Both the position numbers and the translations under genes were made by a program. This document shows, piece by piece, positions 1 through 64,000 of a stretch of DNA of 64,000 bases. The notes under the pieces were generated by a model. The model was not told where the DNA came from, did no database searches, and saw only the letters and a list, made by a program, of their open reading frames with translations. This DNA is from Gammaproteobacteria bacterium (GTDB lineage: Bacteria; Pseudomonadota; Gammaproteobacteria; Pseudomonadales; Pseudohongiellaceae), in NCBI GenBank assembly GCA_002730035.1, contig PBYU01000002.1, positions 1-64,000 of the forward strand, read 5' to 3'. Every line of letters begins with the position of its first letter. Position 1 is the first letter of the stretch.

Positions 1-183
1 TTGCATTATCAACGGCATGCTGCGTAAGATGAAAACCGATGAGCAGAACACTCCCTTAAATTAGATGCTCATCTGTTCCATTTGTTTGACGACGGACAAA
101 CGGCTGCGCTAAATACCTATATTGTTCGCGTACTTTCTGAACGCCTGGACAGGGCTAATCGAAATCTGAGTCGCTACATTTAG
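1..183 (+). other. 3' end of an unidentified coding region, possibly frameshifted
   Basis: The left edge cuts into something that may be coding. One frame is open from base 2 to a TAG at 62-64. A second frame is open from base 43 to a TAG at 181-183 and would encode about 46 residues ending SERLDRANRNLSRYI. The second frame has no ATG before its stop, which would fit a gene that changes frame within the overlap at 43-64. I recognise no family, and without the upstream sequence this could equally be non-coding. Confidence 0.25.
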
Positions 184-200
184 AAACAGCGCATAGCCGC

Positions 201-608
201 TCAGAAAGTGGGTGCATCTACCGGCAGTAGTACCACTGGCACCATCTCACTGTACTGAAACCAATCGCCATCGATGCGTACGATTTGTTCGTCTGTCTCA
301 TCCAGTCGCAGTGTTCCGGTAAATTCCATGTCCAGCCTGGGTATGCGAATTATCACATTCAGGCCTTCGATCCGAACGGTGTCTGCAGGCATTCCATAGA
401 TGCCCATACCGCCGCTGATCAGTACCGCCGTGTATTCATCTTCACTCAAGCCAAAGGTAAAAGCCAGATTCATGTTGTCACGACCCAGCACCAGGGGTCC
501 TTCCCAGGAACCCAGCAAGCTCGGATAGGTCACCTGCTCCTGCGGGTATGCTGTAGGGCTGCATAGCATGATCAGCAGAGTGAGAATGATAGAGGGTTTC
601 TGTTTCAT
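201..608 (-). CDS. secreted small beta-rich protein of unknown function
   Basis: The protein has 135 residues and begins with a signal peptide (MKQK, a hydrophobic stretch, then a likely cut near TAYPQ). The mature part starts with a GSWEGPL motif and alternates short strands, ending in a GDWFQYSEMVPVVLLPV pattern. From memory this resembles the small barrel domain often found fused to secreted serine hydrolases and alpha/beta hydrolases. Here it stands alone, 133 bases downstream of a secreted GDSL esterase on the same strand. No catalytic residues are evident. The function is unknown; a ligand-binding or accessory role outside the cytoplasm is an inference. Confidence 0.6.
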   Translation of the reverse strand: MKQKPSIILTLLIMLCSPTAYPQEQVTYPSLLGSWEGPLVLGRDNMNLAFTFGLSEDEYTAVLISGGMGIYGMPADTVRIEGLNVIIRIPRLDMEFTGTLRLDETDEQIVRIDGDWFQYSEMVPVVLLPVDAPTF

Positions 609-741
609 AACACAGATAGTAAATCAGCCCGCGGTATTCGTGCAACGATCCCGTGATTAAGTTGGCCAGGCCCTGCAAAGAAAGTATGGGTGCTGCAGTA
701 ATTCCAGCTTCGCCTGTAAGCGGACTCCTAAACCGGGCTCG

Positions 742-1986
742 CTATCGAAATAGATCGAGGTCGATAGCGTCTGCCATCGCCTTATAGCCGGCGTCATTCG
801 GATGCAGGTTATCCTGTGTAAATGACGGCAATATCCTCCCGGGATTATTCGGGTCTTGTACAACACTGTCGAAATCAATTACGCCATCGAATTCACCGCT
901 TGTGCGAATAAACTGGTTGACCGCCTGCCTTTCGATTTCCCCTGCCTGCGTGTAATAGGCCGCTCCCTCGTAAGGCGTCAGGGTTGCTCCGAAGATCTTG
1001 ATGCCGCGGGCATGGGCGCGGGCAATGATGTTTCGATAACCGGCAATGATCTCATCGGCGGAAGTGAGTTGTGCATCGCCAGAGGAAGACATCCCGATGT
1101 CGTTGATGCCTTCCATCAGCACCATGTGAGTCACCTTGCTCAGCGCCAGGACATCACGTTCGAAGCGGGCTTGCAGGTTTTGACCAAACAGGGAATTGCC
1201 TTCGGTAGTCACCTGGTTACCGCTGATGCCGGCATTTACCACGGCGAAGTTATCGATACTGTTATCGGCAAACAGCCGGCGTGCGAAGTGATTTGGCCAG
1301 CGTTGGTTGCCGCTCAGAGTAGAGCCCCAACCGTCCGTAATGGAGTCGCCGACGGTGGCAATTGCCGATACCTGTTCATTGTGAATGACATCGATTGCCG
1401 TAAGCAGGTTCCAGGCAGGCGATTCTCCTTCTATAGGAAGGTTTGTAGCTGCGGTGTGATCGCCTGAGGAGGATATGTAGTTGGTTTGGTTGGAGAGCGC
1501 ATGGGCGGTGAGGAAGCCGCTGGATTCTGGCAAATAGACACTGACCACCAGATTGCTCAGCTGGGGTACGATGAAAGACACGGGGTCACTCAGTACCACT
1601 GCACCGCGTGGGATAGATATCGACTCCGTTCCCCCGAAACTTACGCTTTGCAGGCTAGCGGACTGTATGGAACTGCCTTCGGTCTGCAGCGCAATTGTTA
1701 CCGCGCCGATGTGAACGGGTTGATCACCGTGATAATTAGCCAGTCGAAGTCGGGCGCTCTCCCCACCAACGCTACTATGAATCACCAGCCTTAACGTCTG
1801 GTCTTCTATCTCTGCATAGTCTTCATTGGTCGGGGGCAAGGTGCTGGGGCTGGTAGCCCAGGTGGTTATCCATCTCGGATCACTGTGTTGTTGTGCAGTG
1901 ACTTCGGCAATGCCAATTTGGCTGACAAATAGAAATACCAGCGCATAACGCATGAGTTGCCGAGGTAGTTCTCGAATTGTAGGCAT
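742..1986 (-). CDS. secreted SGNH/GDSL-family esterase
   Basis: The protein has 414 residues with an N-terminal signal sequence ending near VTAQQ. The first half (about 35-200) is beta-rich and resembles the N-terminal domain of many secreted GDSL esterases. The catalytic half carries block I GDSITDG with nucleophile Ser215, a block II Gly in NAGISGNQV, block III GINDIG (about residue 293) and block V HPND near the C terminus, so the Ser-Asp-His set of SGNH hydrolases is complete. It probably hydrolyses an ester in the periplasm or outside the cell, such as a lipid or acetylated sugar; the sequence does not fix the substrate. The small secreted protein at 201-608 follows on the same strand. 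Confidence 0.85.
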   Translation of the reverse strand: MPTIRELPRQLMRYALVFLFVSQIGIAEVTAQQHSDPRWITTWATSPSTLPPTNEDYAEIEDQTLRLVIHSSVGGESARLRLANYHGDQPVHIGAVTIALQTEGSSIQSASLQSVSFGGTESISIPRGAVVLSDPVSFIVPQLSNLVVSVYLPESSGFLTAHALSNQTNYISSSGDHTAATNLPIEGESPAWNLLTAIDVIHNEQVSAIATVGDSITDGWGSTLSGNQRWPNHFARRLFADNSIDNFAVVNAGISGNQVTTEGNSLFGQNLQARFERDVLALSKVTHMVLMEGINDIGMSSSGDAQLTSADEIIAGYRNIIARAHARGIKIFGATLTPYEGAAYYTQAGEIERQAVNQFIRTSGEFDGVIDFDSVVQDPNNPGRILPSFTQDNLHPNDAGYKAMADAIDLDLFR

Positions 1987-2135
1987 AGTGAATCCTCACA
2001 GCTTGGTGTTGCGGTTTGTAAGGAGTAAATCACAGATCACAGAGGATTAAAAATTGTTGGGATTCAATTGAATTAGCAGTGACAGAGTCTGTCAGCGGGG
2101 AGCCAGGCAATTAGTGACAGGGAACGGATAAGCAG

Positions 2136-2164
2136 TTGATAAGCAAACAGCGCCTTGATATAAA
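2136..2164 (+). promoter_or_regulatory. sigma-70-type promoter upstream of the esterase at 2214
   Basis: TTGATA at 2136-2141 and TATAAA at 2159-2164 are separated by exactly 17 bases, close to the sigma-70 consensus. The start codon of the downstream esterase lies 49 bases beyond the -10 element. This is a sequence match only. Confidence 0.5.
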
Positions 2165-2213
2165 CTCGCGCAGTACTGAAAGCGGAACACTAAAGAGGTC
2201 GAAGTGAGACATT

Positions 2214-2882
2214 ATGGATTTGTTACCTGCCATTGAATTGGTATCGCCCCCAGGGATAGAGGTATCTGCCTCAATCATCTGGTTGCATGGCCTCGGTGCC
2301 GATGGCAACGACTTCGCGCCCATCGTTCCTCAAATACCCCTGCCCGACAGTTTTGGAATCCGCTTCGTGTTCCCCCATGCACCCTCCATACCCGTGACTA
2401 TTAACAATGGTTTCGTAATGCCTGCCTGGTATGACATCAAGCAAATGGATGTCGATCGCCATGTCGATGAAGAGCAGTTGCAACAGTCGGCTCGTTGGGT
2501 TCACCAACTCATTGATAGAGAAGTGGCAAGAGGCGTCAAAAGTGAGCGGATTATCGTGGCAGGATTCTCTCAGGGCGGCGCGGTGTCTTTCGAGGCGGCG
2601 TTGACCTACCCCAAACCATTGGCAGGAATCATGGCCTTATCGACCTACTTTGCCACCGCGGGTAGCGTTCAGATCGACCCGATCCACAACACCATTCCCA
2701 TCATGATTTGCCATGGGACCCTGGACCCGGTGGTCCCCGAATCCCTGGGCCGCAAGAGTCTCGCCACCCTGCAGAATCTCGGTTTCGTGCCGGAATACAA
2801 CAGCTACCCCATGGAGCACGCAGTTTGCCCCCAGGAAATCGCCGATATCGGCGACTGGGTCACGCGAATCTTAAATTCCTAG
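2214..2882 (+). CDS. carboxylesterase/phospholipase-type alpha/beta hydrolase
   Basis: This is a 222-residue cytoplasmic alpha/beta hydrolase of the bacterial carboxylesterase II / acyl-protein thioesterase-like family. An oxyanion motif WLHGLGADGNDF lies at about 23-34. The nucleophile elbow GFSQGG places Ser119, with Asp171 in GTLDPVVP and His202 in MEHAVCPQE. The length is normal for the family (about 215-225 residues) and there is no signal peptide. The family hydrolyses short-chain esters and lysophospholipids; the true substrate is not known. The first ATG after the promoter at 2136-2164 is taken as the start. Confidence 0.88.
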   Translation: MDLLPAIELVSPPGIEVSASIIWLHGLGADGNDFAPIVPQIPLPDSFGIRFVFPHAPSIPVTINNGFVMPAWYDIKQMDVDRHVDEEQLQQSARWVHQLIDREVARGVKSERIIVAGFSQGGAVSFEAALTYPKPLAGIMALSTYFATAGSVQIDPIHNTIPIMICHGTLDPVVPESLGRKSLATLQNLGFVPEYNSYPMEHAVCPQEIADIGDWVTRILNS

Positions 2883-2897
2883 TTTTTTACGAAATTG

Positions 2898-2929
2898 TTG
2901 ACCTTAGACTCAACTCTAAGGTTTATAAT
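2898..2929 (+). promoter_or_regulatory. MerR-type metal-responsive promoter and operator
   Basis: TTGACC (2898-2903) and TATAAT (2924-2929) are separated by 20 bases, the over-long spacer typical of promoters activated by MerR regulators. A perfect 8-base inverted repeat, ACCTTAGA (2901-2908) and TCTAAGGT (2915-2922), lies between the two elements with a 6-base centre. This is the expected position for a MerR-family dimer. It precedes the merR-like gene at 3037 and its permease, so autoregulated metal-inducible expression of both is likely. Confidence 0.8.
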
Positions 2930-3036
2930 GCCGGCAATTGCCTGAAATTGCCGGCTTCGACTCTGTTTCGACACAGCCTGCCACCGGCCAATCCAACCAA
3001 TCTGCAGCAACGTAAGCGCAGCAAGCGGGGATAGAG

Positions 3037-3471
3037 ATGCTAAAAATCAGCGAGTTGTCAGCCAGAACGGGTCTGTCTGCTCATACTCTTCGGTTTTACG
3101 AGAAAAATGGCCTGATTACCGCCAGTAACCACAGCGAAGCCGGCTATCGCTTTTACACCGATGCCGACGTGCGTCGTGCCGAGTTTGTCAAGACGGCGCG
3201 CAACAGCGGCTTTTCCCTGGAAGATATCGGCCAGTTATTGTCGGTTCGGGTCGACAAGCTGAGCCATAGCTGCCAGCAAGTTACCGATATTACGCAGCAC
3301 AAACTTGACGAGGTGAACGGCAAAATTGCCGAATTGCAGTCACTGCAACAGACCTTGACGATTCTGTTGGAAAGCTGTTGTGGTGGCCCGGAAAACGCCA
3401 CCCATTGTTCGATCATGGAAGCGCTGGAGGAAGGTGAATTCAGGAATAACGCTGGGAGAGAGACATCATGA
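3037..3471 (+). CDS. MerR-family Zn/Cd-type metal-responsive regulator
   Basis: The 144-residue protein has a MerR winged helix-turn-helix (residues 1-70, with ISELSARTGLSAHTLRFYE), a dimerisation helix (about 80-112) and a C-terminal metal loop. Cys79, Cys114, Cys115 and Cys124 fall at the positions I recall for the ZntR zinc ligands. The ZntR His119 position is Glu here, with His123 next to Cys124. Zn(II), Cd(II) or Cu(I) sensing is therefore plausible, most likely divalent. It is preceded by a MerR-type promoter with a 20-base spacer and overlaps the permease gene by ATGA (3468-3471), so the two are translationally coupled. Confidence 0.88.
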   Translation: MLKISELSARTGLSAHTLRFYEKNGLITASNHSEAGYRFYTDADVRRAEFVKTARNSGFSLEDIGQLLSVRVDKLSHSCQQVTDITQHKLDEVNGKIAELQSLQQTLTILLESCCGGPENATHCSIMEALEEGEFRNNAGRETS

Positions 3472-4526
3472 ATCTGTTAACACTATTCTGGAACCTGGTG
3501 ATCGAGAGCGCGCCATGGTTGCTGATTGGTTATCTGCTGGCCGGCATCATTAAGCAGGTTATACCCAGTTCCTGGGTGGAGAAACAACTGTCTCCCCCGG
3601 GATTTTCATCCATCCTCAAAGGGGCATTCATAGGAGCTCCACTGCCGCTCTGTTCCTGCGGTGTCATTCCCACAGCACTGGCGATTCGTAAGGCAGGTGC
3701 TTCCAAAGGCGCAACCTCTGCCTTCCTGGTGGCGACGCCGGAAACCGGTGTGGATTCGATCTCATTCTCCTATGCGGTGCTGGGGCCCATTTTCGCGTTG
3801 GTGCGTCCTATCGGAGCCCTTATCAGTGCCATCATTGCCGGTGTACTGGTTAGTTCTTTCGACGTGGAAGAGCCTGTAGTCGAGGAAACGGACGAAAGTT
3901 GTAGCGGCTGCTGTAGCAGCAAGAAGCAGGAGGCCGAACAATTGCCGAGTCTGGGTCTGCGTTTCATCGCCGCCATTAAATACGGTTATGGGCGCATGAT
4001 TTCTGATACGGCAAAGTGGTTGGTAATCGGATTGGTGGCAGCTACCATTATCACGGCTGTGGTACCGCAGTCGTTCTTCCTGCTGTGGGGTGATGGTGTG
4101 GTAGCCATGTTGATTATGGTGATTGTCGGTCTGCCCATGTATATCTGCGCGACAGCATCGACGCCGGTCGCTGCCAGCCTGCTCTTCGCGGGGATTTCTC
4201 CGGGCGCGGCGTTAGTCTTTATGTTGACCGGACCGGCCACCAATATCGCGACCATGGGCGTAATCAAGGAACAGCTCGGGATGCGCTCGTTGCTGGCCTA
4301 TCTGGCGGGCGTGATCGGTACGGCAATTATCTGTGGATTGATACTCAATGAGCTCTATCAGCTATTCGCCTGGCCGCTGCAAATAACCATGGCGGAACAT
4401 GGTGATGGCTATCCTCTGTGGCGTCAGTTTGCGGCAATTTTCCTGGCCGGCCTGGTGGCGAAGGTCTGGTTACAACCCATGTTGGCTCGATACCGTTCAG
4501 CCAGTGTACCTGCCGAACAAACCTGA
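3468..4526 (+). CDS. metal-efflux permease (SO_0444-like, DUF318/ArsP fold)
   Basis: This is a 352-residue inner-membrane protein with about eight to ten hydrophobic segments in the two-lobed arrangement of the PF03773 permease family. A conserved PLCSCG motif (Cys62, Cys64) lies in the first lobe, and a second-lobe counterpart reads GLPMYICATASTPVAASL. The cytoplasmic linker between the lobes contains a cysteine cluster, CSGCC (about 145-149), a probable metal-binding loop. Homologues next to ZntR-like regulators, such as Shewanella SO_0444, give Zn/Cu resistance. The start overlaps the regulator stop. Export of Zn, Cd or Cu from the cytoplasm is the likely role. Confidence 0.83.
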   Translation: MNLLTLFWNLVIESAPWLLIGYLLAGIIKQVIPSSWVEKQLSPPGFSSILKGAFIGAPLPLCSCGVIPTALAIRKAGASKGATSAFLVATPETGVDSISFSYAVLGPIFALVRPIGALISAIIAGVLVSSFDVEEPVVEETDESCSGCCSSKKQEAEQLPSLGLRFIAAIKYGYGRMISDTAKWLVIGLVAATIITAVVPQSFFLLWGDGVVAMLIMVIVGLPMYICATASTPVAASLLFAGISPGAALVFMLTGPATNIATMGVIKEQLGMRSLLAYLAGVIGTAIICGLILNELYQLFAWPLQITMAEHGDGYPLWRQFAAIFLAGLVAKVWLQPMLARYRSASVPAEQT

Positions 4527-4534
4527 GCCCGACT

Positions 4535-5431
4535 TTAATTTGCCGAGGATTTATCGAGTCGCGCAGCGATTCGATGCTCATCATCCAACCGAAAGACTAC
4601 ATCGGCGCGACCCGGCAAGCTATTCAGGCAATGCCGGGTGAGTCGCTCGAAGTGCTGTACAAACCTGCTAAGGGCTGCTGCATCCATTAAGCCTTCCCCA
4701 TGTTCGCCACTGCGGGCCCTCATTTTTGATTCCTGCTTACTACGCCATTCGAAAACACGGCCGAAGTCGGGTGCCTGCAACATGATAAGAAACTGGATGC
4801 TGGCAAACAGTGGCTGATATTCCGTGTCCAGTTGCTGGTTGACGAAGTGTCGCCAGCGGCCATCCCTGTCTTCGTTCCTCTCCAGCTCGTTGACGGGCAC
4901 CTCAAGCTCAGCTGCGCTTTGGGCAGCAGCACCTGTAAACCATCCTTCCAGCAGGATCACGTCAATTGGACCGTGAATGGATTTAAACTGGTCTTCACTC
5001 GCACAATCGTCGCGTGACTTATCAAACACCGGGAGTGCGATATGATCGGCGGCAGTTGCTCTGGACAGTTCTGCCAGCGTCGTTATGGCCTGTGCCGTGT
5101 TATGCGTTCCCGGCACACCGCGACTGGCAAGTAGAGGGTGAACCTGCTGGGCCAACTCGGTACGCCGCTCTCTGGAAAGGTAAAAGTCATCCAGAGACAG
5201 CTTGGCGACACGATAGCCTTGTTCGCCGAGCAGTAAGCTAATCAGGCTGGCCAGTGTGGACTTGCCAGTACCCTGTGCTCCGTTTATACCAATGATGAGA
5301 GGCCGCACCGATGGAACAATCAGTGCATCGAGTTCTTCGATTAAGGGCAGGAACCAATTTTCTGCATCGGCAGCATAGGTCTCGGGGAGCGATTCCTGAT
5401 CGACAAATTCCTGAATAAGTTGTGGATACAT
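4535..5431 (-). CDS. P-loop kinase, D-glycerate 3-kinase/Tda10-like
   Basis: This P-loop kinase of the uridine-kinase/glycerate-kinase superfamily has about 298 residues from the chosen start. Walker A reads GINGAQGTGKST, followed by a substrate loop LSLDDFYLSRERR and HPLLASRGVPGTHN, both typical of the plant-type glycerate kinase and yeast Tda10 group. A DVILLEGW motif serves as Walker B. An in-frame ATG at 5497 would add 22 residues; I prefer 5431 because MYPQLIQEFV aligns with the usual N terminus. It probably phosphorylates D-glycerate or another small hydroxy acid in the cytoplasm. It is divergent from the replication pair at 5585. Confidence 0.72.
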   Translation of the reverse strand: MYPQLIQEFVDQESLPETYAADAENWFLPLIEELDALIVPSVRPLIIGINGAQGTGKSTLASLISLLLGEQGYRVAKLSLDDFYLSRERRTELAQQVHPLLASRGVPGTHNTAQAITTLAELSRATAADHIALPVFDKSRDDCASEDQFKSIHGPIDVILLEGWFTGAAAQSAAELEVPVNELERNEDRDGRWRHFVNQQLDTEYQPLFASIQFLIMLQAPDFGRVFEWRSKQESKMRARSGEHGEGLMDAAALSRFVQHFERLTRHCLNSLPGRADVVFRLDDEHRIAARLDKSSAN

Positions 5432-5584
5432 TGTGAATAATGCACGTATAAAACTAAGGACAAAAACAATAGTACTTGTGGCTGTCGATGTGATCAATTG
5501 CGCAGTGTGTTCGAAAATACTCCTGTGTTAGGATGGATTTAGTCCCGGTGATTTCCCATTGAACGATTCACTCTCTCATAATCG

Positions 5585-6730
5585 ATGTCTTCATCTTTAC
5601 TGCCAGAACGGCCCTTACTGATATCGCCGACATTAGCCTCTACAATTGGCCTCGAAGAAGCGGTCATGTTGCAGGTGCTGGCCGACATGATTACCCAACG
5701 GGAGACGGTCAAACGCCCACTCAATCCGCAGCTGCAATGGATCAAGTTGAGCGATGAAGACTTACAGTCAGCGTTTCCGTTCTGGGTGCCGGTCGATATA
5801 AAGCGAGTCCAGAACAGTTTGCAGGCACTTGGCGTGCTACTGATTGATCCTCTCAGTGACGCAAGCCGGAGTAATTATTTCGCGATCGATGACAATTCGA
5901 CCCACGACTCACCCGCAGGACAAGCCACTCGACCTGACGTGGCCCCCAAGCCTAAGCCGGCTGGAACGGCGTCTCTAATACCGACTCACTGGCAACCGGA
6001 TGACAACTGGGTAAAGCTCTGTAAACAACAATCGATTCCGGAAGCGTTTCTTCGCGACCTGGTGCCGGAGTTTGTCAATTACTGGCGTGAGCGGGGCCAG
6101 GCCAGGTTTTCCTGGGGCAACGCATTTTACAAACACGCGCTGAAGAAATGGCGCAATGAACAGACTCGCAAGGGCACTTACGAACTGGCCAGCACCATGT
6201 CCGCTGACTGGAAGCCAAGCCCGGACGCCCTGGGCATTCTGGAGAATGCAGCAATCAACGCCAGCTTTATCGAAGACGCGATTCCTGAGTTTGTGCTCTA
6301 TTGGCGCGAACGGGGAGTCGTGCACGGGGCTTGGAATACCAAATTCATTGAGCATATTCGCAGGCAGTGGGCGAAGTTTTCCTCATCGTTTGGTCTCGAC
6401 GACACTCCACAGGTGATCGCGGATGATTGGCAACCAAGTGTTGAATGTTATGAAATATTACAATTGGCAGAAATAGATGAAGATTATGCCTGTAGCAGAA
6501 TTCCAGAATTTGTGCTGTACTGGAAAGACAGTCAACAGGTGAAATCATCATGGAATACTGTATTCCTGCAGTTCATTAAACAGGATTGGGCAAGGAAACT
6601 GAAAAATGATGAAAAAGAAATTGAAGGCGCAGAGTTAGCTCATGCAGAAGATCAATCCCTTACTGGATCAAGTCAGCGAAGAATTCAAGAAAGGTTCCAA
6701 CGCATTGCCGACCGTAGCTGGGCCGAATAG
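5585..6730 (+). CDS. replication O/DnaT-like protein with three tandem DnaT-type domains
   Basis: The 381-residue protein has an N-terminal winged-helix-like region (about 1-100) resembling phage replication O or DnaT-type N termini, then a Pro/Lys-rich linker. Three repeats follow at about 131-190, 206-263 and 279-337. Each reads W.PS, a helix, then PEFVLYWRERG and a W-N-x-x-F segment ending K/R-x-W. That pattern is the DnaT C-terminal single-stranded-DNA-binding domain, normally present once. The next gene overlaps by 89 bases and encodes a lambda-P-like helicase loader. The pair resembles the domesticated lambda O/P genes described as dopC/dopE. A role in recruiting DnaB at the chromosomal origin is inference. 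Confidence 0.7.
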   Translation: MSSSLLPERPLLISPTLASTIGLEEAVMLQVLADMITQRETVKRPLNPQLQWIKLSDEDLQSAFPFWVPVDIKRVQNSLQALGVLLIDPLSDASRSNYFAIDDNSTHDSPAGQATRPDVAPKPKPAGTASLIPTHWQPDDNWVKLCKQQSIPEAFLRDLVPEFVNYWRERGQARFSWGNAFYKHALKKWRNEQTRKGTYELASTMSADWKPSPDALGILENAAINASFIEDAIPEFVLYWRERGVVHGAWNTKFIEHIRRQWAKFSSSFGLDDTPQVIADDWQPSVECYEILQLAEIDEDYACSRIPEFVLYWKDSQQVKSSWNTVFLQFIKQDWARKLKNDEKEIEGAELAHAEDQSLTGSSQRRIQERFQRIADRSWAE

Positions 6731-7358
6731 ACAAACTGAAACCCAGCCTGGTCGCATAGAAGAATCTGCAGCAGAGTCCGCCGAAACGCCTGTGCTGGAT
6801 CGCGTAGATGCCATAAACCAGGTCTTCGCCGAGTTTGAATTCGCCTATCACAACCAGTTTCACAAGGCATTCGCCGATGTCGAGAGTCTTGCGATCGCCA
6901 AGAAATACTGGCTGAGTAGTCTGGAAAATTATTCCCCTACCCAGATAGTACAGGCTGCCAAGGCGGTGATTCGCTCCCAGGAATATCTGCCCTCGATTGC
7001 CATAATTTTGCGTGCCTGCGAGCAGGGCAGGGATCTTTTCGGGCTGCCGTCGGTTCGGCAGGCTTACCTGGAAGCCTGTGCCGGGGCCTCTCCCAAGCGG
7101 GAACAGCACTGGAGTCACGAGGCCGTGTATTTTGCCGGGAAGTCAGCAGGTTGGTATCTGCTGGCAAATGAACCGGAAGCAACCGCATTGCCGGTTTTCC
7201 AGTACCATTATGAAATCCTGTGTAGGCGGGTGGTTAATGGCGAGCAATTATCAATCGAACTGCCCCCGGCGCTCACCGAAAAAATTGAGCGCAAACTGGA
7301 TAAGCAAGAGACTCGGGCTAGGATCGCCAGGATGAAGCAGGAGCTGGGATTGAAATAG
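6642..7358 (+). CDS. phage lambda P-like replicative helicase loader (DopE-like)
   Basis: The 238-residue protein has a low-complexity N terminus (about 1-50), then a helical domain matching the order of lambda P: INQVFAEF, a helix ending KKYWLSSLENYSPTQIVQAAK, the YLPSIAIIL and GLPSVRQAYLEAC segments, WSHEAVYFAG, and a C-terminal ARIARMKQELGL. Lambda P binds and loads DnaB helicase and is about 233 residues long. No phage structural, integrase or lysis genes lie nearby, which argues for a resident chromosomal loader. The start overlaps the upstream gene by 89 bases, so the two are probably co-translated. The assignment is by recall of the family, not alignment. Confidence 0.7.
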   Translation: MQKINPLLDQVSEEFKKGSNALPTVAGPNRQTETQPGRIEESAAESAETPVLDRVDAINQVFAEFEFAYHNQFHKAFADVESLAIAKKYWLSSLENYSPTQIVQAAKAVIRSQEYLPSIAIILRACEQGRDLFGLPSVRQAYLEACAGASPKREQHWSHEAVYFAGKSAGWYLLANEPEATALPVFQYHYEILCRRVVNGEQLSIELPPALTEKIERKLDKQETRARIARMKQELGLK

Positions 7359-7370
7359 GGACAGACCCTA
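7356..7370. repeat. short GGGACAG palindrome
   Basis: TAGGG and CCCTA flank ACAGA in a small hairpin that includes the stop codon of the P-like gene and lies between convergent genes. Similar GGGACAG-based palindromes occur at 42012-42024, 42591-42607 and 63940-63998. Confidence 0.45.
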
Positions 7371-7375
7371 CCTTT

Positions 7376-9046
7376 TTACGCATCCAACTTGCGGTATTTC
7401 ATGCGTGTTGGTGTGGCGCTCTCACCGACCCGCTTCTTATGTTCTGCTTCGTAGTCCGAGTAATTCCCTTCGTGCCAGAAAATCTGGCTGTCACCTTCGA
7501 ATGCGAGAATGTGGGTACAGATACGATCCAGGAACCAGCGGTCGTGTGACACTACGATCACGCAGCCGGGAAATGCCAGTAGACCTTCTTCCAGGGCGCG
7601 CAAGGTTTCCACATCGAGATCGTTGGTAGGTTCATCGAGGAGCAATACATTGCCACCACGCTTTAGCAACTTGGCCATGTGCAGCCTATTGCGCTCGCCA
7701 CCGGATAGGTTCTTGACGAACTTCTGCTGATCACTGCCCTTGAAATTGAAGCGACTGGCATAGGCGCGCGAAGCGATTTCGTATTTACCAATATGCAGGA
7801 TTTCCTGTTCGTTGGAGATTTCCTGCCACACGGTATTTTCTCCGTTAAGTTCGTCACGGCTCTGATCTACATAAGCCAGGTCCACGGTATCACCCAGTTC
7901 GATGCATCCACTATCGGGCTGCTCAGTACCTACCAGCATGCGCAGAAAAGTCGTCTTGCCAGCGCCGTTGCCGCCGATGATGCCGACGATGCTGCCCTTG
8001 GGGATGGAAAAACTGATGTCATCGATCAGCGTGTTACCGTCGAATCCCTTACTCAGATGATTGACTTCAATGACCTTATCTCCCAGTCGGGGACCGGGCG
8101 GTACATAGAGTTCCTGAGTTTCGTTGCGCTTCTGAAAATCCTGCGAATTGAGTTCCTCGAATCGGGCTATTCGAGCCTTGCTCTTGGACTGGCGCCCCTT
8201 GGGGTTGGACCGCACCCATTCCAACTCGGACTTTATGCTGCGCTCGTGAGCAGCCTGCTGTTTTTCCTCGATGTCCAGCCGCTTTTCCTTGGTCTCGAGC
8301 CAGGCACTGTAATTGCCTTCATAGGGAATGCCGTAGCCACGGTCTAATTCGAGGATCCAACCGGCTGCATTGTCGAGAAAATAGCGATCGTGCGTAATGG
8401 CTACAACAGTTCCCGGGTAGTCCTGCAGAAACCGCTCCAACCAGGCGACACTCTCGGCATCCAGGTGGTTGGTGGGCTCATCCAGCAATAACATATCAGG
8501 CTTGGAGAGCAATAACCTGCACAGGGCGACCCGGCGCTTTTCGCCACCAGACAGGCGACCCACATTGGCCTCCCAGGGTGGCAATCTCAGGGCATCGGCG
8601 GCTACATCTAGAGTTCTCTCGATCTGCCAACCGTCCACGGCATCGATCTCGTTCTGTAGCGTGCCCTGTTTCTCCAACAACTCATTCATCTCATCGTCGC
8701 TCATGGGCTCGGCAAATTTGTCGCTGATGGCATTAAACTCGTCAAGCAAGTCGACAATGTCCTTGATGCCTTCCTGCACATTGTCGCGTACGTCCTGCGC
8801 CTCATCGAGTTGCGGTTCCTGGGGCAGGTAACCGATCTTGATACCGGGTTGGGCGCGTGCTTCGCCATTTATGTCCTGGTCCTTGCCTGCCATGATTCTT
8901 AACAGCGTGGATTTGCCCGCACCGTTCAGACCCAGCACACCGATTTTCGCGCCCGGGAAAAACGACAGCGAGATATCCTTGAGGATCTCACGCTTGGGGG
9001 GGACCACCTTGCCAACCTCATGCATGGTATAGACAAACTGCGGCAT
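7376..9046 (-). CDS. ettA: energy-dependent translational throttle protein EttA (ABC-F ATPase)
   Basis: The 556-residue protein matches the usual EttA length of about 555. Two ABC domains without membrane segments each contain Walker A (GLNGAGKST and GGNGAGKTT), a signature (LSGGEKRR and LSGGERNR) and Walker B with DEPTNHLD and DEPTNDLD. A long charged linker (about 240-320) carries the ABC-F arm and ends SKARIARFEELN. EttA binds the ribosomal E site and gates the first elongation steps according to the ATP/ADP ratio. It is convergent with the replication pair and divergent from glyA, and appears complete. Confidence 0.96.
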   Translation of the reverse strand: MPQFVYTMHEVGKVVPPKREILKDISLSFFPGAKIGVLGLNGAGKSTLLRIMAGKDQDINGEARAQPGIKIGYLPQEPQLDEAQDVRDNVQEGIKDIVDLLDEFNAISDKFAEPMSDDEMNELLEKQGTLQNEIDAVDGWQIERTLDVAADALRLPPWEANVGRLSGGEKRRVALCRLLLSKPDMLLLDEPTNHLDAESVAWLERFLQDYPGTVVAITHDRYFLDNAAGWILELDRGYGIPYEGNYSAWLETKEKRLDIEEKQQAAHERSIKSELEWVRSNPKGRQSKSKARIARFEELNSQDFQKRNETQELYVPPGPRLGDKVIEVNHLSKGFDGNTLIDDISFSIPKGSIVGIIGGNGAGKTTFLRMLVGTEQPDSGCIELGDTVDLAYVDQSRDELNGENTVWQEISNEQEILHIGKYEIASRAYASRFNFKGSDQQKFVKNLSGGERNRLHMAKLLKRGGNVLLLDEPTNDLDVETLRALEEGLLAFPGCVIVVSHDRWFLDRICTHILAFEGDSQIFWHEGNYSDYEAEHKKRVGESATPTRMKYRKLDA

Positions 9047-9182
9047 GCCTTGCTCCTGACTGATTCTGCTAAGCGATTAAAACGAGGGCGCTATTATGTC
9101 ACAGAATATTGATGCTGCCTGCGGAGTCATAATGTAGAATAGCGCCTTCGAAAAATCCCCAGTCCATCCAGCGGAGTATTAG

Positions 9183-10436
9183 ATGTTCAAGAGCGATGTC
9201 AGCCTATTGGAATTTGACCCAGAAATTGGCGCGGCTATCGAAGCAGAAAAGACTCGCCAGGAAGAACATATCGAACTGATTGCATCGGAAAACCACACCA
9301 GTCCTCTGGTGATGGAGGCACAGGGATCCGTGCTCACCAATAAGTATGCAGAAGGCTATCCCGGTAAACGCTATTACGGCGGCTGTGAAAACGTCGATGT
9401 CGTAGAGGAACTTGCTATTGCCCGAGCCAAGAGCCTATTCAAGGCGGATTTCGCGAATGTACAACCACATTCCGGCTCACAGGCTAATTCCGCAGCCTAC
9501 ATGGCGATGTTACAGCCAGGAGATACCTTGCTGGGCATGAGCCTTGCCGATGGCGGCCACCTGACCCATGGCGCCAGTGTCAGTTCCTCGGGGCGACTTT
9601 ATAAAGCGGTGCAGTATGGGCTGAATAATGACACCGGTGAGATCGACTACTCACAGGTCGAGAAGTTGGCACAGGAGCACAAACCGAAACTCATCGTGGC
9701 GGGATTTTCTGCTTACTCAAGAGTAATCGACTGGCAGAAGTTTCGAGATATTGCCGACAGTGTCGGGGCTTTTTTCATGGTCGACATGGCCCATGTGGCT
9801 GGTCTGATTGCCGCCGGTGTCTATCCCAGCCCGGTAAACATCGCTGATGTGACCACTACTACCACGCACAAGACCTTGCGCGGCCCGCGCGGTGGATTGA
9901 TACTGGCACGTTCTAACCCCGAACTGGAGAAGAAACTCAATTTTGCTGTGTTTCCGGAAAGCCAGGGTGGCCCGCTGATGCACGTGATCGCGGCAAAAGC
10001 CGTGTGTCTGAAAGAGGCCATGAGTGAAGATTTTGTAAGCTATCAGAAGCAAACGCTGGTGAACGCCCAGACAATGGCTGAGGTATTCATTGAGCGGGGC
10101 TATGACATCGTTTCCAATGGTACTGATGATCACCTGTTCCTGCTTAGCCTGATCAAGCAGGGTGTGACAGGAAAAGATGCCGATGCTGCACTAGGTAAAG
10201 CGAACATTACAGTAAACAAGAATGCTGTGCCTAACGACCCCAATCCTCCATTCGTTACCAGTGGCTTGCGAATTGGATCGCCCGCTGTTACAACGCGTGG
10301 ATTCAATAAGGCTGAGGTCAATGAACTAACGACATGGATGTGCGATATACTAGATGATCTTACTAATGAAGCTAGAATTGCAGAGGTAAAACAGAAAGTG
10401 TTGGACCTTTGTTCAAGACACCCTGTATATCAATAG
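9183..10436 (+). CDS. glyA: serine hydroxymethyltransferase
   Basis: This is the 417-residue PLP enzyme that interconverts serine plus tetrahydrofolate with glycine plus 5,10-methylene-THF. The N terminus has [14 protein letters not shown], then [16 protein letters not shown]. The PLP lysine lies in [15 protein letters not shown] Shine-Dalgarno-like GCGGAG lies about ten bases before the ATG. The nrdR gene follows after 26 bases and then the riboflavin genes, a conserved gammaproteobacterial order. The sequence is complete with no anomalies. Confidence 0.98.
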
Positions 10437-10462
10437 GTATATGGCACTGAGATAGGTTTATT

Positions 10463-10924
10463 ATGCATTGTCCTTTTTGTAGCGCAGTTGATACCAAAGT
10501 AATTGACTCCAGGTTAGTCTCTGAGGGTAACCATGTGCGCAGGCGCCGAGAGTGCATTACCTGCGAAGAAAGATTTACTACCTACGAATCTGCCGAACTG
10601 GTTATGCCGAAGATTGTCAAACAGGATGGCACCCGTGAACCATTCAACGAGGATAAGCTGCTAGCCGGCCTGACTAAGGCATTAGAAAAAAGACCAGTCA
10701 GCGTAGAAAAAGTCGAAGAAGCGATAAATAGAATCAAGGCAACAATTCGTGCAACAGGTGAACGGGAAATACCATCTCGCGATGTTGGCGAACAGGTCAT
10801 GAAAGAATTGCGGGAACTCGATGAAGTCGCATTCGTCAGATTTGCATCAGTTTATCGAAGCTTCAAAGATCTGAACGAGTTTCGAGAAGAGATAGACCGC
10901 TTTTCCAAAGATAGCTCCAGCTAA
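10463..10924 (+). CDS. nrdR: transcriptional repressor NrdR
   Basis: The 153-residue regulator has an N-terminal zinc ribbon (CPFC near the start, then CITC, about residues 3-34) and an ATP-cone domain (about 49-139, starting [15 protein letters not shown]). NrdR senses ATP/dATP and represses ribonucleotide reductase operons through NrdR boxes; no nrd genes or boxes are visible here. It follows glyA after 26 bases and precedes ribD. Confidence 0.97.
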
Positions 10925-11059
10925 GTCTACAGACCTTCAAGCTGCACTAAGCCCGCTCATTCTGATAGAATCATTTGTCCTCCTGCGGAATTTGATTGCG
11001 CAGCTTACTACCAGTAAGTAGTGAAAACGAAGACAGCCGAATGGTCATAGAGTTGAGAA

Positions 11060-12220
11060 ATGAAATCGATCAGTAACTCATCGCTGGACACAACTGTTAT
11101 TGACTGGCCGGTCCATATGCAGAGGGCAATTGACCTGGCACAAAGAGTTCGGACGGCCACTCCGAATCCTCGGGTTGGTTGCGTACTCGTAAAAGGGTTC
11201 GAGGTTATCGGTGAAGGCTGGCATGTGGCAGCAGGCGAGGCTCACGCGGAAGTGGTCGCGATTGGGAATGCAGGCAAGACGAACACCTGCACCGAGGCGT
11301 TCGTCAGCCTCGAACCCTGCGCACACACCGGACGCACGGCACCTTGCAGTGAGGCACTGATTGCCGCTGGCGTCGGCAAAGTAATCATCGCATCACTGGA
11401 TCCGAACCCACAAGTAGCCGGCAAGGGTGTCGAGCAACTGGAGCAGGCGGGTGTCGAAGTGTATCAATTGGTAGATTTTGAAGACCAATCCCGAGAAATG
11501 AATCCGGGCTATTTCAAGCGGCGTGAGGAGGGGATCCCCTACGTGCGATTAAAATTGGCCATGAGCCTCGACGGAAGAACGGCGCTGGCAAATGGACAGA
11601 GCAAATGGATTACCAATAAAGCTGCCAGAAGTGATGTTCAGAAACTTCGAGCCAGCGCGTCTGCGGTAATTACCGGAATCAATACCGTGCTGACGGATGA
11701 TCCTTCTCTCAATGTTAGAAGTGCTGAATTACCAGAAAACCAGGATGGATTAGAGTCAGGCGCAAAAGAGTTAGCTCATCAGCCAATTCGAGTAGTCGTC
11801 GATAGTCAATTGCGGACACCTGGCACCGCCAAAATTATTTGCAATGAAGGATCGGTGAAAATTTATTCCACGGCTGATTTTACGGTCGGGAAAAGCCTTG
11901 CAGATAATGTGGAAATAGTAAAAGCCACCGTGTCGGGTGAGGGAGTCGATCTGCAATTTGTGTTAGAATCGCTGGCCTCCGATTTCTCTTGCAATGAAGT
12001 GTTGGTAGAAGCAGGACCAACGCTAAGCGGTGCCTTTATCGAAGCGGGGTTGGTAGATGAACTGGTTGTCTACATAGCGCCGAGGTTACTCGGCAGTGAT
12101 GCTAAGCCGCTATTGGAAATACACGGGCTACAATCTCTGGCCGAAAGTCACCAATTTCAGGTCAGCCATTTGGATCGGATCGGAGATGATATTCGGGTGA
12201 TACTCAAACAGGCTCCCTAA
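11060..12220 (+). CDS. ribD: bifunctional riboflavin deaminase/reductase RibD
   Basis: This 386-residue bifunctional enzyme deaminates 2,5-diamino-6-ribosylamino-pyrimidinone 5'-phosphate and reduces the ribose side chain. The deaminase domain (about 15-160) has the zinc motifs HAEVVAI and PCAHTGRTAPC. The reductase domain (about 165-384) has VRLKLAMSLDGRTA and a C-terminal NEVLVEAGPTLSGAFIEAGLVDEL. ribE begins two bases after its stop, so this is the first gene of a tight rib operon. I see no FMN riboswitch in the 135 bases upstream. Confidence 0.97.
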   Translation: MKSISNSSLDTTVIDWPVHMQRAIDLAQRVRTATPNPRVGCVLVKGFEVIGEGWHVAAGEAHAEVVAIGNAGKTNTCTEAFVSLEPCAHTGRTAPCSEALIAAGVGKVIIASLDPNPQVAGKGVEQLEQAGVEVYQLVDFEDQSREMNPGYFKRREEGIPYVRLKLAMSLDGRTALANGQSKWITNKAARSDVQKLRASASAVITGINTVLTDDPSLNVRSAELPENQDGLESGAKELAHQPIRVVVDSQLRTPGTAKIICNEGSVKIYSTADFTVGKSLADNVEIVKATVSGEGVDLQFVLESLASDFSCNEVLVEAGPTLSGAFIEAGLVDELVVYIAPRLLGSDAKPLLEIHGLQSLAESHQFQVSHLDRIGDDIRVILKQAP

Positions 12221-12222
12221 TA

Positions 12223-12885
12223 ATGTTTACAGGTATTATCGAAGCGACCGGAAGTGTTCATGCCCTGCAGCAGATAGATTCTGAATGGCGCGTGACTATC
12301 GATACTGGGGAGTTGGATCTGCTTGATGTCAAATTCGGGGACAGCATCGCGGTTAATGGATGTTGTCTTACGGTTGTTGAATTCGGAGACGGTCGTTTCG
12401 GTGCCGATGTTTCACAAGAAACCATGCGCTGTACAACATTGGATGCGCTTCAGAAAGGCTCTCGAGTAAATCTGGAGAAGGCGATGCTGGCAAATAGCCG
12501 ATTCGGTGGACATATTGTTAGTGGTCACGTCGATGGTGTAGGCAAGCTCACCGGCTCTTGCCCCGAGGGCAAGAGCGTTAAGCTGGAGTTCGATATTCCT
12601 GCTGAGTTGACTAAGTATGTCGCCGCCAAGGGATCGATCTGCATAGATGGCACTAGTTTGACAGTGAATACAGTGGCCGGGAATTCATTCACAATTAATG
12701 TAATTCCACATACTCAGGAGGAAACGATTATTGGAATCTACCAAACAGGCCAGCGAGTAAACATAGAGGTGGATTTAGTAGCGCGCTACCTGGAACGCTT
12801 GATGTCCGGAGAAGTTGCGAGTGATTCTATGTCTTCTGACATCGATGTGGATTTTCTTAAACAACATGGTTTTCATTCATCCTAA
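12223..12885 (+). CDS. ribE: riboflavin synthase alpha chain
   Basis: The 220-residue protein starts with the family signature MFTGIIEATG. It contains two homologous lumazine-binding beta-barrels (about 1-95 and 97-195), with VNGCCLTV in the first and IDGTSLTVN in the second. It dismutates two 6,7-dimethyl-8-ribityllumazine molecules into riboflavin and its pyrimidine precursor. The C-terminal tail (about 197-220) is somewhat extended. It lies two bases after ribD and 20 bases before ribBA. Confidence 0.97.
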   Translation: MFTGIIEATGSVHALQQIDSEWRVTIDTGELDLLDVKFGDSIAVNGCCLTVVEFGDGRFGADVSQETMRCTTLDALQKGSRVNLEKAMLANSRFGGHIVSGHVDGVGKLTGSCPEGKSVKLEFDIPAELTKYVAAKGSICIDGTSLTVNTVAGNSFTINVIPHTQEETIIGIYQTGQRVNIEVDLVARYLERLMSGEVASDSMSSDIDVDFLKQHGFHSS

Positions 12886-12905
12886 ATAGAGCATCTAAAC
12901 CCATC

Positions 12906-14018
12906 ATGGAACTGAACTCAGCAGAAGAAATTATCGACGATATCCGCCAGGGGAAAATGGTGATATTGATGGATGATGAAGACAGGGAGAACGAAGGAGA
13001 TATTATCATCGCCGCCGAGCGAGTGCGCACCGAGGACATTAATTTCATGGCGACCAATGCCCGTGGCTTGATCTGCCTGACATTGACTCGTGAACGATGT
13101 GATTATCTGAAGTTACCCCTGATGGTTAACGAGAACAACACACCCTATAACACGAACTTTACCGTCACTATTGAAGCTGCATCGGGAGTAACTACTGGAA
13201 TATCTGCGGCCGATCGCGCCCGCACCATACAGGTTGCAGTTGGTAGAGAGACTCAAGCCGAAGACATCATCCAGCCCGGTCATATCTTTCCTATCATGGC
13301 ACAACCGGGCGGTGTGTTGCGTCGAGCCGGACATACCGAAGCCGGTTGCGACCTGGCCAGGATGGCCGGATATCAGCCTGCGGCAGCGATAGTCGAAATC
13401 ATGAATGAAGATGGTTCCATGGCGCGCAGGGAAGACCTGGAAAAATTTGCCGAGAAGCATGACATCAAGATTGGTACGATTGTGGATCTAATCCATTATC
13501 GTATCGCCAACGAACACACGGTTACTCGCACCAAGACGCATGTCATGGAAACGCAATATGGCGAGTTCACCGTACACAGCTATGAAGATTCTATTAGTGG
13601 AAGTCTACATCTTGCCTTCGTAAAAGGATCTATCAATAAGACTGACCCGGTGTTGGTGAGGGTGCACATACCGAATACGCTACGAGATATATGTGAAGTG
13701 TATAGCGCCGATCGAACCAGCTGGTCGTTCAGCAACGCGCTCGAAGAGATTAACAACGAAGGGAAGGGGGTTGCTGTGTTATTATCGGGTGAGGATTATG
13801 GGCAGGATCTTCATCACAACCTTTCGACGGCGCTTGCCTCAGCAAGCGAGGTCGTGCAAGGCAACAGACCGGGAAGCGATCTCACAATTGGCACCGGTTC
13901 GCAAATACTTCGAGATTTGGGAGTTGGAAAGATGCGCTTGCTAAGCTATCCGGCTAAATTTAATGCTATTTCCGGGTTCGATCTGGAAATCGTCGATTTC
14001 GTTCAGTTTCAAAAATAG
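12906..14018 (+). CDS. ribBA: DHBP synthase fused to a degenerate GTP cyclohydrolase II domain
   Basis: The N-terminal half (about 1-205) is 3,4-dihydroxy-2-butanone-4-phosphate synthase with [10 protein letters not shown] and the [13 protein letters not shown] segment. The C-terminal half (about 210-370) has the GTP cyclohydrolase II fold but lacks the zinc cysteines. Where RibA has SLRCDCG, this protein reads through [15 protein letters not shown] with no Cys triad. Cyclohydrolase activity is therefore unlikely. A complete ribA is present at 16579, so the domain is probably structural or regulatory, as in other RibB fusions of gammaproteobacteria. Confidence 0.94.
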
Positions 14019-14037
14019 GATAAACCAGGATTGCATC

Positions 14038-14514
14038 ATGAGCACGATCAAGACTATAGAAGGTAATTACAACAACGCGACAGCGAGTTATGCAATCGCA
14101 GTGGCGAGGTTTAATAGTTTTATAGTCGACAGACTCTTGGACGGTGCTCTGGATACGTTAAGAAAACATGGCGTGATGGATCGAGACATTACTATCGTAA
14201 AAGTACCCGGTGCCTTCGAGTTACCATTGGCGGTGAAAAAACTGCTTAGTACTGAAAACTGCGATGCTGTTATTGCCTTAGGTGCCGTGATTCGCGGAGG
14301 AACCCCGCACTTCGAATACGTGGCCGGGGAATGTGTCAAGGGACTGAGTCAGGCCAGCCACGACAGCGGTAAACCAGTAGCCTTTGGTGTACTGACGGTC
14401 GACACAATCGAACAGGCAATAGAACGAGCCGGAACTAAATCCGGGAACAAGGGTGCCGAAGCCGCGCTCACCGCGATCGAAATGCTTAGCTTGGTTCGTC
14501 AATTGGAGGGCTAG
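14038..14514 (+). CDS. ribH: 6,7-dimethyl-8-ribityllumazine synthase
   Basis: This 158-residue enzyme condenses DHBP with the ribitylamino-pyrimidinedione to give lumazine. Family motifs include [46 protein letters not shown] and the GVLTVDT segment. The ATG at 14038 was chosen because MSTIKTIEG gives the normal family length and lies 19 bases after the ribBA stop. nusB begins directly after its stop codon. Confidence 0.97.
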
Positions 14515-15000
14515 GTGGCATCAAGCAACCCTACGACAGCCACCAGAAGCAATCGCAAGCAACGCTCTAAAGTCCCCGTGGCACAACGCCGCAAGGCACG
14601 CCGGTTGATCATGCAGGCGATGTATCAATGGCTGATGGCAGAAACCGATCCAAAGGCGATTGCCAAACAGTTTAGAGAAGAAACCCAGGGCAAGATTGAT
14701 TGGGATTATTTCGAAGAGGTTTTTCCTGAAATTCCCGGCTCTGTTCCGACATTGGATGAATTCCTGAATCCACTTCTGGATAGAGATCCTTCTGCTATTG
14801 ATCCGATAGAAAAGGCGCTGTTGTATCTCGGCGCATATGAACTGGCACATCGAATTGATGTTCCCTTTCGAGTTGTCATAAACGAGTGTGTGGAGTTGGC
14901 AAAAGTATTCGGTGCCACCGACAGTCACAAATATGTAAATGGAGTGCTGGGCAGGCTTGCAACTACGCTTAGATCAGTGGAACAGACTCAAAAGTCATAA
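14515..15000 (+). CDS. nusB: transcription antitermination factor NusB
   Basis: The 161-residue all-helical protein starts with GTG immediately after the ribH stop, with GGAGGG just upstream. Motifs include RRKARRLIMQAMYQWLM near the N terminus, YELAHRIDVPFRVVINECVELAKVFGATDSHKYVNGVLGRL near the C terminus (listed as landmarks, residues about 115-152) and a basic leader. NusB acts with NusE (S10) on boxA RNA in rRNA antitermination. The ribH-nusB junction is conserved in many gammaproteobacteria. Confidence 0.95.
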   Translation: MASSNPTTATRSNRKQRSKVPVAQRRKARRLIMQAMYQWLMAETDPKAIAKQFREETQGKIDWDYFEEVFPEIPGSVPTLDEFLNPLLDRDPSAIDPIEKALLYLGAYELAHRIDVPFRVVINECVELAKVFGATDSHKYVNGVLGRLATTLRSVEQTQKS

Positions 15001-15051
15001 GCGCTTTAAGCTGTTGCATTGGTCACTATTCAGTAAGTCAATAATTTTCAG

Positions 15052-16059
15052 ATGAGCCACGCAGAGTTTGAGATAATTCGCCGCTATTTCCGTGATTCAG
15101 GTTTGAATTTTAACAAACCTGGTATCGAGCTGGGAATCGGCGATGATGCTGCTCTGTTAAACGTTCCCGAAGATCGGCTGTTATGCATGTCGATGGATGT
15201 GCTTGTCGCCGGAGTACATTTTCCTTATTCTGCCGATCCTGCGATGATTGCCAATCGCGCCCTGGCAGTGAATCTAAGCGATCTGGCTGCTATGGGAGCC
15301 GAGCCGTTTTGCTTTACGCTTGGACTGGTTATCCCCGAGAATAACTCGAGTTGGTTGGATAGTTTCAGCGGTGGCTTGTTACACCTCGCACAACACTTCA
15401 GCTGTCCGCTGGTTGGTGGTGATATAACCGAAGGTCCGTTGAGTATTGCTATTCAGGTACAGGGACTGAGTCAGATTGACGCGACTATTCGCCGAACAGG
15501 TGCCAGCCCTGGAGATGGAGTCTATGTAACGGGTTGCCTGGGAGATGGCGCCATAGCTCTGGCCAGTATCGGAATTCGTTCCCATCTGGGCGGTCTGGTA
15601 GAACTAATCGATGAAAATTTGCCCGATGCCTGCAAACAATATTTTGCGGCAGCGTACTATCAACCGGAGCCGAGAATCGAATTTGCGAGGCAGTGTGCGT
15701 CCCTGGTGAATGCCGGTATAGACATCTCCGACGGATTATTCGGCGATCTCGGCCACATTGTCGAATCCAGTGACGTCGGCGTGAATTTGCAGACCCATCT
15801 GTTTCCGTACTCTGATTCGGCGCATTGTTGTACTACGGCAGAGAGTAGGTTGAAAGCGGCCCTCTACGGTGGTGACGACTATGAACTGTGCCTCACCGTG
15901 TCGGCTGAGCATAGCTTAGAGTTTGAAAGCGTCGCCGCTGAATCCGATATTCGAATCACCTGTATCGGCGAGATAGTAGCCGAACAGGGGATTCGCTGTT
16001 TCGATGGATCCGGTGCTGCCGTTCAGATCGATGACCATGCCTATGAACATTTTCTGTAG
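15052..16059 (+). CDS. thiL: thiamine-monophosphate kinase
   Basis: The 335-residue ATP-dependent kinase converts thiamine phosphate to the diphosphate cofactor. Signatures include GIGDDAALL near residues 27-35, LAVNLSDLAAMGAEP, GGDITEGPLSI and GGDDYELCLTV near the C terminus, which contribute Mg-ATP ligands. It follows nusB after 51 bases and precedes pgpA by 12 bases, the standard nusB-thiL-pgpA order. Confidence 0.96.
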   Translation: MSHAEFEIIRRYFRDSGLNFNKPGIELGIGDDAALLNVPEDRLLCMSMDVLVAGVHFPYSADPAMIANRALAVNLSDLAAMGAEPFCFTLGLVIPENNSSWLDSFSGGLLHLAQHFSCPLVGGDITEGPLSIAIQVQGLSQIDATIRRTGASPGDGVYVTGCLGDGAIALASIGIRSHLGGLVELIDENLPDACKQYFAAAYYQPEPRIEFARQCASLVNAGIDISDGLFGDLGHIVESSDVGVNLQTHLFPYSDSAHCCTTAESRLKAALYGGDDYELCLTVSAEHSLEFESVAAESDIRITCIGEIVAEQGIRCFDGSGAAVQIDDHAYEHFL

Positions 16060-16071
16060 GATAGCGGTTTG

Positions 16072-16548
16072 ATGGCGACGATCCCTGACTCAATATGGCG
16101 TAACCCGGTACATTTCCTCGCATTTGGTTTCGGCAGCGGTGCGGTACCGAAGGCGCCCGGTACAGCGGGTACCCTGGTCGCCGTTGCGCTCTACTTGCCA
16201 CTATCAGCGCTACCGGTGGCAGTCTATGCTCTGGTGCTGCTTGGCAGTTTTGGGTTGGGAATATGGCTGTGTGGTAAAACGGCGGCTGACATCAAGGTGC
16301 ATGACCACGGTGGGATTGTGTGGGATGAATTCGTGGGGATGTGGCTCACCCTGTTTATGGTGCCAGAAGGGTGGCTATGGATCGTGGTTGGATTCTGCCT
16401 GTTTCGCATCTTCGATATTCTCAAGCCTTGGCCAATCAGGTGGGCCGATAAGCAAGTCAAAGGAGGGCTGGGGATCATGCTAGATGACGTTTTAGCAGGT
16501 ATAATGGCCGCCCTGTGTATCCAGGCAGCCGTTGTCCTGATTGGCTGA
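16072..16548 (+). CDS. pgpA: phosphatidylglycerophosphatase A
   Basis: The 158-residue inner-membrane protein has three to four hydrophobic segments. It dephosphorylates phosphatidylglycerophosphate to phosphatidylglycerol. Family motifs are FGFGSGAVPKAPGTAGT near the N terminus, HDHGGIVWDEFVGMW in the middle and KPWPIRWADKQVKGGLGIMLDD near the C terminus (landmarks at about residues 17-33, 78-92 and 124-145). The ATG at 16072 is chosen over an adjacent TTG at 16069. Confidence 0.95.
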   Translation: MATIPDSIWRNPVHFLAFGFGSGAVPKAPGTAGTLVAVALYLPLSALPVAVYALVLLGSFGLGIWLCGKTAADIKVHDHGGIVWDEFVGMWLTLFMVPEGWLWIVVGFCLFRIFDILKPWPIRWADKQVKGGLGIMLDDVLAGIMAALCIQAAVVLIG

Positions 16549-16578
16549 TTGACCTAGACGAGGTATGAGGAACGCTTC

Positions 16579-17163
16579 TTGACTGTTAAATACGTAGCAT
16601 CGGCGACACTGCCTACCCAGTGGGGTCAATTCACCATTCACGGTTTCGAAGAGGTAGGAACCGGTAAAGAACACGTAGCGCTGACCCTTGGTGATATTGC
16701 CAGTGACGCACCGTTATTGTGCCGTATTCATTCCGAATGTCTGACCGGAGACTGCCTGTTCAGCCTGCGCTGCGATTGTGGGCCACAATTGCAGGCGGCT
16801 ATGGAAAGTGTGGCTGAAGAGGGCCGGGGCCTGATTCTGTACCTGCGGCAGGAGGGCAGGGGGATTGGTCTGCTCAACAAAATCAAGGCCTACGCCCTGC
16901 AGGACTCCGGAGCCGATACCGTCGAAGCCAATGTGCAACTTGGTTTCGAACCAGATAGCCGCGAATACTTGATCTGCAAACCCATACTGGATCATTTTGA
17001 AATCAAGTCACTGCGCTTGATGACCAATAATCCACGTAAGGTCGAGGCCTTAACAGAGATGGGCATCGACGTGCCAGAGATTATTCCAATCCACACCGAA
17101 GCAAATCCCCACAACGAAAGTTATTTGTCGGTCAAAGTGGATAAGCTGGGGCACATGAAATAG
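16579..17163 (+). CDS. ribA: GTP cyclohydrolase II
   Basis: This 194-residue zinc enzyme opens GTP as the first step of riboflavin synthesis. It has the complete zinc motif [15 protein letters not shown] (about 55-69), [14 protein letters not shown] and NPRKVEAL. The best start is TTG at 16579, giving [15 protein letters not shown] at the N terminus, which matches E. coli RibA; GAGGAA lies ten bases upstream. Its presence explains why the cyclohydrolase domain of the RibBA protein could degenerate. Confidence 0.96.
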
Positions 17164-17167
17164 TCCA

Positions 17168-17842
17168 GTGTCAGTTTCTCGCGAAAATCCCCACAAGAAG
17201 ATTATTGTCGATTTCATCCGTCACGGTGAGCCGGAAGGTGGTGACATTCTCCGGGGCAGGGTCGATCCAGTACTAACCGATGCCGGTTGGGCACAGATGC
17301 GTACGGCTACGGCGCTGAACGATGCTAATCAGGCCTCGCCCAACACGCCGCCCTGGACCGAAATCATCACTTCACCCCTCAAGCGTTGCCGGCACTTTGC
17401 CGAGCGCACTGCTCAGCAGATAAATCTTCCAGCGTCAGTCATGGATCAGTGGCAGGAAATCGACTATGGAGATTGGGACGGCATGTTGGTCAGCGAATGG
17501 CGCAAAGTCGCGGCGGAGCAATTCAAGGCTTTCCGCGACGATCTCTCCGCGTTAGCACCGCCCAATGGAGAAGACTATCTGTCCTTCAAGCAGCGCGTGC
17601 TTGACGCCTGGCAAGCCGTTGCCGACAAGCCCGATGGGAGTCATCTGCTGGTAGTAACCCATGGCGGGGTGCTGCGGGTAATCCTTCCTACTGTTCTGGG
17701 TATGCCTTTGAATCGAAGTTTTCCGCTCTTCATACCCTTCGCCTGCTTCTCTCGCATATCGCTGCAGGAGGTTGAGGGCAAATTAACCGCAAGCCTGCTA
17801 TTTCACAACGGCGCCGAATACGGTGCCGGCCCACTTGGGTGA
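17168..17842 (+). CDS. histidine phosphatase family protein
   Basis: The 224-residue member of the phosphoglycerate-mutase-like superfamily has the phosphohistidine motif IRHGEPEGG, a second arginine in TSPLKRCRHFA, an acidic EIDYGDWDG and the second histidine in VVTHGGVLRV. The start is GTG at 17168, four bases after the ribA stop. Family members include CobC alpha-ribazole phosphatase and sugar or nucleotide phosphatases. A cobalamin cluster begins 1.3 kb downstream, which makes CobC thinkable but not shown. It is likely cytoplasmic. Confidence 0.8.
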   Translation: MSVSRENPHKKIIVDFIRHGEPEGGDILRGRVDPVLTDAGWAQMRTATALNDANQASPNTPPWTEIITSPLKRCRHFAERTAQQINLPASVMDQWQEIDYGDWDGMLVSEWRKVAAEQFKAFRDDLSALAPPNGEDYLSFKQRVLDAWQAVADKPDGSHLLVVTHGGVLRVILPTVLGMPLNRSFPLFIPFACFSRISLQEVEGKLTASLLFHNGAEYGAGPLG

Positions 17843-18020
17843 TAAATCGAAAACACCTGAAATCAGCTTTTTCATAATACTACCCAGGCCTTTTCTCTCG
17901 TTTCATCCGTTTCAACTCTTGCTACGAATCCGAATTGCAAATTGACTCCATTGTGATGATACACGGGTTGTATGAATAGAAGCCGAACGTGAATACCATA
18001 TTGAGGCCAGGATTTACGCC

Positions 18021-18098
18021 ATGATTTCTGGTTTAAAGATTGCCGGCATTAGCGTAGAGTTTGAGCCCGGCGGAGGACACTTCACATTGAAACCCTGA
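18021..18098 (+). CDS. candidate 25-residue small protein
   Basis: An ATG at 18021 with AGGA eight bases upstream opens a 25-codon frame rich in Gly and hydrophobic residues, with EFEPGGGHF in its middle, ending in TGA at 18096-18098. It lies 25 bases before the methyltransferase gene. No family is recognised. The only support is the ribosome-binding site and position, so it could be chance. Confidence 0.25.
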   Translation: MISGLKIAGISVEFEPGGGHFTLKP

Positions 18099-18123
18099 AC
18101 CAACAACCAATAGCTCTTCTGCT

Positions 18124-18993
18124 ATGCCCAATGATCTCGAACCATTAACCGAGCTGGCCGTTTACTCATTCCAAAACGCTCTACAGCTTTGCGTGGAAGA
18201 ACATGCCTGCTGTGATTATCACCGCATCTGGAGCCTGGCGCGTCTGGCCAATCCCATCGGCCCAAACCTGGCGGGATGGCAGTTCTTGCACCGGCAACTG
18301 GCGATTCTTACAGATACTCAGCCCTCGCCCCGAGTACTAATATCCGGCGCTGCTGATACCGGGCTGTTGTCACTGGTGTTAGCAGGATTAAAAGACAGTC
18401 ATGCCAATGCTCAAATTATTCTCGTAGATCGCTGTGCTACGCCGGTACGGCAGAACGAACAGTTGTGTGAGAAGCTAAATGCTGATGCGCAATTTTATGT
18501 CGCTGACATACTGAATTTCGATGGTGAACCGGTCGATGTAATCCTCGCCCATTCCTTCCTGAATTTTTTCGATCCCGCTGAGCGTGGCGACTTGTTTGCT
18601 AACTGGGCGCGGCTTCTGAACCCAAATGGAAAGATATTGCTGTCGAACCGAATTGAACAGCAACCTGGAGTGAAGCTGGATCCCCCGTCTTGTGCAGACC
18701 TTGAATCACGCTTGAATGTACTCAAAAAAGTAGCTAACACACTTGAGTTGAATGATGTTGACCAGAAAAGCTTGATAGATGCAGCAAAGCGTTGCCGGTC
18801 AAAGGAGTTGACATCAAAACCTGCATTTACCGATCTGGAGCTGGGCGAAATAGTCAGGTCTACCGGGTTACAACTTCAGAGCCTCAGTCTGCATGAACAA
18901 AGTGCCCGCAAAGGCAAGGGGCCGCTGGCGACTGCTTACAGTGATCAGGGCAAGCGTGCCGAAATCGTACAGCAAAGAGTCAGGGTTGATTGA
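18124..18993 (+). CDS. class I SAM-dependent methyltransferase
   Basis: The 289-residue soluble protein has a motif I-like loop VLISGAADTGLL (about 75-86), an acidic residue at the end of the second strand (IILVDRC), a DVILAHSFLNFF motif IV and a NPNGKILLSNR motif V, fitting a Rossmann methyltransferase. The N terminus contains clustered residues EEHACCDYHR. The target is unknown. It is convergent with cobO and separated from the phosphatase by about 280 bases. The start lacks a good Shine-Dalgarno, so the exact N terminus is uncertain. Confidence 0.7.
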   Translation: MPNDLEPLTELAVYSFQNALQLCVEEHACCDYHRIWSLARLANPIGPNLAGWQFLHRQLAILTDTQPSPRVLISGAADTGLLSLVLAGLKDSHANAQIILVDRCATPVRQNEQLCEKLNADAQFYVADILNFDGEPVDVILAHSFLNFFDPAERGDLFANWARLLNPNGKILLSNRIEQQPGVKLDPPSCADLESRLNVLKKVANTLELNDVDQKSLIDAAKRCRSKELTSKPAFTDLELGEIVRSTGLQLQSLSLHEQSARKGKGPLATAYSDQGKRAEIVQQRVRVD

Positions 18994-19008
18994 TTTAGCG
19001 TAGAAACG

Positions 19009-19038
19009 GAATCAGGGGAGTGGGCAAGCCCACATTCC
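19009..19038. terminator. hairpin between convergent genes
   Basis: TGGG-CAAG-CCCA, extended by outer GGAAT and ATTCC, forms an interrupted stem-loop between the methyltransferase stop and the cobO 3' end. There is no clear T run on either side, so a terminator role is only suggested by position. Confidence 0.3.
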
Positions 19039-19095
19039 ACAGGTTAACTAAAAACAGGTTGATATCGACCGCTTGGCAGTATGTTCAGAGGGTTC

Positions 19096-19704
19096 TTAGT
19101 AGTCGATGCCCTTCTGAACCTTAACACCGGCATGAAAGGCATGTTTGGTTTCGCTCAGCTCCGATACCGTATCTGCCAATTCCAACAATTCCTTCGAGGC
19201 GTTGCGCCCGGTAACCACGACGTGTTGGTTCGGGGGTCGATTCTCCAATGCGCTTAAAACCGTCGGCTTATCGAGATAGCCGTAGGTGAGCATGTATGTC
19301 AGTTCATCGAGGATAACTAAATCAACCGATTCATCCTGCAACAGCGCTGCTGCCTTTTCCCAGGTAGCAACCGCTGCCGCAATATCTTTCTCCCGGTCTT
19401 GAGTGTCCCAGGTAAAACCGGTTTTCATAACATAAAATTCCACCAGAGGGTTTTCTTCGAATAGCATGTGTTCTCCACAATCCCAAAGCCCCTTGATGAA
19501 TTGAACGACGCCGCAGCGCATACCGTGGCCAACGCTTCTAGCCAGCATGCCGAAAGCGGAAGTGCTCTTGCCCTTGCCATTACCGGTTAACACCACCATC
19601 ACACCCTTATCGATGGTCGCCTGAGCGATTTTTTCATCGATGTGCTCTTTCTTTCTCTGCATAGCCTTCTTGTGGCGCTTATTGCGTTCTTCTATTTTAG
19701 ACAC
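19096..19704 (-). CDS. cobO: corrinoid adenosyltransferase
   Basis: This 202-residue CobO/BtuR-type ATP:cob(I)alamin adenosyltransferase has a basic N terminus (about 1-28), the P-loop TGNGKGKSTSAFG, VQFIKGLWDCGE and the Walker B-like LVILDELTYML. It attaches the 5'-deoxyadenosyl group to imported or salvaged corrinoids. It begins 44 bases after the btuB stop on the same strand, so it probably shares the btuB transcript and its cobalamin riboswitch. Confidence 0.95.
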   Translation of the reverse strand: MSKIEERNKRHKKAMQRKKEHIDEKIAQATIDKGVMVVLTGNGKGKSTSAFGMLARSVGHGMRCGVVQFIKGLWDCGEHMLFEENPLVEFYVMKTGFTWDTQDREKDIAAAVATWEKAAALLQDESVDLVILDELTYMLTYGYLDKPTVLSALENRPPNQHVVVTGRNASKELLELADTVSELSETKHAFHAGVKVQKGIDY

Positions 19705-19748
19705 CTTATTTGCTCCGTACTAAGAGGTTCCTATGCTATTGGAATCGA

Positions 19749-21626
19749 CTAAAAGCTTACCCGAATACCAATATAGGAAGCCTGCTCCGGCGAATTGTAA
19801 TCCAGAATTTCCTGGTACGCTTCGTCAAAGGCATTTTCTAATCTGCCGACTATCTCAATGGTCTCTGTCAGCTTAAACCTGGCCGTCATATCCAGCACAT
19901 CGAAATTATCCAGCACATAATCTACCGGGCTGCCAAACACCGCATCTACTGAGTCTTTCGAAACACGGTAGAAAGCATTGATGTTTAATCGATTGTCCAG
20001 GCCGGAATAAGACACTCCAAGATTAGCTAGTTGTTCCGGCCTCCTTAAGCGTTGTTGACCATTGGGGCGTTCAGTTTCGTTAAATGTGTAGGTGGCTAGT
20101 AGCTGCCAATTTGCATTCAATGTGTAGTCAGCAGTTAACTCGAATCCTTCTGAGGTGCTGACACCTAGATTCTGTAGATAACCGCTAAAGGACGCCGCAT
20201 CGAAATAGATGGCGTCTTCAACTTCTTGATCGAAATACACTGCTTCGAGACGTAGATCATTGCCGATGAAATATTCGGCACCTATCTCGAAGCCATCACT
20301 ACTCTCTTCGGTCAAAACAACCAGGGAAGCCGGTGGATATGCAAATAGTCCACCATTGTAGGCCATTTCGGATAGGCTGGGCGCGCGGAATCCGGTGCCG
20401 AAGCTGGCTTTGACTTTCAGTGTATTGCTGCTGCCTAGACTGATCAAATAGGCGGTGCTGAGACGATAGCTTGTGTGACTGCCAAAATCATCATTCTCAT
20501 CCTGCCGAATCCCTGCGGTAAAAAACAGACTATCAGAGAAGTCGCTCAAAACTTCAAGATAGTATCCTTCGTTGTCGCGAGTTTCTCCGTTCGCGAATTC
20601 TTCCTCGAAATCGGCGCCAAACACCAGATCGAACCCGGGCAGATTGTTCAGGTTGCCAATGTATTCGACTCTATCCAACTCGCCTATCGAACTAAATCCG
20701 GGTACGCCGAGTGTATAGTTTTGACTTTCTGTATCAGTCGATGAATAGGCCAGAGAGTGGCTCATGTTTTCGTTGCTATAGCTGCCAGATATTCTAGTGG
20801 CTTCTAGGTCGTAATTTGAATCACAATCATGCACGGTCCCGCCTGAGTAACAGCCGTCGAATTCAGTTTCACCCTGAACATCGCGATGCACTATATCGAA
20901 GCGGAAGCCCTCACCCAGATTAAAGCCCGCCCTGGCATGCACGGTGGTATTACTATAACCGTCATCATCCATGAGCTCTGCATCGGAAATCCGAGTATTG
21001 AATCCGTCAGTCTCAAAATCCGTTGCCGTGACATAGAAGTCTCCAATCTCGTTACCCCCTCCGATAGAGGCGGCAAGCTGATCGGTACCGAAGCTGCCAG
21101 ACTGACCGTTTAAAGAGCCGGTGAGACCTTCAATATCGCGTCTGGAACTAATATTGATGACGCCGCCCGCATCTGCCCCATAGCTCAAGCCTTGAGGACC
21201 TCGCAGTACTTCAATTTTGTCTACTCCGGAGCTCATCACGTGTTCAAGCTGCGGCCCCACTTGTGTGCCGGCTGGATCTGACAGTTTCAGCCCATCGAAC
21301 AGAGCCAGAGTGCGAAAGCCTTCTTCACCACGAATTCGTAGAGAAGTTTGTGTGCCCATGCCTCCGCTTCGGCTTACGCCGATGGCAGGTAATTGTCGAA
21401 TCACATCGGTAAGCGCGGAATTGCCATAGGCACGGATTTCCTGCTCGTTTAACACAGAGATCGATGTACCTATCTGTTTTAGTGGCACTGGTACGCGGTT
21501 CGCGACCACTACAATTTCTTCTAATGGATTTTCAATGGCTTGATTTGAAGTGGTTTGCCCGTCAGCCGAGGTTTGCATTAGCAAAGTGATCGCTGAGCAG
21601 GTCAATAGCGATAGAGTAGTTTTCAT
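19749..21626 (-). CDS. btuB: TonB-dependent vitamin B12 receptor BtuB
   Basis: The 625-residue outer-membrane receptor has a signal peptide (cut near SADGQ), a TonB box-like EEIVVVANRVP, a plug domain (about 50-165, with IEVLRGPQGLSYGADAGGVINI) and a 22-strand barrel ending in an aromatic residue (IRVSF). Its length and plug resemble E. coli BtuB. It is preceded by a cobalamin riboswitch on the same strand and followed by cobO, which supports corrinoid as the ligand. Confidence 0.93.
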   Translation of the reverse strand: MKTTLSLLTCSAITLLMQTSADGQTTSNQAIENPLEEIVVVANRVPVPLKQIGTSISVLNEQEIRAYGNSALTDVIRQLPAIGVSRSGGMGTQTSLRIRGEEGFRTLALFDGLKLSDPAGTQVGPQLEHVMSSGVDKIEVLRGPQGLSYGADAGGVINISSRRDIEGLTGSLNGQSGSFGTDQLAASIGGGNEIGDFYVTATDFETDGFNTRISDAELMDDDGYSNTTVHARAGFNLGEGFRFDIVHRDVQGETEFDGCYSGGTVHDCDSNYDLEATRISGSYSNENMSHSLAYSSTDTESQNYTLGVPGFSSIGELDRVEYIGNLNNLPGFDLVFGADFEEEFANGETRDNEGYYLEVLSDFSDSLFFTAGIRQDENDDFGSHTSYRLSTAYLISLGSSNTLKVKASFGTGFRAPSLSEMAYNGGLFAYPPASLVVLTEESSDGFEIGAEYFIGNDLRLEAVYFDQEVEDAIYFDAASFSGYLQNLGVSTSEGFELTADYTLNANWQLLATYTFNETERPNGQQRLRRPEQLANLGVSYSGLDNRLNINAFYRVSKDSVDAVFGSPVDYVLDNFDVLDMTARFKLTETIEIVGRLENAFDEAYQEILDYNSPEQASYIGIRVSF

Positions 21627-21765
21627 AAAGAGTTCCCAATGAATCTGCTTGCCGTTTCCAGCAAGAAAATAATTTCAGTTTCACGAGGGAGGGGGTGCGG
21701 TAGTAGAACCTGAATCAGGTCCAACCACTGATGTAGCCCTCCGCTGCATCCAGGTAGTAACTTTT

Positions 21766-21899
21766 CAGGTTGGTATCGGACTTCTTAGCAAATCACGTAT
21801 TCGGATAACCCAGTGAATACGAATCTGCTGTCACCGTTGCGGGGGCAGTGTTGGAATTGAACCAACTTCCCATTAAATCTGGCTAAAGCCAGATACCTG
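21766..21899 (-). promoter_or_regulatory. cobalamin riboswitch controlling btuB-cobO
   Basis: Read on the minus strand, the element begins CAGGT (P1), continues with GGGAAGTTGGTTCAATTCC, the core TGCCCCCGCAACGGT, and ends near GTCCGATACC then AACCTG, the P1 partner. These are the conserved boxes of the adenosylcobalamin riboswitch. Downstream at 21707-21712 the minus strand offers a second CAGGTT that could compete for the 3' P1 strand as part of an expression platform. Corrinoid binding should repress btuB and cobO. Confidence 0.93.
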
Positions 21900-21909
21900 A
21901 TAAAGCGTA

Positions 21910-21936
21910 ATTGCATAGTCAGTACGACTATGCAAT
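21910..21936. repeat. perfect 11-bp inverted repeat at the btuB transcript start
   Basis: ATTGCATAGTC (21910-21920) and GACTATGCAAT (21926-21936) flank the 5 bases AGTAC. The dyad lies between the predicted btuB promoter and its riboswitch, at about the predicted first transcribed bases. It could be a 5' stabilising hairpin or an operator. Confidence 0.7.
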
Positions 21937-21943
21937 CGCGCGC

Positions 21944-21972
21944 AGTCTATAGTCTCGACGCGTCTTAGTCAA
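21944..21972 (-). promoter_or_regulatory. predicted promoter for btuB-cobO
   Basis: On the minus strand TTGACT (21967-21972) and TAGACT (21944-21949) are separated by 17 bases. Transcription would start near 21937, just before the inverted repeat and riboswitch. Confidence 0.45.
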
Positions 21973-22002
21973 TTAACGCGCCAAGGGCGTCATTCACTTA
22001 CT

Positions 22003-22031
22003 TTGACGAGCCGATAGTCACTGCATATAAT
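22003..22031 (+). promoter_or_regulatory. predicted strong promoter for the btuCDF operon
   Basis: TTGACG (22003-22008) and a consensus TATAAT (22026-22031) are separated by 17 bases. The predicted start lies a few bases before the plus-strand riboswitch at 22043. It is back-to-back with the btuB promoter, with 30 bases between the two -35 elements. Confidence 0.7.
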
Positions 22032-22042
22032 CAGCTGCGCTT

Positions 22043-22206
22043 CAGGTGCCTTTAATCTCAAGAGTTTTAACTTCAGATTTGGGTTAAACGGGAACGTCGG
22101 TGCGAATGATTACTGCAATGAAAGTACATTCCATGCCGCGGCTGCCCCCGCAACGGTAACCATGCATGCACACAGTGTGTAGTGATGGGAGCCCGATACC
22201 GGCCTG
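22043..22206 (+). promoter_or_regulatory. cobalamin riboswitch controlling the btuCDF operon
   Basis: The element starts CAGGTGCC, contains AAACGGGAACGTCGGTG, the core CTGCCCCCGCAACGGTAA and the terminal GAGCCCGATACC, and closes with GGCCTG, complementary to the 5' CAGG. All conserved cobalamin riboswitch boxes are present. It directly precedes a terminator-like hairpin and the cobQ remnant and btuC. Confidence 0.93.
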
Positions 22207-22235
22207 AAAGACAGTAGCCTGGAAGGCCTGTCTTT
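22207..22235 (+). terminator. expression-platform hairpin of the plus-strand riboswitch
   Basis: AAAGACAG (22207-22214) pairs with CTGTCTTT (22228-22235), with an inner GCC/GGC stem around TGGAA. It abuts the 3' strand of riboswitch P1 and ends in four T, so it looks like a riboswitch-controlled terminator, although the T run is short. Confidence 0.55.
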
Positions 22236-22469
22236 TGTGCATTTGGTGAGCAGAGCACTTCTTCTCACAGGTTGACGATTAAGCGGAGGGCTTGTCGGAG
22301 GCGGCTCACATTGAACCGCACAAGTCTATTACCTTCCTTATTCCGCTTCTGCCCCCACCAATTCCTTTTAGAATGGTGTATGGCAAGACGTAATTGGGAT
22401 TCGACAATGGTTTTTCATATAGGAAAAATGGCTGAGCAAAAAAAGTCAGTCCATGCAGGCATCGGCCCT

Positions 22470-22712
22470 ACCGAAATCGGCAGGGCGCAAGCTTGTTTTC
22501 TGGAACCGTCCAATGACATGAATCCAATTCTGATAAAACCTGAAAAAGATTCCAGTGCACAAATCGTCATTCATGGTGAGGCTCGTAATACGATGGATGC
22601 GAAGTCTTATCATGAGTTCAAGGCTAAAGCGCTGGATTTTGTTCTCGAGTCGTTTCAACGATTAGCTTCAGAGTATGAAGTCATCATAGTGGAGGGTGCA
22701 GGGAGCTCGGCT
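22470..22712 (+). pseudogene. cobQ (cobyric acid synthase) remnant
   Basis: A 156-codon frame (22272-22742) contains about 80 residues clearly matching an internal part of CobQ/CbiP: EIGRAQ, then EPSNDMNPILIKP, SAQIVIHGEARNTM and YEVIIVEGAGS. The N-terminal P-loop of CobQ is absent upstream. A few residues are lost between EIGRAQ and EPSNDMNP, and everything after EGAGS (about three quarters of the enzyme, including the glutamine amidotransferase) is missing where btuC begins. It is therefore a deletion remnant between the riboswitch and btuC. A peptide could still be translated from ATG 22407. Confidence 0.82.
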
Positions 22713-22741
22713 GTCTTTCCGTGCTCGAGGGAAGCCTCGTA

Positions 22742-23782
22742 ATGGGAAGAGTGGGAGTCCGCAAGGTAATGACAGTGCTGCTGGTGTCTGTTCCTGCCGT
22801 CATTCTGTTATACCTGGCGCTTGGACCTACAGTGATATCCCCGCTGCTGCTGTTTAATTCTTCCGCCACAGCGGCAGATCCAATGCTGGCCAGAGACGCC
22901 CTTATCCTATCCGCTATTCGCTTACCGAGAGTTCTAATGGCCGGCCTGGTAGGCGCTTCCCTGGCGTGTTGCGGCGCGGCGATGCAGGGCTTGTTTCGAA
23001 ATCCATTGGCTGATCCTTCGCTGATTGGTGTGTCAAGCGGTGCCTCGGCCGGCGCGAGTTTCAGTATCGTTATCGGTGCAGGCTGGATCGACAGCAGTGC
23101 AATACTCGGCTTGTCAGTAGTGAGTCTTGGTGCAGTCGTGGGTGCAATAATCGCGGTTTTCCTGGTGTATCGATTAGCCACCAATCGCTATGGGACATCG
23201 GTGGTAACCATGTTACTCAGTGGGGTTGCTATTGGAGCCGTGGCCAGTGCACTGAACAGCCTGTTCAGCTACTTCGCCGACAGTGATATGTTGCGGCGCA
23301 TCAGCATCTGGCAAATGGGCAATCTGGACGGCGCCACCTGGGAGCGGGTATTCCTCATATTTGTCGTCGCACTCATTCTGTGCTGGCGCTTGCCGCAGCA
23401 TTGCAGAGCACTCAACGCCTTTCTCCTGGGCGAGTCCGAAGCACGCTATCTCGGCATTCGAGTGGAGCGAGTGAAAAAGGAGCTGGTACTAATTACCGCC
23501 CTGGCGGTAGGGATTGGTGTCGTAGTCTGTGGAAACATCGCGTTCGTGGGTTTGGTGGTGCCACATATACTACGCAGTTTGATTGGGCCGGATCATCGGA
23601 CGCTTATCCCGGCCTCCGCGTTGGCTGGGGCGATATTGCTTATAGTCGCAGACATAGTTGCGCGTACGGTTATTGCACCGGCTGAATTGCCGGCTGGAAT
23701 TCTTACCTCCCTGGTTGGCGCGCCGGTTTTCTTTTTCCTGCTGGTGAAAAGCAAAGTCCTTAATAATCCGGAGCGACTCTAG
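22742..23782 (+). CDS. btuC: FecCD-family ABC permease, probably BtuC for vitamin B12
   Basis: The 346-residue inner-membrane permease has about ten transmembrane segments. Family signatures include RLPRVLMAGLVGASLACCGAAMQG with FRNPLADPSLIGVSSGASAGA (landmarks in residues about 60-105), LGIRVERVK, and GNIAFVGLVVPHILR near 265. The start ATG 22742 has GAGGGAAG seven bases upstream; a GTG at 22721 is an alternative. Riboswitch control and the BtuF-like partner indicate corrinoid import, although the sequence itself is close to haem permeases of the HmuU type. Confidence 0.85.
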   Translation: MGRVGVRKVMTVLLVSVPAVILLYLALGPTVISPLLLFNSSATAADPMLARDALILSAIRLPRVLMAGLVGASLACCGAAMQGLFRNPLADPSLIGVSSGASAGASFSIVIGAGWIDSSAILGLSVVSLGAVVGAIIAVFLVYRLATNRYGTSVVTMLLSGVAIGAVASALNSLFSYFADSDMLRRISIWQMGNLDGATWERVFLIFVVALILCWRLPQHCRALNAFLLGESEARYLGIRVERVKKELVLITALAVGIGVVVCGNIAFVGLVVPHILRSLIGPDHRTLIPASALAGAILLIVADIVARTVIAPAELPAGILTSLVGAPVFFFLLVKSKVLNNPERL

Positions 23783-23791
23783 GACGACCTT

Positions 23792-24565
23792 ATGATTCTT
23801 GAGCTGAGAAATCTGAGCGCACTAATTTCATCGCAAATATCTCTGCGCAACATAGAGTTCGCTGTCGATGCCGGTAAAACCACCATCATTATCGGACCGA
23901 ACGGCGCCGGTAAAACCAGTTTGCTGCGGGCAATTTGTGGAGACTTACCGCTCAGTTCCGGACAAGTGCTATTAAATTCAAAGGCGCTAGATGATTGGCC
24001 GGTAAACAAGCGGGCAACTCTGCTTGCCATATTGCCGCAGCGATCAACATTGGAATTTCCTTTTACCGTGGAAGAAGTGGTGACGATGGGCCGTATTCCT
24101 CACAGTACTTCCAATCAGCGCAATCGTGAGATTGTAGGCGAGGCCTTAGACTTGGTCGATTGTCAGCATTTGCAGCACCGCTCCTTTATCAATCTTTCAG
24201 GCGGCGAAAAACAACGTGTCCAGCTGGCCCGGGTTGCCGCGCAAATATGGGAGCCGTCAGCTAGTGGGGAACGATGCCTGATACTCGACGAGCCCTCCGC
24301 ATCTTTGGACCTGGCGCACCAGGAAATGATAGTTACCATGCTGCGGCATTTTAATGAACAGGGTGCGGCCAGTTTAGTCGTGCTGCATGATCTTAACCTC
24401 GCCGCAAAATGTGGCGATGCAATTGTGATGCTCAAACAGGGCCGAGTAGCTGCACTTGGAACGCCAGAAGAGGTCCTAAAAGAAGATTGTCTCAATGCTG
24501 TTTTCGATATTCGTTCTCGGGTAATCGAGAATCCGCTGAGTAATAAACCGATGGTAGTCACATGA
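23792..24565 (+). CDS. btuD: ABC transporter ATPase, probably BtuD (HmuV-like)
   Basis: The 257-residue ATPase has Walker A IGPNGAGKTSLL, Q-loop AILPQRSTL, signature NLSGGEKQRV and Walker B CLILDEPSASLDL. The insert WEPSASGER before Walker B resembles HmuV-type haem ATPases, so the sequence alone does not separate haem from B12. The operon position, ten bases after btuC and behind a cobalamin riboswitch, favours B12. Its stop overlaps the ATG of a small ORF by ATGA. Confidence 0.85.
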   Translation: MILELRNLSALISSQISLRNIEFAVDAGKTTIIIGPNGAGKTSLLRAICGDLPLSSGQVLLNSKALDDWPVNKRATLLAILPQRSTLEFPFTVEEVVTMGRIPHSTSNQRNREIVGEALDLVDCQHLQHRSFINLSGGEKQRVQLARVAAQIWEPSASGERCLILDEPSASLDLAHQEMIVTMLRHFNEQGAASLVVLHDLNLAAKCGDAIVMLKQGRVAALGTPEEVLKEDCLNAVFDIRSRVIENPLSNKPMVVT

Positions 24566-24702
24566 GTGTTAGAGAAGATTCGAAACAAGCAGCACGGCTA
24601 CAAATGATTCTCGATGGAGCCCGCTCGAATCGACAGACGCCAGACAGCTGCGGGCTTATCAGCTTGAAGATTTTCAGTGCCCAGGCAACAACAAATCGGT
24701 AA
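24562..24702 (+). CDS. 46-residue ORF translationally coupled to btuD
   Basis: The ATG overlaps the btuD stop codon (ATGA at 24562-24565), the usual sign of translational coupling. The 46-residue product starts MSVREDSKQAARLQMILDG, is basic and hydrophilic at first, and has one Cys; I recognise no family. It ends 31 bases before btuF. It could be a true small protein or the leftover 5' end of a deleted corrinoid gene, as with the cobQ remnant in the same operon. Confidence 0.4.
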   Translation: MSVREDSKQAARLQMILDGARSNRQTPDSCGLISLKIFSAQATTNR

Positions 24703-24733
24703 AATTCTGCAGCGCCTGAAATAGGGGAGGAAA

Positions 24734-25690
24734 ATGATTGTTCTCAGCAAAACCAAAGCATCGCCTGGAGGGAGTTTGGCCAGCTTTCGACTCTTCGATG
24801 CGAAGCGAAAACTTCTCCTGTGCTGCCTGCTGAGTTTTGCTGCAGTTGGCTACTCTCACGCGCAAATCGAAGTTCAAGATGACTTGGGCAACATCGTGCA
24901 GCTGCCGGTACCAGCGCAAAGAATAGTCAGCCTGGCACCGCATATTACAGAGACGCTGTATGCGGCAGGGGCAGGTGACAAGATCGTGGCGACCACGCAG
25001 TTTAGTGATTTCCCGCCACAGGCAAACGCCATTCCCATCATAGGCTCCAATAAGAATATCTCCTACGAATCACTGCTGAGCCTCAATCCCGATCTGGTTA
25101 TTGCCTGGGCGAGTGGCAATGGAGATGAGATTGTGTCCCGCATAAAGAGCCTGGGATTGACTGTATTTCTGGATGAACCAAGAGAAATCCAAGATATAGC
25201 AACATCGCTAAGCCGATTCGGCCAGCTGGCGGGAACCGAAGACATCGCAATGAGGGAAGCGCAGAGCTTCATGAGGGAATTGAATCAACTGCGCAACGAC
25301 TATTCGAATGATGAAACCCTAAGCGTTTTCTATCAGGTTTGGCACGAACCGCTGACCACACTCAATGGCGAGCACCTGATTTCAGATATTATCAGGCTGT
25401 GTGGTGGCATTAACGTTTTTGAAGAGCTTATACCTCTGGCGCCTGTGGTTAGTATGGAATCAGTTTTGATCGCCGACCCACAAGTCATCGTAGTTAGCGG
25501 CATGGATAAGGCGAGGCCCGAATGGCTGGACAGTTGGCAAGACTGGCCAGGACTCTCTTCCGTCGACAATCGACAATTGCATTTCATACCACCGGATTTG
25601 TTGCAGAGAAACTCACCGAGAGTTATTCAAGGAGCCGAACAGATGTGTGACATTCTAGTCGGTGCTCGCGCACACTATTCTCTTAACTGA
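24734..25690 (+). CDS. btuF: periplasmic vitamin B12-binding protein BtuF
   Basis: The 318-residue substrate-binding protein has a signal sequence (hydrophobic core LLLCCLLSFAAVG, cut near SHAQ). The class III binding-protein fold shows RIVSLAPHITETLYAAGAGDKIV near the mature N terminus, NPDLVIAW, and FYQVWHEPLTTLNGEHLISD in the second lobe. A GGGGAGG ribosome-binding site precedes ATG 24734. It should deliver corrinoids to the BtuCD-type importer encoded upstream. Confidence 0.9.
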   Translation: MIVLSKTKASPGGSLASFRLFDAKRKLLLCCLLSFAAVGYSHAQIEVQDDLGNIVQLPVPAQRIVSLAPHITETLYAAGAGDKIVATTQFSDFPPQANAIPIIGSNKNISYESLLSLNPDLVIAWASGNGDEIVSRIKSLGLTVFLDEPREIQDIATSLSRFGQLAGTEDIAMREAQSFMRELNQLRNDYSNDETLSVFYQVWHEPLTTLNGEHLISDIIRLCGGINVFEELIPLAPVVSMESVLIADPQVIVVSGMDKARPEWLDSWQDWPGLSSVDNRQLHFIPPDLLQRNSPRVIQGAEQMCDILVGARAHYSLN

Positions 25691-25749
25691 GCCAACCCTG
25701 ATTACAAGTACTGCACGCTAAGGAAATTCAGCTCAGCTCATTATTGCTG

Positions 25750-27720
25750 TCATACGGCTTCGGACTGGATCTTGCACTCCACCAGCTTCTTTTTGATGGC
25801 GCTGACCAGGCTGTCGCTGTCCAGATTTACGCTTGCCAGCATCTCCGCAACCTTGCCGTGATCGAGGAAGGCATCGGGTAAGCCCAGATTCAGGATTGGA
25901 ATTTGATAGTTTGCCTTCAGCAGATATTCATTTACTGCCGAGCCTGCGCCACCCATGACTGAATTTTCCTCGATGGTTACGATGAGTTGATGAGACGTAG
26001 CCATGTCACCTATCAGATCCTCATCCAGAGGTTTGACGAAGCGCATATCGGCGACCGAGGCGTTGATCTTTTCAGCCGCCACCAGGGCCGGCTCTACCAT
26101 GCTGCCGAAGGCGAGTATGGCCACCGACCTGCCTTCCCGGCGAGTCACCGCCTTACCGAACGGTACCGGCTCCAGATTGTGTTCGATTGCTGTGCCGAGT
26201 CCCTTACCACGCGGGTACCTGACGGCGGCGGGGCCAAGGTGATAGTAAGCGGTTGATAACAGCTTATGGGTTTCGTCTTCGTTGCTGGGAGCCATTACCA
26301 CCATATTGGGTATGCAGCGCAGATAGCTGAGATCGAAGCTGCCAGCATGGGTTGGACCGTCTTCCCCCACCAGTCCCGCCCGATCGATCGCAAACAGGAT
26401 GTTCAGATCCTGCAAGGCAACATCATGAATAAGCTGATCATAGCCACGCTGCAAGAAAGTTGAGTAGATGGCAATTACCGGTTTGACTCCATTACAGGCC
26501 ATTCCGGCGGCGAAGGTGACCGCATGTTGTTCGGCAATCGCCACATCATGGAAGCGCTCGGGGTAGCGTTGTGCAAATTTCTCCATTCCAGAGCCTTCAC
26601 CCATCGCCGGAGTAATGCCAACTATCTTCTCGTCCTGGTCAGCGACATCACACATCCAATTCCCGAACACCTGGGAATACGTCAGTGATGAGCCTGCGGC
26701 TCTTGACAGATCCGATTCGATAACAGCTTCAGCGGTAACTGAAGTGTCTGCAGCGGGCGCAGTTTTCTTGTTGTCTTTAATTGAAACAGAAGGATTGACC
26801 TTACTCATGGCATGCATGCCAAACGGATCGTTCTCAGATTCTGAATATCCTTTGCCTTTCTGGGTAACGGTATGCAGGAGCTGTGGACCCCGCAGTGATC
26901 TGATGTTGCTTAGTATCTCTACCAGTCCTGCCGTGTTATGGCCATCGACCAAGCCGATGTAGTTAAAACCGATTTCCTCAAAAAGAGTGCCAGGTGACAC
27001 CATGCCCTTCATGTATTCTTCGGCTCGATGGAAAGCCTTGAACGCAGGAGGAATTTTCGACAGCATGCGCTTGGACCCGGTGCGGATAAAATTGTAGGGC
27101 TTGCTGGCCCACATGCGCGCGAAATAACTGGAAAGTCCGCCAACATTATTTGAGATCGACATGTTGTTATCGTTGAGAATCACCAGGATATTGTCATCCA
27201 GGTGGCCTGCGTGGTTCAGCGCCTCGAATGCCATGCCTGCCGTCATCGCGCCATCTCCAATAACCGCGATATTGTGGTGCTTCTCTTCACGCATGCGATC
27301 GGCCACCATCATGCCTAATGCGGCGCTGATGGACGTGCTGGAATGACCCACTCCAAACGTATCGTATTCACTTTCCTCGCGATTCGGGAAAGCCGCCAGA
27401 CCACCGGTCTGACGCATAGTCAGCATCTGATCTCGCCTGCCGGTGAGAATCTTATGTGGATAAGCCTGGTGTCCTACGTCCCATAGCAGGCGGTCCCGAG
27501 GAGTATCGAACACGTAGTGCAGCGCGATGGTGAGTTCCACCACACCCAATCCTGCTCCGAAATGACCGCCGGTCTGACCCACGGAGAACAGCAGGAACAG
27601 GCGTAATTCATCGGCCAGCTGAGCTAGCTGATCAACGTCAAGTTGTTTGAGATCGGCCGGGTAGTCTATCTGGTCTAGCAGGGGAGTCTCGGGCCGAGTT
27701 ACGGGTATTTCTACAAGCAT
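25750..27720 (-). CDS. dxs: 1-deoxy-D-xylulose-5-phosphate synthase
   Basis: The 656-residue thiamine-diphosphate enzyme condenses pyruvate and glyceraldehyde 3-phosphate in the first step of the MEP isoprenoid pathway. The TPP motif starts [15 protein letters not shown]. The transketolase-like middle contains [17 protein letters not shown] and the acidic-Arg motif [15 protein letters not shown]. The linker between domains (about 320-350) is slightly longer than usual. It is third in xseB-ispA-dxs; 95 bases separate it from ispA. Confidence 0.97.
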
Positions 27721-27815
27721 TTCCGTATTTCAACTCGCCAGAAGCCAATTTTCAAGCATTTCCTTGCTATGGCGCCATGCTTGGCCACACCAAATCAGCA
27801 GTGGACCCACGTCAA

Positions 27816-28718
27816 TCAGTTGATTCTATTGACGATGTAGGCAGCCAGCTCGCGCAATGGGTCGGCGCTGGCTGGGAACGAGCTGAGCGATTCAAGCGCC
27901 ACATCACTCAATTCAGCCGCCTTGGATCGTGCCGCTTCCAGCCCCAGCAACGACACGTAAGTAGCCTTGTCGAGTTCCTTGTCAGATCCCTGTGGTTTGC
28001 CGAGCGTCTCGGTATCGCCGGTTACATCCAGAATGTCATCTTGCACCTGGAACGCCAGCCCGATGATTTCTGCATAGTCTTGCAGGGCAATCATCTCAGT
28101 GTCTTGCAGCTGGGGACAACACAGGGCGCCCAACTGAACGCTGGCCTTGATCAGTGCGCCGGTTTTCGACCGGTGCAGGGTTTCAAGGCTCGTCAGGTCG
28201 AGCTGCTGACCGCTTGCCTCGCAGTCCAGGGATTGACCGCCAGCCATGCCGGCGAATCCTGCTCCCGCGGCGAGAATTTGTACCATCTTCAGTTGCGTGT
28301 CAGAATTTATCGCGGCCACTGGTTCAGCCAGCAACTGAAATGCTAACGACTGCAGAGCATCCCCGGCGAGGATAGCAGTCGCCTCATCGAAAGCCTTGTG
28401 CAGGCTGGGCTTGCCGCGGCGCAAATCATCATCATCCATGGCAGGGAGGTCATCATGAACCAGCGAATAACTGTGCATCAACTCCACGGCACAGGCGGCA
28501 TTATCAGCCCAATCCAGATCGCCACCTACCGCTTGTACACTGCCATACACCAGCACTGGCCGGATTCGCTTACCCCCATCCAGGCAGGCATGGGCCATGG
28601 CATCCCGCAGGATCACGCTGGTAAAATCTCCCTCGAGTTGTCGGTGCAGTGATTGATTTACACGTTGTTGGCACTGCACTAGAAAACCATCCAGCAGCTG
28701 AGAGGTGGGGCTATTCAT
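27816..28718 (-). CDS. ispA: farnesyl diphosphate synthase
   Basis: The 300-residue prenyltransferase carries the first aspartate-rich motif in VHDDLPAMDDDDLRRG and the second in FQVQDDILD, with GGKRIRPVL near residue 50. It elongates DMAPP with two IPP to farnesyl diphosphate. It begins ten bases after xseB and supplies the same pathway as the downstream dxs. Confidence 0.96.
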   Translation of the reverse strand: MNSPTSQLLDGFLVQCQQRVNQSLHRQLEGDFTSVILRDAMAHACLDGGKRIRPVLVYGSVQAVGGDLDWADNAACAVELMHSYSLVHDDLPAMDDDDLRRGKPSLHKAFDEATAILAGDALQSLAFQLLAEPVAAINSDTQLKMVQILAAGAGFAGMAGGQSLDCEASGQQLDLTSLETLHRSKTGALIKASVQLGALCCPQLQDTEMIALQDYAEIIGLAFQVQDDILDVTGDTETLGKPQGSDKELDKATYVSLLGLEAARSKAAELSDVALESLSSFPASADPLRELAAYIVNRIN

Positions 28719-28727
28719 GGTCGGAAA

Positions 28728-28970
28728 TCAGTCGTCGTCTGTTTCGAATTCGAGTTCTTCGGTGTCACCATTTTCGCTTATGAGAAGCTGAACTTTTTGC
28801 TCGGCATTCTTCAGGGCTACCTGGCATTCGCGGGTAAGCTTTATGCCTTTCTCAAAAGCCTGCAGTGAATCTTCCAAGCTTAGCTCGCCCTGCTCCATGG
28901 CTGAAACAAGCTCTTCCAGGTCTTCCAGGGCCTGCTCGAAATCAAAACTGTCTGCTTTCTTCTTCGTCAT
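28728..28970 (-). CDS. xseB: exodeoxyribonuclease VII small subunit
   Basis: The 80-residue helical protein has the family core [26 protein letters not shown] then [12 protein letters not shown] (landmarks, residues about 11-50), followed by an acidic tail. It forms exonuclease VII with XseA, which is not in this window. The xseB-ispA-dxs order is widely conserved. The 185 bases upstream hold no recognised element. Confidence 0.96.
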
Positions 28971-29239
28971 CGCTCATTTCCAGTTGAGATTAGTCGGGGG
29001 ATAAACCTCGGGATACCTACCGGGAATTATACGCCAAGTGTCGTCTGATTCCCCAATTCATTCCCGCTACAGGGCGATTCCCGATGCTGGTCTACAGGTC
29101 AGTCCTGCGCAACAGTCTCAGGCGGCGAACGGCCCGGTAATGGACAGAGTCGATAATGAACACTACAAATACCCCATCAATTAGCGCTAGAATCCCTACC
29201 GGGCTGGGAAAACCCTGCGACTCCCACCTGGAAAGCACT

Positions 29240-30091
29240 ATGCTTGGACTATCTACGCGGTTTGCGATTGACAGGCCCGCCCTGTTTTGGATGGCTGTAC
29301 TATTCTGCTGCTTGTCGATTTCAACACCAGCGCATGCTCAAGGTGGTACTGCTCGATACATTACCGGTGTCGGCCCGATCATGCGGCTGGGAAATCTAGA
29401 GTACGTTGAGGTCAACACATCAGTTCTCGACGTTGTGCCGAAGCAACTCATTGTCTTTGTACACGGGACACCTGGCTCTTTATTGGCTTTTCTGAGATAT
29501 GTGAACGATCCTGCTATGCGGGAAAATTTTCACATGATCTCAGTTACAAGGCCGGGATGGGTCGATGACAGTGACGAAAAGATTTCTTCTCTGCAGGCGC
29601 AGGCTAAGGCACTCGAGCCACTATTGCGCATGGATCGCTCCGGTAAAGGGGCAATTCTTATGGGTCATTCCTATGGTGGACCGGTAATAGCTCGCACGGC
29701 AATGGACTATCCAGAGCTGGTATCGGGTCTGGTATTTGTTGCCACTACCGGTGATCCCGAGCTGAGCGGTCCGCGCTGGTATAATCGTTTTGCCGTGGTA
29801 TTGCCGCGATTCCTGTTAGGAACCAGCCTGAAGGGTGCCAATGCGGAGATCATGCCCCTGCAACCCCAGTTGGAAGCCATGTTGCCACGCTGGCAGAATT
29901 TGACCATGCCTGTACTCATTGTGCAGGGTGACCGCGACAGCTTGGTGAATCCCGGCAACGCAAATTTCATGGCGAGCATGCTTGTCAATTCAGATGTGAC
30001 CTATCTCCATCGAGAAGGACAGGGGCATTTCGTTCTATGGGAAGAAGCGGATCTGATTATTGATTCGTTGTTGAAGAAATTCAATTTTTAG
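29240..30091 (+). CDS. secreted alpha/beta hydrolase
   Basis: From ATG 29240, which has GGAAAG just upstream, the protein has 283 residues and a signal peptide ending near PAHAQ. An alternative ATG at 29156 would add 28 hydrophilic residues before the signal, which is unlikely. The oxyanion motif is VHGTPGS, the nucleophile elbow GHSYGG, the acid lies in QGDRDSLV and the histidine in GQGHFVLWE. The likely location is periplasmic; the substrate is unknown. Confidence 0.82.
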   Translation: MLGLSTRFAIDRPALFWMAVLFCCLSISTPAHAQGGTARYITGVGPIMRLGNLEYVEVNTSVLDVVPKQLIVFVHGTPGSLLAFLRYVNDPAMRENFHMISVTRPGWVDDSDEKISSLQAQAKALEPLLRMDRSGKGAILMGHSYGGPVIARTAMDYPELVSGLVFVATTGDPELSGPRWYNRFAVVLPRFLLGTSLKGANAEIMPLQPQLEAMLPRWQNLTMPVLIVQGDRDSLVNPGNANFMASMLVNSDVTYLHREGQGHFVLWEEADLIIDSLLKKFNF

Positions 30092-30105
30092 CAGTAAGCC
30101 TAAAG

Positions 30106-30177
30106 CGGCCGAGTGATGCGTCAAACTAGTCTTATTTGACGGCTTACGAGTGGCTTTTTACTCTATGCGCTCGGCCG
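30106..30177. repeat. 72-base nested inverted-repeat structure
   Basis: An outer perfect pair, CGGCCGAG and CTCGGCCG, encloses an inner CGTCAAA/TTTGACG hairpin and a smaller GAGT/ACTC hairpin, giving a potential three-way junction 15 bases after the hydrolase stop. It may act as a terminator or be a small structured RNA or mobile palindrome. It does not match tRNA or attC signatures I know. Confidence 0.5.
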
Positions 30178-30210
30178 ATACCTGACTGAGTTCAGTGCAC
30201 TGGTGGATCA

Positions 30211-30918
30211 ATGATGAACGAAGACGAAATTCACAAGTCCTATCTTCCCCGCGACTGGCGAATAATTTTTGCATTGGCCCTGACCTTTCTGTGGTTCACA
30301 TTCCTGGCAATTTATATCGCCAGGAATGTTGGCTGGGGATCTTTTCCGGATCTCCCAATTGATGAGATGGGCGCGTTCCTGGAAGGCGCTTTCGCTTTCC
30401 TGGCTTTTTTGTGGTTGGTAATCGGCTTGTTTATCCAACAGTCTGTGCTCGCTGAGAACAACGAAGAGTTGCGCCGGAATAATCTGCATTCGGAAAAACA
30501 AACTCTGGCCATCGCCGCCACTGAGCTGAATGCCAGACAGGAAACCCTGGTTCTGGAGCTGCGGCCATTTCATTCTGCTCAGTATGTTATTCCCTTAGCC
30601 GGAATGGTTTTCGCCAGTGCCATGAATAGCATCAGCATCAGCATCTGTGCAGAGGGGTTTCAGTCAGAGAGAAACCGTGGGGAAAAAATCGCGGTGGCCA
30701 GGGAATTTGCATTCAAGGCTGCCCTGATACCCATTACCAATGCCCTGTTTGACGTTGGACTGGTATCACTGCCCGGCATGATGACAGGTCAGATTATTGC
30801 CGGTGTAGACCCACCTATCGCCGCGCGTTACCAGATCATGGTCATGTGCATGCTGTTTTCCTCCGCCGGACTCTCTGCAGCTTGTTTTCTGTATTTCCTG
30901 ACACGTAGAAGCGAGTAG
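30211..30918 (+). CDS. chimeric membrane protein: unknown N terminus fused to the C-terminal half of FetB
   Basis: Residues 1-112 have two hydrophobic segments and a charged helix (ENNEELRRNN to NARQETL) typical of an unclassified small membrane protein. Residues about 113-235 match the C-terminal half of the FetB/UPF0014 permease: YVIPLAGMVFASAMNSIS, an AREFAFKAALIPITNALF segment, and the signature VGLVSLPGMMTGQIIAGVDP then ARYQIMVM. FetB itself is about 260 residues, so its N-terminal half is missing, and no FetA ATPase is adjacent. A deletion fusion is likely; function is doubtful. Confidence 0.75.
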   Translation: MMNEDEIHKSYLPRDWRIIFALALTFLWFTFLAIYIARNVGWGSFPDLPIDEMGAFLEGAFAFLAFLWLVIGLFIQQSVLAENNEELRRNNLHSEKQTLAIAATELNARQETLVLELRPFHSAQYVIPLAGMVFASAMNSISISICAEGFQSERNRGEKIAVAREFAFKAALIPITNALFDVGLVSLPGMMTGQIIAGVDPPIAARYQIMVMCMLFSSAGLSAACFLYFLTRRSE

Positions 30919-30930
30919 TGACGAACCGGC

Positions 30931-32436
30931 ATGCATAGACTACTCCTGCTAACGCATCGCTATCTGGGAATCGCACTCGGGATAGTGTTCGTACTCTGGT
31001 TCGCCTCGGGCTTCGCCATTATGTACACGGGAGGCATGCCAGCACTAACCGAGTCAGAGCGCCTGGCGCATCTTCCCGATCTGGATCTGTCGCAGGTTCA
31101 GATTACGTCACAACAGGCGGCGGAGCTTGCTGGCAGTTCTGCCGTTCCACGCCTGCATAGCATTATGGATCGTCCGGCCTATGAGTTTCCAGGAAGGCGC
31201 CCGAGAATCGTGTTTGCAGATAACGGAGCGATACTCGAGAGCACTATGGTGAATTCCAGAGAGCTCGCGGCACGTTTCAGTGGGGTGACAGCTGATACCG
31301 TTACTCGGGTAGGACGCATCGAAGAGGTCGATCAATGGACAATTGGTCTGCGCAACGAATTGCCGCTGGAGAAATTTTCAATCTCAGATGAGTGGGCCAC
31401 CGAAATCTATGTATCACCGGGTAGCGCGCAGGTGGTTCTGGCAACTACACGACAGGATCGGTTGCTGGCCTGGCTCGGCGCAATTCCTCACTGGCTTTAC
31501 TTTGTGGATCTGCGCAAGCGGGGAGCACTCTGGTCCGGCTCGGTTATCTGGCTGGCGAGTCTGGGATCATTCTTGACCGTACTCGGTCTCGTCATGCTGT
31601 TTACACAGATGCGTAGAGTGAAGCCGTTTAGTCCCAGTAAAGCTATTCCCTATCGGGGGCTCATGCGCTGGCACTATCTGAGTGGATTGATCTTTGGAGT
31701 AATCACGCTTACCTGGGTATTCAGTGGATTGCTTTCAATGGAGCCCTATAGCTGGAACACAGTCCGGGGTCTTTCCAACCCACGTGATGCACTGCAAGGG
31801 GGTCAGGTAGACTTGCTTGCCTTCTCCGGTTTCACACAAACTGACACGCAACAGCGGCTACACCGAATCGCAGGAGAAGCGAATATCAAAGAGGTAAATT
31901 TCAAGCGCGTGCTCGATGGGCATTTCTATCAGCTGGTGATGAGTTCGCAGGATTCCCCGTGGGGATTTGACAGGCTGCTGATCGGTGCGACCTCGCTGCT
32001 GCCGCAAAGCGCATTGTTTAGCGAGGCCGATATTGCGCAGCGCCTGCAGCTTCATGCTGGCAGTAATACCCTCATTAGTGCACAAGTACTTTCGGACTAT
32101 GATAACTACTACTACTCGCGAACCAGCCGTGTTGCACCGACAGCCCCCCTACCCGTATTGCGAGTGCAATTCGATGATCCGATGCAGACCTGGTACTACG
32201 CCGATCTGCGCGGGGGTGAACTGGTGTACCAGAGCCATCGTTGGGGTCGACTGGAGCGCTGGCTTTATAACGGGCTGCACAGCCTGGATTTCGGATTCTG
32301 GTACCGGTCCCGACCCTTATGGGATATCGCGGTCATCCTCCTGTTAAGCGGTGGCCTGTTGTTAAGTCTGCTGGGGGTGACCATGGGATTGCGGCGCTTG
32401 CGGCGTGACTCCCGGCGAATGCTGAGAGGATCGTAA
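30931..32436 (+). CDS. PepSY-associated transmembrane protein
   Basis: The 501-residue inner-membrane protein starts RLLLLTHRYLGIALGIVFVLWFASG, the usual first segment of PepSY_TM proteins. Further transmembrane segments lie near 205-230, 250-270 and 465-485, with large periplasmic PepSY-like regions between them. Relatives are linked to siderophore reduction and metal uptake. It lies 12 bases after the FetB-like chimera. The exact role is unknown. Confidence 0.82.
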   Translation: MHRLLLLTHRYLGIALGIVFVLWFASGFAIMYTGGMPALTESERLAHLPDLDLSQVQITSQQAAELAGSSAVPRLHSIMDRPAYEFPGRRPRIVFADNGAILESTMVNSRELAARFSGVTADTVTRVGRIEEVDQWTIGLRNELPLEKFSISDEWATEIYVSPGSAQVVLATTRQDRLLAWLGAIPHWLYFVDLRKRGALWSGSVIWLASLGSFLTVLGLVMLFTQMRRVKPFSPSKAIPYRGLMRWHYLSGLIFGVITLTWVFSGLLSMEPYSWNTVRGLSNPRDALQGGQVDLLAFSGFTQTDTQQRLHRIAGEANIKEVNFKRVLDGHFYQLVMSSQDSPWGFDRLLIGATSLLPQSALFSEADIAQRLQLHAGSNTLISAQVLSDYDNYYYSRTSRVAPTAPLPVLRVQFDDPMQTWYYADLRGGELVYQSHRWGRLERWLYNGLHSLDFGFWYRSRPLWDIAVILLLSGGLLLSLLGVTMGLRRLRRDSRRMLRGS

Positions 32437-32538
32437 AAAGTACTTGCTGTTGCATGATTCAGGTTCAGAGGATCCCTGGCGTCTCTTGTGGTGGCCAGGG
32501 TGCTGGGGTATTCTCAGGCCGATTGGCAGGAGAGATTT

Positions 32539-34248
32539 ATGAATGAGGCGAGCACAACAAGCATTACTACAGACGATAGCTTTACCAGTTCCGCTGGGAA
32601 GCAATTGGGTCTGTATACACTCTATGCCTTGCTCGGCTTAGTAGCCATTATCTACATGCTTTCTGTTGCCGCAGGAAATACCGGTAGCAACGTCTCGGGT
32701 GGCGCCGTTAACGTGGAACGCAATAGCATTACCATCACGCTTCGAGAGGAACCTCCCCAGCTCGATGCGGGGCGTGCCACCGATGCATCGAGTTTCGTGG
32801 TGTTAGCGCATGTGATGGAGGGCTTAATCTCCTACGATGACAACGATCAACTGATACCCGGAGTGGCAGAGCGATGGGAGATCAGGGAAGACGGGGCGAC
32901 TTTCTGGCTGCGTGACGATGCCATGTGGAGCGATGGCCAGCCAGTTACGGCACATGACTTCGAGTTTGCCTGGAAGCGTGTACTGGATCCGGCTACCGCC
33001 GCGGAATACTCCTTCATCATGTACTCCATCAAGAACGCCGAAGCGATCAACCAGGGTGACTTGCCTAAGGAAATGTTGGCAGTGACCGCGACTACGGACA
33101 GGATCCTGGATATCGAATTCGAAAGACCTACCCCTTACTTTGACAAACTGGCGGCCTTTAATACCTATTTCCCGCTACGTGAAGATTTTTTTGAAAGCAC
33201 AAATGGCCGCTATGGTTCCGATGCTGACATGATGCTTTATAACGGCCCTTATGTGGTAGCTGAATGGGTGCACGGATCTACCATGTTATGGACGAAGAAT
33301 CCGTACTACTGGAGTGATGAAAAAGGCTTCCTCGACGAAATCGTTACTGCCTATATCACCCAGGACGTGAATGCCAAGTTGAACCTGTTTAAGGATGGGC
33401 AGATCGTCGATACTCATTTAGTGGCACCCATGCTACCAACGGCGATGGAACAACGCTGGCAGATCGACCGTGTCATGGACGGCTCGGTATTTTTCCTCGA
33501 GTTCAATCATCGGGAAGGCCGCATTTCCGACAATCTGAATTTTCGCAAAGCGCTACAGCTGGCACAGGATTCATCAGAACTGGTGTACAAGGTATTGAAG
33601 GAAGCGAGCTATCTACCAGCCGAAAGTCTTTTCCCGGTTTGGATTCAGGGCGTAGAGGATGTGTTTCGAAAAGAGTATCCGGCACCGGAGCACCAGATGA
33701 ATCTGGCTCGCGCTAGAGAGCATCTGGAAATGGCTCGCCAGGAACTGGACCTTGGAGAATTCCCTCCAATCATATTTCTGTCAGGCGATACGCCGGTTTC
33801 GCTACTGGCTGCGGAATACTACCAGCAACTGTACAAGCAAAATCTCGGCCTCGAGATTCGTATCGATGCACAAATATTCAAGCAGCGTCTCGCCAAGATG
33901 ACCTCTGGTGATTTCGACATCGTGTTGGCGGGATGGAGTCCTGATTACTTCGATGCGCTGACCTTCGGAGATCTCTTTGCCTCGTGGAATCTGAATAACC
34001 GGGGTCGGTACAATAGCGAAGAAATGGATCGCCACATAAGAATCGCCCAATCAGAGCTCGACCCCCGCAAGCGCATGGATGCATTTGGTGAAATTCAACG
34101 CCTTGCCTATGATGACGTGGTTATAATACCGATGTATGAACGAGGCTGGTCTTTCGTCGTCGACCCAAGATTGAAAGGCTTCAAGCGGCGCTCGGTTGGC
34201 CCGGAAACCGATTACAACTATGCCTATATAGATGTATCTGGAAATTAG
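32539..34248 (+). CDS. oppA: oligopeptide ABC transporter substrate-binding protein
   Basis: The 569-residue SBP family 5 protein starts at ATG 32539, with AGGAGA just upstream, rather than at 32488. Instead of a cleavable signal it seems to have an N-terminal membrane anchor (about residues 25-47, YTLYALLGLVAIIYMLS) and no lipobox. Binding-protein signatures include PGVAERWEIREDGATFWLR, DFEFAWKRVLDP and YNGPYVVAEW. It probably binds peptides in the periplasm and is the first gene of a five-gene operon. Confidence 0.9.
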   Translation: MNEASTTSITTDDSFTSSAGKQLGLYTLYALLGLVAIIYMLSVAAGNTGSNVSGGAVNVERNSITITLREEPPQLDAGRATDASSFVVLAHVMEGLISYDDNDQLIPGVAERWEIREDGATFWLRDDAMWSDGQPVTAHDFEFAWKRVLDPATAAEYSFIMYSIKNAEAINQGDLPKEMLAVTATTDRILDIEFERPTPYFDKLAAFNTYFPLREDFFESTNGRYGSDADMMLYNGPYVVAEWVHGSTMLWTKNPYYWSDEKGFLDEIVTAYITQDVNAKLNLFKDGQIVDTHLVAPMLPTAMEQRWQIDRVMDGSVFFLEFNHREGRISDNLNFRKALQLAQDSSELVYKVLKEASYLPAESLFPVWIQGVEDVFRKEYPAPEHQMNLARAREHLEMARQELDLGEFPPIIFLSGDTPVSLLAAEYYQQLYKQNLGLEIRIDAQIFKQRLAKMTSGDFDIVLAGWSPDYFDALTFGDLFASWNLNNRGRYNSEEMDRHIRIAQSELDPRKRMDAFGEIQRLAYDDVVIIPMYERGWSFVVDPRLKGFKRRSVGPETDYNYAYIDVSGN

Positions 34249-34296
34249 AAGAATAATAGATATGCGCTCAGCGTTGTTGTAATCGGTCGAAATCTT

Positions 34297-35229
34297 ATGT
34301 GGTTATATGTAATAAAGCGCTTGCTCCAGGGGATTATTACCGTCTGGTTTATTGCTACAGCCACCTTCTTCGCCATGCATAATGTGCCAGGCGATCCCCT
34401 CCTGAATGATCGAGCCGTAACCGAGGCTATTCGGGCTAACCTCGAAGCCAGGTACGGTCTGGATCAGCCAATCGGCACCCAGTACCTCCTCTACCTGCGT
34501 AATCTCTCCCGGGGCGATTTTGGAATTTCCTTTACCCAGGAAAACCGGGAAGTCAATGACATTATAAGAGAGCATTTTCCGGTTTCCGCTATCCTCGGCA
34601 TTCTGGCGGTGGTATTCGCCGCGGCCGGTGGCGTCTTGTTTGGCGCCTTGACGGCAATCTATCGCAACCGGCTGCCGGACTACATCATCATGTTCCTGGT
34701 GATACTGGGTATCTCGGTTCCGAGCTTTGTCGTCGCCGCCCTGAGCCAGCTTATGCTGGTGACATTAAACAGTGCAGTGGGCACCACCGTGTTACCGGTG
34801 GCGGGCTGGGGAACCATATTACACATGCTAGTCCCGGCAATGGTATTGGGGCTTGGTACCATGGCCTATCTCACTCGACTCATGCGCTCCAGCATGCTGG
34901 AGGTAATTAGCTCCGATTTTGTTCGAACGGCGAAATCGAAGGGAGTTCCCCCGGCAAGAATTTTCGCCAAGCACCAGCTTCGTAACGCGATCCTTCCGGT
35001 AATCACAGTGCTGGGACCGGCGATTGCAGCGATCACCACTGGCGGTTTCGTTGTAGAACTGGTCTTCGCAATTCCAGGGCTGGGCAGATTCTTCGTGCAG
35101 GCCGTCCAGCAGCTCGATTACACAGTCATCATGGGGACCACGGTTTTTTATGGGGCGTTCCTGGTGTTCATGGTCATCGTTGTGGACGTACTCTACGGCT
35201 TTATCGATCCCCGTGTGAGGCTGGAGTAA
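34297..35229 (+). CDS. oppB: oligopeptide ABC transporter permease OppB
   Basis: The 310-residue inner-membrane permease has six transmembrane segments. It shows FAMHNVPGDPL near the N terminus and the EAA-type loop DFVRTAKSKGVPPARIFAKHQLRNA (about 205-230), then VELVFAIPGLGRFFVQA. Length and layout are standard. Its stop and the oppC start overlap at 35229. Confidence 0.94.
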   Translation: MWLYVIKRLLQGIITVWFIATATFFAMHNVPGDPLLNDRAVTEAIRANLEARYGLDQPIGTQYLLYLRNLSRGDFGISFTQENREVNDIIREHFPVSAILGILAVVFAAAGGVLFGALTAIYRNRLPDYIIMFLVILGISVPSFVVAALSQLMLVTLNSAVGTTVLPVAGWGTILHMLVPAMVLGLGTMAYLTRLMRSSMLEVISSDFVRTAKSKGVPPARIFAKHQLRNAILPVITVLGPAIAAITTGGFVVELVFAIPGLGRFFVQAVQQLDYTVIMGTTVFYGAFLVFMVIVVDVLYGFIDPRVRLE

Positions 35230-36593
35230 TGACTGACATAGCTTCATCAGAATTTGCACCGCTTCAGGAGCAAAAAGAAGTTCATGCTATCTCACGGCCA
35301 TCTTTATCTTATTGGCAGGATGCCTGGATTCGTCTCAAGTCAAACCGACGTGCCCTGGTTTCCCTCTACATTGTAATTGGTTTGTTGTTGTTCACTCTGG
35401 CTGGGCCATGGATCTGGAGAACTGACCCGGCTTTTCAGGATCTGGACCAGGTCAGTCAGCCACCGGGTACCAACCGTGGCGCATTGGTGGTGGAAGACTA
35501 CCAACCCTGGTTTGGCGATCAATTCCTGGCAGGAGAGGATTTGAGGCTCGCAGAACCCGGTACCACCCAGGCGGTCAGGCTGCAATGGGATCCACTGGAT
35601 GCTGCCGGTGGTCACCGCGTCTATCGCAATATATTTCCACTTGGTCCGGAGCGTGCGTACGGCATACCGTTGGCGGAACTGCTTGATCCCGAGACAGACT
35701 ACTTCGAAGATCGCCTGGATTTGAAACCGGGGCGTTATTACTACTCCGTGGTTGCTATCGGGCCTCGAGGTGAACTGCTGGACAATTTCGAGACGATTGA
35801 AGTGAGTGTCCAACAAGTTACAACTGTTATCGAAGCCGTGGAACGTGGATTAGTGGATGATGCGACCGAGTTGCAGGTGGGTGACCAGATTGATCTAATC
35901 TGGCACCCGCTTGGCACCGACTACCTGGGCAGGGATTTGCTCGCCAGGTTAATGGCTGGGGCAAGAGTCTCATTATTTATTGGTATCGGTGCCCCGTTTC
36001 TGTTCGTCCTGTTCGGCGTGGTCTATGGAAGTATGGCTGGATTCATCGGAGGCAGAACCGATCAGATGATGATGCGCTTCGCCGATTTCGTCGTGGCACT
36101 GCCTTTCCTGTTGTTTATGATCCTGTTCAAGATTGCCTTCGGAATCGGGCCGGGAGAGAGCGGGGTGTTTCCCATGCTGGTGGCCCTGGTTGTGCTGATG
36201 TGGCCGGCAACGGCCAGGCTGGTGCGGGGACAGATTCTGCAGATTCGTGAGCAGGGCTATATCAGTGCCTCGCAATTGCTTGGCGCGAAAACCAGCTATC
36301 TGATTCTTCGTCACATGATTCCCAATACACTCGGTGTGGTTCTGGTGACAGTCACCTTTGCCATCCCCAGTGCCATCTTTACCGAAGCCTTTCTGTCTTT
36401 TATTGGCATGGGTGTGGCACCTCCCACGCCGTCATGGGGTTCGATGTCCAACGAGGGCATCAAGACTATGTTGACCACGCCCCATGAGCTTATCTTCCCT
36501 GCTATGTTCATTAGTTTGACCGTATTGGCATTTAATCTGCTCGGTGATGGCTTGAGGGATGCGCTGGATGCGCGCATGAGGAATACCGAATGA
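35229..36593 (+). CDS. oppC: oligopeptide ABC transporter permease OppC with a fibronectin-III-like insert
   Basis: The 454-residue protein is about 150 longer than typical OppC. The C-terminal part (about 225-454) is standard, from HPLGTDYLGRDLL through the loop GYISASQLLGAKTSYLILRH to the last segments. Between TM1 (about 43-64) and that point lies a long periplasmic insert. Within it, residues about 107-196 look like a fibronectin type III domain (AVRLQWDPLDAAGGHRVYRN, later RYYYSVVAIGPRGE). The insert may contact the binding protein or substrate. The next gene overlaps by ATGA. Confidence 0.9.
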   Translation: MTDIASSEFAPLQEQKEVHAISRPSLSYWQDAWIRLKSNRRALVSLYIVIGLLLFTLAGPWIWRTDPAFQDLDQVSQPPGTNRGALVVEDYQPWFGDQFLAGEDLRLAEPGTTQAVRLQWDPLDAAGGHRVYRNIFPLGPERAYGIPLAELLDPETDYFEDRLDLKPGRYYYSVVAIGPRGELLDNFETIEVSVQQVTTVIEAVERGLVDDATELQVGDQIDLIWHPLGTDYLGRDLLARLMAGARVSLFIGIGAPFLFVLFGVVYGSMAGFIGGRTDQMMMRFADFVVALPFLLFMILFKIAFGIGPGESGVFPMLVALVVLMWPATARLVRGQILQIREQGYISASQLLGAKTSYLILRHMIPNTLGVVLVTVTFAIPSAIFTEAFLSFIGMGVAPPTPSWGSMSNEGIKTMLTTPHELIFPAMFISLTVLAFNLLGDGLRDALDARMRNTE

Positions 36594-37639
36594 GTAGGGC
36601 TTCGTTGGCTAACGAAGCTGCACTGGTATTGCTGGAAGTTGAAAACCTGGCGGTTGAATTCGATACCTATGGCGGCATCGTCAAGGCGGTAAGAGGTGTC
36701 AACTTTACCGTCGATCATGGCAAGACTCTGGCCATAGTAGGCGAGTCAGGATGCGGCAAGTCCGTAACCGTGCAAAGCATGATGGGCCTGATTCCCATGC
36801 CGCCCGGGCATATAACTTCCGGTTCCGCAAGGCTGCGTGGGACAGAAGTCCTGGGGCGCAATAGCATCGATGGAAAGGAAATTCGCGGCGCTGAGATCGG
36901 TATGATCTTCCAGGACCCGATGACTTCACTTAACCCCACCATGATGATCGGTGACCAGATAGCAGAACCACTGCAAGTGCATAAGGGATATGGGTACCGT
37001 CAGGCATTCGATGAGGCCGTTCGTCTGCTAGAAATGAGCAAGATTCCGGAGGCAAGCAAGCGTGCCAGGCAATACCCCTTTGAATTCTCTGGAGGCATGC
37101 TGCAACGTGCCATGATCGCCATGGCGATTTCCTGCAAACCATCCATCCTGATAGCCGACGAACCCACTACGGCATTGGATGTCACAATCCAGGCTCAAAT
37201 ACTGGACCTGATGCAAGACCTGCAGCATGAGACAGGCATGGCGATAATTCTTATAACACACGATCTTGGTGTTGTGGCACGCATGGCGGACGATGTCGCC
37301 GTTATGTATGCAGGCAAGATAGTCGAGCATGGATCGGTGGATGATGTATTTTATCGTTCTGCCCATCCCTATACCGTGGGTTTGAAAGAAGCGATGCCAA
37401 CCAACGATCCGACCAGGCAGCATGAGCTGCACCCAATCGAAGGCAGTCCGCCAGATTTATTTGCGCCGCCTCCCGGTTGTGGGTATTGCGCGCGTTGCCC
37501 GTTCGCTATGCAGATCTGTGATACCAGAGAATCACCTGATTTTTTTCTGAAAGAGCAGCATTTCAGTCGCTGCTGGCTGCATCATGAAGACTCGCCAAGC
37601 AAACCCGATGACTTGTATTTCAAGGGCCGCGAAGCATGA
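36590..37639 (+). CDS. oppD: oligopeptide ABC transporter ATPase OppD
   Basis: The 349-residue ATPase has Walker A GESGCGKS, Q-loop IFQDPMTSLNP, signature FSGGMLQRAM and Walker B ILIADEPTTALDV. The C-terminal oligopeptide-transport extension has the Cys cluster CGYCARCPFAMQIC. It starts with ATGA overlap on oppC and overlaps oppF the same way. Confidence 0.95.
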   Translation: MSRASLANEAALVLLEVENLAVEFDTYGGIVKAVRGVNFTVDHGKTLAIVGESGCGKSVTVQSMMGLIPMPPGHITSGSARLRGTEVLGRNSIDGKEIRGAEIGMIFQDPMTSLNPTMMIGDQIAEPLQVHKGYGYRQAFDEAVRLLEMSKIPEASKRARQYPFEFSGGMLQRAMIAMAISCKPSILIADEPTTALDVTIQAQILDLMQDLQHETGMAIILITHDLGVVARMADDVAVMYAGKIVEHGSVDDVFYRSAHPYTVGLKEAMPTNDPTRQHELHPIEGSPPDLFAPPPGCGYCARCPFAMQICDTRESPDFFLKEQHFSRCWLHHEDSPSKPDDLYFKGREA

Positions 37640-38595
37640 GTAATCTACTCAAGGCAGCTGAGCTAACTCGCTATTTCGATATCGGTCGCAATCAGCGCGT
37701 GCATGCTGTGGAAAAAGTGACACTGGAAGTTGCAGAGAAAGAAATTGTTGGCCTCGTGGGGGAGAGTGGTTCCGGAAAGTCTACCTTTGGTAAGACTGTT
37801 GTCGGACTTCACGCCAAGACATCTGGAACGGTGAAGTTTCGAGGCGAAACATTACCTCAGAAGTATCGACCGGCCGATTTTCAGCGATTGGCCACAAAGA
37901 TGCAGATGATCTTCCAGGATCCTTATTCGTCACTGAATCCAAGGATGACAGTTGGAGAAATCATCGCCGAGGGAATTCGCTTACACCCGGAACTCAGTGC
38001 TGCCGATATTCGGCAACTGGTTGCTGAGTGGCTGGAACGGGTGGGGCTACAGGCAGATCATATGTCGCGTTATCCGCATGAATTCTCCGGAGGTCAGCGG
38101 CAACGGATAGGCATAGCCCGTGCTCTGATACTGGAACCCGAGTTTGTCGTTTGCGACGAACCGATCTCTGCATTGGATGTTTCGGTGCAGGCACAAGTAA
38201 TCAACCTGCTGGATGAACTCAAAGACAAGATGGGATTGACGCTGTTATTTATTGCCCACGACCTGTCGATGGTGCGCTACGTGAGTGATCGTATGGCGGT
38301 CATGTATCTTGGCTCGCTGGTGGAAGTGGGTAAAGCAGACGAAGTGTACTTCGATCCCAAGCACCCTTACACGGAGGTGCTGATCGGTTCCAACCCGGAG
38401 CCGAACCCACAACTGGAACGGAATAGGCCGTCTACGACTATTCAAGGGGAAATACCTTCACCGGTCAATGTGCCTGCTGGTTGTCGCTTTGCCAACCGCT
38501 GCCCCAAGGTATTGGACCAGTGCCGCACAGTTACCCCCGAACTGATTCCACTGAAAGACATCAATCGCCAGGTTGCCTGCCATCTCTACAACTAA
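37636..38595 (+). CDS. oppF: oligopeptide ABC transporter ATPase OppF
   Basis: The 319-residue ATPase has Walker A GESGSGKST, Q-loop IFQDPYSSLNP, signature FSGGQRQRIG and Walker B FVVCDEPISALDV. The C-terminal extension has CRFANRCPKVLDQC. It completes the operon and starts by ATGA overlap with oppD. Confidence 0.95.
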   Translation: MSNLLKAAELTRYFDIGRNQRVHAVEKVTLEVAEKEIVGLVGESGSGKSTFGKTVVGLHAKTSGTVKFRGETLPQKYRPADFQRLATKMQMIFQDPYSSLNPRMTVGEIIAEGIRLHPELSAADIRQLVAEWLERVGLQADHMSRYPHEFSGGQRQRIGIARALILEPEFVVCDEPISALDVSVQAQVINLLDELKDKMGLTLLFIAHDLSMVRYVSDRMAVMYLGSLVEVGKADEVYFDPKHPYTEVLIGSNPEPNPQLERNRPSTTIQGEIPSPVNVPAGCRFANRCPKVLDQCRTVTPELIPLKDINRQVACHLYN

Positions 38596-38640
38596 AGCCC
38601 TGTTTAACCCGGGTAGTGATCAGCATTGACGAAGATCGGG

Positions 38641-40158
38641 CTAGTCTCCTTCATCGAGGTCTCTGATCAACTTGGTCAAGCTGCGGAAATCAGTCTTGCC
38701 GCTACCCATGCGCGGAAACTCTGCAATCGTGACATATTGCTTGGGCAGCGCCAGGTTTGGGAGGTCTTCAGAGAGCTTTTTGCCCAGCTCCTGTGGGTCG
38801 ACACTCTGGGTCGTCACGGCCACGATGCGCGATCCCCGCTTGGCGTCTGGCAATTCTACAGCACAGCATTCCACTTCTTCCGGAGTCCTGGCATTGAGCG
38901 TCTCTTCCACCATGACCAGTGAAATCATCTCCCCGCCAATCTTGACGAAGCGCTTTAGTCGCCCCCTGTGCCACAGGTAGCCGTCTTCATCCAGATAGCC
39001 CAGATCCCCGGTGTCGTACCAGCCGGATGTAATGCGCAGGTGGGTTTCTTCGATATCGTTCAGGTAGCCCTGCATGACTCCATCACCCTTGACTATGATC
39101 TTGCCAGTTTCACCCGATTTACATTCCTCACCGGTCTCGTAGTCTTCGATCTTGACTTTGGTGCCGGGGATGGGGATGCCGATACTGCCCGGTTTGTTGG
39201 AGTCCCGCGGATTTACGGAGATAACCGGCGAAGTCTCGGTAGCGCCGTAGCCTTCAAAGATCTCGAGGTCATGTTTTTCACGAAACAGCGTCCTCAAGCG
39301 TTCTGGACACTTATCGGCCCCAGACACGGCGAGTTCTACACTGGCGAAATCTCCCGGAGCAGACTGCTTGACGTAGCCTTCCAGAAACAGCGGCGTGCCT
39401 ATCAGCAAGGCTGGTTTGTCTTCCTTAATAAGTTTGACGACTGTTTTAAAATCGAGTGGATTCGCATAAGTAATCGAGGTCATGGCGAGACACAAGGGAG
39501 TCCATAGATTTATTGTTAGCCCGAAGACATGAAAATAAGGCAGCACTGCCAGCACCCTATCCATATCATGGATATCCATCATGTCCGAGAATGAGTCGAT
39601 GTTGGACAGTAGGTTTTTTTGAGTTAGCTGAACTACTTTGGGTTCTTTCTCGCTACCGCTAGTGAAAAGAATTACTGCGGGTCTATTCAGATCGGTTTTC
39701 CCTGCTATGCGTTTAAGCCAGGAAAGGGGTAATTTTGTTTTTGCAAACGCCAGCGCCTTTTCCAGTGAACCGAGCTGCTCCATGATGTCTTCTATAAAGA
39801 TCATGTCAGGAAGCTCTTCACAGCCAACTCGTTCCAGCAAGGCTCGGGTAGTCACTATCACCTTGAAATCGCATTTCTGCTGGGCGTACTGGCAGTTTCT
39901 AGCGGCGCCGGTTGAGTAATTGATCATAACCGGCGTGCGCCCACCGATAAGTGCGCCAACAATCGCCAATGCCCCACCGAACGAGGTGGGCAACATGATG
40001 CCTATGCGTCCCCTTTCGAGCTTGCGGAACCTACGGGCTAGAATCAGGGATGCCAGCAATGCCCGTGAGTAAGTGACATCGCGTCCTGTTGATCGGTCGA
40101 TAATGGCGGGCTTGTCAGGGAATTTCCTGGCCGACTCGATGAATCGATGCTGTAACAT
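38641..40158 (-). CDS. AMP-dependent acyl-CoA synthetase/ligase
   Basis: The 505-residue adenylate-forming enzyme has the P-loop LFTSGSEKEPK, the acyl pocket region EGYGATETSPV, the hinge-region GWYDTGDLGYLDEDGYLWHRGR and the C-terminal lysine motif GSGKTDF. The layout resembles the acyl-ACP synthetase half of Aas and related lipid ligases. It probably activates fatty acids for membrane repair or catabolism; the acyl acceptor is not determined. It is convergent with the opp operon. Confidence 0.85.
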   Translation of the reverse strand: MLQHRFIESARKFPDKPAIIDRSTGRDVTYSRALLASLILARRFRKLERGRIGIMLPTSFGGALAIVGALIGGRTPVMINYSTGAARNCQYAQQKCDFKVIVTTRALLERVGCEELPDMIFIEDIMEQLGSLEKALAFAKTKLPLSWLKRIAGKTDLNRPAVILFTSGSEKEPKVVQLTQKNLLSNIDSFSDMMDIHDMDRVLAVLPYFHVFGLTINLWTPLCLAMTSITYANPLDFKTVVKLIKEDKPALLIGTPLFLEGYVKQSAPGDFASVELAVSGADKCPERLRTLFREKHDLEIFEGYGATETSPVISVNPRDSNKPGSIGIPIPGTKVKIEDYETGEECKSGETGKIIVKGDGVMQGYLNDIEETHLRITSGWYDTGDLGYLDEDGYLWHRGRLKRFVKIGGEMISLVMVEETLNARTPEEVECCAVELPDAKRGSRIVAVTTQSVDPQELGKKLSEDLPNLALPKQYVTIAEFPRMGSGKTDFRSLTKLIRDLDEGD

Positions 40159-40217
40159 GTCGGCATATTATCCCAAAACTACGCGCTTGGAACAGGATGG
40201 TGCCGATGGTAGAGTGC

Positions 40218-40239
40218 CTGTTCCCCCTTGCGGGAACAG
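40218..40239. repeat. 8-bp inverted repeat between divergent genes
   Basis: CTGTTCCC and GGGAACAG flank CCTTGC in the region between the acyl-CoA-synthetase-like gene and the plus-strand genes from 40280. This could be an operator or a 5' hairpin. Confidence 0.45.
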
Positions 40240-40279
40240 CACTTTGTGCAGCCCGTATCTAGACAGGAGGAGGCAGGCC

Positions 40280-40438
40280 GTGCAAAATTTGGAGCATCTA
40301 AACAGTCTACATAGAGTCTTGCTCGGTTTGCTGCTGGTGGCCGAGCCAACCAAAGATCTGGATGCGCGCTGGGGAGGCGTGCCTTCATGGACGGTGGTAG
40401 ATTTGCTGCCAATAATTTATGCAGAACTCACTCAATAA
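40280..40438 (+). CDS. candidate 52-residue small protein
   Basis: A GTG at 40280 has a strong AGGAGG Shine-Dalgarno nine bases upstream. It opens a 52-codon frame starting MQNLEHLNSLHRVLLGLL and ending AELTQ, 20 bases before the GFA gene. The middle is hydrophobic. No family is recognised; it is proposed because of the ribosome-binding site and operon-like spacing. Confidence 0.4.
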   Translation: MQNLEHLNSLHRVLLGLLLVAEPTKDLDARWGGVPSWTVVDLLPIIYAELTQ

Positions 40439-40458
40439 TTAGAGTAGCTTGCGAAGAA

Positions 40459-40842
40459 ATGAAGCACAAGGGAAGTTGCCACTGTGGTGCCGTTCAATTT
40501 GAAGTTGAAGCGCCGGATCCAGTCGAAGTTGAAAACTGTAATTGTTCGATCTGCAGTAAATCAGGCTATTTGCACTTGATCGTGCCCGGCGCCAACTTCA
40601 GTCTCCTCGCGGGAGAGTCCCAGCTGCACACTTACAGCTTCAACACCGGTGTCGCCAGGCACTACTTCTGCAAGGTCTGTGGCATCAAGCCTTATTATAT
40701 CCCCCGCTCCAATCCCGACGGGGTAGACGTCAATGTGAATTGCCTGGATGAGCAGCCGGTGAACATGAGCATTGTGGATTTTGATGGTCGAAATTGGGAG
40801 CAGCACGCTCACAAGATTGCCCACAAGAGCAAGCCTTCCTGA
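40459..40842 (+). CDS. GFA/CENP-V family zinc protein
   Basis: The protein has 127 residues from ATG 40459. Zinc-ligand motifs of the glutathione-dependent formaldehyde-activating family are present: CHCGAVQFEVE near the N terminus, CNCSICSKSGYLHL, and YFCKVCGIKPYY. The ATG is preferred to an upstream in-frame start because it gives the usual CHCG position. The family binds zinc and sometimes acts on formaldehyde or glutathione adducts, but most members are uncharacterised. Confidence 0.85.
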   Translation: MKHKGSCHCGAVQFEVEAPDPVEVENCNCSICSKSGYLHLIVPGANFSLLAGESQLHTYSFNTGVARHYFCKVCGIKPYYIPRSNPDGVDVNVNCLDEQPVNMSIVDFDGRNWEQHAHKIAHKSKPS

Positions 40843-40870
40843 ATATTTCGGTATTGAAGACTTTCATATC

Positions 40871-41446
40871 ATGCTGAGTGGATTACCCAAACATTTCAAC
40901 ACGATCTGGTTAGTGGTAGTAGTCATCGTACTGGGTCTTTTGCTGATGTTTCCCGGCTGGTTGAACAGGGAATCCATATCCGACTATCTCAATAACCTCG
41001 GCGCTATGGCGCTGCTGGTGTATATCGGCGTTTCGCTAACTCGCTCCATGCTGCTGATTCCCTGCACACCATTTGTACTGGCCGGGGCAATTTCCTTTCC
41101 ACAGCAGCTCTTTCTTGTGTTGCTGATCTCAATGGTTGGTATTGTGGTTGGAGCGTTCCTGGTATACAGTTTCCCTTCTTTTGGCAACTACGATGAGCAT
41201 CTGGAAGAAAAGTATCCAGAGAAGATTGCGGTACTGAAAGAAAAAATGCATGGCAAGTATGCCTTTGCTTTTATCATCGGGTGGTCATTCTTCCCGTTGG
41301 TACCCACAGATGCGGTCTGTTATGTCGCAGGGATGGCGAAGATGTCTTTCAAGAACATGATTTCAGCACTGCTAATTGGTGAATTTCCCCTGGTAACTGC
41401 TTACATATTTCTTGGAGCCGAAATAGGTGAGTGGCTGAGAGTATGA
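40871..41446 (+). CDS. DedA/TVP38-like VTT-domain membrane protein
   Basis: The 191-residue inner-membrane protein has four to five hydrophobic segments. The VTT-domain pattern is present: IPCTPFVLAGAISFP, VGAFLVYSFPSF and the FIIGWSFFPLVPTDAVCYVAGMAKM region. It starts at ATG 40871 and overlaps the methyltransferase by ATGA. Family roles include membrane lipid scrambling or flipping; here the pairing with a lipid-methyltransferase-like enzyme suggests envelope lipid work. Confidence 0.83.
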   Translation: MLSGLPKHFNTIWLVVVVIVLGLLLMFPGWLNRESISDYLNNLGAMALLVYIGVSLTRSMLLIPCTPFVLAGAISFPQQLFLVLLISMVGIVVGAFLVYSFPSFGNYDEHLEEKYPEKIAVLKEKMHGKYAFAFIIGWSFFPLVPTDAVCYVAGMAKMSFKNMISALLIGEFPLVTAYIFLGAEIGEWLRV

Positions 41447-42003
41447 CAATTCGATTCAAATTTAGTGATTCCTTCAATTTAATAAAGAATATCAGGACGA
41501 CCGGTACTATTACGCCCAGTTCCAAGGTTCTTATCGAACAACTCCTGGGACCGATCGATTTTGCTTTGGCGCGCTGTATCGTCGAGCTCGGTCCTGGCAA
41601 TGGTTGTGTCACACATGCACTATTAAAGCGGATACATCCGGATTGCGTGCTGGTTTGTCTCGAGCTGAATAATGAATTTGCAACCCAGTTGAATACCCAT
41701 CGGGACCCGCGCTTACGTGTCTACAATGCCTGCGCTTCTTCGATACGAGAAATACTCGATGAGCTGGACATCGCCAAGGTGGATCACGTTGTTTCCAGTC
41801 TACCGCTGTCACTAATCGACGATAATGTGGTTGGTAATATCCTCGCCAGTGTCGATTCGAATCTCCGTGAGGGGGGAAGGTTTCTCCAGTACCAATACAG
41901 CCTCGCCAACTATAGCGACATGAAGCCATTCTTCCGTGACGTGAAACTCCGTTTCACGCTGCGCAACATGCCTCCCGCCTTCGTCTACGAGTGTATTAAG
42001 TAG
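41443..42003 (+). CDS. SAM-dependent methyltransferase, phospholipid N-methyltransferase-like
   Basis: The protein has 186 residues from the ATGA overlap with the VTT gene; a GTG at 41431 is less likely. Motifs are FNLIKNIRTTGTITPSSKVLIEQLL near the N terminus, motif I VELGPGNGCVT, LELNNEF and VDHVVSSLPLSLI. This matches the PmtA/rRNA-adenine-dimethylase-like group that methylates phosphatidylethanolamine in some bacteria. The substrate is inferred from family only. Confidence 0.78.
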   Translation: MTIRFKFSDSFNLIKNIRTTGTITPSSKVLIEQLLGPIDFALARCIVELGPGNGCVTHALLKRIHPDCVLVCLELNNEFATQLNTHRDPRLRVYNACASSIREILDELDIAKVDHVVSSLPLSLIDDNVVGNILASVDSNLREGGRFLQYQYSLANYSDMKPFFRDVKLRFTLRNMPPAFVYECIK

Positions 42004-42011
42004 TCAAAAAT

Positions 42012-42024
42012 CGGGGACAGGCCC
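42012..42024. repeat. short GGGACAG palindrome
   Basis: CGGGG-ACAG-GCCCC lies just after the methyltransferase stop, between convergent genes. It belongs with the similar elements at 7356, 42591 and 63940. Confidence 0.4.
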
Positions 42025-42042
42025 CATTGCTCTCTCGAATTT

Positions 42043-42564
42043 CTAGTCCACCAGTGTGATGCGGTTATCCGGATCTGGCCGAAAGATCAGGTATTCGATA
42101 TCGGTTTCGAGTTCACTCCAGTAATGGGGAGTGTGCCCGGGAATCACCACCACATCCCCTGGCACTATGCGGCGGCTTACACCGCCTTCGATGCCGGAGC
42201 TGCGAATGCTCGTAGAGGGGCTGGGAGCCGGTCGTGGATCAATCAGCGTGCCACCGGTAACGAGCGTGGCATAACCTTTCAGCATGTAGTAGATCTCGGT
42301 CGTATTGACCGGGTGCAGATTGGCTCCGCCCGGAATTTCTTTCGGTCGAAACACCCCATAAACACCGACGCGGTAATCCCCGGTCACACTAACCGTTCTG
42401 ATCGGCCGGTCGCTGACCCGATCGCGGGGCAGGGCATCGATGAACTTGCTAATATCTTCGGCGGTGACATCGGTGGCCGAGGGAGGTTCGGCAGGTGCCG
42501 GGGTCTGCGCGACAGCGACGCCGATGCAGGCTATTGCTGCGAGAGTTAGAGCGATTCTTGTCAT
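42043..42564 (-). CDS. secreted cupin protein (tandem copy 1)
   Basis: The 173-residue protein has a signal peptide (cut near VAVAQ) and a single cupin domain. Motif 1 is NLHPVNTTEIYYMLKGYATLV and motif 2 PGDVVVIPGHTPHYWSE, giving possible metal ligands. It is a close paralogue of the protein at 42609-43124, with most of the mature sequence shared. It lies downstream of a PQQ dehydrogenase on the same strand. A periplasmic enzyme or ligand-binding role is likely. Confidence 0.83.
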   Translation of the reverse strand: MTRIALTLAAIACIGVAVAQTPAPAEPPSATDVTAEDISKFIDALPRDRVSDRPIRTVSVTGDYRVGVYGVFRPKEIPGGANLHPVNTTEIYYMLKGYATLVTGGTLIDPRPAPSPSTSIRSSGIEGGVSRRIVPGDVVVIPGHTPHYWSELETDIEYLIFRPDPDNRITLVD

Positions 42565-42590
42565 TGTTTTTGCTCGGGTTAGAGGATCAA

Positions 42591-42607
42591 TAAGGGACAG
42601 TCCCTTT
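42591..42607. repeat. short GGGACAG palindrome
   Basis: TAAGGGAC and GTCCCTTT flank the central A in the 44-base gap between the two cupin genes. The copy interrupts a same-strand gene series, so it could affect mRNA processing or termination between them. Confidence 0.4.
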
Positions 42608-42608
42608 G

Positions 42609-43124
42609 TTACTCGGTCAGCGGTATGCGGTTATCCGGATCCGGCCTGAAAATCAGGTAGGTCAGATCGGTTTCCAGTTCGCTGAACCAATGTGGCGTGT
42701 GACCAGGAATAATAATGACGTCACCGGGAACCACGCGCCGGCTGACTCCGCCTTCGATGGCGGTGCCCCGCACCCAATTGGCATTTTCCTGCTTGGCATC
42801 CGTCATCGTACCGCCAGTCACGAGTGTCGCATAACCGCTCATCATGTAGTAAATCTCGGTGGTGTCAACCTGATGCAGGTTCGATCTACCCGGAAGGTCC
42901 TTAGGCCGGAAAACTCCATAGACCCCGACTCGGTAATCACCGGTAACTTCGACATTCTTGATGGGGCGATCACTAACCCGGTCCTTGGGCAGTGCATCGA
43001 TAAACTTGGTGATCTCCTCGGCGGTTACATCGGTGGCTATTGGCGGAATAGCAGGTGCCGGAGTCTGTGCCAGCGCCAGAGAGCCGAAGCCTATTGCAGC
43101 TATCATGAGTACACATTTTTTCAT
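42609..43124 (-). CDS. secreted cupin protein (tandem copy 2)
   Basis: The 171-residue protein has a signal peptide (cut near LALAQ) and a cupin domain with NLHQVDTTEIYYMMSGYATLV and PGDVIIIPGHTPHWFSE. It is 13 bases after the PQQ dehydrogenase gene and clearly paralogous to copy 1, so a local duplication is evident. The function is not known. Confidence 0.83.
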   Translation of the reverse strand: MKKCVLMIAAIGFGSLALAQTPAPAIPPIATDVTAEEITKFIDALPKDRVSDRPIKNVEVTGDYRVGVYGVFRPKDLPGRSNLHQVDTTEIYYMMSGYATLVTGGTMTDAKQENANWVRGTAIEGGVSRRVVPGDVIIIPGHTPHWFSELETDLTYLIFRPDPDNRIPLTE

Positions 43125-43137
43125 TGTTGTTATTCCT

Positions 43138-45198
43138 CTAGTCTGCGGGAAGTTTGAAGGCGATCATTTCCGGACTGTGGTTCCGATCACCAATCGATAC
43201 TGTAAGGTATTGTTCGCCTTCATACAGATAACTGATCGGAGGACTGGTGGTGCCCGCTTCCAGCTCGGTCTCCCAGAGGATGTCACCATTAGTTTTGTCA
43301 TATGCCCGAAACATCGGACCGCCGCTATTGGTAGCGATAGTAACGGGCATATCGGGAGGTATTCTGCCTCCAGGACGTTGACCGGTTAAGCCCTCGCCAA
43401 TAAAGAGCAGGGTTTTAGTGAGCAGCGGCGTGGGTCTGCCTGGTGCGCCAAGCTGTCCCAGGTTCAGATGGGCGATGGCAGGGTTATCCCTGGGCCCATC
43501 GCCGTTAGGTACCATCCATACATGATCACCAGTATTCATATTGATCGCCGTGATACGGCCGTAAGGAGGTTTAAAGAGCGGCAATCCTTGCGGTCCGGCG
43601 ATCCAGCGCCGTGCTCCTTTGGTGTACGCCAGATTGGTTACCTCCGGATCACCGGGCAGAATATCGGCCACAAAGGGTGACGTAATCGAAGGAATGTAGA
43701 GGTAGCCGGTTTCCGGATCGAAAGCGGCACCCTGCACATCGGCCCCGCCCTGTGAGCCGGGTAACTGAATAGTGCCTTGTGTCCCATTTTCGGTTCTCAC
43801 CGAAGGAGGGGTGAACAATGGTCCTGTCACATAATTGTTAAAGATCTCCAACGCCTCAGCTCTCAGTTCCGGTGTAAAATCGATCAGGTTATCGACCGTG
43901 GCTCCCTGCCTGTCGAAAGGGGCCGGTTTACTTGGAAAGGGCTGCGTTGGTGATGTCACCTCTCCGGGGACATTCGATTGTGGAACTTCACGCTCCTCTA
44001 TTTCCCAGACCGGTTCACCGGTTTCTCGATCGAACACATAGGCAAAGGCTTGCTTGGTTATCTGGGTAAGTGCCTTTATCTCCCTTCCTTCGACTGTAAT
44101 GTCCATCAGGATGGGAGCGGCAGGTGGGTCATAATCCCACAGGCCGTGGTGCACCATTTGATAATGCCAGAGTCGTTCACCGCTTTCTGCATCGACTGCC
44201 ACGATGCTCTGGGAAAACAGATTGTCTCCAATGCGGTGACCGCCATACATGTCGTTGGTCGATGAGGTTATTGGCATATACACCATGCCGAGTTCTTCAT
44301 CGGCACTGAACAGAGACCAGACCGGTGCATGGCCGGTATAGGACCAGGAGCGATCCTGCCAGCTGTCGGTGCCGAATTGACCCTGTTGGGGTATCGTATT
44401 GTAGGTCCAGCGCAAGGCTCCGGTTCTGACGTCGAAGGCATGCACATCACCTCGAGAGGCTTCCTTATCATCGAAGGTGTCAGACATGGACTGCCCTATG
44501 ATAACCACGTCCCGCACCACCATCGGTACGCCGCCCCAGCGGAAGCGCTCGAATTCCGGCGGCATCAGCTGCAGATCTACAAGGCCATCCACCCCGAAGT
44601 CTGGATACATCTCGCCCGTTTGGGCATTAAGTGCGGTCAAATAGGTGCCACGCTGCACCAGGATGCGCTCCTCAAGTTCATCGCTCCAATAGGCCACGCC
44701 TCGAGTGGGGGCACCGGGAAGTCCTTCCACACCACCAACCGGCTCCTGTACCCAGATAGTCTCCCCAGTGCCCGGGTTATACGCTTCCACCAGGCCGACT
44801 CCATTGCTGATATAGGCGACACCATTGACAATGACCGGTGCCGCATTCCAGCCTGTGGCGAAACGTTGGTTGGGATTTAAATCGACGAAATACTGGTCCA
44901 GGGCCGGTCTGCGCCAGGCGATCTCCAGGTCGTTTACATTGCTGGCATCGATTTGATCCAGACCGGTGTACTTGGTGTTGCCAATCTCGGCACCAAAGGC
45001 CTGCCATTCTCCCCCCTGGGCGCCGGAACCGGCTGGGGCATATTCGGGTTCGGGGGCCACCGCAGTCTCAACGGGCGCTGCTGTTGGGGAAGGAGCTGAG
45101 TCCTGTTCCTGGCCACATCCAACTAGCAGGAGTGCTATACCGGCGGTGGATAGGGCTGCCAGATTGTGGGTAATTGTTGTTCTTGTATGCCTTGGCAT
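43138..45198 (-). CDS. PQQ-dependent dehydrogenase lipoprotein
   Basis: The protein has 686 residues from ATG 45198, which has GGAG nine bases upstream. A lipobox LLVGC near residue 28 indicates lipidation. The rest is an eight-bladed quinoprotein propeller with repeated W-x-x-x-G blades, e.g. GEWQAFGAEIGNTKYTGLDQI, ETIWVQEPVGG and DVHAFDVRTGALRWTY. No CxxCH haem motif is seen, so electrons must go to another carrier. It is similar to membrane-linked glucose/alcohol quinoproteins; the substrate is unknown. Two cupin genes follow on the strand. Confidence 0.88.
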   Translation of the reverse strand: MPRHTRTTITHNLAALSTAGIALLLVGCGQEQDSAPSPTAAPVETAVAPEPEYAPAGSGAQGGEWQAFGAEIGNTKYTGLDQIDASNVNDLEIAWRRPALDQYFVDLNPNQRFATGWNAAPVIVNGVAYISNGVGLVEAYNPGTGETIWVQEPVGGVEGLPGAPTRGVAYWSDELEERILVQRGTYLTALNAQTGEMYPDFGVDGLVDLQLMPPEFERFRWGGVPMVVRDVVIIGQSMSDTFDDKEASRGDVHAFDVRTGALRWTYNTIPQQGQFGTDSWQDRSWSYTGHAPVWSLFSADEELGMVYMPITSSTNDMYGGHRIGDNLFSQSIVAVDAESGERLWHYQMVHHGLWDYDPPAAPILMDITVEGREIKALTQITKQAFAYVFDRETGEPVWEIEEREVPQSNVPGEVTSPTQPFPSKPAPFDRQGATVDNLIDFTPELRAEALEIFNNYVTGPLFTPPSVRTENGTQGTIQLPGSQGGADVQGAAFDPETGYLYIPSITSPFVADILPGDPEVTNLAYTKGARRWIAGPQGLPLFKPPYGRITAINMNTGDHVWMVPNGDGPRDNPAIAHLNLGQLGAPGRPTPLLTKTLLFIGEGLTGQRPGGRIPPDMPVTIATNSGGPMFRAYDKTNGDILWETELEAGTTSPPISYLYEGEQYLTVSIGDRNHSPEMIAFKLPAD

Positions 45199-45397
45199 GA
45201 GTAAAACTCCGAAATTCACTGAGAGCCTGATTCTAACCAATATTGAACGGCTTAAAAACGCAATTCAACAGGATTTCATCACTTCAGTATGTTGAAAGTT
45301 GGTCCGGATGGGCATAGTCTCTGGGCTAGAACCTGCGCCCGGTCCGGGGATATGAGGGCGCAATATCGAGCGCCCAATACGACACAGAGGTGTGCAC

Positions 45398-46363
45398 ATG
45401 AAAATTGTTGGATTCCTATGCCGCGTAGTCGCGGCGAGTTTGCTCATCACCTGGTTGATGCTGCACAGCGCCGTAGCGCAACAGGGTTTCAATTTGCCGG
45501 ACGATGTCACAGAACGAACTGTAGACATCTATAGCGAGGGAACCCGGCTGACTGCCCATATATTCACGCCGAAGTCGGCCGACCGTAATGACTCGTTACC
45601 AGTCATTATCATGGCCCAGGGCTGGGGTGGCGCTCAAACCAGCCTGTTCCGTGACGCCGCCGAGTTTGCCCAGGCGGGTTTCTATGTGACCACATTTGAT
45701 TTCCGTGGCTGGGGTGAAAGCGATTCCCGGGTCGTCCTGACACAAGCCATGCCCAGCAACACATCGCTGAAGTTCACCGCCGAAGTGCAGGCGATTCGCG
45801 AAGTCATGGACCCGCTGGATATGGGCATGGACTGGTTAAACGTGCTGCACTGGATTCACGGGGAACGGCAGGTGGATACGGACAATATAGGCATCTGGGG
45901 GTCGAGCATGGCGGGCGGATTCGCTATCTATGCCGCCGCCAATGACTTGCGCGTGAAGGCGGTGCATAGCCAGGTCACCGGTACCCTGAATGGCCGCGAT
46001 ATGGGGCGTACCACGGTCGCTTTCGAGGAGTCCACCAGGCGCGCGCGTGGCGAACTGACTTACCCGGAACCCCGGGTGGACTGGAACGGACTGTCGGGCT
46101 ATCCGATATTCGCCCGCTTTCCAGCCTATGTACCCGCCGACATGCTCGATGCAAATGACTCCGTTGCCCTGCAGATTGTACTGGCTGAGAAAGAGGAATA
46201 TGGCACTAACCCGGGAGCAATGGCTCTATACGAGTCCCACAATGGGCCAAAGAATCTGCAGATAATCCCGGAAATAGGACACTACGGCATTTACACTACG
46301 GCCCGAAGCCACGCTCATGGATTGGCAGAAGCCTGGTTTAATAGGCATCTGAAGCGTCCCTAA
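45398..46363 (+). CDS. secreted alpha/beta hydrolase (dienelactone hydrolase/peptidase S9-like)
   Basis: The 321-residue protein has a signal peptide (cut near AVAQQ). Elements include IIMAQGWGGAQTSLF, the nucleophile elbow GSSMAGGF, and a C-terminal histidine in IPEIGHYGIY. The chosen ATG 45398 follows GAGG. It is divergent from the PQQ dehydrogenase. The family acts on esters or small peptides; the substrate is not determined. Confidence 0.8.
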   Translation: MKIVGFLCRVVAASLLITWLMLHSAVAQQGFNLPDDVTERTVDIYSEGTRLTAHIFTPKSADRNDSLPVIIMAQGWGGAQTSLFRDAAEFAQAGFYVTTFDFRGWGESDSRVVLTQAMPSNTSLKFTAEVQAIREVMDPLDMGMDWLNVLHWIHGERQVDTDNIGIWGSSMAGGFAIYAAANDLRVKAVHSQVTGTLNGRDMGRTTVAFEESTRRARGELTYPEPRVDWNGLSGYPIFARFPAYVPADMLDANDSVALQIVLAEKEEYGTNPGAMALYESHNGPKNLQIIPEIGHYGIYTTARSHAHGLAEAWFNRHLKRP

Positions 46364-46419
46364 GCAAACGATGTAAAAAACACAAAGAGATAACAAAGGA
46401 CTAAAACGCAAATAAAAGA

Positions 46420-46461
46420 GGGACCGCTACTGGCCGGTAAGTAGTTACCAGTAGCGGTCCC
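46420..46461. repeat. perfect 14-bp inverted repeat hairpin
   Basis: GGGACCGCTACTGG (46420-46433) and CCAGTAGCGGTCCC (46448-46461) flank 14 bases, which contain a second GGTAA/TTACC pair. It sits in the 255-base gap between the hydrolase and the 202-residue hypothetical gene. There is no T run, so it is more likely a palindromic repeat or bidirectional attenuator than a simple terminator. Confidence 0.8.
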
Positions 46462-46618
46462 AGTCGCGCAGAAACAGGTCTTTCAGGAAGGACTCTTAAA
46501 CCAGAGACAAATAAAGAGCAAACACCGCCATTAGGATGAGTGGATATTGCCTTTTCCTGGATCTTGTTCTTGCTTCTATGTAATCACTCTCGGTCATGGG
46601 GAAGCAGGCTAACCAACA

Positions 46619-47227
46619 ATGAAAGTATTTGATATGCGTCCATCATTCCATGGATATTCATCCAGTAGTATTGTGAAGTGGTATTACGAGCGTGCCTGGA
46701 ACACCATGAACGGTGTCAAGCGGGCTATCGTGGCGAAAGCAGTGGATCTGTATACATTGGAGATTTCCGACGATCACCGCACCATCAAGTTCAATATTCC
46801 CGGCAATCCAGAAGATTCTGATGAATTTCTGGCGTGTAATAAGAAAAATATAAAAGTAATCGACGATTTCTTTGCCGATAACTCGGTACGCTCCAAACAT
46901 TTCCGGGACAACCTGGAAACCTTTATCGCCCGTGCCATCGATGAGATCTTCGAAACCAGTATCTGCGAGATACTCAAGCAAAAACTCTTTCCAGATGAGC
47001 TGATTCCCCACACCCAGGATCAGTTGGATGAGTTACTGGCGGAAACCAATTCCAGCTACACCGATGCGGTGAACGAGTGTGTGCGAGTGTTTCGCAATGG
47101 CCTGACCGACGACAGTGAGGAAGAATTGGAAATCCTGGAAAGCAAACTGCTTTCGGTGCGGGAAATGCTGGATAAGAATGTGGGTGCCATCGAGCACGAA
47201 CTGGAACGGCGCAAAGCGGACAAATAA
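46619..47227 (+). CDS. hypothetical protein, 202 residues
   Basis: I do not recognise this protein. It has no signal peptide or membrane segment. The N terminus MKVFDMRPSFHGYSSSSIVKWYYE is followed by mixed strands and then long charged helices (about 75-200) likely to form a coiled coil, ending EHELERRKADK. It is 21 bases before the Tat-exported DapA-fold gene and probably in the same transcript, which is the only clue to function. Confidence 0.7.
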   Translation: MKVFDMRPSFHGYSSSSIVKWYYERAWNTMNGVKRAIVAKAVDLYTLEISDDHRTIKFNIPGNPEDSDEFLACNKKNIKVIDDFFADNSVRSKHFRDNLETFIARAIDEIFETSICEILKQKLFPDELIPHTQDQLDELLAETNSSYTDAVNECVRVFRNGLTDDSEEELEILESKLLSVREMLDKNVGAIEHELERRKADK

Positions 47228-47248
47228 TCTTCAGAAGAGGAAACAGCA

Positions 47249-48235
47249 ATGCCATTTAATCCCTACCTGACACGTCGACAATGCCTGGCGGCGCTGGGAA
47301 CCACTGCCGTAATGCCTTATTCGAACTTGTTTGCTGCCGCGGAAAATAAGATGCGGGGGGCATTGATGATCCTCAGTACTCCGTATACCAATTCGGATGA
47401 GGTGGATTACGAGGATTTGGCGAAAGAGGTGGCGTTTTGTGATCGCTGCGGCGTACAGGGTTTGGTGTGGCCACAAAATTCCAGCGAACAGCTGTATATG
47501 AGCAAGGCCGAACGCATCCGTGGTTTCGAAGTGCTTGCGGAAAACAACAGCACTACGGACATGGCGCTGGTGCTGGGTGTACAGGCGGACGACACCGCTG
47601 GCATGCTGGAGTACGCGCGAATTGCAGAGTCGCTGAATCCCGATGGCATGATAGCCATACCGCCAACGTCAGCGGATTCCCTCGAGGATATTTATGCCTA
47701 TTATGCGGCTCTCTGTGAAGTCACCGATAAGCCTATTTTCGTGCAAACCAGCGGCGGGCCAAATATCGAGCTGACCATCGACTTTCTGGTTAAGTTGGCC
47801 ACGGATTTGCCACAGTGTGGCTACATAAAGGAAGAATACGGCAGGGTGCACGAACGCATGCTGGCACTGCAAAAATATCAGCCCGACCCCATAAGAAGTG
47901 TGTTCGGTGCCACCCTCGGCAGAGGCTGGCTCTATGAAATGCGCATTGGTACCGACGGTGTGATGACAGGCGGCGCGATGTACGGCGATGTTTATGCCAA
48001 GCTTTGGGAGCTGCGCCAGGCCGGTCATGAGGACGAACTTAGAGATTGCTACAGCAAACTGTTGCTCATTCAGAACCTCGATAATCTGATTCCTGGTGTA
48101 CGGCTGTACGTCATGAAGAAGCGGGGCGTCTTCAAGACCACTATGTCGCGGCGCAGCGATTACAGCTTTTCACCTCAGCAGATCGAAGAGATCGAGTATC
48201 GATTCGAGGCATTGCAGCCCTACCTGGTAAGCTGA
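47249..48235 (+). CDS. Tat-signal dihydrodipicolinate synthase-fold protein
   Basis: The 328-residue DapA/N-acetylneuraminate lyase-fold protein begins with a twin-arginine-like leader (TRRQCLAALGTTAVMPYSNLFAAA), unusual for this normally cytoplasmic family. The Schiff-base lysine is at GYIKEEYG (Lys194), but the usual catalytic tyrosine position of ILYNVPSR reads FVQTSGGP, with Gln166. Aldolase activity may be altered. A BKACE-type enzyme and nitrile hydratase follow, so a role in a carboxylate/nitrile catabolic route is possible. Confidence 0.82.
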   Translation: MPFNPYLTRRQCLAALGTTAVMPYSNLFAAAENKMRGALMILSTPYTNSDEVDYEDLAKEVAFCDRCGVQGLVWPQNSSEQLYMSKAERIRGFEVLAENNSTTDMALVLGVQADDTAGMLEYARIAESLNPDGMIAIPPTSADSLEDIYAYYAALCEVTDKPIFVQTSGGPNIELTIDFLVKLATDLPQCGYIKEEYGRVHERMLALQKYQPDPIRSVFGATLGRGWLYEMRIGTDGVMTGGAMYGDVYAKLWELRQAGHEDELRDCYSKLLLIQNLDNLIPGVRLYVMKKRGVFKTTMSRRSDYSFSPQQIEEIEYRFEALQPYLVS

Positions 48236-48291
48236 GGATTCGATTTCGATCCTTCTGCGCGGTGCTGCTGTCCGCAAACTTGATGGGCTGT

Positions 48292-49119
48292 CTAATAATG
48301 ACTATCCATTAGCGCTCTCGCCTGGTCTGCCGAGGCGGGCTCTCTACCGATTAACGCTGCCGCATGCTGAACGACTTGCACAAGATTCGCATTGTTCGGC
48401 GCCATAGAGCCATCGGTTAGACTCAGATTATTCTCAAATCCTACCCTGCAATGGCCGCCTCTCGATGCGGCTCTGCTCATGCACTGCGATTCCGTTTTGC
48501 CAAATGCACATAGCCACCAGATGTCATTGCTGCCGATTGCGTCTAACAGTGGATCCAGATCTTCCGGAATAGATTCTTGATTCTCGGAATAACGCCCTAA
48601 CACCAACATTATGGTGTGAATATTCCCCGGGATCATTCCGCGTTGTTGCATCTCACTGAATCGATGGATGTCCTGCAGATCGTAAAGTATGTACTGTGGA
48701 ACAATGCGTTCACGATACAGCCATTCGAAAAACTGTGCGGCCATCGGCTCGTCTTTTTCGGTGGGACAGAGTTCCCTAATGGCCAGTGAAACCGCTTCAG
48801 GTTTGACCTTCCTGACAGATGCAATCTGCTCCCGCGGTTGGTAGACTCCCACTGCCTCGGTGGTAATCTGGATGATCATATCCTGGCCAACGCTTTCGCG
48901 AACGGCACCGATGGCTTGAAGGTAGAGGTCCGGATCGAGGCTATGCTTGCCTTGCTTGTTACGCACATGCAGGTGAATCATGCAGGCACCGGCTTCCCGG
49001 CAACTCGCCGCCGTGTCTGCCAGTTCCTGAGGAGTTAGGGGCAAGGCGGGGTGATCATGTTTGGTCTTGCGGGCACCGTTTGGTGCCACCGCGATCATTA
49101 GAGGAGCATCAGTCGACAA
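48292..49119 (-). CDS. BKACE-family (3-keto-5-aminohexanoate cleavage enzyme-like) protein
   Basis: The 275-residue TIM-barrel protein of the DUF849/BKACE family has metal and active-site motifs IHLHVRNKQGKHSLD near residue 46, IIQITTEAVG, and GGHCRVGFENNL near 226. Members cleave beta-keto acids with acetyl-CoA to give an acyl-CoA and acetoacetate; the specific keto acid differs by subfamily. It is convergent with the DapA-fold gene and divergent from nitrile hydratase. Confidence 0.88.
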   Translation of the reverse strand: MSTDAPLMIAVAPNGARKTKHDHPALPLTPQELADTAASCREAGACMIHLHVRNKQGKHSLDPDLYLQAIGAVRESVGQDMIIQITTEAVGVYQPREQIASVRKVKPEAVSLAIRELCPTEKDEPMAAQFFEWLYRERIVPQYILYDLQDIHRFSEMQQRGMIPGNIHTIMLVLGRYSENQESIPEDLDPLLDAIGSNDIWWLCAFGKTESQCMSRAASRGGHCRVGFENNLSLTDGSMAPNNANLVQVVQHAAALIGREPASADQARALMDSHY

Positions 49120-49293
49120 TTCGATTTCCGGGTCAATATCATGTTAAAAAGATTCAGCAATAGGCGCTGAGCGAGTCAGGCCGTAATGTTACGTTTCCAC
49201 TCTTGATTCCTCAACGCCTAAGTCATAGACACTCGCATAACGCCGCCAAATCATCGGCTGCGCCACCAATCCAATAATGCTAGGCTTATCTGC

Positions 49294-49917
49294 ATGTCAC
49301 ACGACCATGCTCATACCGAGCCCCCTTCGGATATAGAACTCCGCGTCAAGGCGCTGGAAAGCCTGCTGGTCGAAAAAGGTCTGGTGAATCCCGATGCCCT
49401 GAATACCATCATCGATACTTATGAAAACAAGGTAGGACCGCGCAACGGTGCCCATGTGGTTGCTAAAGCCTGGACCGATGCTGTTTTCAAGTCAGCCCTG
49501 ATGGAAGATGCCAGTGAGGCTGTGGCAAGCCTCGGTTATGTTGGCCGCCAGGGAGAGCATCTGAATGTAGTCGAGAACACGCCGGAAATTCACAACCTGG
49601 TAGTGTGCACTTTGTGTTCCTGCTATCCATGGACGGTGCTTGGTTTGCCCCCGGTCTGGTATAAATCTGCTCCTTATCGATCCCGAGTCGTGAGTGATCC
49701 TCGTGGCGTGCTGGAAGAATTTGGAACGACGCTGTCTGACACAGTAAAAATAAGAGTCTGGGATTCCACTTCTGAGATGCGCTACCTGGTGCTGCCGATG
49801 CGACCCGCTGGAACCGAGCGCTTCAGCGAGGAACAGCTGCAGGATCTGGTTACACGCAATTCGATGATTGGCGTTGAACAAGTCCGGCTACCGGGCGTAG
49901 AGGACGAGAGCAACTGA
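49294..49917 (+). CDS. nthA: nitrile hydratase alpha subunit, cobalt type
   Basis: The 207-residue subunit has the metal-binding motif VCTLCSC (Cys105, Cys108, Cys110). Thr between the first two Cys marks the cobalt type; iron enzymes have Ser. The downstream segment [27 protein letters not shown] is typical. It hydrates nitriles to amides in the cytoplasm. Its stop overlaps the beta-subunit start by one base. Confidence 0.95.
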
Positions 49918-50615
49918 TGTACGGAGCGCACGATCTTGGTGGTAAGCATGGACTCGGACCGGTAAACCCGGAACCAGAGAATCAGGAACCGGTGTTCCAT
50001 ACTGAATGGGAACGCAGAGCCTTTGCATTGACGATGGCCGTAGGCATGCTGGGAAAATGGAACATCGACGAGTCCCGCTATGCGCGAGAGCGTCAGCATC
50101 CTGTCGACTATCTGAGCCACTCGTATTATGAGAACTGGTTAGCCGGCGTAACGGAGCTGCTGCTGGAAAAAGGACTGATTAGTGAAAAGGAATTGGCGGC
50201 TGTAATGGAGTCACAAATCGGGGAGAAAGAGCAGCAAGTTGTAGAGGTCGCTGCTGACAAGGAGTCACTGCGGGTCCCTACGCCTGCACAAGTGCAGAAA
50301 ATCCTCACGGTCGGTGGGCACACCTTATTGGAATCAGACACAACTCCGACCTTCACCCCCGGTGACCGGGTCAGAGTCCGCAAAAACCATACCGCAGGTC
50401 ACAGCAGAGCTCCGGCTTATGTGCAGGGATCGATCGGCACGGTAGTGCGGAGCCATGGTTGTCATGTGTTTCCAGACACTCATGCCCAGCAACGGTCGGG
50501 CGGCGAACACCTCTACTCGGTATGCTTCGAAGCCGAGTCGCTGTGGGGGTCGAAAGCGGGCAATACCGAAGTTCTGATCGATCTGTGGGAACCTTACCTG
50601 GAATCCATTCACTAG
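49917..50615 (+). CDS. nthB: nitrile hydratase beta subunit
   Basis: The 232-residue subunit starts [16 protein letters not shown], a family signature, and ends with an SH3-like domain (FTPGDRVRVRKNHTAGHSRAPAYVQG, then YSVCFEAESLWG). It pairs with NthA to form the active site. The activator gene follows after two bases. Confidence 0.95.
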   Translation: MYGAHDLGGKHGLGPVNPEPENQEPVFHTEWERRAFALTMAVGMLGKWNIDESRYARERQHPVDYLSHSYYENWLAGVTELLLEKGLISEKELAAVMESQIGEKEQQVVEVAADKESLRVPTPAQVQKILTVGGHTLLESDTTPTFTPGDRVRVRKNHTAGHSRAPAYVQGSIGTVVRSHGCHVFPDTHAQQRSGGEHLYSVCFEAESLWGSKAGNTEVLIDLWEPYLESIH

Positions 50616-50617
50616 CC

Positions 50618-50965
50618 ATGCAGCGCTTTCCCCTACAACCTGCTGACGATGATGGGCCAGTGTTTAACGCGCCATGGGAAGCCCAGGCCTTCTCCCTGGT
50701 GATTGCCTTGTATGAGAAGGGTTTGTTCAGCTGGGATGAATGGGCGTCACAACTGGGCGAGCAGATCGCCATCGCCCAGGCGGAGGGCGATCCCGATCTA
50801 GGTAATACCTATTACCAGCACTGGATGCGGGCGCTGGAAAAACTCGTGGCAAGCAAGGGGCTGTCAAGTGCTGAGGAAATTGGAGAGAAAGCAAGGCAAT
50901 GGCATCAGGCCTACCTGAATACTCCCCATGGCATGCCGGTGAAAATTTTGTCGGCTGACGATTAA
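50618..50965 (+). CDS. nitrile hydratase accessory/activator protein
   Basis: The 115-residue protein is similar to the beta-subunit N terminus (NAPWEAQAFSLVIALYEKGLFSWDEWA, then YYQHWMRALEKLV). Small proteins in this position, such as the p14K/NhlE type, deliver cobalt and mature the alpha subunit. The ATG at 50618, two bases after the beta-subunit stop, is chosen over an upstream in-frame GTG. Confidence 0.9.
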   Translation: MQRFPLQPADDDGPVFNAPWEAQAFSLVIALYEKGLFSWDEWASQLGEQIAIAQAEGDPDLGNTYYQHWMRALEKLVASKGLSSAEEIGEKARQWHQAYLNTPHGMPVKILSADD

Positions 50966-50997
50966 CTGTAACGATTATTCATAATTCTTCCCCCTGC

Positions 50998-51825
50998 TTA
51001 CTGCTGAGAGGGATACCAGTTTCCTCGTCGGTATTCGATGCCGCTTCCTTCGAGTTCCGCCTCGAATAGATCCAGACTCTCTGCAACCGTGATGCCGCCG
51101 GGTAACTCCGGGCCGCCAAAGTCGGGGTTTGCTAATCGGCGGGCCCAGCCCTGATCATAGTGATAAGTGTAAACGAAATCCGGGTCTAACAGCTTGGTAC
51201 ACTCGGCCGCCGCCGCCGGAGTCATTCGGCCACGGGGGATATTCATGGGCATAAATGCCACATCGATGTCTGCGAGCGCTTTAACCTCAGTCACACACTC
51301 GGTGACTCCAGCAAAAAACAGCCGCTTGTCTCCCAGTGTTATTACGTAGCCATTAGCGTCACCCTTGGGGTGTTCGGGTGCGCCGGGAATGATATCGTAG
51401 GCGGCAACAGCTTCAATTGTGACACCTGACACCTTTATCATGTCACCGTTTTCCATGACGAGCCCATCTGCTACTTGCTGCAAACCATTCGGCGCGATTA
51501 CTACGCTGGTGTTGGGAAGGCTGAGCTGAGCAATAGCTTCCGAATCCAGGTGATGAGCGGGGCTATCGGTGACCAGGATCAGCTGTGCAGATTTGGCATT
51601 TGCCAGCCCTGCGATTCCCCAGGGATCAACCTGAATAACCAGATCGTCGTGTTCCAGCTGTACGCTCGAATGAACCAGTGGCGTAATCACAATCTCGCCC
51701 TGGTCGGCAGGAACGCTATCGGCAAAGACTGGAGATGTCAGTAGCAGGGATAGGGCGACGCAAACCCGACTGTTGTGGCGGGCAGTTCGCCAGGCCTTAT
51801 AGCAGACAGAGGGGAAATAGCACAT
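50998..51825 (-). CDS. secreted metallo-beta-lactamase-fold protein with a degenerate metal motif
   Basis: The 275-residue protein has a signal peptide (cut near VFADS). The fold and order of elements resemble UlaG-type MBL hydrolases: QVDPWG, a metal-motif region, GDANGYVITLGDKRLFFAGVTE, and a C-terminal YTYHYDQGW. The canonical HxHxDH motif is replaced by TDSPAHHLD, so the first metal site is incomplete. Catalysis may use one metal or be lost. It lies on the opposite strand to the nitrile hydratase genes. Confidence 0.78.
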   Translation of the reverse strand: MCYFPSVCYKAWRTARHNSRVCVALSLLLTSPVFADSVPADQGEIVITPLVHSSVQLEHDDLVIQVDPWGIAGLANAKSAQLILVTDSPAHHLDSEAIAQLSLPNTSVVIAPNGLQQVADGLVMENGDMIKVSGVTIEAVAAYDIIPGAPEHPKGDANGYVITLGDKRLFFAGVTECVTEVKALADIDVAFMPMNIPRGRMTPAAAAECTKLLDPDFVYTYHYDQGWARRLANPDFGGPELPGGITVAESLDLFEAELEGSGIEYRRGNWYPSQQ

Positions 51826-52126
51826 GGTGTTCTTCTTATTTCTGGATGTTGGAATTAGTGAGCGTCTCAGTATAAGCCGTGGCTTTTCCGCTTGGGAATA
51901 GGCGTTGAAGATTTATTCGAAACAAAGCTGGCAGGCTCCGGCGTCTGGCAGCTCTAAATGGGCAGGATTGATCTGTTTTGATCCAGACCCGAATGAACTC
52001 GGATTTGATCCTGTCCCGGGAATGGGATTGCCCGTCTCGATTGGGCTTGCACGGGGCATCCAGAGGCAGATATAGTGGGGGATTGGCAACCATAAATGAA
52101 CTTTGCAGCGAATGAGGAGCTACCCC
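51826..52126. other. 301-base intergenic region between divergent genes
   Basis: No gene is supported here. It separates the MBL-fold gene from the molybdenum hydroxylase operon and holds GATTGATCTG-GATCCAGACCC-like and CCTGTCCCGGG elements that weakly echo the GGGACAG repeats. A Shine-Dalgarno GAGGAG lies just before the ATG at 52127. Confidence 0.5.
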
Positions 52127-52800
52127 ATGCGCGACAAGAATAAGCAGGGCAAAGACGCTGGCGACTTGCCAGATAAAGACCCTGTAGTAAAACACTACAC
52201 TCCCGTATCACAATCCCGCCGCGACTTCCTTCAAGGCACCGGGGCTACTGTCGTCGCTACGGCCGCAGTCACTGCCCTGGGTATCCCGAGGGCCAGCGCC
52301 CAGCAGGCTGCTGCCGGCAACGCACCCAGAACTGCCATTAGCCTCACCGTAAACGGAACGCGTCACAGCGTCGAGGTGGAGGACCGCTGGACGCTGGTCG
52401 AATTGCTGCGCGATGAACTGGATCTGACCGGCACCAAGATTGGCTGCAATCGCAGCGAATGTGGTGCCTGTACCGTGCTGATGGATGGCGAGCCGGTCTA
52501 CTCCTGTAGCCAACTGGCCGTGTGGGCCTATGGCAAGTCGGTTCAGACCGTAGAAGGGCTGGCCCGGAACGGGCAATTGTCCCCGGTGCAGCAGGCATTC
52601 GTGGAGAACAATGGTGCGCAGTGCGGTTTTGCACGCCAGGCCAACTGATGGCGGCAACAGCCTTGTTGAGTAACAACCCCAGTCCTAATCCGGACGAGGT
52701 TAAAGAGGCTCTGGTTGGAAACTTATGCCGATGCTCCAACTACAATGCCATCGTCGAAGCGGTGGTTGCCGCCGGTGAAGGCCAGGGAGGTGTAGCATGA
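52127..52800 (+). pseudogene. Tat-exported 2Fe-2S subunit of a molybdenum hydroxylase, frameshifted
   Basis: From ATG 52127 the frame encodes a Tat leader (SRRDFLQGTGATVVATAAV), a plant-type 2Fe-2S domain (GCNRSECGACTVL) and the start of the second cluster domain, AQCGF. It then runs out of frame to a stop at 52648. The next frame supplies exactly the missing continuation, CTPGQLMAATALL and GNLCRCSNY, to a stop at 52800. One T appears missing from the run at 52627-52630 (four T; GGT TTT TGC needs five). Repaired, the protein is PaoA-like and overlaps the next gene by ATGA. A sequencing error or a real mutation fits. Confidence 0.9.
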
Positions 52801-54965
52801 GTGAAGCAACTCGTATTGGACTGGAGCCACTTAACACGGTCGGTAACGACACACCTCGTGTAGATGCGGTGGAACGGGTCACCGGTGCCGCCAAATTCAC
52901 CCGAGACTTTAAATTACCCGGCATGCTGTATGGCAAAGTTCTGCGCAGCCCTCACCCGCACGCCCGCATCGTGAGCGTGGACATCAGTGAGGCAGCCAGG
53001 CTTCCCGGTGTGCAGGCCATCATCACCCATGAAGATGCCCAGGTAGTATGGGGAGCCGGATCGGTGAACGGTGGTCGTCAGTACAATGACCCCACCAAGG
53101 ATGCCACGCTGCACCGGCGTTACATATTCAACAATCCTGTGCGATTTGTCGGCGACTCGGTGGCAGCAGTTGCCGCAACTGATCGTCATATTGCCGAAGA
53201 GGCACTATCGCTGATCAAGGTTGAATACGAGGAACTCCCTTTCGTGCTGGAGCCCGAGGCGGCACTGGAAGAGGGTGCGCCGCAGGTCTGGCCGGAAGGC
53301 AATCTGTGCCCGGATTTCCGCGCCAACCCTGAACCCATGAGGTCAAACATCGGCGATGTCGAAACTGGTTTCACCGAGGCCGATCAGGTCTTCGAGGAGC
53401 GCTACGATACCGGATTCATCCACAATGCGCAGATGGAGCCCCGCTGCTCACTGACAAGCTGGGCAGACGAAAAGCTCACTCTCTATTCGCCATCCCAGGG
53501 TATCTCCAATTGCCGTCATGACACGGCCCGAGACCTTGGCCTGGAAGATCACCAGGTTAGAGTCATTACCCAGTACATGGGCGGCGGATTCGGCAACAAG
53601 AATCAGAATCAGGATGCAGACCTGGTTTCCGCCACGCTTTCCCGACGTGCCGGCGTGCCGGTTATGCTGGAATATTCTCGACGCGAAGACTGGCTGGGTG
53701 TACACGGGCGCTGGCCTACCGTGCAGTACTACAAGGTTGGCGTTAAGGACGATGGAACCGTGACAGCCATGCAATTGCGTGGCTACAGCGGCATGGGACC
53801 TTACCGTAAGAACTCAGGCGGCATAAGTGGCATGGATGCTTACGGCTGTCCCAACCGACTCAGGGAGATTTACCCGGTCTACACCAACCGCACTACTTCG
53901 GGCAATTTCCGGGCTCCTTCCGAGCCGCATGGTTTCTATGGCATAGAAAACATGATGGACGAAGTCGCCTATCAGATTGGTATGGACCCGGTCGAATTCA
54001 CCTTGAAAAACATGCGCAGGCCAACCGAATCTGCGCAGTTCACCAACTATTCCCTCGATGAATGTATCGAAACCGGTGCCGAGCAGTTCAATTGGCAGGC
54101 ACGCCGACGCGTAGTACCCGGCTCCGATGAAGGACCCATCAAGCGTGGCGCAGGATTCTCATTCATGATGTTTCGTGCCGGCCTCGGTACCAGCAGCGCC
54201 ATCGTCCGGGTCAACGCCAATCAGCAGTACACATTGTACGTCGGTGTCACCGATATCGGCCCCGGTGCCAAGACCACTATGGGCATGATTGCCGCCGAAG
54301 CCCTCGGCGTACCGCTGTCGCAAGTGGAGGTTGTGTGGGGTGATACAGACCGCTGTCCGTACTCTGTAGGCGAATCGGGCAGTCGTACTACCATCCAGAC
54401 CGGATATGCCGTGGTGCAAGCGGTGGAAAACCTCAAAGAGCAAGTCGCCGTGCAGGGTATGCCCAGCGGCGGGGAAGTACTCATTGGTTCGGCCACACCG
54501 ATTCCGAGTACCGATGGCAAGATAAGAAATTGCTTCGGCGCGCATTTCGTTGAAGTGGAGGTGGACACGCGCATCGGTACGACGCGCATTCTCAAGTACA
54601 CCACGGTGCACGAGTCGGGTCGCATCATCAATCCGACCACAGCCAGAGACCAGATTCGCGGTGCGACTATCCAGGGTATCGGGCAGGCTTTGCATGAGAA
54701 TCTGCTCTATGACGATGCCTCGGGTCAGCCGCTGACACCGGGCTACTACCGGGCGCGTCACCTGACCCACGCAGACATTCCAGAGATAGAAGTCACCTTT
54801 ATCGAAGTGGACGATGGTTATGGGCCATTCGGAGCCAAGACTGCAGGAGAATCCGGCATCATCCTGGCACCGGCCGCGGTCGCTAACGCAGTCGCCAATG
54901 CAATAGGCAATCGCATGACTTCATTGCCTATCACTAGAGACAAGATTCTGGGAGCAATGGCATGA
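52797..54965 (+). CDS. molybdopterin-binding subunit of a xanthine-oxidase-family hydroxylase
   Basis: The 722-residue large subunit shows AAKFTRDFKLPGMLYGKVLRSPHPHARI near the N terminus, QYMGGGFGNKNQNQD, the substrate-channel region FRAPSEPHGFYGIENMMDE, and near the C terminus GAKTAGESGIILAPAAVANAVANAI, containing the catalytic Glu. It has no signal of its own and would be exported with the Tat-bearing 2Fe-2S subunit. It overlaps the FAD subunit by ATGA. The substrate, probably an aldehyde or N-heterocycle, is not determined. Confidence 0.92.
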   Translation: MSEATRIGLEPLNTVGNDTPRVDAVERVTGAAKFTRDFKLPGMLYGKVLRSPHPHARIVSVDISEAARLPGVQAIITHEDAQVVWGAGSVNGGRQYNDPTKDATLHRRYIFNNPVRFVGDSVAAVAATDRHIAEEALSLIKVEYEELPFVLEPEAALEEGAPQVWPEGNLCPDFRANPEPMRSNIGDVETGFTEADQVFEERYDTGFIHNAQMEPRCSLTSWADEKLTLYSPSQGISNCRHDTARDLGLEDHQVRVITQYMGGGFGNKNQNQDADLVSATLSRRAGVPVMLEYSRREDWLGVHGRWPTVQYYKVGVKDDGTVTAMQLRGYSGMGPYRKNSGGISGMDAYGCPNRLREIYPVYTNRTTSGNFRAPSEPHGFYGIENMMDEVAYQIGMDPVEFTLKNMRRPTESAQFTNYSLDECIETGAEQFNWQARRRVVPGSDEGPIKRGAGFSFMMFRAGLGTSSAIVRVNANQQYTLYVGVTDIGPGAKTTMGMIAAEALGVPLSQVEVVWGDTDRCPYSVGESGSRTTIQTGYAVVQAVENLKEQVAVQGMPSGGEVLIGSATPIPSTDGKIRNCFGAHFVEVEVDTRIGTTRILKYTTVHESGRIINPTTARDQIRGATIQGIGQALHENLLYDDASGQPLTPGYYRARHLTHADIPEIEVTFIEVDDGYGPFGAKTAGESGIILAPAAVANAVANAIGNRMTSLPITRDKILGAMA

Positions 54966-55948
54966 AAACACTGACTAATATAGATGCGGGCAGTATTCGT
55001 GAAGCCGTTCAGGCAGCCCAACAGGCGCGTGACGGAGGTCAGGCCTTTGCTTTCTCAGGCGGTGGCACGGATCTGTTACAACAGATCAAAGACGGTACCG
55101 ACCAGGCAGATGTCATCATCAATCTGCGCAATGTGCAGGACGCCCGAAGCATTGCCTCGAGCGGTGCAGACATTTCCATCGGTGGTCTGGTGACCCTAAC
55201 CGAACTGGCGGAGGATCCACTGATTGTTTCCGGATTGGCCGCCATCGCGCAGTCCGCAGGCAGCGTAGGTACGGCACAGATTCGCAACGTGGGCACATTG
55301 GCGGGTAACGTCACCCAGCGCCCCTGGTGCTGGTACTACCGCAATGGTTTCGATTGCTTCAAGGCCGGTGGTGACCGTTGTTTTTCCGTTAACGGAGAGA
55401 ACGGTCAACACGCGATCTTCGGTGGCGGCCCCAGCTATATCGTGCATCCTTCCGATGTTGCTCCGGCCCTGGTGGCTTTCAATGCGGTGTTTCAGGTATC
55501 AGGTCCTGACGGCGATAGAGAACTCTCCGCGGAAGACTTTTTTGTATTGCCTATCACCAATCCTGAAAGGGAGAACTCCTTAGCCGAAGGCGAGCTGTTG
55601 ACTGGAGTGCGGATTCCATCAGTTTCCTCAAACACGGTCAGTACCTATCACAAGATCACGGATCGTCAGGCATGGACTCATGCCGAAGTCGGCGTCGCTT
55701 CTGTCATTCAACGTGATGGCAACCAGGTGCAGAATGCCAGTGTCGTGCTGGCGGGCGTGGCGCCGATTCCCTGGCGTGTCCAGGCAGTGGAAGATTTTCT
55801 GGCTGGCAAACAGATCAGCCAGGCAGTCGCACGTGAAGCCGGGGAAATGGCTGTGGAAGATGCCCAGCCCCTGACCAACAATGCGCACAAGTTACCGATG
55901 ACCATGGCTGCTATTGAAACCGCGATCTTGAGTCTGGCGGCGGGATAG
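54962..55948 (+). CDS. FAD-binding subunit of the molybdenum hydroxylase
   Basis: The 328-residue CoxM/PaoB-like subunit has an FAD motif AFSGGGTDLLQQIKDG near the N terminus and VGTAQIRNVGTLAGNVTQRPWCWYY. Cys residues in CWYYRNGFDCFKAGGDRC resemble the 4Fe-4S loop of PaoB/YagS, but the fourth ligand position appears to be Tyr in GGGPSYIVHPSD. It is translated from the ATGA overlap with the large subunit. Confidence 0.9.
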   Translation: MKTLTNIDAGSIREAVQAAQQARDGGQAFAFSGGGTDLLQQIKDGTDQADVIINLRNVQDARSIASSGADISIGGLVTLTELAEDPLIVSGLAAIAQSAGSVGTAQIRNVGTLAGNVTQRPWCWYYRNGFDCFKAGGDRCFSVNGENGQHAIFGGGPSYIVHPSDVAPALVAFNAVFQVSGPDGDRELSAEDFFVLPITNPERENSLAEGELLTGVRIPSVSSNTVSTYHKITDRQAWTHAEVGVASVIQRDGNQVQNASVVLAGVAPIPWRVQAVEDFLAGKQISQAVAREAGEMAVEDAQPLTNNAHKLPMTMAAIETAILSLAAG

Positions 55949-55961
55949 TCGAATTTAGCCT

Positions 55962-56354
55962 ATGAACCGAAGGGATTTCCTGCTTTGTCGCACCGAAGGC
56001 AGCCACCGAGTCGCTGAGCTATCCTGTGAGAAATTGTACATGCACTTTCAGGATCTAGTGTCCGGGATTCAACAGGCAAGCCCGGAAGCCGGCACCCTGG
56101 ATGATGCAGAGTGGTGGGCTGGTGAGCCCGCTCTGTTGTTGCACAGTCTTGATCCGGAGTCGTTTTTCCGTGCCTTGCTGGACGAGTTACGCGAAACCGA
56201 CACCGTTATAGTCAAGGAGTTGGAGTGGTTGGCCCACGGAGAATTCAAGATTCGAGTCGATACCTTGCTCACTGCCTTTAAAATCAGGGGCGGCAAGGTA
56301 ACTTACCAACACAACACCCAAGATATTGAGGATGAGGTTAGCACCGCACTATGA
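55962..56354 (+). CDS. hypothetical protein after the molybdenum hydroxylase genes
   Basis: The 130-residue protein starts MNRRDFLLCRTEGSHRV. That looks like a Tat leader start, but no hydrophobic core follows, so it is probably cytoplasmic. The rest is mixed helix with ALLLHSLDPESFFRALLDELRETDTVIV and DTLLTAFKIRGGKV. I do not recognise it. It is 13 bases after the FAD-subunit stop and overlaps the BON-protein gene by ATGA, so it belongs to the same operon and could be a maturation factor. Confidence 0.65.
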   Translation: MNRRDFLLCRTEGSHRVAELSCEKLYMHFQDLVSGIQQASPEAGTLDDAEWWAGEPALLLHSLDPESFFRALLDELRETDTVIVKELEWLAHGEFKIRVDTLLTAFKIRGGKVTYQHNTQDIEDEVSTAL

Positions 56355-56716
56355 AATATCCAGTTGTATGGAAAACACTTAGCCCACTGTTTGGAGTACT
56401 GCTACTGGTAGCCTGTGACACTCCGACGCAATCGAGCAACCCAGTAGCAACCGAAGTATCCATAGAAGTATCTGCTGACGCACAACTGAAGAACCAGGTA
56501 GAAAGCGCCATCGCCAGAGCTAGTGATTTGCCACCTGGTCTTAGCGTCGGTGTAAGCCAGGGAACAGTGACGATATCGGGAGCACTGGCCTGTGAAGAAT
56601 GTGGTGGTCTGCGTACGCCGGCAAATATTGGTACGATCCAACAGAGCCTGGGAGCTATCGTCAGGGCGGTTCCGGGAGTAAGCGATGTTGAATTTTCGCT
56701 CAGTTATGCCAACTAG
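56351..56716 (+). CDS. BON-domain lipoprotein
   Basis: The 121-residue protein has a signal peptide with lipobox LLVAC (Cys at about 22) and a single BON-like domain: LKNQVESAIARA, GLSVGVSQGTVTISGALAC and VPGVSDVEFSLSY. A CEEC pair sits in the loop. BON domains bind membrane lipids or help envelope stability. The ATGA overlap ties it to the upstream hypothetical gene. Confidence 0.75.
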   Translation: MKYPVVWKTLSPLFGVLLLVACDTPTQSSNPVATEVSIEVSADAQLKNQVESAIARASDLPPGLSVGVSQGTVTISGALACEECGGLRTPANIGTIQQSLGAIVRAVPGVSDVEFSLSYAN

Positions 56717-57612
56717 ATTGGCTTAATTTGGTTCTTTTTCTGAAAATTCCTGCGTCAGTCCCTACGAAAGATCTTTCCTCAACATCTCAATAAATAAAGC
56801 AATATCCCTCTGCCAATTCCTTGCAGAGTTAATGCTCATGTCGAAGCATTGAAATCTCACTCTATGCAACAGCACCGATGCTATTGGGTTCGCTAGACAC
56901 GGCCCTGCTTGGCAATTCATCAATGCCAACAATAGCTCAAATGTCATAGGGTTCCCACGGTCCGGAGAAAGTCAAAAGGGCGCCGTAATTGCCCGATTTT
57001 TAGGCAGGATTGGAATTGTGGCAATAATGTGGCGATCTGTGACAGTAGCTAATATCTCAAATCCCCCCAAAACCTTTACTAGACAGATAAAAATTAGTTA
57101 CTAAATAGCTCAACTGGCTGATCTTCCGAAAAATTTACTACTTAGTTAGAAAAAAATTCAGCAGAATATTTAGTCAAGATATCCCTGATCGATCATCATC
57201 GCCCTGTAACAGTTTGTCACGATTCTTGTCATAAGTTGTAACATTCCCAATAAAAACAGCTCCTTACAATATCGAAAATGGATAGCCAAACCGCGCTTGC
57301 ATCTATTTCCAATCCAATGAGCTTATGCCCGTGCTTTCAGTAAGTTAACAATTTCTACTTCCGTTAGTTTACAGCTATAGAAGCTCGATTTAGTTGCTGG
57401 TAGCATTCGCCTCAAGCTGAGTGTGGAAGAATTCGAATTCTAATAAAAACCACTTCGCGATAAGTGATATTCAGTAAAACTTACCGCTTAAAGACTTAAT
57501 TTTTCCATGAGAGAGCCTCTTTCTTTGGTGACTGTTTCATGGTTAGTTCTGCACTTAAAAAATGGTAAATTGCAGTAGTAATAATCAAATTAAGATTGGG
57601 GGATTTAGACGT
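56717..57612. other. long AT-rich intergenic region upstream of the TonB receptor
   Basis: No gene is supported in these 896 bases. The region is clearly AT-richer than its neighbours. At 57214-57241 TTGTCA, TTGTCA and TTGTAA recur at 10-12 base spacing, a possible operator or promoter cluster. CCATGA and TCATGG form a dyad near 57505-57542. The receptor may have a long, regulated leader. Confidence 0.5.
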
Positions 57613-60543
57613 ATGAAAATTAGACACGCAACAAAGGAAGGAAAACCACTACTTAGGAAGGGGCTGAGCGCGGCAATATGCGCACTGGCTCTGGCCGTGG
57701 GTAGTCCTGCTTTCTCACAGGAGACTGACGGCTCTATTCGTGGCGCAGTGCAAGGCGCGAACAATTCGACTACCGTCGAAGTGGTAGACACGTCGAGAGG
57801 CATTACCCTTTCAGAATCAACTGGCAGCGATGGTGAATTCCGAATCGATGGGCTCGCACCGGGTGCTTACCAGGTTCGTGTTCGTCAAGGTGGAGCTGTT
57901 GTCGACACTCTGGACGTTAGTGTAACGCTGGGTAGTGCTACTACAGTGAACCTGGCAACAACTGCTTCCGCGATTCAGGAAATCGTGGTAACCGGCGCTC
58001 GACGCGCCGCGGTTGACACGAGTATAGCGGAATCAGGCTTGGTCATTAGCTCGGAACTTCTGCTGGAAATGCCGATCAGGCGAGACCTGACTTCTGTAGC
58101 GCTTCTTGCTCCCAGCACTACCTTGGGTGATAACCGATTTGGAAACCTCGCTGCATTCGGTGGTGCATCGGTTGCTGAAAACACCAGTTTCATTAATGGT
58201 CTGAACACAACTAACTTTAGGACCGGTGTTGGTTTCTCAAAGGTGCCTTTCGAATTCTACGACACGCTACAGATCAAGACCGGTGGCTACTCTGCGAAGT
58301 TCGGTCGATCCCTGGGTGGTGTTATGAATGCCACAGCCAAGAGCGGTTCCAATGACTGGGACTTCGGCGTCAACCTCTACCGCACGGAGGAATTGGAGCA
58401 TCAACCCAATACTTATAGTGCGGCTAACTCTGAGGATGAAAGGGAGAACGATACTGCAGATATCTATCTTTCCGGCCCAATTATTCCGGATCGCCTCTTT
58501 TTCTATGCCCTATTTAGTAATGATGACTCATATAACCGCTATGCAGGAATCCAGTCGGAGCGTGACTATGACTACAATGTAGATGAAGAATTCTATGGCT
58601 ATAAAATTGACGGTTACATCACTCCAGATCACCATATCGAATATACTGAATTTAAAGACACACGTAGCGGCGTCGAGAGTGTCTACGGTTTCAATCCGGT
58701 AACGTTTGCAAGAGGAGATTATATCGGTGACACCATCTATGAAAATGGTGGTAAGAACTGGATAGCCACCTACACCGGTAATTTCGGTGACGATCTGCAG
58801 ATCTCTCTCTCCTATGGGGAAAATGAAGCCGCACGGACTACGGCTCCGGCTAGTGCAAACATCCCGGTAGTATATGAGTACAGGGGTGGCTTCACAGCAT
58901 TAGGTGATTGGACAAATTTCACCGTGTCCAAAGGAGACGACGAGCGTGAAATGGAACGAGTGGACGTTCTGTGGACCGGTTTCGATGGCCATGAAATCTC
59001 CTTCGGTATCGACAACGAAGAGACCTTCTCAACCGATGCGACTATTAACTCCGGTGGCGTCTACTGGTTGCGTGATCCCACTAATCTCTATAACGAGTGT
59101 ACACCTGCAGAATGTCCTCAGGGTGCAAACGTGCGTCGGCGAAACTACAACGTAGGTGGTGGCTTCGAAACCACTTCCGACGCGTATTACATCCAAGACG
59201 TCTGGGAAGTGACAGATCGATTAACCCTGGAAATTGGAATTCGAAATGAGGAATTTGAGAACCTGAACAGTGGTGGCGGTGTATTCGTTGAGGTAGACGA
59301 TCAGTGGGCGCCGCGTTTATCGGCGGTATTTGATCCGGTTGGCGACGGCCGCTCCAAGTTCTTTGTCAACTATGGCGAGTACTACCTGCCTATCGCGGCT
59401 AACACCAATATTCGTATGTCGGGTAACGAAACCTACATTCACGACTACTACGATTGGGATGGTGTAAGTGCAGATGCGCAGCATGTTCCCACGAACCTCG
59501 GTCCAATTTACGATACCATTGTTTATGGTGATGGCAGTGTACCCGATACCCGATCCACTACAGACGCCGGCATCGATGCGATGTTCCAGGAAGAATATAT
59601 CGTAGGTTACCAGACTACACTCGATACAGGGTTTTCAATCGGTAACTTCGAGCTTGGTGAAATTCAAGTCGGTGTAAAGGGCATCTGGAGAGAACTTGAT
59701 ACGGCCATTGAGGATGTGGCAATCGATGCGGCTGTCATCGACTATTATAACACCACAGGTAACTGGACCGGTGGTGGAACTGTTGAAGGGACCTTCGGCG
59801 GATTCCATCAATATGTGCTCACCAACCCTGGAAACGACATGTCTGTGTATATTCCAGAGACTAAGGAGCAGATTAGCCTGACATCAGCTCAGCTTGGCTA
59901 CCCAGAAGCGTCGCGGGACTACTCAGCGATTGAGTTTACCCTGAATCGTCCGCTTCAGGATGGCTGGACAGTGGACCTGTCGTACACCTTGTCGCAGAGC
60001 GAAGGTAACCACGAAGGATATGTGATATCAGACATTGCACAAGACGATGCCGGTATTACACAAAACTTCGACCAGCCGGGCCTGACTGACTTCCAGGATG
60101 GCAATCTGCCGAACGATCGGACTCATACCCTGAAGGCGTGGGGAAGTTATGAATTTAACAATGGCCTTCGAATCGGTGCGAACTTCCTGATGCAATCAGG
60201 ACGACCTTACGGCTGCATGGGTGTACACCCGACTGACGTATTCGCAGCTGAGTACGGTGCTTTCTCCCGCTACTGTGGAGGAGTCCCCGTACCACGCGAC
60301 AGTCTTGGAGAGCTGCCGACCATCACTAATCTGGATCTGAATATCCAATATGATCTAGAATTCGGTAATAGTGATGTAACGCTGACCTTGGATATATTTA
60401 ATCTGCTGGATTCTGATAAGAGGACTCGTATCAGCGAAGTGGGTGAAACCTTCGGCGGTGCGCCAGAACCCAATTTTCTGAAAACTACAGCTTATCAGCT
60501 ACCACGTACTCTCAGGTTGAGTGCACGATTCGACTTGTTCTAG
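57613..60543 (+). CDS. Oar-like TonB-dependent receptor with a carboxypeptidase-regulatory-like domain
   Basis: The protein has 976 residues from ATG 57613, which has a G-rich ribosome-binding site upstream. It has a signal peptide (cut near PAFSQ). The regulatory-like beta-sandwich (GSIRGAVQGANNSTTVEV to GSATTVNL) spans about 35-105, followed by EIVVTGARR as TonB box, a plug (about 120-235) and a barrel ending in SARFDLF with a terminal Phe. This Oar-type receptor class transports large or complex organic substrates; the ligand is unknown. A strong terminator follows. Confidence 0.92.
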   Translation: MKIRHATKEGKPLLRKGLSAAICALALAVGSPAFSQETDGSIRGAVQGANNSTTVEVVDTSRGITLSESTGSDGEFRIDGLAPGAYQVRVRQGGAVVDTLDVSVTLGSATTVNLATTASAIQEIVVTGARRAAVDTSIAESGLVISSELLLEMPIRRDLTSVALLAPSTTLGDNRFGNLAAFGGASVAENTSFINGLNTTNFRTGVGFSKVPFEFYDTLQIKTGGYSAKFGRSLGGVMNATAKSGSNDWDFGVNLYRTEELEHQPNTYSAANSEDERENDTADIYLSGPIIPDRLFFYALFSNDDSYNRYAGIQSERDYDYNVDEEFYGYKIDGYITPDHHIEYTEFKDTRSGVESVYGFNPVTFARGDYIGDTIYENGGKNWIATYTGNFGDDLQISLSYGENEAARTTAPASANIPVVYEYRGGFTALGDWTNFTVSKGDDEREMERVDVLWTGFDGHEISFGIDNEETFSTDATINSGGVYWLRDPTNLYNECTPAECPQGANVRRRNYNVGGGFETTSDAYYIQDVWEVTDRLTLEIGIRNEEFENLNSGGGVFVEVDDQWAPRLSAVFDPVGDGRSKFFVNYGEYYLPIAANTNIRMSGNETYIHDYYDWDGVSADAQHVPTNLGPIYDTIVYGDGSVPDTRSTTDAGIDAMFQEEYIVGYQTTLDTGFSIGNFELGEIQVGVKGIWRELDTAIEDVAIDAAVIDYYNTTGNWTGGGTVEGTFGGFHQYVLTNPGNDMSVYIPETKEQISLTSAQLGYPEASRDYSAIEFTLNRPLQDGWTVDLSYTLSQSEGNHEGYVISDIAQDDAGITQNFDQPGLTDFQDGNLPNDRTHTLKAWGSYEFNNGLRIGANFLMQSGRPYGCMGVHPTDVFAAEYGAFSRYCGGVPVPRDSLGELPTITNLDLNIQYDLEFGNSDVTLTLDIFNLLDSDKRTRISEVGETFGGAPEPNFLKTTAYQLPRTLRLSARFDLF

Positions 60544-60627
60544 CATGAAGAATTCATTAGCTTCGTCTAACTGAATTCAGTCCGACGGCTTTAGTATTAA
60601 AACAGCCAAAGTTATGAAAGAACAAAG

Positions 60628-60656
60628 GCTGGCTCTCAGGAGCCAGCTTTTTTTTT
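60628..60656 (+). terminator. rho-independent terminator after the TonB receptor
   Basis: GCTGGCTC (60628-60635) pairs with GAGCCAGC (60640-60647) around a TCAG loop, followed by nine T. It is a textbook intrinsic terminator 85 bases after the receptor stop. Confidence 0.95.
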
Positions 60657-60693
60657 GCAATCAAATTCGAGGCAGCAATACGCAACGCAAGCA

Positions 60694-61377
60694 ATGGAAA
60701 AATTCTCATCAATAAAGAAACGCGCGGAGCAGCGCAAGGGCGGTGCGGCAGAGCTGCAAAAACTACTGCCTCGGGTTGCATCAACAAAAGAGTTGCGAGC
60801 CTTACCCGACGATCGCTATCTGGCCATGATGACCAAGCGCATCAACCAGGCTGGATTCAGCTGGAAGGTCATCGAGAAAAAGTGGCCAGAATTCGAGGAG
60901 GCATTCTTCGGCTTCGACCCAGCCAAGCTGACACTATTATCACCCGAGCAATGGGATGCCTATATCAGTGATCGCAGGGTGGTGCGTAGCTGGCAGAAGA
61001 TTCAGGCACTGCAGGACAATGTGTTCTTCGTAAGGGAGACAGTTCGGCAGTACGGCAGTTTCGGGAATTTCCTGGCTGAGTGGCCGGCTTCAAATCAGAT
61101 CGGATTAATGGCTCACCTGAAGCAACAGGGTTCTCGACTGGGTGGGCAGAGCGGGATGTGGTTTCTGCGGGGGGTCGGCAAAGACTGTTTCGTACTATTC
61201 AGGGATGTGGTAACGGTATTGAAATCTGTCGGATTAGATATTGCCTCACAGCCCACCAGCAAAAGAGATCTGATCAAAGTACAGAATCAATTCAATGCCT
61301 GGCATGAGGAGACCGGACTGGCCTATAGCCATATGAGCAGAATTGCAGCTTGTTCTGTTGGGGAGAATCGTATGTGA
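60694..61377 (+). CDS. tag: DNA-3-methyladenine glycosylase I-like protein
   Basis: From ATG 60694 the protein has 227 residues. The HhH-type glycosylase pattern of the Tag family is seen in RALPDDRYLAMMTKRINQAGFSWKVIEKKWPEFEEAFFGFD and in WQKIQALQDNVFFVRETVRQYGSFGNFL (landmarks, about 35-75 and 105-132). It lacks the Tag C-terminal zinc snap. An in-frame TTG at 60655 would start inside the terminator T run and is not used. It excises alkylated adenine from DNA. Confidence 0.83.
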   Translation: MEKFSSIKKRAEQRKGGAAELQKLLPRVASTKELRALPDDRYLAMMTKRINQAGFSWKVIEKKWPEFEEAFFGFDPAKLTLLSPEQWDAYISDRRVVRSWQKIQALQDNVFFVRETVRQYGSFGNFLAEWPASNQIGLMAHLKQQGSRLGGQSGMWFLRGVGKDCFVLFRDVVTVLKSVGLDIASQPTSKRDLIKVQNQFNAWHEETGLAYSHMSRIAACSVGENRM

Positions 61378-61444
61378 GGCCGACTAAATCGCAGCGAAGC
61401 TCTTCGCAGCACTAGTCAAGAAAGCACGTTGTCATTTTCTAAAC

Positions 61445-61618
61445 ATGCCAAAGCCACCGAGGCAGGGGCGTTTCAACCGCGGCATCCTGTTGCTGGAGCA
61501 CGGCGCCAACGTGGCTCAGACGGGCCAGTACGGCATGACGCCTTTGCATTACACGCTGGAGAGGCACCAACTGGCTTTGCTCGTGGCACTGCTCGCGCAA
61601 GCCGTAGAATTTTCTTAG
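61445..61618 (+). pseudogene. ankyrin-repeat fragment
   Basis: A 57-codon frame from ATG 61445 contains LLLEHGANVAQTGQYGMTPLHYTLERHQLALLVALLAQ (a landmark; residues about 17-54), matching the ankyrin-repeat pattern, then stops at 61618. A single repeat with no flanking repeats points to the decayed remnant of a larger ankyrin protein. The rest of 61378-61738 holds a GACCCC-containing short sequence near 61673 and no other supported feature. Confidence 0.6.
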
Positions 61619-61738
61619 TGAGCCTCAAGCGTAGTCGGTCACTAAGGGATGACCAAAACTACTGTATTTTTACTCTGACCCCCTTTATTCTCATTTATTC
61701 TTTTTCTGACGGGAAACTACCACCGTAGAGGGAAAATC

Positions 61739-63934
61739 ATGAGAATAAAATCACTCCCATTGAAAATCACCTTCGCAGGGTGCCTGTTAGCCCTATCGGC
61801 CTGCGGTCAGCCGGAACAACAAACCTCAAATCAACCCGAGCCAGTTGTCAACGATGCCGCAAGTGCCAGCGCCGATCAGGATGACATCGGTGGCGTAGTC
61901 ACTAGTAGCAACGGGCCTGAAGCCGGTGTATGGGTCATCGCCGAAACCGACGATTTACCAACGCTCTATTCAAAAACCGTAGTAACCGACGAGGACGGGC
62001 GCTATCTTATCCCCGATTTGCCTGCGGCGCAGTATGACATCTGGGTGCGGGGTTACGGCCTGGTCGATTCAGAAAAGCTCAACGCCGCTCCCGGTCAATC
62101 CCTTGACCTGAATGCCGTGATTGCGCCCGATGCCGCAGCGGCTGCCGCCTATTACCCAGCCGGGAACTGGTACTCGTTGCTGGAGATCCCGGACAAGAGT
62201 GAATTTCCCGGTACCGGCCCGGACGGTAACGGTATTTCTCCCAATATTCACAACCAGGCGGACTTTATCCGGCGGGTGACCAGCGGCGGCTGCGGGGCCT
62301 GTCACCAGCTGGGCAACGCGGCAATCCGAACCATACCTAATCTATTCAGCGGTTACGATACGTCAATTGAAGCCTGGGATCGTCGCGTACGATCGGGCCA
62401 AGCCGGTGGTTCCATGATCGGGTCTCTGGCTGGCATGGGTGACCAGCGAGCGCTTGAGATGTATGCCGACTGGACCGACCGGATTGCGGACGGTGAGTTG
62501 CCGCCGGTACCTCAGCGCCCTGCCGGCCTGGAACGCAATGTGGTCATTACCCAGTGGGACTGGGCGGATCCCACCGCCTACCTGCACGATGTAGTCTCCA
62601 CCGACAGGCGAGACCCGACCGTGAATGGCTACGGCAAGCTCTACGGAGCCCTGGAAAACAGCGCTGATTATCTGCCGGTGCTAGATCCTCAAACGAATGC
62701 AATTTCTCAGGTACCGGTGTTCCCGGAGGACCCGAATTACAATCCCGCGCCGGCTCCCAATATGGAGGAATCACCCTATTGGGGAGACGATCCGATCTGG
62801 GATTCCTCGACTACGGTACATAATCCCATGCTGGATCAGGATGGCAGAGTCTGGATCACTGCCCGGGCCCGGGCCCCTGGAGATGTCCCGGTGTTCTGCG
62901 AGGAAGGCTCCGATCACCCCTCTGCCCAGGTGTTTCCATTGGGGCGCTCCGGACGACATCTGGGTGTCTATGATCCGGATTCGGAAATCTATACCCCAAT
63001 TAATACCTGTTTCAGCACCCATCACCTCATGTTCGCCGAGGATGCAGACAACACCCTGTGGACCAGCGGCGGCGGCAGGGTGATCGGCTGGCTCAATACC
63101 CGCCAATTCCTGGAAACAGGCGATGCGGTGGCATCCCAAGGGTGGACACCCTTCATCCTGGATACCAACGGCAACGGGCGGCGGGACGCCGATTACGTTG
63201 AACCGGACCAAGCGGTGGATCCTGCACGGGACAAGCGCATCAATTCCGGTTATTACGCTGTGTCACCGGCGCCAGATGGATCTATATGGGGGTCCAACCT
63301 CAGCTATCCCGGTGCCGTGGTGCGACTGGAGCCAGGTGATGACCCCAGCGTTACCGCCCTGACCGAATATTATGAACTGCCCCTCGATGCCAATAGTGAT
63401 CCGATCGAGGGATTCTCGCCACGCGGTATGGATGTCGATCGCAACGGCGTCGCCTGGGTGGCCCTGGCCAGCGGCCATATGGCGAGCTTCGACCGGTCCC
63501 GTTGCCAGGGTCCGTTGAACGGCCCGGAGGCGACAGGCCAGCACTGCCCGGAAGGCTGGACCTTCTATACGGAGCCACTGCCCCAGTTCAAGAATATCGA
63601 TACGCCGGGCAGCTCCGAAGGCAGCTATTACACCTGGGTCGATCAGTTCGATACCTTCGGGTTGGGTGCGAACACGCCGATCAATACGGGCAATCAGTCC
63701 GGCGCGCTGCTAGCGCTTAACGACGGCGAATGGGTTCGCCTGCGGGTACCTTATCCCTTGGGTTTCTACACCAAGTGGATTGACGGTCGTATAGACGATC
63801 CAAACGCCGGATGGAAAGGCCGTGGTTTGTGGACAACCTTTAGCAGCAGGGCGCCTTTTCATATGGAGACGGGTGCAGGGACATCGAGCAAGGTCTACCA
63901 CTTTCAGATGCGACCTGACCCCTTAGCTAATTAA
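61739..63934 (+). CDS. lipoprotein with regulatory-like, c-type haem and propeller-like domains
   Basis: The 731-residue protein has a lipobox LSAC (Cys22). A carboxypeptidase-regulatory-like sandwich (about 48-130) is followed by a cytochrome-c motif CGACH (Cys185, Cys188, His189). A long region (about 270-731) of WxTxx-type blades resembles streptogramin-lyase or quinoprotein-type beta-propellers (WITARARAPGD, LWTSGGGRVIGWL, WGSNLSYPGAVVRLEPG). A periplasmic electron-transfer or ligand role is likely. It may work with the PQQ dehydrogenase, but it is not adjacent. Confidence 0.82.
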   Translation: MRIKSLPLKITFAGCLLALSACGQPEQQTSNQPEPVVNDAASASADQDDIGGVVTSSNGPEAGVWVIAETDDLPTLYSKTVVTDEDGRYLIPDLPAAQYDIWVRGYGLVDSEKLNAAPGQSLDLNAVIAPDAAAAAAYYPAGNWYSLLEIPDKSEFPGTGPDGNGISPNIHNQADFIRRVTSGGCGACHQLGNAAIRTIPNLFSGYDTSIEAWDRRVRSGQAGGSMIGSLAGMGDQRALEMYADWTDRIADGELPPVPQRPAGLERNVVITQWDWADPTAYLHDVVSTDRRDPTVNGYGKLYGALENSADYLPVLDPQTNAISQVPVFPEDPNYNPAPAPNMEESPYWGDDPIWDSSTTVHNPMLDQDGRVWITARARAPGDVPVFCEEGSDHPSAQVFPLGRSGRHLGVYDPDSEIYTPINTCFSTHHLMFAEDADNTLWTSGGGRVIGWLNTRQFLETGDAVASQGWTPFILDTNGNGRRDADYVEPDQAVDPARDKRINSGYYAVSPAPDGSIWGSNLSYPGAVVRLEPGDDPSVTALTEYYELPLDANSDPIEGFSPRGMDVDRNGVAWVALASGHMASFDRSRCQGPLNGPEATGQHCPEGWTFYTEPLPQFKNIDTPGSSEGSYYTWVDQFDTFGLGANTPINTGNQSGALLALNDGEWVRLRVPYPLGFYTKWIDGRIDDPNAGWKGRGLWTTFSSRAPFHMETGAGTSSKVYHFQMRPDPLAN

Positions 63935-63939
63935 TCGAG

Positions 63940-63998
63940 TAATCGAGGACAGATCACTTTTTTCCGGTTTTTCCAAACTAGTGGTCTGTCCCCGATTA
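63940..63998. repeat. GGGACAG long inverted repeat at the right edge
   Basis: Arms of 19 bases (63940-63958 and 63980-63998) match at 17 positions around a 21-base centre that includes TTTTTTCCGG. Each arm holds (G)GGACAGA. The element sits directly after the 731-residue gene and could act as a terminator or as a mobile short palindrome. Confidence 0.75.
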
Positions 63999-64000
63999 TC

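Follow-up and report, generated by a model that had tools for sequence, protein, structure and literature searches.

Chromosome replication has helicase loading among its core steps, and a pair of overlapping genes in a gammaproteobacterium of the family Pseudohongiellaceae bears on how this organism loads DnaB. The pair lies in a window of 64,000 nucleotides (positions 1 to 64,000 of contig PBYU01000002.1, assembly GCA_002730035.1), where an earlier note made from the letters alone had read it as a domesticated version of the phage lambda O and P genes. Brezellec and colleagues reportedly described, in Genome Biol Evol in 2017, adjacent chromosomal genes of this derivation, DopC and DopE, in gammaproteobacteria without dciA and dnaC/dnaI. 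DopE also appears under its own name as a family of loaders in a paper of 2026 (PMC13326638).

Layout of the gene pair and its chromosomal setting

The upstream, dopC-like gene (5585..6730, + strand) encodes a protein of 381 residues with a winged-helix N terminus, three DnaT domains and a C-terminal tail reading D-R-S-W-A-E, and the dopE-like gene (6642..7358, +) encodes a lambda-P-type helicase loader of 238 residues. The DnaT domains span residues 133–195, 206–268 and 279–341 (5981..6169, 6200..6388 and 6419..6607, all +) and match PF17948 with an E value of 2.8e-63, the only Pfam match in the protein. The N-terminal part models as an initiator-like winged helix (about residues 13–106; 5621..5902, +; modelled elements H15-21 to E96-101), with alignments to the RepA initiator and DnaB and a match to phrog_6493. 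DopE matches PF06992 (phage lambda P) at 37.9 bits against a curated cut-off of 26, so that the lambda-O-like/DnaT gene is followed immediately by a homologue of lambda P, which is the DopC/DopE layout. The two genes share 89 bp (6642..6730, +), one frame coding for the DopC tail and the other for the DopE N terminus. The earlier note's description of a winged helix followed by three tandem DnaT domains, a lambda P homologue downstream and an 89-base overlap was thereby confirmed in each part. When the start codon in relatives was taken as the nearest by alignment to that of the window, 70 of 76 measured loci (from 80 named ones) also had an overlap of 89 nt, and the remaining six had 47–107 nt.

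DopE shares 23–32% identity with P-like proteins in 20 phage records, and its PF06992 match above cut-off is a likeness to lambda P and to P-like loaders such as those of Pseudomonas phages PAE2 and PAJU2. Its structure matches lambda P on DnaB with a high alignment rmsd (8.6). Unlike these loaders, DopE is a resident chromosomal gene around which no phage genes were found. Domain searches of DopC and DopE returned no AAA+ match in either protein, which separates the pair from the AAA+ loaders DnaC and DnaI, and Pfam gave no match to PF05258/DUF721 (DciA) in either. The 2026 paper files lambda P among the AAA+ loaders (PMC13326638), a placement that the domain matches do not support for DopE. 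Among other DopE sequences, those of two genomes (G221 and G072; loci L298 and L301) have frames with an in-frame stop, which could reflect sequencing error, a different start or decay, and two contigs titled Klebsiella pneumoniae and Rhodoferax sp. (L248 and L260, from MAGs) carry this clade's DopE and DopC under titles that look wrong.

The surroundings of the pair contain genes for a Cu/Zn efflux transporter, a kinase-like protein, EttA, GlyA and NrdR as well as the riboflavin-nusB-thiL genes, and no phage genes were found among the neighbours scanned. This setting is shared by relatives: the 46 named full-length 12-kb loci include EttA (45 loci), GlyA (42), NrdR (39), RibD (38), the kinase (37) and the transporter (35), with EttA in 6 and GlyA in 3 of 52 other loci, which are short and mostly from other families. 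The closest named sequences (80 loci) come from uncultured gammaproteobacteria, several of them labelled Pseudohongiella or OM182. Values of dN/dS between 0.03 and 0.18 for each gene in five of six pairs (the sixth uncomputed because of N) indicate that dopC and dopE are under purifying selection. Judged by these housekeeping neighbours, the context shared with the nearest relatives and the low dN/dS, the pair is resident, in agreement with the earlier claim that no phage genes surround it. Placement inside an intact prophage, which the earlier note had named as counting against its reading, was not found, to judge by the neighbours scanned. We also counted towards residency, and not towards a mobile element, that both genes are retained in three genomes where they are unlinked. 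Unlinked dopC and dopE (L367, L368 and L369 versus L292, L370 and L371) were seen in three genomes of one genus in the same family; elsewhere the genes overlap.

The pair could instead be a prophage remnant or a phage-exclusion device, its O and P proteins kept to titrate DnaB or to block superinfecting lambdoid phages. O and P are phage families, and published work reports an exclusion phenotype in cells that contain a portion of lambda's replication region (PMC3349717). However, the housekeeping neighbours (EttA in 45 of 46 full-length loci), purifying selection on both genes, the mutual exclusion with DciA described below and the lack of a PADLOC match make this explanation very improbable.

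Two other features of the window were recorded. The kinase-like ORF at 4535-5497 (−) has no Pfam match at 1e-5 and stands beside the pair in 37 of the 46 full-length named loci. Two divergent cobalamin riboswitches (21751-21915, −, and 22027-22221, +) lie beside a TonB receptor (19752-21626), and a BtuR-type adenosyltransferase is encoded at 19099-19704.

Other loaders in the source genome and the order

A PF05258 (DciA) search of the source genome, whose assembly is 93.5% complete, gave 0 matches. The PF06992 search of the same genome missed DopE itself, showing that whole-genome family searches are no proof of absence, and the dciA slot was therefore examined directly. Published work places dciA of gammaproteobacteria between lpxC and secA (PMC5109545). 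On source contig C61, lpxC, an M23 peptidase gene and secA are all present, and the 122-bp gap between lpxC and the peptidase gene contains no dciA. Of eight DciA-bearing relatives, L035, L037, L038 and L039 have dciA flanked by lpxC on one side and the M23 peptidase gene on the other, and L041 has it between lpxC and secA; in 8 of 8 at least one of lpxC, the peptidase gene and secA stands beside dciA, three showing only one flanking gene. The ancestral dciA slot is present but empty in the source genome.

PF01695 (DnaC/DnaI-like) matched three proteins of the source genome, which NCBIfam names IstB, DnaA and Lon, leaving no DnaC or DnaI among these three matches. The IstB on contig C101 was rejected as a DnaC candidate, scoring 284.6 bits as the IS21 helper IstB against 63.8 for the best 'ATP-binding protein' and 32.2 for DnaC. 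A complete dciA or dnaC elsewhere, named by the earlier note as counting against its reading, was found by neither search, and the 122-bp slot contains no dciA. Because DciA has no match, its slot is empty and the DnaC/DnaI-like hits are IstB, DnaA and Lon, DopCE is probably the only DnaB loader of the source genome; a divergent loader may exist elsewhere in it, given that the family search missed DopE and that part of the candidates were scored.

One such candidate would be a divergent DciA that still loads DnaB, with DopCE as an accessory. Across the order PF05258 often matches weakly (113 of 121 over the cut-off; weakest best match E 7e-4), so that a diverged copy could escape it, and the assembly is 93.5% complete. 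Nevertheless, the slot between lpxC and the M23 peptidase gene is assembled and measures only 122 bp, where dciA fills it in L035, L037, L038 and L039, and we regard this reading as very improbable.

The two systems exclude one another across relatives. Of 58 relatives, 47 have both DopC and DopE, 8 have DciA, none has both systems and three, with genomes 79, 84 and 88% complete, have neither; by genus, DopCE and DciA account for 14 and 8 of 22. We then drew 390 genomes evenly from the order, defining strong DopE by E <1e-40; all counts for DopE, DciA and DnaT in this set are among the matches listed, with part of the first-look candidates scored in many genomes. On that basis at least 238 genomes have a DopE-like protein, at least 228 a strong DopE, at least 121 DciA, none both strong DopE and DciA, and 38 neither system. 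DnaT-type proteins, again among the matches listed, accompany DopE in 225 of 228 strong-DopE genomes and DciA in 1 of 121 genomes, at E 7e-4.

Ten genomes carry weaker DopE-like matches, seven with DciA and three without (among the matches listed). The seven were considered as cases of true co-occurrence and rejected, all of their P matches being weak (E 8.6e-31 or worse); because they exist, the mere presence of a P gene is compatible with DciA. Three of these loci were fetched (L312, L315 and L317) and two placed in the tree, L315 among phage P proteins and L312 with a Halomonas phage P. The weak matches without DciA are in G075 and G418, whose DopE frames are short (82–132 aa), and in G432. 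Published work reports Cellvibrionales without both dciA and dnaC/I (PMC5109545). The exclusion between DopE and DciA, as far as protein matches tell, repeats both that report and the DopC/DopE proposal with more genomes and in a broader taxonomic range. DopE would share the functional niche of DciA, in that 0 of 121 DciA genomes has a strong DopE among the matches listed; it differs in that DciA has an unrelated KH-type fold (PMC9912922).

These data support the earlier reading of a domesticated lambda O/P pair by domains, overlap, resident context and DciA exclusion. The genes match the DopC/DopE kind as reportedly proposed in 2017, sharing with it adjacency, chromosomal location, lambda-O/P derivation and a genome without dciA and dnaC/dnaI; this organism adds a member whose nearest named relatives, differing from the published cases, are of Pseudohongiella/OM182 type. 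The pair is very likely the host's DnaB loader. That DopC/DopE is a domesticated lambda-O/P-type system that replaced DciA in this role, working in the manner proposed below, is the reading that we consider likely.

DnaT domains and C-terminal tail of DopC

In the E. coli DnaT-ssDNA structure, Phe124, Tyr127 and Trp128 are among the residues that hold the bases, with two bases per subunit (PMC4132743). Each DopC repeat is a C-terminal-type ssDNA-binding domain of DnaT and carries the base-contacting aromatic triad (F163, Y166 and W167 in domain 1; F236, Y239 and W240 in domain 2; F309, Y312 and W313 in domain 3). All nine residues are invariant in an alignment of 45 DopC sequences. Among distinct three-repeat DopC proteins, the triad Phe is kept in every repeat of 118 of 118, and the full F-x-x-Y-W in 113, 114 and 104 of 118 for repeats 1, 2 and 3, respectively. 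With the triad retained in each repeat, all three domains look ssDNA-competent, and the three-repeat form may, as the earlier note suggested, bind ssDNA more tightly. DopC differs from E. coli DnaT in having three domains per chain to the one of DnaT, a winged-helix N terminus, and a P-type loader as partner in place of DnaC. The N-terminal domain of DnaT oligomerises and binds PriB; the N-terminal part of DopC had no Pfam match. The Bacillus co-loaders DnaD and DnaB differ in acting with the AAA+ loader DnaI, according to the 2026 paper (PMC13326638), and a fold in common would be no proof of common descent. The arrangement of the domains was not predicted in the DopC model (pTM 0.32; tail pLDDT <50), and Foldseek alone found no match to DopC with E <0.001.

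In a midpoint-rooted tree of DnaT domains (63 columns, many weak nodes) that included the repeats of 23 DopC proteins, repeats 2 and 3 grouped by position, each with 23 of 23 in one clade, and repeat 1 formed no clade. Both clades also include some phage sequences, and that of repeat 3 one-domain sequences. To judge from this clustering by position, triplication probably preceded the divergence of the families that share it.

The triplicated DnaT is not peculiar to the source organism. Of 46 relatives, 42 have a DopC with three DnaT domains (that of G021 is truncated where its contig stops), one has a DopC with four and three have a DopC with a single domain; in a wider draw 22 of 28 DopCE families have a winged helix with three DnaT domains (four domains in two f16 members). 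DopC of families f2, f8 and f35 has one DnaT domain and, at about 150–180 aa, is too short to hold a winged helix as well, and that of f6, f27 and f38 has one DnaT domain with a longer N-terminal part; exceptions are L296 (f41) with one DnaT domain in 257 aa, and L298 (f47) and L316 (f8) with two each. To judge from the short proteins of f2, f8 and f35, neither the triplication nor the winged helix can be needed for basic function.

In a tree of 135 P-type proteins (188 columns, midpoint-rooted, many weak nodes), f6, f27 and f38 group apart with some phage P proteins, and the short and three-domain groups fall together in a single clade with support of 0.978, which includes one IMG/VR contig. 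This suggests at least two domestications, DopE probably having two phage origins, a number that is not firm because deeper nodes have support of 0.7–0.94. The P-type protein of one IMG/VR contig (L104) falls inside the bacterial DopE clade and is possibly a bacterial fragment or a recent capture. Three genomes of family f35 (G082, G119 and G175) contain 5, 3 and 7 P-like matches each, and of the P-like proteins of G082 three group with phage P and one with bacterial DopE.

The DopC tail (D-R-S-W-A, residues 376–380; 6710..6724, +) or a similar sequence ends DopC and is invariant in 45 of 45 aligned proteins. Among proteins from bacterial loci, counting prophage loci and fragments, the pattern D.[STDNE]W falls within the final 30 residues in 118 of 118 with three repeats, 2 of 2 with four, 4 of 5 with two and 23 of 26 with a single domain. 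Other ORFs of at least 150 aa from the same loci served as control and have it in 62 of 3038 cases. Among viral proteins it occurs in 9 of 9 with two domains and 1 of 9 with one, and on the latter count phage proteins of DnaT type do not as a rule carry the tail. Its codons lie inside the overlap, and its conservation could therefore have been caused by the dopE frame. However, in G291, G311 and G330 dopC and dopE lie on separate contigs and all three retain the DopC tail, and no P gene was found beside the two-domain phage proteins; for these reasons the tail was probably selected in DopC itself. Lambda O contacts lambda P, and by analogy with that contact we propose that the tail is a docking site for DopE. 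At the N terminus of DopE, 131 of 144 distinct sequences have a T-x-A-G pattern, which was considered as a functional motif and rejected as probably a by-product of the DopC tail in the other frame; it is kept in one of the three unlinked DopE.

Phage proteins with two DnaT domains and the proposed working of DopCE

Searching IMG/VR with the DopC alignment returned 12 loci, nine encoding a protein with two DnaT domains, three with one and none with three. The nine two-domain proteins (contigs L092-L100) end in a DopC-type tail, and the DopE profile found no P-like protein on these contigs, which range from 7.6 to 57.9 kb and may be incomplete. L097 has a Mu-like early region, with an rve match (below the Pfam cut-off), an AAA protein, DUF3164, GemA and Mor, in which the two-DnaT gene (5079-5585 of that contig; D-R-S-W-A-type tail) lies directly before gemA. 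Parts of the same region occur in L099 (AAA protein, DUF3164) and L094 (rve match below cut-off); L096 was judged by similar ORFs only, the ORFs of L092 are not Mu-like, and L093, L095, L098 and L100 were left out of this judgement. Misassignment of host sequence to phage was considered for the two-DnaT contigs and rejected, given the Mu-type early genes on L097, L099 and L094.

A second viral scan recovered seven of these contigs again and added one distant locus (L366, 30% identity). In a set of 50,697 named phage records, the L097 protein had only 4 partial matches, DopC matched 34 records and none over 80% of its length, and no named phage with a two- or three-domain protein was found. Against the 390 genomes, the phage two-DnaT alignment matched mostly DopC itself and did not reveal prophage-carrying hosts. 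In the open-licence literature searched, we came across no paper that describes a DopC with three DnaT domains or a Mu-like phage with a DnaT array.

Mu replication in E. coli needs host PriA and DnaT (PMC3325207). Since a DopCE host would offer no separate DnaT, the simplest reading suggested by these contigs is that Mu-like phages of such hosts would bring their own DnaT array and tail and borrow the host's DopE-DnaB. A narrower role for the pair is another reading, in which DopCE would reload DnaB at stalled forks as an equivalent of PriA-DnaT-DnaC, with oriC loading by DnaA and DnaB directly or by an unrecognised loader. E. coli DnaT is described as a restart protein (PMC13377028, PMC4129139), a Mu-like contig, of a phage type dependent on restart proteins, carries a DnaT array, and the short DopC type has no room for a winged helix. 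The factor that is missing, however, is DciA and no restart factor (DciA in 0 of 228 strong-DopE genomes, among the matches listed), and we consider confinement to restart unlikely.

In the working that we infer for a loader that replaced DciA, and in which the pair would be essential, DopE, a P-type ring-opener in which no AAA+ domain was found, would hold DnaB, and DopC would mark the loading site. The mature E. coli preprimosome has a filament of DnaT C-terminal domains, four of them visible, on lagging-strand ssDNA (PMC13377028). The three joined DnaT domains of DopC may be a prefabricated piece of such a filament, ready to lie on ssDNA, where E. coli must build it from separate DnaT subunits; at about two bases per domain, each DopC would cover about six. 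The winged helix would place or oligomerise DopC at the origin or on DnaA, and the D-x-S-W tail would dock DopE with DnaB. Because DnaT itself serves fork restart, DopC probably serves both oriC initiation and PriA-directed restart.

We put forward a wider proposal tentatively, as somewhat less probable than not. DopC would be a pre-fused DnaT filament uniting DnaA-directed initiation and PriA-DnaT-directed restart in one adaptor, with its tail as a recruiting plug for DopE-DnaB; Mu-like phages of hosts without DnaT would carry a two-DnaT protein with this tail and no loader, calling host DopE-DnaB to transposition forks; and replacement of the loader by phage O/P genes would have occurred at least twice in one order, since a short DopC with one DnaT domain persists in some families and an O/P pair domesticated on a separate occasion is present in others.

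The DopE loader type occurs in at least 228 of 390 sampled genomes of one order (among the matches listed), and we found no experiment on it in the open-licence literature. Its anatomy offers a model open to testing, made up of linked DnaT domains on ssDNA, a short tail and a P-type ring opener, of which the phage proteins with only a DnaT array and tail may be a natural dissection. The informative features, namely the triplicated DnaT, the tail and the mimics in phages, turn the proposal into specific experiments. If the model is true, origin initiation and fork restart would be linked through one protein in these bacteria, and a core replication part would be swappable for phage genes more than once.
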